Of a stretch of DNA of 14,704 bases, positions 1-14,704 are shown piece by piece; the stretch's first letter is position 1, and every line of letters begins with the position of its first letter. This DNA is from Elusimicrobiota bacterium. Its GTDB lineage: Bacteria > Elusimicrobiota > Endomicrobiia > CG1-02-37-114 > JAHJSO01. The DNA is taken from contig JAHJSO010000031.1 of the NCBI GenBank assembly GCA_018830385.1, positions 1 to 14,704 of the forward strand, in the 5' to 3' direction. The notes below the pieces were generated by a model. That model did not search any database and had not been told where the DNA came from. It was given only the letters and a program-made list of their open reading frames with translations. A program made the translations under genes and the position numbers.

Positions 1-960
1 GTATGCTACTGCATTATCCCAACTAACATTTATCACAGGTCTGTTTCCTCTGCCCCAGCCACTATCCGACGGTTTTGTCCTGCCTGTCGCTTCACAGAAC
101 TTATCATACTGCTCAAAGGTCACCTGATGTTTGTCTATGTAATAAGCATCCAGATAGACCTTGTGTGGTGGCTTTTCATCACCGCCACCTTCGTCCGAAC
201 CCATTAGAAACTCGCCTGCGGGTATATAAACCATTCCCTTATACTTCTTCTTCTTCTTCTTTGCTTCGGCTAAAAGTGTCTCAACTTCACCTGTTGCCCC
301 CAAGTTTATTGCCTTCTCAAATTCTTCTATTGCTTGAGTATATTTCTCTTGGCTCATTAACTTTTTACCATCTGATATATGTCCAGCAATCTTTCGTTTT
401 TGTTCCTCTTCTCGTCGGCTGGTTTCTTCATCTGCTTTTCTTTTTGCCTCTTCTTCTTTCTTTTTTTGCACAAATTTTATCTCATTCTCGGCTTTACTAT
501 CACCCGGCTTGTATCTCAGTGCTGTCTGATATGCAACTATCGCATTGTCCCAGTCGCCTTTGACGGAATGTTCCTGTCCCTGACTGAAATAATTTTCATA
601 CTGGTTTCTCATTTCAACTAAAAAAATAAAACTATCTCCTTTTAAGTCCTTATAATCTTTTGCTACCTGCCATATAATATGCTTTTCCCCGGAGCCTTCA
701 ACTCCATCTCCGAAATCTCCACTGGCAGTATTTACTTCCTTATCAAATGTTTTGCCGCCATCTTCGGATAATTTTAATGTAACAAAAAATACATCATTAT
801 CCGGGTTAATCAGTTCATAATATATATGGACAAGCCCTTTCATATCCTGCTTAAAATGAACATTTTGTATTTTAGGCTGAGCATACGAGACTGTAGCGGT
901 TTGATTTATCAAACATAGAATAAGCCCAATAAATTGAGCAACTATAAGAATTCGCTTCAT
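1..960 (-). CDS. Secreted TPR-like protein with formylglycine-generating-enzyme (FGE-sulfatase) domain, 3' end cut by window
   Basis: The frame is open from ATG at 960 to the window edge, giving 320 residues without a stop. Residues 1-27 form a signal peptide ending SYAQ. Residues 29-118 form a beta-rich domain (LSEDGGKTF, GDFGDG, IIWQV) of the type that precedes FGE domains in secreted bacterial proteins. Residues 120-238 are helical and charged with two TPR-like repeats (GDWDNAIVAYQTAL, EKYTQAIEEFEKAI) and a run of six lysines encoded by an AAG triplet repeat. From residue 241 the FGE/SUMF1 fold starts: MVYIPAGEFLMGSDEGGGDE, then VYLDAYYIDKHQVT and WGRGNRPVINVSWDNAVAY; roughly the first third of the domain is present. 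Catalytic cysteines would lie beyond the edge, so enzyme activity cannot be judged; many family members are non-catalytic binding modules. The start overlaps the preceding kinase tail as ATGA, and AAAGGA about 10 bases upstream is a weak ribosome site. Last visible gene of the LPP20-FHA operon. Confidence 0.88.
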   Translation of the reverse strand, partial: MKRILIVAQFIGLILCLINQTATVSYAQPKIQNVHFKQDMKGLVHIYYELINPDNDVFFVTLKLSEDGGKTFDKEVNTASGDFGDGVEGSGEKHIIWQVAKDYKDLKGDSFIFLVEMRNQYENYFSQGQEHSVKGDWDNAIVAYQTALRYKPGDSKAENEIKFVQKKKEEEAKRKADEETSRREEEQKRKIAGHISDGKKLMSQEKYTQAIEEFEKAINLGATGEVETLLAEAKKKKKKYKGMVYIPAGEFLMGSDEGGGDEKPPHKVYLDAYYIDKHQVTFEQYDKFCEATGRTKPSDSGWGRGNRPVINVSWDNAVAY

Positions 961-1066
961 CTCTTAATATTCCTTTTATATTTCTCCTGTGATTCTTTTA
1001 GTTTTTGCTGAACTTTTTTGGTTTTTTTGTAGCGTTCCATTTCATATGGGACATTCACCACGGCAA
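957..1066 (-). pseudogene. 3' remnant of the interrupted Ser/Thr kinase reading frame
   Basis: Directly after the ATPase stop codon and in the same phase, codons run open from 1066 to a TGA at 957-959. They encode a short basic tail (AVVNVPYEMERYKK..., ending NIKR). The TGA overlaps the FGE gene start as ATGA, the usual sign of translational coupling between operon neighbours. Joined to the kinase relic at 2093-2245 through the shared TTGCC, the text becomes SDMYSLAVV, which matches the conserved Hanks-kinase helix-F motif (D-I-Y-S-L-G-V-V). This stretch is therefore read as the end of the kinase gene rather than a free-standing gene. It is only about 35 residues after that motif, shorter than a normal kinase C-lobe, so part of the C-lobe had also been lost. 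A free-standing 33-residue gene from GTG at 1058, or 27 residues from ATG at 1040, is possible but has no ribosome site. Confidence 0.5.
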
Positions 1067-1067
1067 T

Positions 1068-2035
1068 TTACCACCAGAGCCACCAGGGGATAAAGTAAAT
1101 GGCCTTTCTGCCTATAACTTCCTCTTTAACATCACCCCGGTATACCAGAATACCGAATGGCGCCTCTTTCCCGCCAGGTGCGGACTCAAAAAAGGCATAA
1201 TAATTTTTCTTTTTTCCCCTGGGAAAACTTTTACTGAAGCACATCTCTACAGGCACATACATCCTTTTCCTATTTTCAAAAATAAGGTCAATTTCATGAC
1301 CTTCGTAGTCACGCCAGAAATACATATTTTTCGGAGAAGAACGATTTTCATTTTCTGATTCAAACGATTTTATTAAAATATTTTCAAACAGAAATCCTTC
1401 TGTTGTACCTTTGATATGTTCCTTCTCGGTCCGTTTTGATAGAAAATTTGCCACACCAACATCAAAAAAGTACATCTTACTACTTTTAACAAACCGTTTT
1501 CTTGCACGGGCAAATAATGGTGAAAGTGGATTTAGAATAAAAGTATCTTTTAATATTGAGATATACTTTTTTACAGTGTTGTAGGCAATGCCAAGGTCTG
1601 ATGAAAGCGAGTTTAAATTAGATATAGAACCAACCTCAAAAGAAATGGTTTTTAACAAATTGGAATAGTCATCAAAATTTCCCACCTCGCCTAAAGCGCG
1701 GATGTCCCGTTCAAGGTATGTGCTTATCATACTGGAAACCCTAAGGTATTTTTCATCAGGTAATTTGGCGGTATAAACCCCTGGTAAACTGCCTTCTATA
1801 AGTATTCTTTCAAGAAGTTTATCTAAAAGGTCTCTATGCCTGTAAAGAAGCGATTGCCGGGAAATGAAAAAATCCTTTCTTTTGAGACAATACCCTGTTC
1901 GGCTACCGTCTCCTTAAGTTTCATAAGAAGCGTTGTCTTGCCAACCTGTCTCGCTCCCAGTATAGCGGTTATCATGCCCGTCTTCAGTCGGTTTAGGCAG
2001 GTTGTTTCAATTTCTCTTGAAATATACTGTTTCAT
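1068..2035 (-). pseudogene. AAA ATPase (AAA_14) with C-terminal DUF4143, broken by internal deletion and frameshift
   Basis: The 5' part (ATG at 2035 to TAG at 1823) encodes MKQYISREIE..., a Walker A P-loop GARQVGKTTL at residues 27-36, and stops after about 70 residues. A second frame opens near 1890 (RDLLDKLLERILIEGSLPGVYT) and continues into the 3' part ending at 1068. That part holds a winged-helix-like segment (LGIAYNTVKKYISILKDTFIL) and the DUF4143 nuclease-like core (GFLFENILIKSF, MYFWRDYEGHEIDLIFE), ending IPWWLWW. Intact members are single proteins of about 400 residues; here roughly 100-150 residues between Walker A and the LPGVYT motif, including Walker B and the sensor region, are missing, and the two parts are in different frames. 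The family is common, often in many diverged copies, and its biological role is not settled (toxin-antitoxin and defence links have been suggested). It has its own promoter, and AGGGG precedes the start at good spacing. The C-terminal part has a nominal ATG at 1730, but that lies inside the domain and is not a true start. Confidence 0.85.
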
Positions 2036-2061
2036 TTCAACCCCTACTTTTCATCAAGGTT

Positions 2062-2090
2062 ATGATAAATATTAGCATAATATTTGTTAA
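2062..2090 (-). promoter_or_regulatory. Sigma-70-like promoter of the inserted ATPase gene
   Basis: On the minus strand a -35 box TTAACA (2090-2085) is separated by 17 bases from a -10 box TATCAT (2067-2062); each box matches five of six consensus bases. Predicted start of transcription is near 2055, leaving a leader of about 20 bases with AGGGG before the ATG at 2035. It sits inside the insert, so the ATPase gene carried its own promoter. It could also drive the FGE gene downstream. Confidence 0.6.
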
Positions 2091-2092
2091 AA

Positions 2093-2245
2093 GGCAAGAG
2101 AATACATGTCTGACCGTGCATCTGATAAACCAAGATGCTGCTCTGGCGACATATAAGCAAGTGTGCCGGAAGTATCTTTGCCACTAAGTCGTGATATTAC
2201 TTCGTCGCTACACAGGGACAGGTGTAATGATACTAAAAATATTTT
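2093..2245 (-). pseudogene. Relic of a Hanks-type Ser/Thr protein kinase (activation segment only)
   Basis: The stretch between the FHA gene and the ATPase looks intergenic but encodes the hallmark kinase activation segment: SRLSGKDTSGTLAYMSPEQ followed by HLGLSDARSDMYSL. The SGT-x-x-YMSPEQ block with SD(I/M)YSL at the correct distance is diagnostic of bacterial Hanks-type kinases (subdomains VIII-IX). The frame continues upstream as KIFLVSLHLSLCSDEV, where the DFG motif would be expected but is not seen. The ATP-binding N-lobe and the HRD catalytic loop are absent, so this cannot be an active kinase. In the insert the frame ends at TAA 2089-2087; across the insert it continues in phase as the tail at 957-1066. 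An adjacent kinase fits the FHA domain of the upstream gene, because FHA domains bind phosphothreonine. High confidence in the homology, moderate in the reconstruction. Confidence 0.75.
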
Positions 2246-4290
2246 CAAACTATTCTGTATCTTATTCCTTTGTAATCAACATTTGAACCATCACATAATA
2301 TCTGTGAAGTATCGGGTGTCCGAAGCACTATTACACCGTCTTTTACGGATATCTGGCAATCACCCGATTTTTCATAAACAATTCCTATTGATTTGAAGGC
2401 GATAGGTATTGCCGGTTCATTGCCGGCAAGCACAATTATATTCCTGTCATCCGCTTCTATGAAAAGGCCGCTGATTTTTTGATGTTCATCAATATCCCTC
2501 GGGTCAATTTTCATTTCAGAAGGAATTGTCCCCGGCACCAATGTTGATTGGACAATTTCCCTGCCCCGACATATATGAACAGTCATTCTGTATGAATGCG
2601 ATATGTCAAGGATATCCCCGTCTTCCATCTGTGAACGGGTTATCTTTTCACCGCGATGGTATGTTCCGCCAGCGGAGTTTAAATCCTCCGCTATTACTTT
2701 ATTTTCAACAATACATAATTTAAGATGATTGTCGCGGCTAACCTTTAGATTATTTATGTCTATATCAGGTGTTCCTCTGGCTTTTCTTGCAAGTGTTATC
2801 GTATCCTTTTTGAAAACAACTATTTCTTTACCAATTTTTTCCGGCTTCAGACACAATTTTTCCGACTTTCTTGATTTTTCAATATTACTTAAAATATTTT
2901 CCGCTGATTCCCGAAGGTCCTTATTGGTTTTTACTACTTCTTTTAGCAATTCCTCGGCTTCTGAAATTTCACCTTTTGAAATATGTTCTTCAGCCCTGTT
3001 AACATTCTCTTTGCTTGCCTTAAATCTATTTTCAACCTCTTCCCTGATATTATCAAAATTGTCCGGTGAGGGCAATGCCAATCTTTGAGTAGCCATTTCC
3101 GGCATTGATACAAGTGATTTATACTCAACCCAGGAATCATCCTTATATAAAGAATCCATCTCTTCCTGTGCTTTTGATAATTCACCATTGTCTATAAACA
3201 TTCTTATCTGTTCCTGTTTCTGTCTTATCTTTTTGCATATATTATGTCCTTCTATAAACTTCTGATATTTTGCTATCATTTCGGTAATTTCAGGCAATTC
3301 AAGATACTGCGGCAGGTTTTTTAAGTCATCATATTCTTCATCTGTTAAACACACATTTTGTCTTAATTTAGTTCCCAAATTTATATACCTTACATACGAT
3401 TCTTCAGCCCGACGGGGATTGTCTTTCGTTACAACCATTAACCTGTGCTTGAATGCAATAAAGTCAGTATTTGCCGGGAAAAAATCTAATTGTTGAGAGA
3501 CCAAAGAATTAGCGCCCGTATATGAGCCCTTCTGAATGTATTCCTCAAGTTTTTGCATCGCTTCGGGCACCAATTTTTCCAACTTCCTGCGTTTCAACAC
3601 CAAAACTGATGAAGTTATAATAAAAAACAAAAATGCGCTTCCGAATATACCGCTACTAATATAAGTTCCATAAAGAATCGCTTGCTGTATATTTCTATAT
3701 TTTTTGAAATATACCGGGTGCGTAAAGGATACATCGCTTGAAAATTCCGCTTTTCCAGATGAACGGTTAATCACAGTAACGATAATTTGACAGTTTTCTA
3801 TGCTTCCTGGCAACCACTTCCATTCCGCCATAATATCATAGTCAACCCTTATTCTATCGCCTTGTATCTGGAATCGTATATATGCCTCAGGATCTATAAA
3901 ACCTGCACTTATTAAACTTTTCTTTCTCGCTATATCTTCGTTTTTCCGTTTTTTTATTTCGTTTAATTGTTCTTCTGGTGCAATAACCATCCAACCATTA
4001 TATTGTCCTAATGCAAGATTTATATCTTTTTTCAATTTTTCTATTTCTTCGTCTATTGGTCCTACGATATTTTTCAAACTTACAATGTAACCTCTTAACT
4101 TTTTTCCCTGCGATTGTTTAACAATATCTTTACCAACCATAGCAATTGCATATTCCGCAGGGGTTATATTATACTTTTCATAGCCGGCGGGAATTATTCG
4201 TTCCGGGAACAATTGCCTGTAAAAATAAATCAAAGGAAATATTAAAGAAAGACCCATTAAAACAAATAAAATTTTACGCAATTTTTGCAT
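2245..4290 (-). CDS. Two-TM envelope protein with periplasmic CsgG/FlgO-like region and cytoplasmic C-terminal FHA domain
   Basis: 681 residues. A signal anchor spans about 7-24 and a second helix about 206-233 (followed by KRRK), so residues 25-205 should be periplasmic and 234-681 cytoplasmic. The periplasmic part has a weak resemblance to CsgG/FlgO/LpoB-type domains (YAIAMVGKDIVKQ near 47-59, RVDYDIMAEWKW near 148-159, then IIVTVINRSSGKAEFSSD). Residues 236-475 are helical and TPR-like. Residues 494-575 form an FHA domain: VSRDNHLKL (S518, R519, H522) and DLNSAGGTY (536-544). The usual GR pair reads AR (501-502) and the Asn of the NG pair is Gly541, so phosphopeptide binding may be altered. 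A further beta-rich segment (605-681) ends the protein. AGAGGA seven bases before the ATG supports the start. It lies 22 bases after the upstream gene and directly before the kinase relic, which fits a signal-relay role (inference). Confidence 0.87.
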   Translation of the reverse strand: MQKLRKILFVLMGLSLIFPLIYFYRQLFPERIIPAGYEKYNITPAEYAIAMVGKDIVKQSQGKKLRGYIVSLKNIVGPIDEEIEKLKKDINLALGQYNGWMVIAPEEQLNEIKKRKNEDIARKKSLISAGFIDPEAYIRFQIQGDRIRVDYDIMAEWKWLPGSIENCQIIVTVINRSSGKAEFSSDVSFTHPVYFKKYRNIQQAILYGTYISSGIFGSAFLFFIITSSVLVLKRRKLEKLVPEAMQKLEEYIQKGSYTGANSLVSQQLDFFPANTDFIAFKHRLMVVTKDNPRRAEESYVRYINLGTKLRQNVCLTDEEYDDLKNLPQYLELPEITEMIAKYQKFIEGHNICKKIRQKQEQIRMFIDNGELSKAQEEMDSLYKDDSWVEYKSLVSMPEMATQRLALPSPDNFDNIREEVENRFKASKENVNRAEEHISKGEISEAEELLKEVVKTNKDLRESAENILSNIEKSRKSEKLCLKPEKIGKEIVVFKKDTITLARKARGTPDIDINNLKVSRDNHLKLCIVENKVIAEDLNSAGGTYHRGEKITRSQMEDGDILDISHSYRMTVHICRGREIVQSTLVPGTIPSEMKIDPRDIDEHQKISGLFIEADDRNIIVLAGNEPAIPIAFKSIGIVYEKSGDCQISVKDGVIVLRTPDTSQILCDGSNVDYKGIRYRIV

Positions 4291-4312
4291 TCAGTTATCC
4301 TCTCATTATTTA

Positions 4313-5899
4313 TTATTTTAACCCTTTTATTTCTTTTTTGATTTTTGAAATCAAACTGGACTTTATTTTCCCAAGCGCATCCCATCCTGCATTAGAGGCG
4401 CTCGTTCCAAAACCTTTCGCTGATGGGCCATCGTCAATTGATGCAACAACATCCCCTTCGGGTAAAGAATAAATTTCCGCCTTGCTTGTAATATATGAAT
4501 AAAACATTTCATAATCGCCGACTTTACCGCCATCTGCTTTAATAATTACAGCAATCAGATAATCGGCGTTCTTTTCACCCATATTCCTGATATCCTCATC
4601 TTTCACTTTATCTGTTTTCATATTATAATCTATAACATCATATTCTAAACTTCGCAGGATTGCTTTAAGCGAATTTTCAATCATCTCGGATTTATTTCGT
4701 TTTTGTGTATTAAAAAAATTAACCGCACATAAAAAGGTTTTTTTCCTGGAAATAGTAATAACGCAAAAAGGATTTTGTATCTGTTTTTCATCAACTTTTA
4801 ATGCTTCCGGATCCAACTCAACCTGAACTGATGTTTCCTTATATGAAGAATCTATTCTCTCTATGGGTATCTGCACTTCACCTAACCGATTGGTAAGCAA
4901 AGTCCTGTTTGCGATTTCACTGTTTCCTTTGCCTTCAATAAAGGAAGCGTTTACTTTTATATTAGCGATAGGTACTTTCTCATTTTGCTCTTCATATATA
5001 ACCTTTACTACGGGATATTTCCTCAGTTTGCCATCGGTTCCATATACAACCTTTTCATCAACCGGTTCTAGCTTAATATTGCGGAACATTTTTATGATAT
5101 TTGTATCAAAAAAAGCATACAAATCATCCGGTTTGCCGTCGTTGTCAATATCTTCTTGAGCAGGAAGTTCATAAAAACATTTTTTAAGATTCTCTTTGCC
5201 AGTCAAAAAATTCTCTAATGCTGTAAGATATAATTTTTCCTTTTGTGCTTTTAATCCTTCAATAGCATATTTTGTTATCTGTACTATATTCTTTTTGATT
5301 TCCTCCTGCACATCACGTTCATAATCACTTTTTGACACATAACATATCATAGTAACCATATTCTTTTCGGGATAATCCTTATATGGTTTACTTATAACTT
5401 TTTTAAGTATTTCCCTCGTATAAGATTTAGTAATTCTTTCAAATTTTTCTTCAGCACCTCTGCTTGATGCATATTTCAATTCATCTTTTACCGTTGTTTG
5501 TACCTTTATTCTTATTGAACTTGATAGGTCATCTATCGCTCTATTCTTGGCTTCGGCTTCAGCATTGTCGGAATCCTTTTCACTAACTGCACGACCTTCG
5601 CCGACATATAAATCAACATTCTGTCTGTCTTTATATGATTTAATTTCTTTTTCTATCTGCTCTCTTTCCTTTTTTTGTTCTTTCGCTCTTTCTTTTAACG
5701 CTTTCTTTCGCTCTTTCTCCTCCTGTTTCTTTTTGTTTTTTTCTATCTGCTCTCTTGCCCTTTTTTCAATCTTTTTCTGGTCATATTTACCACTATAAAT
5801 CAAAGGAAAGGTATCACCAAAAGGCCATAAATCAATTGCGTCTACACGCGAATACATAGAACAAACAATAATTACAAAAATAGCGATTTTCTTAAACAT
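4313..5899 (-). CDS. Periplasmic LPP20-like protein with N-terminal coiled coil and C-terminal CsgG/FlgO-like domain
   Basis: 528 residues. Residues 1-21 form a signal peptide (cleavage after VDA), with no lipobox cysteine in a convincing place. Residues 40-92 are a highly charged Lys/Glu coiled coil. Residues 96-200 resemble the LPP20/FlgP-type domain (LYVGEGRAVSEKDSDNAEAE, AIDDLSSSIRIKVQTTVKDE). Residues 248-260 (EDIDNDGKPDDLY) look like a calcium-binding loop. Residues 296-362 resemble an Ig-like or carboxypeptidase-regulatory beta domain (PIANIKVNASF, TNRLGEVQIPIERI). The last 145 residues (NADYLIAVIIKADGG, then ITSKAEIYSLPEGDVVASI) follow the pattern of CsgG/FlgO-like outer-membrane assembly proteins. 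GGAGG nine bases before the ATG supports the start, which overlaps the end of the preceding gene by 28 bases. Structural or scaffold role in the envelope is inferred; domain limits are approximate. Confidence 0.85.
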   Translation of the reverse strand: MFKKIAIFVIIVCSMYSRVDAIDLWPFGDTFPLIYSGKYDQKKIEKRAREQIEKNKKKQEEKERKKALKERAKEQKKEREQIEKEIKSYKDRQNVDLYVGEGRAVSEKDSDNAEAEAKNRAIDDLSSSIRIKVQTTVKDELKYASSRGAEEKFERITKSYTREILKKVISKPYKDYPEKNMVTMICYVSKSDYERDVQEEIKKNIVQITKYAIEGLKAQKEKLYLTALENFLTGKENLKKCFYELPAQEDIDNDGKPDDLYAFFDTNIIKMFRNIKLEPVDEKVVYGTDGKLRKYPVVKVIYEEQNEKVPIANIKVNASFIEGKGNSEIANRTLLTNRLGEVQIPIERIDSSYKETSVQVELDPEALKVDEKQIQNPFCVITISRKKTFLCAVNFFNTQKRNKSEMIENSLKAILRSLEYDVIDYNMKTDKVKDEDIRNMGEKNADYLIAVIIKADGGKVGDYEMFYSYITSKAEIYSLPEGDVVASIDDGPSAKGFGTSASNAGWDALGKIKSSLISKIKKEIKGLK

Positions 5900-6204
5900 T
5901 TTTTTCTCGCCTCCTTAATAAAAGAATCATAAGCGCTGGCTTCTTTTCTCTCTTTTGTCATAATATCTAATACAGATTGCTTTACTTCAACTTTCATCAC
6001 TTTTGCCAGTTCATATAACGCATTATCTTTAGCATATTTTTCTGCGTCGTGTTGGTACATCGTCGGAGCAGAATAACCCACCACATAAATATAGTCATCT
6101 TTTTGATATGAAAGCGGTCCTTCAACCCATTTCGGGATTGGGGCGCAGGAACAGAAAAAAAAGATGCTTATTAAAAATAAAAATAGAGGCACTGTTTTTG
6201 GCAT
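5872..6204 (-). CDS. Short LPP20-like lipoprotein
   Basis: 110 residues. A hydrophobic signal segment (VPLFLFLISIFFF) ends in the lipobox-like FCSC with the acylation cysteine at residue 20, then PIPKWVEGP. The PKWV...YIYVVGYSAPTMYQHDAEKY pattern and the following helix (NALYELAKVMKVEVKQSVLD) match the start of the LPP20 family and align by eye with its two operon neighbours. The second half of the LPP20 fold is missing: the protein ends SFIKEARKKCLRKSLFL, with its last nine codons overlapping the next gene. It is either a minimal family member or a 3'-truncated one whose end was replaced by the start of the next gene. AGGAG nine bases before the ATG supports the start. Probably anchored in the outer membrane (inference). 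It follows the stem-loop at 6222-6268, so its expression may be lower than that of the first gene. Confidence 0.8.
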   Translation of the reverse strand: MPKTVPLFLFLISIFFFCSCAPIPKWVEGPLSYQKDDYIYVVGYSAPTMYQHDAEKYAKDNALYELAKVMKVEVKQSVLDIMTKERKEASAYDSFIKEARKKCLRKSLFL

Positions 6205-6221
6205 AAAAACACTCTCCTATT

Positions 6222-6268
6222 CAAAAATTAAGCATAGGGAATCTGTTCTTTTTAGACCCCCTATGCTT
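6222..6268 (-). terminator. Intercistronic stem-loop with T-tract (terminator or attenuator)
   Basis: A perfect 10-base inverted repeat, AAGCATAGGG at 6268-6259 and CCCTATGCTT at 6239-6230 read on the minus strand (written on the + strand as aagcataggg ... ccctatgctt), encloses a 19-base loop and is followed by AATTTTTG. It starts 17 bases after the first LPP20 gene stop and ends before the ribosome site of the next gene. The form fits a weak rho-independent terminator that would make the first lipoprotein more abundant than the rest of the operon, or an mRNA 3'-end stabiliser. Confidence 0.65.
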
Positions 6269-6284
6269 TGATAGTGCTACTTTT

Positions 6285-6878
6285 TTACTTTGAAATTCCT
6301 AATAACTCTTTTTCGTTTGCTCTTTGTTTGTCCACTTCCTTATCCAAATCCTGTAACGCATCGTTCATCCTTTCTACTACAACTGCACGATGCTTCTCGC
6401 TTATTGCCCTTCTTAATGTCTGTTTGTAATTGCCATAGAAATCATTTCCAAGGTCAACTACATAGAGCATGTAAAGATCGCCTGTTTTGGAATCTTCCCA
6501 TGAATCCATCTGTTTACTGCCAACCAATGTCTGGTCGGTTACCTGTTTGGTAACAATGGACAAAAACTCATCCGAGCCGGCGGTATCCTGAATATTAAAC
6601 CAGTCCTTATGCTCTTCAATAAAGTCCTTTGCCAATCTTTTTACATTTGTGGATAATGTAGTGGCAATTTCAGCACGCGCACGCATCCTGGCGCCTTCAA
6701 TCTGTGCCGCTTTATTCGGTGAAGGACCATAAACACCCATTCCATAGACCTTTGTGGACGGGTCACCCGGGAATGCACCGGAGCCTTTTGTTATCCAATC
6801 CGGTTTCTTGGGCACACTTGCGCATCCAATAAGTGTAACTGCAAAAACAAAAACCAACAACCACTTTAAACTTTTCAT
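6285..6878 (-). CDS. LPP20-family outer-membrane lipoprotein
   Basis: 197 residues, the usual length for the family. The signal peptide MKSLKWLLVFVFAVTLIGC has a canonical lipobox LIGC with Cys19 as the lipidation site; residues +2/+3 are Ala-Ser, which does not signal inner-membrane retention. The LPP20 hallmark follows: KPDWITKGSGAFPGDPSTKV, YGMGVYGPSPN, and a helix with regularly spaced alanines (ARMRARAEIATTLSTNVKRL), then VGSKQMDSWEDSKTGDLYML. The C-terminus (about 150-197) is a charged helix. A strong ribosome site AAGGAGG lies seven bases before the ATG. It is the first gene behind the promoter at 7055-7083 and is separated from the rest of the operon by a stem-loop. Members of this family act in outer-membrane structures such as flagellar sheath or motor parts in some bacteria, but no flagellar gene is visible here, so the exact role is open. 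Confidence 0.9.
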   Translation of the reverse strand: MKSLKWLLVFVFAVTLIGCASVPKKPDWITKGSGAFPGDPSTKVYGMGVYGPSPNKAAQIEGARMRARAEIATTLSTNVKRLAKDFIEEHKDWFNIQDTAGSDEFLSIVTKQVTDQTLVGSKQMDSWEDSKTGDLYMLYVVDLGNDFYGNYKQTLRRAISEKHRAVVVERMNDALQDLDKEVDKQRANEKELLGISK

Positions 6879-7048
6879 GCTACTATCCTCCTTACTGCCA
6901 GATTTTTACTTCCCTGCACTACTTCTAAAACTCAATCAATAACCACATCCTTATTGCCCTTAAATTACTCCCCTGCTACCAATCATCCCTTATTATATCA
7001 TCACCTCCCGTAATTTTTTTGCGAAATTGACCTCAAGCGGGTTTGCTA
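6879..7048 (-). promoter_or_regulatory. Purine-rich leader of the LPP20-FHA operon with orphan Shine-Dalgarno and two mini-ORFs
   Basis: About 170 untranslated bases separate the predicted transcription start from the first gene. A near-perfect ribosome site GGAGGTGAT (7008-7000) has no gene at normal spacing. Two tiny frames occur: 6986-6960 (ATG, eight codons, MIGSRGVI) and 6948-6925 (ATG, seven codons, MWLLIEF). No extended pairing, riboswitch signature or stem-loop was found by eye. Function unknown; it could be a ribosome standby site or leader-peptide control, or nothing. Confidence 0.35.
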
Positions 7049-7065
7049 ATTATTATTGTAGCAAA
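7042..7065. promoter_or_regulatory. Dyad overlapping the -10 box (candidate operator)
   Basis: A perfect 7-base inverted repeat, TTTGCTA (7042-7048) and TAGCAAA (7059-7065), flanks a 10-base A+T centre. It covers the -10 box at 7055-7060 and the predicted transcription start of the LPP20-FHA operon. Position and symmetry are typical of a repressor site. It could alternatively form a small hairpin at the 5' end of the transcript. Confidence 0.4.
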
Positions 7066-7083
7066 ACCGAAAGCAGAAGTCAA
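7055..7083 (-). promoter_or_regulatory. Sigma-70-like promoter of the LPP20-FHA operon
   Basis: On the minus strand TTGACT (7083-7078) and TACAAT (7060-7055) are separated by exactly 17 bases; each box matches five of six consensus bases. Transcription should start near 7048. This gives the A+T-rich operon its own transcription, independent of the peptidase gene upstream, for which no terminator was found. Confidence 0.7.
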
Positions 7084-7125
7084 GTTCTTTGAATTAGATT
7101 CCTTTTTGCCTCAAGGTAGCCCGGG

Positions 7126-8688
7126 TCAATCCCCCCCCCAGGCATCCGGTTTAGTTGTCAGTTCCCTGACCATCCTCATAAGGAACGGGTTGCCGGGTTC
7201 CAGCAGCAGGGCATTCTGAAACCCCACAAGCGCCTTTTCCCTCTCACCCAGGGAAAGCCGCGCCTTAGCAAGGGCTATGTGCGAAGAAGGGTTGAACGGG
7301 TTTATTGAGACGGCATGGGTGTTCATTTCAACCGACTTACTCCACTCTGATATTTTCAGGTAGTAGTCGCCAAGCAGTTCATAGGCGGAAACGTAGTTCG
7401 GGTTTTTTTCAATGCAGGCGTTCAGCAATTCCGCGGCGCGGCCAAAATCGCCCGACGAGAAAAGAGTCCTTGCGAGTTTCAGAAGTATTACGGGGTTGAA
7501 CGGCTCTATCTTAAGGCCTTTCTCATACTCTGCCATCGCGGCGACGTTATTCCCTCTCATCCGGAATCGGTCCCCCAGTCGGATAAAATCACGGGCGGAG
7601 ATGCCGACAAACTGCTCTATCTCGTCGGCCTTCTCCCATGTTATCCTGTCGGGGAGAGCCCCCTCCGCCTTTGTGAACTGCTGTCTTTTTATGTGCGCCG
7701 TCCACTCCTTTTCAAACTTTACCAGCCCCATCCCGAAACATTTTTTGAATGCGTCGTCGGGAGTGGACTGCGACATCTCCGGCAGGAGTTGCCGGAACCT
7801 GCCGGGGAAGGCGGACTTTATAAAATCCACCGCCGATGAGACCTGTGCGAAAGCAAGCGCCACCTCGTCCTGGTTCTCCAGATAGACCATAGAAGGCGAC
7901 ATTCTGGTGAATGATATAAGCGCATTTTTTTCAAGTGCGTCTTTCAGAAGGTTGACGCTGCCGGGCGTTGTATAGACGGGCGGGTCAACGCGCCAGAGCG
8001 TATCGTGATACCGGGCGATACCTTCGTGCAGCCACAGCGGACAGTTGTTTTTCGTAATGCGGTTTATGACAAAATGAACGTATTCATGGCAGAGAGAGTC
8101 CAGCCACCTATAGCCCTGCGGCAGTGCAGACGGCGAGACAATCATCAGCCGGTTGAATTTACATATACCGATGGCGCCTGACCTCTCAAGTGTTTTGTCC
8201 CCCAGTGTTGATGCAAACGCAAACGACTCCTTGTCGGGATATATCTCAATAATTACCCTGTCGTGCGGGAAGTAGGAAAACGCCATGCCGATAACGGAAT
8301 ACACGCGTTCAAGGGTGTCTTTTATGTCCGACTTCAATACATAGTCATTTTTTGAAAGGCGTATTAAAAAATGAGGGGTTTCAAACTCGTCAAACTCCTG
8401 CGTCATTTCTATCAGATGTTTCAGGTATAAATACAGGTTGTGTCTCGTCTCCTTTAAGTCCGTTCTCTTTATAAAACTGAGCGCAGTCCTGTAGTCGCCC
8501 ATGTAAAAATAATACAATGAGGCGAGGTGGTCGCTTGAGTTGATTTTGTCCCGCACCTCCTCAAACCGGCCCGCTTCAAGATGTCTCACGCCTTCCGCGA
8601 ACAAATCCCCGGAAGTGTCCGCACCCGCCGGGCCGGCGATGACGGCGCACATAATGGCCGCCGTGAATAATGTAACAAACGTTTTCAT
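7126..8688 (-). CDS. Secreted TPR-containing gluzincin metallopeptidase (peptidase MA-like)
   Basis: 520 residues from the chosen ATG at 8688, which begins a clean signal peptide (MKTFVTLFTAAIMCAVIAGPAGA). An in-frame ATG at 8739 would add 17 residues (MSNDARPDPIIG...) in front of the signal peptide; that stretch overlaps a repeat-like sequence and is less likely, although neither start has a strong ribosome site. Zinc ligands HEYVH (residues 201-205) and the downstream Glu in WLHEGIARY (Glu222) fit the gluzincin pattern HExxH...E, inside a domain of the peptidase MA type (FLIRLSKNDYVLKSDIKDTL, VIIEIYPDKESF). The C-terminal 150 residues contain several TPR repeats (AAMAEYEKGLKIEPFNP, RAAELLNACIEKNPNY, KSVEMNTHAVSINPFNP). 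Likely a periplasmic or exported protease with a protein-binding tail; substrate unknown. The gene ends with a run of nine G just before the stop, a possible slippage site affecting only the last residues. It follows the DUF4175 gene closely and is probably co-transcribed. Confidence 0.85.
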   Translation of the reverse strand: MKTFVTLFTAAIMCAVIAGPAGADTSGDLFAEGVRHLEAGRFEEVRDKINSSDHLASLYYFYMGDYRTALSFIKRTDLKETRHNLYLYLKHLIEMTQEFDEFETPHFLIRLSKNDYVLKSDIKDTLERVYSVIGMAFSYFPHDRVIIEIYPDKESFAFASTLGDKTLERSGAIGICKFNRLMIVSPSALPQGYRWLDSLCHEYVHFVINRITKNNCPLWLHEGIARYHDTLWRVDPPVYTTPGSVNLLKDALEKNALISFTRMSPSMVYLENQDEVALAFAQVSSAVDFIKSAFPGRFRQLLPEMSQSTPDDAFKKCFGMGLVKFEKEWTAHIKRQQFTKAEGALPDRITWEKADEIEQFVGISARDFIRLGDRFRMRGNNVAAMAEYEKGLKIEPFNPVILLKLARTLFSSGDFGRAAELLNACIEKNPNYVSAYELLGDYYLKISEWSKSVEMNTHAVSINPFNPSSHIALAKARLSLGEREKALVGFQNALLLEPGNPFLMRMVRELTTKPDAWGGD

Positions 8689-8701
8689 AATGACGAGGTT
8701 A

Positions 8702-8740
8702 ACCCCGATAATGGGGTCAGGTCTTGCATCATTTGACACT
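8702..8740. repeat. Possible dispersed repeat with short hairpin
   Basis: A hairpin ACCCC (8702-8706), six-base loop, GGGGT (8713-8717) is followed on the + strand by CAGGTCTTGCATCATTTGAC. This text resembles, from memory, a dispersed sequence often found near IS200/REP-associated transposase genes in environmental genomes. It lies between the DUF4175 gene and the peptidase signal peptide and explains the odd N-terminal extension of the peptidase frame. One copy only in this window, so repeat status cannot be shown here. Confidence 0.3.
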
Positions 8741-8749
8741 GTGTTATCC

Positions 8750-11700
8750 TTATTCCACCAGTTTCCTGTAATACTGCTTGATAATCGTTTCGTGCGTTTC
8801 CGGATATCTTTCCTTCAGTGATTTCATAAACTCCTCTTTAAGTTCCCGTGAAGGGAGGTAGTCGGCCTCGCCGGGCAGTTCCACGAAACCGGTCCGCACA
8901 CCCATCACTCCGCCTGTCCCGCCGTGTGAACCGCCACCCTGGATGAAGCCCGCCATCGGCTTGTTGAATTTCTGCTGCATCATTGAAAGTCCCTCGGCAG
9001 AGGACTGCATTGACTCTTTCGCCTTCGTCAGGTAGTCAATCGCCTGCCTCTGGTTTTCAAGAGCCCTGTTGGTCTGACCGACGACTATGTTCCCTTCGGA
9101 TCCGCTCATTTCTTCCGCCGCCATCCGCAGGTTTGACGACAAATCGGGGCTGATTGAGGCGGTCTGCCGTGAAAATTCCTGGACGAGTTTGTCCAGCGAA
9201 AGTGTCCGGTTTTTTATGTCCGCCTGCCCATCCGAAAGCGAAGAAAGTTTTTTCTGTTCCGAATCGGAAAATTTAACCGCCATTGTGGAATTCAGGACGT
9301 CAAGCACATCTTGTTCCGTCTTCTCCAGCCAGGCCGTGTCTTCGCCGATACCCGCCCACTCCGACGACTGGGCGGTTGACACTGCATTCGCATACCTTTC
9401 CACAAGCGCCCGTGCCGACTTAATCTGGAGTAATATCTCCGCAAGATACTCCTTTGATTTTATTGCCTTTTTTGAAACAAACTCTTTGTGGACGAGATTC
9501 ATCCTGGGCAGGGGACGGCTTATCTCCCTGCCGTATGCTGAAGAGAATTCCATGTTTCTTATCACGCCTGCTCGCGACGGCATCTCTCCGGTTTTATCAA
9601 TTACCGCCTTCTGTAACTTTGCAAGTTTTTCAAACAGCGACTCCTGTTCCTTTATGACTTTCTGCTGACGGATGTTTTCCATTCCCTGTGTTTCGGACAT
9701 TAACCGGTTCTGCCGGGCGACAATGTCGTCTAATTCGGTCAGGCCCTTCTGCATGCCTGCGGACATCGCGCTATCCACGCCTGAAAAACCCACCGACTTA
9801 CCCGCTTCCTGCATCGTCTTAAGCATTGACTCCATATGCTCAAGCATTTTCTGCGCCTGCTTCAGGGCGGATTCAAAATCCCCTTTGGCGAGGGCGTCCC
9901 TTATGCCGCCTGACAGATCCCCTATCTTAGATGGGTCAATCTGTTTGACGGCCGGCTGGTTTATGAACTCCTCCGGCAGCATTTGCGGGAATTTTTTCAA
10001 CAGGTCGTTAACCTGTTTTGTGAGTTCGTCAATCTTGTCAAGCATTTTATTCAACTCGCTAAGTTTTTGTGAATCAACCGGGGACTTTAACGAGTCCTGT
10101 ATCTGCCTGCTGATGTCTGAAAGTTTGTCTCCTGCGGAGAGAGCGTCCTGCATATACTGGTACTGGAGGACGTCTTCCGAGAGGAGGTTCATCTTTTCAA
10201 GCGCCCGGACTGCGTCCTGCATTTTATTGTCCGCCGAAGTCCAGTCGCCTTTTGAAAGTGACTCCTGCGCCTGCTGCATCTGGTTGGCTGACAGCGAGGC
10301 AAGGGCGGAACTCATGTTTTTGTGTTCCAGGTAAATCTGGTAGTTGATGAAAGGGTCTGTTTCCATCCGGCTGACGGTTTCACTGAGTTTTTGCGATAAG
10401 TCCATCGCGTCTTTACCGGCATCCTTTTGCGAATCAATCAGGGGCTTAACCCGGTCCGGCGTGATGGACGACGGGTCTTTCATAACTTCTTCAAGCCCCC
10501 TGCGGACGGACATCTGGTCTGAAAGGAGTTCAATAAGGCCGTCCCTGAAATCCCCCAGTTCCTGTTCAATCTTCCTGTGATGTTCCTCGTAACTGAAAAT
10601 CTCAATCCGGAAAGTTTCGGAGCGCGCCATCTTGGAACCGGAAATTGCATCGTTATCTAAAGCCGCAAGGTGATAACTGACAATATCGCCGGGGGACGGC
10701 GACAGCAGGGAAACATCCAGCGTGTATGTGTGGGTTATTCTCCGGACAGGCGGAGTGAGCCGCTTTACGGGGATTCTTTTACCGTCATAAACGAGTTCCA
10801 CAAGTGATATGCCGTAGTCATCCGACGCCCTGTAAACAACCGGGATTTTTGCGTCCGCTGAAACCACTATGTCCTGTCCCGGGGAAATGAGCGTTATTTC
10901 AGGCGGCATATCATTTTCCATAAGAAGCGGGTAGTGCGGCGGCGACGGGTCCCTGATATCATCGTTCTCCCGGGAGACCAGTTCAAACCATACTTCGCCT
11001 TTCTTCTCCGCGATAATCTCGCCTGAAACGATACCGCCCTTTTTAATAACAAGCGACGTTGCCTTCCCGTAGGAAGTCAGGATGCTTCCTGCCTTTAACG
11101 GCACTGGACAGGTCGCCGAGAATTCTATTCTTGTGCCCGGCAAAACGCCTCTTTCGCCGAACATACTGCCCTGTTGCGGCTCAAGTTGGGTATATACGGG
11201 AAAATGGTAAACAAGTTTAAAATCCCCCAGCCGCGGTACCGTTAAACATTTAATCAGATATCTTTCGCTCCTCAGGTATTTCCACTTCACAAAATACAGA
11301 ATATCCTCAACCACACGGATGCTTTCAAAGACAAACAGGGTATCACTCTTCTTTTGCAAATTCCCCGTGTCAAATATTGCGCCTGGTTTTAATTCGCTCC
11401 AGTCGTTCTCCCCCGTCCTTACGAAAACCTGCGGCACATGCAATGTTTCCGGCGTTTTCATTTCAACCGATATCTCAATTTCGGCGCCGCGCAGAACGCC
11501 CGTATTACCCGGCAGGACGGTAAAATAACGCGATAGTTCAACCGCACCCCCGGGTGACAGGAACCTGGGTATGTTTTCGGTGAGAATCTCCGGCGACTTA
11601 AAATAGAATGCGGCCGTCAGCATGATAAGGACGATGACCGGGGGATAACCTTTTACGAACGGGCTATACGGGACTACGTCCTCCGGGGATATACCATCCA

Positions 11701-12097
11701 GTTCAAGTTGGGTCTTATCAACGAACATTTTCGCAAGTTCAACCGAAAGCCCCAACGATGAAATCCTGTCAACGGACCTGTTTAGCATCCATGCGTTGAT
11801 GGGGTTGTCTTTCAGTGAGGGATGCCTGTCCTGAATCTTCTTTATGATTTCAATATCCTTTATTCTTAACTTCCCTGCAAGACGCAGCCCTATCAGGCAA
11901 AATACTACAAACACAAGGGACAGCGCTCCCGTCCTGACAGACGACACAAGCGGGTGAAAATAATCAACGAAAGAGGCGAATAATACGATTGAGTAGCCCG
12001 TAATGACGGCGAACGCAAACGATTCAACCGAGTGGTAAACCGTTATTCTGCGCCTCACATCCCTGATAAGTTTGTCTAAAGTGTGCGTCAATCTCAT
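8750..12097 (-). CDS. DUF4175-type membrane protein with large coiled-coil domain
   Basis: 1115 residues. Two N-terminal helices (about 24-45 and 57-75) and a third (about 150-166) anchor the protein; the rest is probably periplasmic. Residues 185-500 are beta-rich with repeated Ig-like patterns (GAEIEISVEMKTP, PPEITLISPGQDIVV, YRASDDYGISLVELVYDG). Residues 510-1040 are a long Gln/Met/Ser-rich coiled coil. A Gly-rich linker (IQGGGSHGGTGGVMG) leads to the C-terminal motif FVELPGEADYLPSRELKEEF ... YPETHETIIKQYYRKLVE, which is characteristic of DUF4175 proteins. Relatives often lie beside MoxR ATPase, DUF58 and VWA (Bat) genes; here the neighbours are glycosyltransferases and a metallopeptidase. 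The molecular function of the family is unknown. No ribosome site is visible before the ATG at 12097; a 15-base palindrome (12101-12115) lies there instead. The peptidase gene follows within 61 bases. Confidence 0.85.
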   Translation of the reverse strand: MRLTHTLDKLIRDVRRRITVYHSVESFAFAVITGYSIVLFASFVDYFHPLVSSVRTGALSLVFVVFCLIGLRLAGKLRIKDIEIIKKIQDRHPSLKDNPINAWMLNRSVDRISSLGLSVELAKMFVDKTQLELDGISPEDVVPYSPFVKGYPPVIVLIMLTAAFYFKSPEILTENIPRFLSPGGAVELSRYFTVLPGNTGVLRGAEIEISVEMKTPETLHVPQVFVRTGENDWSELKPGAIFDTGNLQKKSDTLFVFESIRVVEDILYFVKWKYLRSERYLIKCLTVPRLGDFKLVYHFPVYTQLEPQQGSMFGERGVLPGTRIEFSATCPVPLKAGSILTSYGKATSLVIKKGGIVSGEIIAEKKGEVWFELVSRENDDIRDPSPPHYPLLMENDMPPEITLISPGQDIVVSADAKIPVVYRASDDYGISLVELVYDGKRIPVKRLTPPVRRITHTYTLDVSLLSPSPGDIVSYHLAALDNDAISGSKMARSETFRIEIFSYEEHHRKIEQELGDFRDGLIELLSDQMSVRRGLEEVMKDPSSITPDRVKPLIDSQKDAGKDAMDLSQKLSETVSRMETDPFINYQIYLEHKNMSSALASLSANQMQQAQESLSKGDWTSADNKMQDAVRALEKMNLLSEDVLQYQYMQDALSAGDKLSDISRQIQDSLKSPVDSQKLSELNKMLDKIDELTKQVNDLLKKFPQMLPEEFINQPAVKQIDPSKIGDLSGGIRDALAKGDFESALKQAQKMLEHMESMLKTMQEAGKSVGFSGVDSAMSAGMQKGLTELDDIVARQNRLMSETQGMENIRQQKVIKEQESLFEKLAKLQKAVIDKTGEMPSRAGVIRNMEFSSAYGREISRPLPRMNLVHKEFVSKKAIKSKEYLAEILLQIKSARALVERYANAVSTAQSSEWAGIGEDTAWLEKTEQDVLDVLNSTMAVKFSDSEQKKLSSLSDGQADIKNRTLSLDKLVQEFSRQTASISPDLSSNLRMAAEEMSGSEGNIVVGQTNRALENQRQAIDYLTKAKESMQSSAEGLSMMQQKFNKPMAGFIQGGGSHGGTGGVMGVRTGFVELPGEADYLPSRELKEEFMKSLKERYPETHETIIKQYYRKLVE

Positions 12098-12152
12098 TGG
12101 TGTTTTAATAAAACATTCCGGTCGGAGTTTCGGCCTTTTGCTAATTTACTCA

Positions 12153-12236
12153 TGTCATTGCGAGCGACTAAAAGGAGCGTGGCAATCTATCTTCAAAAGC
12201 GAGATTGCTTCGTCGCTGACGTTTCTCGCAATGACA
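12153..12236. repeat. Imperfect palindromic repeat (MITE-like, GTCATTGCGAG type)
   Basis: The ends are exact inverted copies: TGTCATTGCGAG (12153-12164) and CTCGCAATGACA (12225-12236). Nested arms also pair: AGCGAC (12163-12168) with GTCGCT (12212-12217), and GCAATCT (12182-12188) with AGATTGC (12202-12208). This is the widespread dispersed palindrome whose translation gives the familiar SLRATKRSVAI and SLAMT peptides in many unrelated bacterial genomes. It starts seven bases after the glycosyltransferase stop codon, between that gene and the DUF4175 gene, so as RNA it could fold into a long hairpin that stops or uncouples transcription. Small shifted frames within it are not genes. Confidence 0.85.
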
Positions 12237-12243
12237 ACAATGT

Positions 12244-13362
12244 TCACCCGCTGATATTCTTACACGCAATTTTTGCTATATCCCTTGCAGCAAACGGCTT
12301 GCTAAACCTCTTGATGTTGTCCCTTAAAACCGATAACCTCTCCGGGTATTTCAGAAGACCGTGCAGGGTTTCTATCGCCTCATCCCTGCCTGTCCGGACA
12401 AAACCGAAATTATTGCTCTCAATAAGTTTTGCGTTTCCTCTTTCCTGACCCGGGGTAAATACGGGAATCATAATCGGCTTGCCGGCGGCAAGCGTTTCCA
12501 TTACTATCGCCCCGCCGCCCTTTGAAACCACCAGGTCGGACGCCCTTAAAAAATCCGCCATCCTGTCTGTCCAGCCGACTATCTTTGTGGGGACGTCGTA
12601 TTTTTTTTGCTGAAGCACGTTCTGCAGTTCCTTGTATTTGCCGGTTATCACTATCACCTGGAAATTAAGTTCTTTATGTTTTGAGATATTGTCAATTATT
12701 TCCAGAAACCTTTCAACATTGCCAAGTCCGAGGACGAACAGCAGGGTGGGCATATCAGCCAGCCCGAATTCGTTTAAGAATTTCTTCCTGTCAAGTGGCT
12801 CGCCCAGCAGGGTTGAAACCGGGAAACCGCTGACGACGATTTTTTCCTTTTTGACGCCCTTGCTTTCAATTATGCCTCCCGTTGCGTCATCGCATACGAA
12901 ATACATATCCGCATCAGGGTCAATCCATGTCTGGTGTATTTCTATTGCATCCGTAACGACGCAGAAATACCTGACCCTCTTGCCGTTCTCCCTGTTATGG
13001 TCGTTTATCAGGAAGTTCCAGTAAGGGTGGGTGACTATGCATAAGTCCGGGTTTTCCGAGTCAAATATTGCGTGGACCTTTCTATAAAAAAGAGGGAACA
13101 GCGTTTTAAAATAATAGGTCGCAGCCCTGCTGTTTGTCCAATCAAAGAATGTGTCCCACACCCACGGCTTCTCCATTGACCAGTTATAAAGTTTCTGGAA
13201 AGTCCGGCCCGCATTGATAAAACCTTTGGTATTTATAAAATCGTAGGTTTTCACCTCAACGTCCTGCGGCTTGATTTTGTGGATTTCCTCACCTATGCTT
13301 CTGCTGGCGGAAATGTGTCCCGTGCCGTAACCCGCTGTTAAGAGTAAGATTTTTTTTGACAT
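12244..13362 (-). CDS. GT28/MGDG-synthase-like glycosyltransferase (processive diacylglycerol glycosyltransferase type)
   Basis: 372 residues, two Rossmann domains of the GT-B fold. The N-terminal glycine loop GYGTGHISAS (11-20) matches the MGDG-synthase/UgtP/MurG pattern. FCVVTDAIEIHQTWIDPDAD (133-152) and DMYFVCDD match the family's conserved linker (VVTD...H..W..P..D.YFV). The C-terminal nucleotide-sugar site reads SKGGGAIVMETLAAGKPIMI (280-299) and GQERGNAKLI (305-314); the usual KPGG is KGGG here. Known relatives add glucose or galactose to diacylglycerol at the cytoplasmic face of the membrane; donor and acceptor cannot be told from sequence. The start overlaps the upstream stop by one base (TAATG), and AGGGGGA six bases before the ATG is a good ribosome site, so the two glycosyltransferases are translationally coupled. 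Confidence 0.88.
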   Translation of the reverse strand: MSKKILLLTAGYGTGHISASRSIGEEIHKIKPQDVEVKTYDFINTKGFINAGRTFQKLYNWSMEKPWVWDTFFDWTNSRAATYYFKTLFPLFYRKVHAIFDSENPDLCIVTHPYWNFLINDHNRENGKRVRYFCVVTDAIEIHQTWIDPDADMYFVCDDATGGIIESKGVKKEKIVVSGFPVSTLLGEPLDRKKFLNEFGLADMPTLLFVLGLGNVERFLEIIDNISKHKELNFQVIVITGKYKELQNVLQQKKYDVPTKIVGWTDRMADFLRASDLVVSKGGGAIVMETLAAGKPIMIPVFTPGQERGNAKLIESNNFGFVRTGRDEAIETLHGLLKYPERLSVLRDNIKRFSKPFAARDIAKIACKNISG

Positions 13363-14704
13363 TATTTTCCCCCTATCCTTTTTAAACCCTTAATTCTCAT
13401 TTCAAGATATTTCATTTGTTTTACATTCCCAAATCCACCGAATATATCAGCCAGTTTCCGCAGGGCGTCCGGGTTTTTCGTCAAATCATAAACAAAAATT
13501 GAATTGGCCGGCAACGTCGCCGGCGGGATGCCTTTCAGAAAAGAAAAAACTTCCCTGTCGCTGTAATAGGTGGCCTGCAGGTTTGTCGCTGAGACGGCAA
13601 AGAATATTCTCTCGGAACCACCGGGGACAATGTCATCCCCCTGCCTCTCTTCATCAGGCACATGGGTTACAAACCCTACCGGGACGTATCTTATCCCGTA
13701 ATAGTGAGGGTCGCCCGTGCCGAAATAAGAAAAATAGATAACGGACGGATTGTTCTTTTTATACCATATTCCGAGTTCCTTCAGCCCCTGGCCCCAGTCA
13801 ACGTTTGAGTCGGTTAGAAATTTGTACCCGTTTGCAGGGCCTCCTGCAATCTCATTAAAATAGCCCAGATGCCACGGGTGCGCCGACATGCACGAAAATA
13901 TATACCATAACAATAATATGGCTGATGCCGTTGATACGACCAGCCGGGATTTCCTGTCGTATAGGTTTTTTATACTATACCCCGTCCATACGAAAAGGAA
14001 GGGATACACGGGAAGTATGTGCCTGTGTCCTATCTGTATCCTTGAAAATGAAGCGACGGCAAAAAAGACGAGCGGAGGAATCAGCAGGAATATTTTTTCC
14101 TCCCTTGCGGCTTTCCTGAAAAACACTGCGGACAAACCAAGAAGAGCCAGCAGTCCGACGGGTGTTTTCAGCAGGAATGTTACGGCGAAGTAGTGCCTCC
14201 AGCCGGACAGGGAATGCCTCCCTGCCATGAAGGTTGACCAGCCCCTTTTCATATAACCGGACAGGTATTCTATCCCGTCTAAATACAGGCCTATGGAATT
14301 GCCCCTGTACAGGAGAAGCATTACAAAAAACACAGAACAGAAAAAAACAAAAATATGAAAAATCAATCCGCTGAATTTAATTTTAATTTGTGACGGGTTC
14401 AAAATCAGCAGCACTATAAAAACCGGGAAAATAATCACCCCTGAAAATTTTGAGCCGAGGGCAAACCCCGCCGCCGCCCCGCACAAGACCGCATGGACAA
14501 CCGTCGGTTTCCGGAACCACCTCCAGAGACAGTAAACGGATAAGAAGTAAAACAGGGCAAGAGGGACATCCGTCGTAACGAGCGTCCCGTGTCCTATAAA
14601 ATTTGACGAAAAGACATACAGGACAAGCGACACCAGACCCGCTGCATACCCGCCGATGCCCTGCGCCCAGATGAACACTGCCAGCCCCAACAAACACGAA
14701 AGGA
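13362..14704 (-). CDS. PMT/ArnT-type membrane glycosyltransferase, 5' end cut by window
   Basis: The frame is open to the right-hand edge (447 complete codons visible); the apparent TTG start near 14693 lies inside the protein and is not a real start. Many membrane helices alternate with short loops. HGTLVTTDVPLALFYFLSVY matches the conserved second region of the dolichyl-phosphate-mannose protein mannosyltransferase/ArnT (GT-C) superfamily. The C-terminal third holds the family-typical YFNEIAGGPANGYKFLTDSN and VDWGQGLKELGIWY, followed by a soluble domain (YFSYFGTGDPHYYGIRYVP). About the first 100 residues, with the catalytic Asp-Glu loop, lie outside the window. These enzymes move a sugar from a polyprenyl-phosphate donor to a protein or lipid on the outer face of the inner membrane; acceptor unknown. 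It is coupled to the GT28 gene by a one-base overlap. Confidence 0.87.
   Translation of the reverse strand, partial: LSCLLGLAVFIWAQGIGGYAAGLVSLVLYVFSSNFIGHGTLVTTDVPLALFYFLSVYCLWRWFRKPTVVHAVLCGAAAGFALGSKFSGVIIFPVFIVLLILNPSQIKIKFSGLIFHIFVFFCSVFFVMLLLYRGNSIGLYLDGIEYLSGYMKRGWSTFMAGRHSLSGWRHYFAVTFLLKTPVGLLALLGLSAVFFRKAAREEKIFLLIPPLVFFAVASFSRIQIGHRHILPVYPFLFVWTGYSIKNLYDRKSRLVVSTASAILLLWYIFSCMSAHPWHLGYFNEIAGGPANGYKFLTDSNVDWGQGLKELGIWYKKNNPSVIYFSYFGTGDPHYYGIRYVPVGFVTHVPDEERQGDDIVPGGSERIFFAVSATNLQATYYSDREVFSFLKGIPPATLPANSIFVYDLTKNPDALRKLADIFGGFGNVKQMKYLEMRIKGLKRIGGK

Follow-up and report, generated by a model that had tools for sequence, protein, structure and literature searches.

The minus strand of the window (the whole stretch of DNA analyzed, 14,704 nucleotides from an Elusimicrobiota bacterium) carried an FHA-domain gene, a scrap of a Ser/Thr kinase gene, a putative insert, a short open tail, and a TPR/FGE-sulfatase gene, in that order. 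The FHA gene (positions 4290 to 2245; 681 amino acids; FHA E value, 1.5e-5) lay directly upstream of the kinase scrap, which occupied positions 2233 to 2093 and was recognized by motif reading and with a kinase profile. The insert (2092 to 1067) was followed by the tail (1061 to 957), a stretch of 34 open codons reading VVNVPYEMERYKK...NIKR* that was assigned by frame reading and the kinase profile and is possibly the 3' end of the kinase gene. The TPR and FGE-sulfatase gene (Pfam) started at position 960 and ran off the window at position 1.

The kinase scrap contained an activation segment (...GKDTSGTLAYMSPEQ...SDMYSLA), and no N-lobe, catalytic loop, or C-lobe was seen on either side of the insert. 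Pfam returned no family for the 40-amino-acid scrap, which scored 42.3 bits against a profile built from 19 kinase segments of relatives. The preliminary description of this DNA had named a Ser/Thr kinase gene as the host of the insert; the kinase segment stood up to analysis, but the gene itself had shrunk to a remnant some 47 codons long.

On the minus strand, the sequence SGTLAYMSPEQHLGLSDARSDMYSLA ended at a TTGCC (2097 to 2093), and a second TTGCC was located at positions 1066 to 1062. When positions 1067 to 2092 and one TTGCC were excised, the frame continued as SDMYSLAVVNVPYEMERYKK...NIKR*, and its stop codon overlapped the start codon of the next gene as ATGA (960 to 957). As first described, the sequence contained the kinase motifs and both TTGCC copies at the given coordinates, and the frame calculation and ATGA overlap were correct. 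The joined reading scored 48.2 bits with the 19-kinase profile, compared to 42.3 bits for the scrap, so the join added 5.9 bits. The joined frame had also been said to match the conserved kinase motif, and this was true in part: the residues VV fit directly, but YEM required two extra residues, and the remainder showed no kinase similarity. A gain of at least 5.9 bits was also obtained with 21 of 2000 random stop-free continuations, with 47 of 2000 shuffled tails, and at 5 of 83 local start points, the real one included. As a lead, the restored frame and the TTGCC copies lie above chance, but they are weak.

The insert held a broken gene and no transposase open reading frame (ORF). Its N-terminal part (2035 to 1823) started with an ATG at position 2035, encoded the Walker A motif GARQVGKT, and ended at an out-of-frame stop codon (1825 to 1823). 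This part matched the AAA_14 ATPase profile only at positions 3 to 26 of 129, below the cutoff, so the Walker B region was missing. The C-terminal part (1913 to 1068; E value, 1.8e-35) was in a different frame, contained a DUF4143 domain at positions 1712 to 1239 (Pfam E value, 6.3e-35; 120.7 bits against a cutoff of 28.1), and ended with a TAA at 1070 to 1068. PADLOC assigned it to PDC-S01 (E value, 6.9e-37). DUF4143 is a PD-(D/E)XK-type nuclease domain, and PDC-S01 genes fuse it to an AAA_14 ATPase. Thus, the DUF4143 half of the ATPase/DUF4143 gene reported earlier was present, but the gene was not intact; with a frameshift and most of the ATPase domain gone, including the pairing of Walker A with Walker B, it was classed as a pseudogene of the PDC-S01 family.

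The two proteins nearest to the C-terminal part (76% and 74% identity) were likewise short (239 and 262 amino acids), and their contigs measured 1556 and 1800 bp. The missing middle was present in longer relatives at 46 to 51% identity, and one of these, P0005, had a Walker B motif (FLFIDEAQ) that was read by eye. In an alignment that was also read by eye, the usual lysine of the E-x-K motif was replaced in all five sequences, namely, the window copy and P0002 to P0005. A search of solved structures with a related intact protein yielded nothing useful.

In the portions of PMC12988326 drawn on here, PDC-S01 is presented as a very widespread single-gene phage defense candidate in which an ATPase is fused to PD-(D/E)XK. 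It was discovered through guilt by embedding, has undergone multiple cross-domain transfers, and is the fourth most common defense system across prokaryotes, with the antiviral activity of most PDCs being a candidate function that awaits validation (PMC12988326, in part). In rumen genomes, PDC-S01 is the most frequent individual locus, according to the consulted part of PMC13356809. The consulted part of PMC4158269 lists, as a likely defense protein, an AAA+ ATPase that carries fused HTH and RecB nuclease domains and that may or may not belong to PDC-S01. The window copy resembled PDC-S01 in its AAA_14 and DUF4143 makeup and in its PADLOC match, and it differed in being broken. The preliminary description knew of no earlier account of the mobility of such single genes. 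The family proved to be an already known single-gene candidate, but the portions of PMC12988326 consulted contain no unit edges, palindromes, or target repeats, unlike the data from relatives presented below. Among the open-license literature matches listed, none dealt with the edges of DUF4143 units or with target repeats around them. Although PDC-S01 is so common, the literature that we found did not cover the movement of solitary genes of this type.

The edges of the insert were compact. The second TTGCC came one A after the stop codon of the C-terminal part, and TTGCC was the sole 5-mer common to both tight edges; when the edges were drawn loosely (71 by 106 positions), 16 shared 5-mer pairs were found. 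The left TTGCC could be a target duplication or part of the promoter of the unit, since it can also be read as a putative -35 box (TTGCCT, 17 nucleotides, TAATAT); a promoter scan listed another pair of hexamers at this place. The insert opened with an imperfect palindrome (2092 to 2060; inverted-repeat scan) with 15-nucleotide arms, 80% complementarity, and a 3-nucleotide loop. Its core, AAATATTA-TGC-TAATATTT at 2085 to 2067, was equaled in 14 of 400 shuffles of the 57- to 58-bp leader and in 6 of 400 shuffles of 120 bp, which is modest when taken alone. No pair of inverted repeats linked the two ends of the insert among the 25 of 42 pairs listed. The direct repeat at the ends was 5 bases in length, and no long direct target repeat was present.

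Neither the window locus with its kinase nor an empty site for it was found in 59 relatives or in a scan of genome contigs. Only one of the 59 relatives, G014, had a full-length homologue of the FHA protein (35% identity), and the region downstream of it contained no kinase. At the DNA level, the insert had no second copy in the source genome, where a profile search revealed two further DUF4143 genes, on contigs C3 and C9, both PDC-S01 in PADLOC. Because no relative carrying the insertion site was found, the 5-base duplication was unproven, and because the kinase and ATPase genes were both broken, either edge could stem from later deletions. The restored kinase frame across a 5-base duplication, which had been offered as proof of insertion, was therefore not established at this locus.

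We turned to Candidatus Endomicrobiellum (Elusimicrobiota, Endomicrobiia), a genus of termite gut symbionts in the same class as the window genome. The number of DUF4143 matches per genome ranged from 0 to 24, with none in G017 (99% complete), 17 each in G008 (Ca. E. incisitermitis) and G022 (Ca. E. roisinitermitis), and 24 in G028 (Ca. E. siamense). Sixty loci around DUF4143 genes were taken from six genomes, the genomes and loci being picked for DUF4143 richness. These loci contained 91 DUF4143 domain matches, 66 of which were in frames of at least 340 amino acids and 23 of which were short or interrupted. PADLOC placed all three Endomicrobiellum proteins that were tested in PDC-S01.

Between species, DUF4143 genes often shared just the segment that begins at an upstream palindrome and finishes at the stop codon. 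Where a pair of genes had room on either side, homology restricted to the gene and its leader was seen in 15 of 74 DUF4143 pairs (11 of 38 genes, 5 groups) compared to 6 of the 147 pairs of control genes (5 of 84 genes, 2 groups), the groups being counted by hand. In the two cleanest groups (L069/L077/L090 and L102/L122), homology extended from the position of a palindrome or close to it, 73 to 101 bp before the start codon, to -1 to 6 bp from the stop codon, and the flanks were unrelated; in L069/L077/L090, the starting point was a long palindrome. A strong inverted repeat (z > 3) was located in the 120 bp before the gene in 19 of 66 DUF4143 genes and 18 of 301 controls, and an inverted-repeat score of at least 10 was reached by 19.7% and 2.0%, respectively. 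The palindrome may be a control site for the HTH region of the gene's own product. No shared motif was seen at the right end of the units. Near-identical DUF4143 copies within a genome were not found, and alignments longer than 800 bp averaged 65 to 71% identity. The window unit, despite its decay, had the compact anatomy of the PDC-S01 units in relatives: a palindrome at the left edge, a 57-bp leader, the gene, and an edge 1 to 6 bases past the TAA.

One-gene insertions of the PDC-S01 family recurred in these relatives. With G008 as the reference, we classified 47 flanked DUF4143 ORFs from other genomes and 244 control ORFs from the same loci. In the case of the DUF4143 ORFs, 16 were in place with both flanks, 3 had one flank, 7 (at 5 loci) corresponded to an empty site, 5 were found elsewhere only, and 16 were unclassed. 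The corresponding numbers for the controls were 134, 43, 4 (at 3 loci), 5, and 58. Empty sites were thus found for 7 of 26 assessable DUF4143 ORFs and 4 of 181 controls (Fisher P = 5e-5 for ORFs and 7e-4 for loci). This count replaced an earlier one (7 of 11 versus 4 of 106) in which the rule for calling a gene present was too strict. The longest additional ATG-initiated ORF in the five DUF4143 inserts was 69 amino acids. The control empty sites belonged to an M48 peptidase (two genomes), an MFS protein, and an AAA-ATPase_like + PDDEXK_9 gene, so gain or loss of one gene was not unique to DUF4143. Two candidate empty sites were rejected as deletions within a DUF4143 gene: at L070/L078, where G022 retained the first codons, and at the L088 locus in G008 and G093. 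At the L088 locus, a 75-bp stretch (query positions 778 to 852) that was near-identical in many genomes bordered the DUF4143 gene; it was tRNA-like by size alone.

The direction of change was clearest at site A because many genomes were empty there. At this site, a DUF4143 gene lay between ruvA and ruvB in G028, and the two genes were 65 bp apart in G032. By a hand count from the listing, 21 of the 41 genomes in this genus had ruvA and ruvB on the same contig with no more than 300 bp between them. The ruvA-ruvB interval was 1.2 to 2.4 kb in G017, G005, and G058, and the genes were on separate contigs in G008, G022, G039, and some others. The interval is perhaps a recurrent insertion site. The copies of the site A gene in G008 and G022 shared only the unit, and a duplication at site A was not readable. 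Next to ruvB, a gene outside the DUF4143 family (AAA-ATPase_like + PDDEXK_9; L090 positions 11026 to 12856, G028:C40) had a perfect 46-bp direct repeat on its two sides; this site was empty in G008 and G032. PADLOC gave no match for this gene. Like PDC-S27 genes, it resembled PDC-S01 as a single ATPase and nuclease-type gene, but both belonged to other Pfam families.

At site B, a gene common to G022, G039, and G093 was missing from G008 and G028, and the overlap between the flank matches in these two genomes was 30 and 29 bases. The target repeat was best preserved in G093 (23 identical bases; 26 of 27 overall), followed by G022 (22 of 27), and the copies in G039 were more diverged. This 23- to 27-bp repeat was the sole readable target duplication of a DUF4143 gene in the relatives, which spoke against a 5-base signature for the family. 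At site C, the gene surrounding a unit of G093 was a DUF234 ATPase gene, called PDC-S27 by PADLOC, that had lost its 3' part, and the match of the unit in G028 was gene-limited. At four more one-gene empty sites relative to G008 (sites D to G), the gaps measured 75, 11, 78, and 268 bases, and no duplication could be read. At sites other than A, the gene may have been lost in G008 instead of gained elsewhere.

Several arrangements were seen alongside these sites. A PDC-S01 unit was located within a PDC-S27 (DUF234) gene, one candidate defense gene embedded in another, at L190 (2192 to 3370, G022:C22) and at L122 (9208 to 10443, G093:C4). L122 was rejected as a clean insertion because the unit had replaced the end of the host gene, the 3' part of which was gone. 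The site after a PIF1-like helicase gene held a DUF4143 gene in G028, about 1.35 kb of other DNA in G093 (L126 positions 4440 to 5793, G093:C15), and 75 bp in G008.

Taken with the window itself, these data make it reasonably probable that positions 2092 to 1067 are a dead PDC-S01 unit that was inserted, without a transposase of its own, into what is now a relic of a Ser/Thr kinase gene. We infer that one PDC-S01 gene would have entered the kinase gene as a compact unit consisting of a palindrome, a 57-bp leader, and one ORF, with its end at the stop codon. The unit would presumably have been a mobile defense gene with the palindrome as its control site. The kinase gene lost nearly all of its length after the insertion or already before it, and the ATPase gene was left with little of its ATPase domain and a broken frame; the insertion is probably old. 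Integration may have occurred as in the relatives, through end joining or repair-like integration of DNA gained by horizontal transfer, with target duplications that vary and without an encoded fixed-stagger transposase. Because target repeats varied in the relatives, a transposase with a fixed 5-base stagger is disfavored, and repair-type insertion is favored. The preliminary description had suggested that an AAA/DUF4143 gene standing alone can be mobile as a compact unit with no transposase; the empty sites and gene-limited homology bore this out in the relatives, where such mobility is real. At the window site, an insertion is likely and a 5-base duplication is possible; neither is proved, given the chance rates at the join and the edges and the lack of a genome with an intact kinase at that position.

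Known systems offer partial parallels. Restriction-modification systems reportedly insert with long target duplications (Kobayashi and co-workers), and a 2016 article by Zheng, found among the references of PMC11257099, is said, by its title, to concern an Endomicrobium symbiont whose restriction-modification systems are mobile elements. Both there and here, defense genes enter without a transposase and with long, variable repeats; the present cases differ in that single ATPase-nuclease genes are involved and in that the repeats in the window are at most 5 bases. Insertion sequences with short fixed duplications share with the window a short repeat at both ends, but we found no transposase, terminal inverted repeats, or second genome copy here, and repeat lengths in the relatives varied.

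The strongest alternative, which we regard as possible but unlikely, is that no insertion occurred and that successive deletions juxtaposed an ATPase pseudogene and a kinase scrap, with TTGCC arising by chance or as part of the ATPase promoter. The truncation of both genes, the lack of kinase lobes on either side, the 16 chance 5-mer pairs at the loose edges, and the deletions that cut DUF4143 genes in relatives are consistent with this idea. Where DNA is decaying, transposition is not proved by a short repeat and a frame that happens to fit. On the other side, kinase similarity ended exactly where a DUF4143-type unit with a palindrome started, the tail was open, in frame, and terminated in the ATGA overlap with a gain of 5.9 bits, and one-gene insertion was common for the DUF4143 family in relatives. 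We favor insertion over a rearrangement leftover for the window copy.

A further question is whether the inserted gene moved itself. PDC-S01 and perhaps other ATPase + PD-(D/E)XK genes could be mobile units complete in themselves, made up of a palindrome, a leader, an ORF, and a stop codon, whose encoded protein drives wide-stagger insertion with repeats of about 25 to 50 bp, but we consider this improbable. For the window, the corresponding reading, in which the ATPase and PD-(D/E)XK nuclease would cut the target with a wide stagger and insert their own gene, the palindrome being the end of the element, seems marginally less probable still. Sharp unit edges and palindromes did recur, and target repeats of 23 to 27 and 46 bp accompanied two different ATPase + PD-(D/E)XK genes. 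Against self-mobilization, the within-genome copies were never near-identical (65 to 71% identity over alignments of >800 bp), the repeats were variable in length or absent, the right end had no visible shared motif, and the unrelated M48 peptidase and MFS genes likewise had one-gene empty sites. Self-mobilization is therefore a minority reading next to repair-type insertion. The mode of insertion is directly testable because empty sites, sharp edges, and target repeats co-occur in closely related symbionts.

Movement in trans by a transposase acting on small repeats (MITEs) around the gene is very improbable and was rejected: GGTCAAGTCAGGT was enriched within 400 bp upstream of DUF4143 genes (5 of 62 versus 0 of 283 controls, one mismatch allowed) and the L105 gene had repeat ends on both sides, yet 57 of the 62 genes had no GGTCAAGTCAGGT upstream, the downstream counts were 4 of 62 and 6 of 283, a second repeat was not enriched upstream (0 of 62 versus 8 of 283), and the sharpest units excluded the repeat, which did not occur in the window within two mismatches.

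MITE-like dispersed repeats crowded the DUF4143 islands of the genus (g5), including L105, L104, L121, and others. Short ones had GGTCAAGTCAGGT/ACCTGACTTGACC ends, and a repeat of about 200 bp had GGTCTAGTTTAGAA ends. At L075 (8997 to 10199, G008:C47), a DUF4143 gene had on each side a copy of a sequence (about 220 bp) that was single in G093, and it is possible that recombination between these repeats moved the gene.
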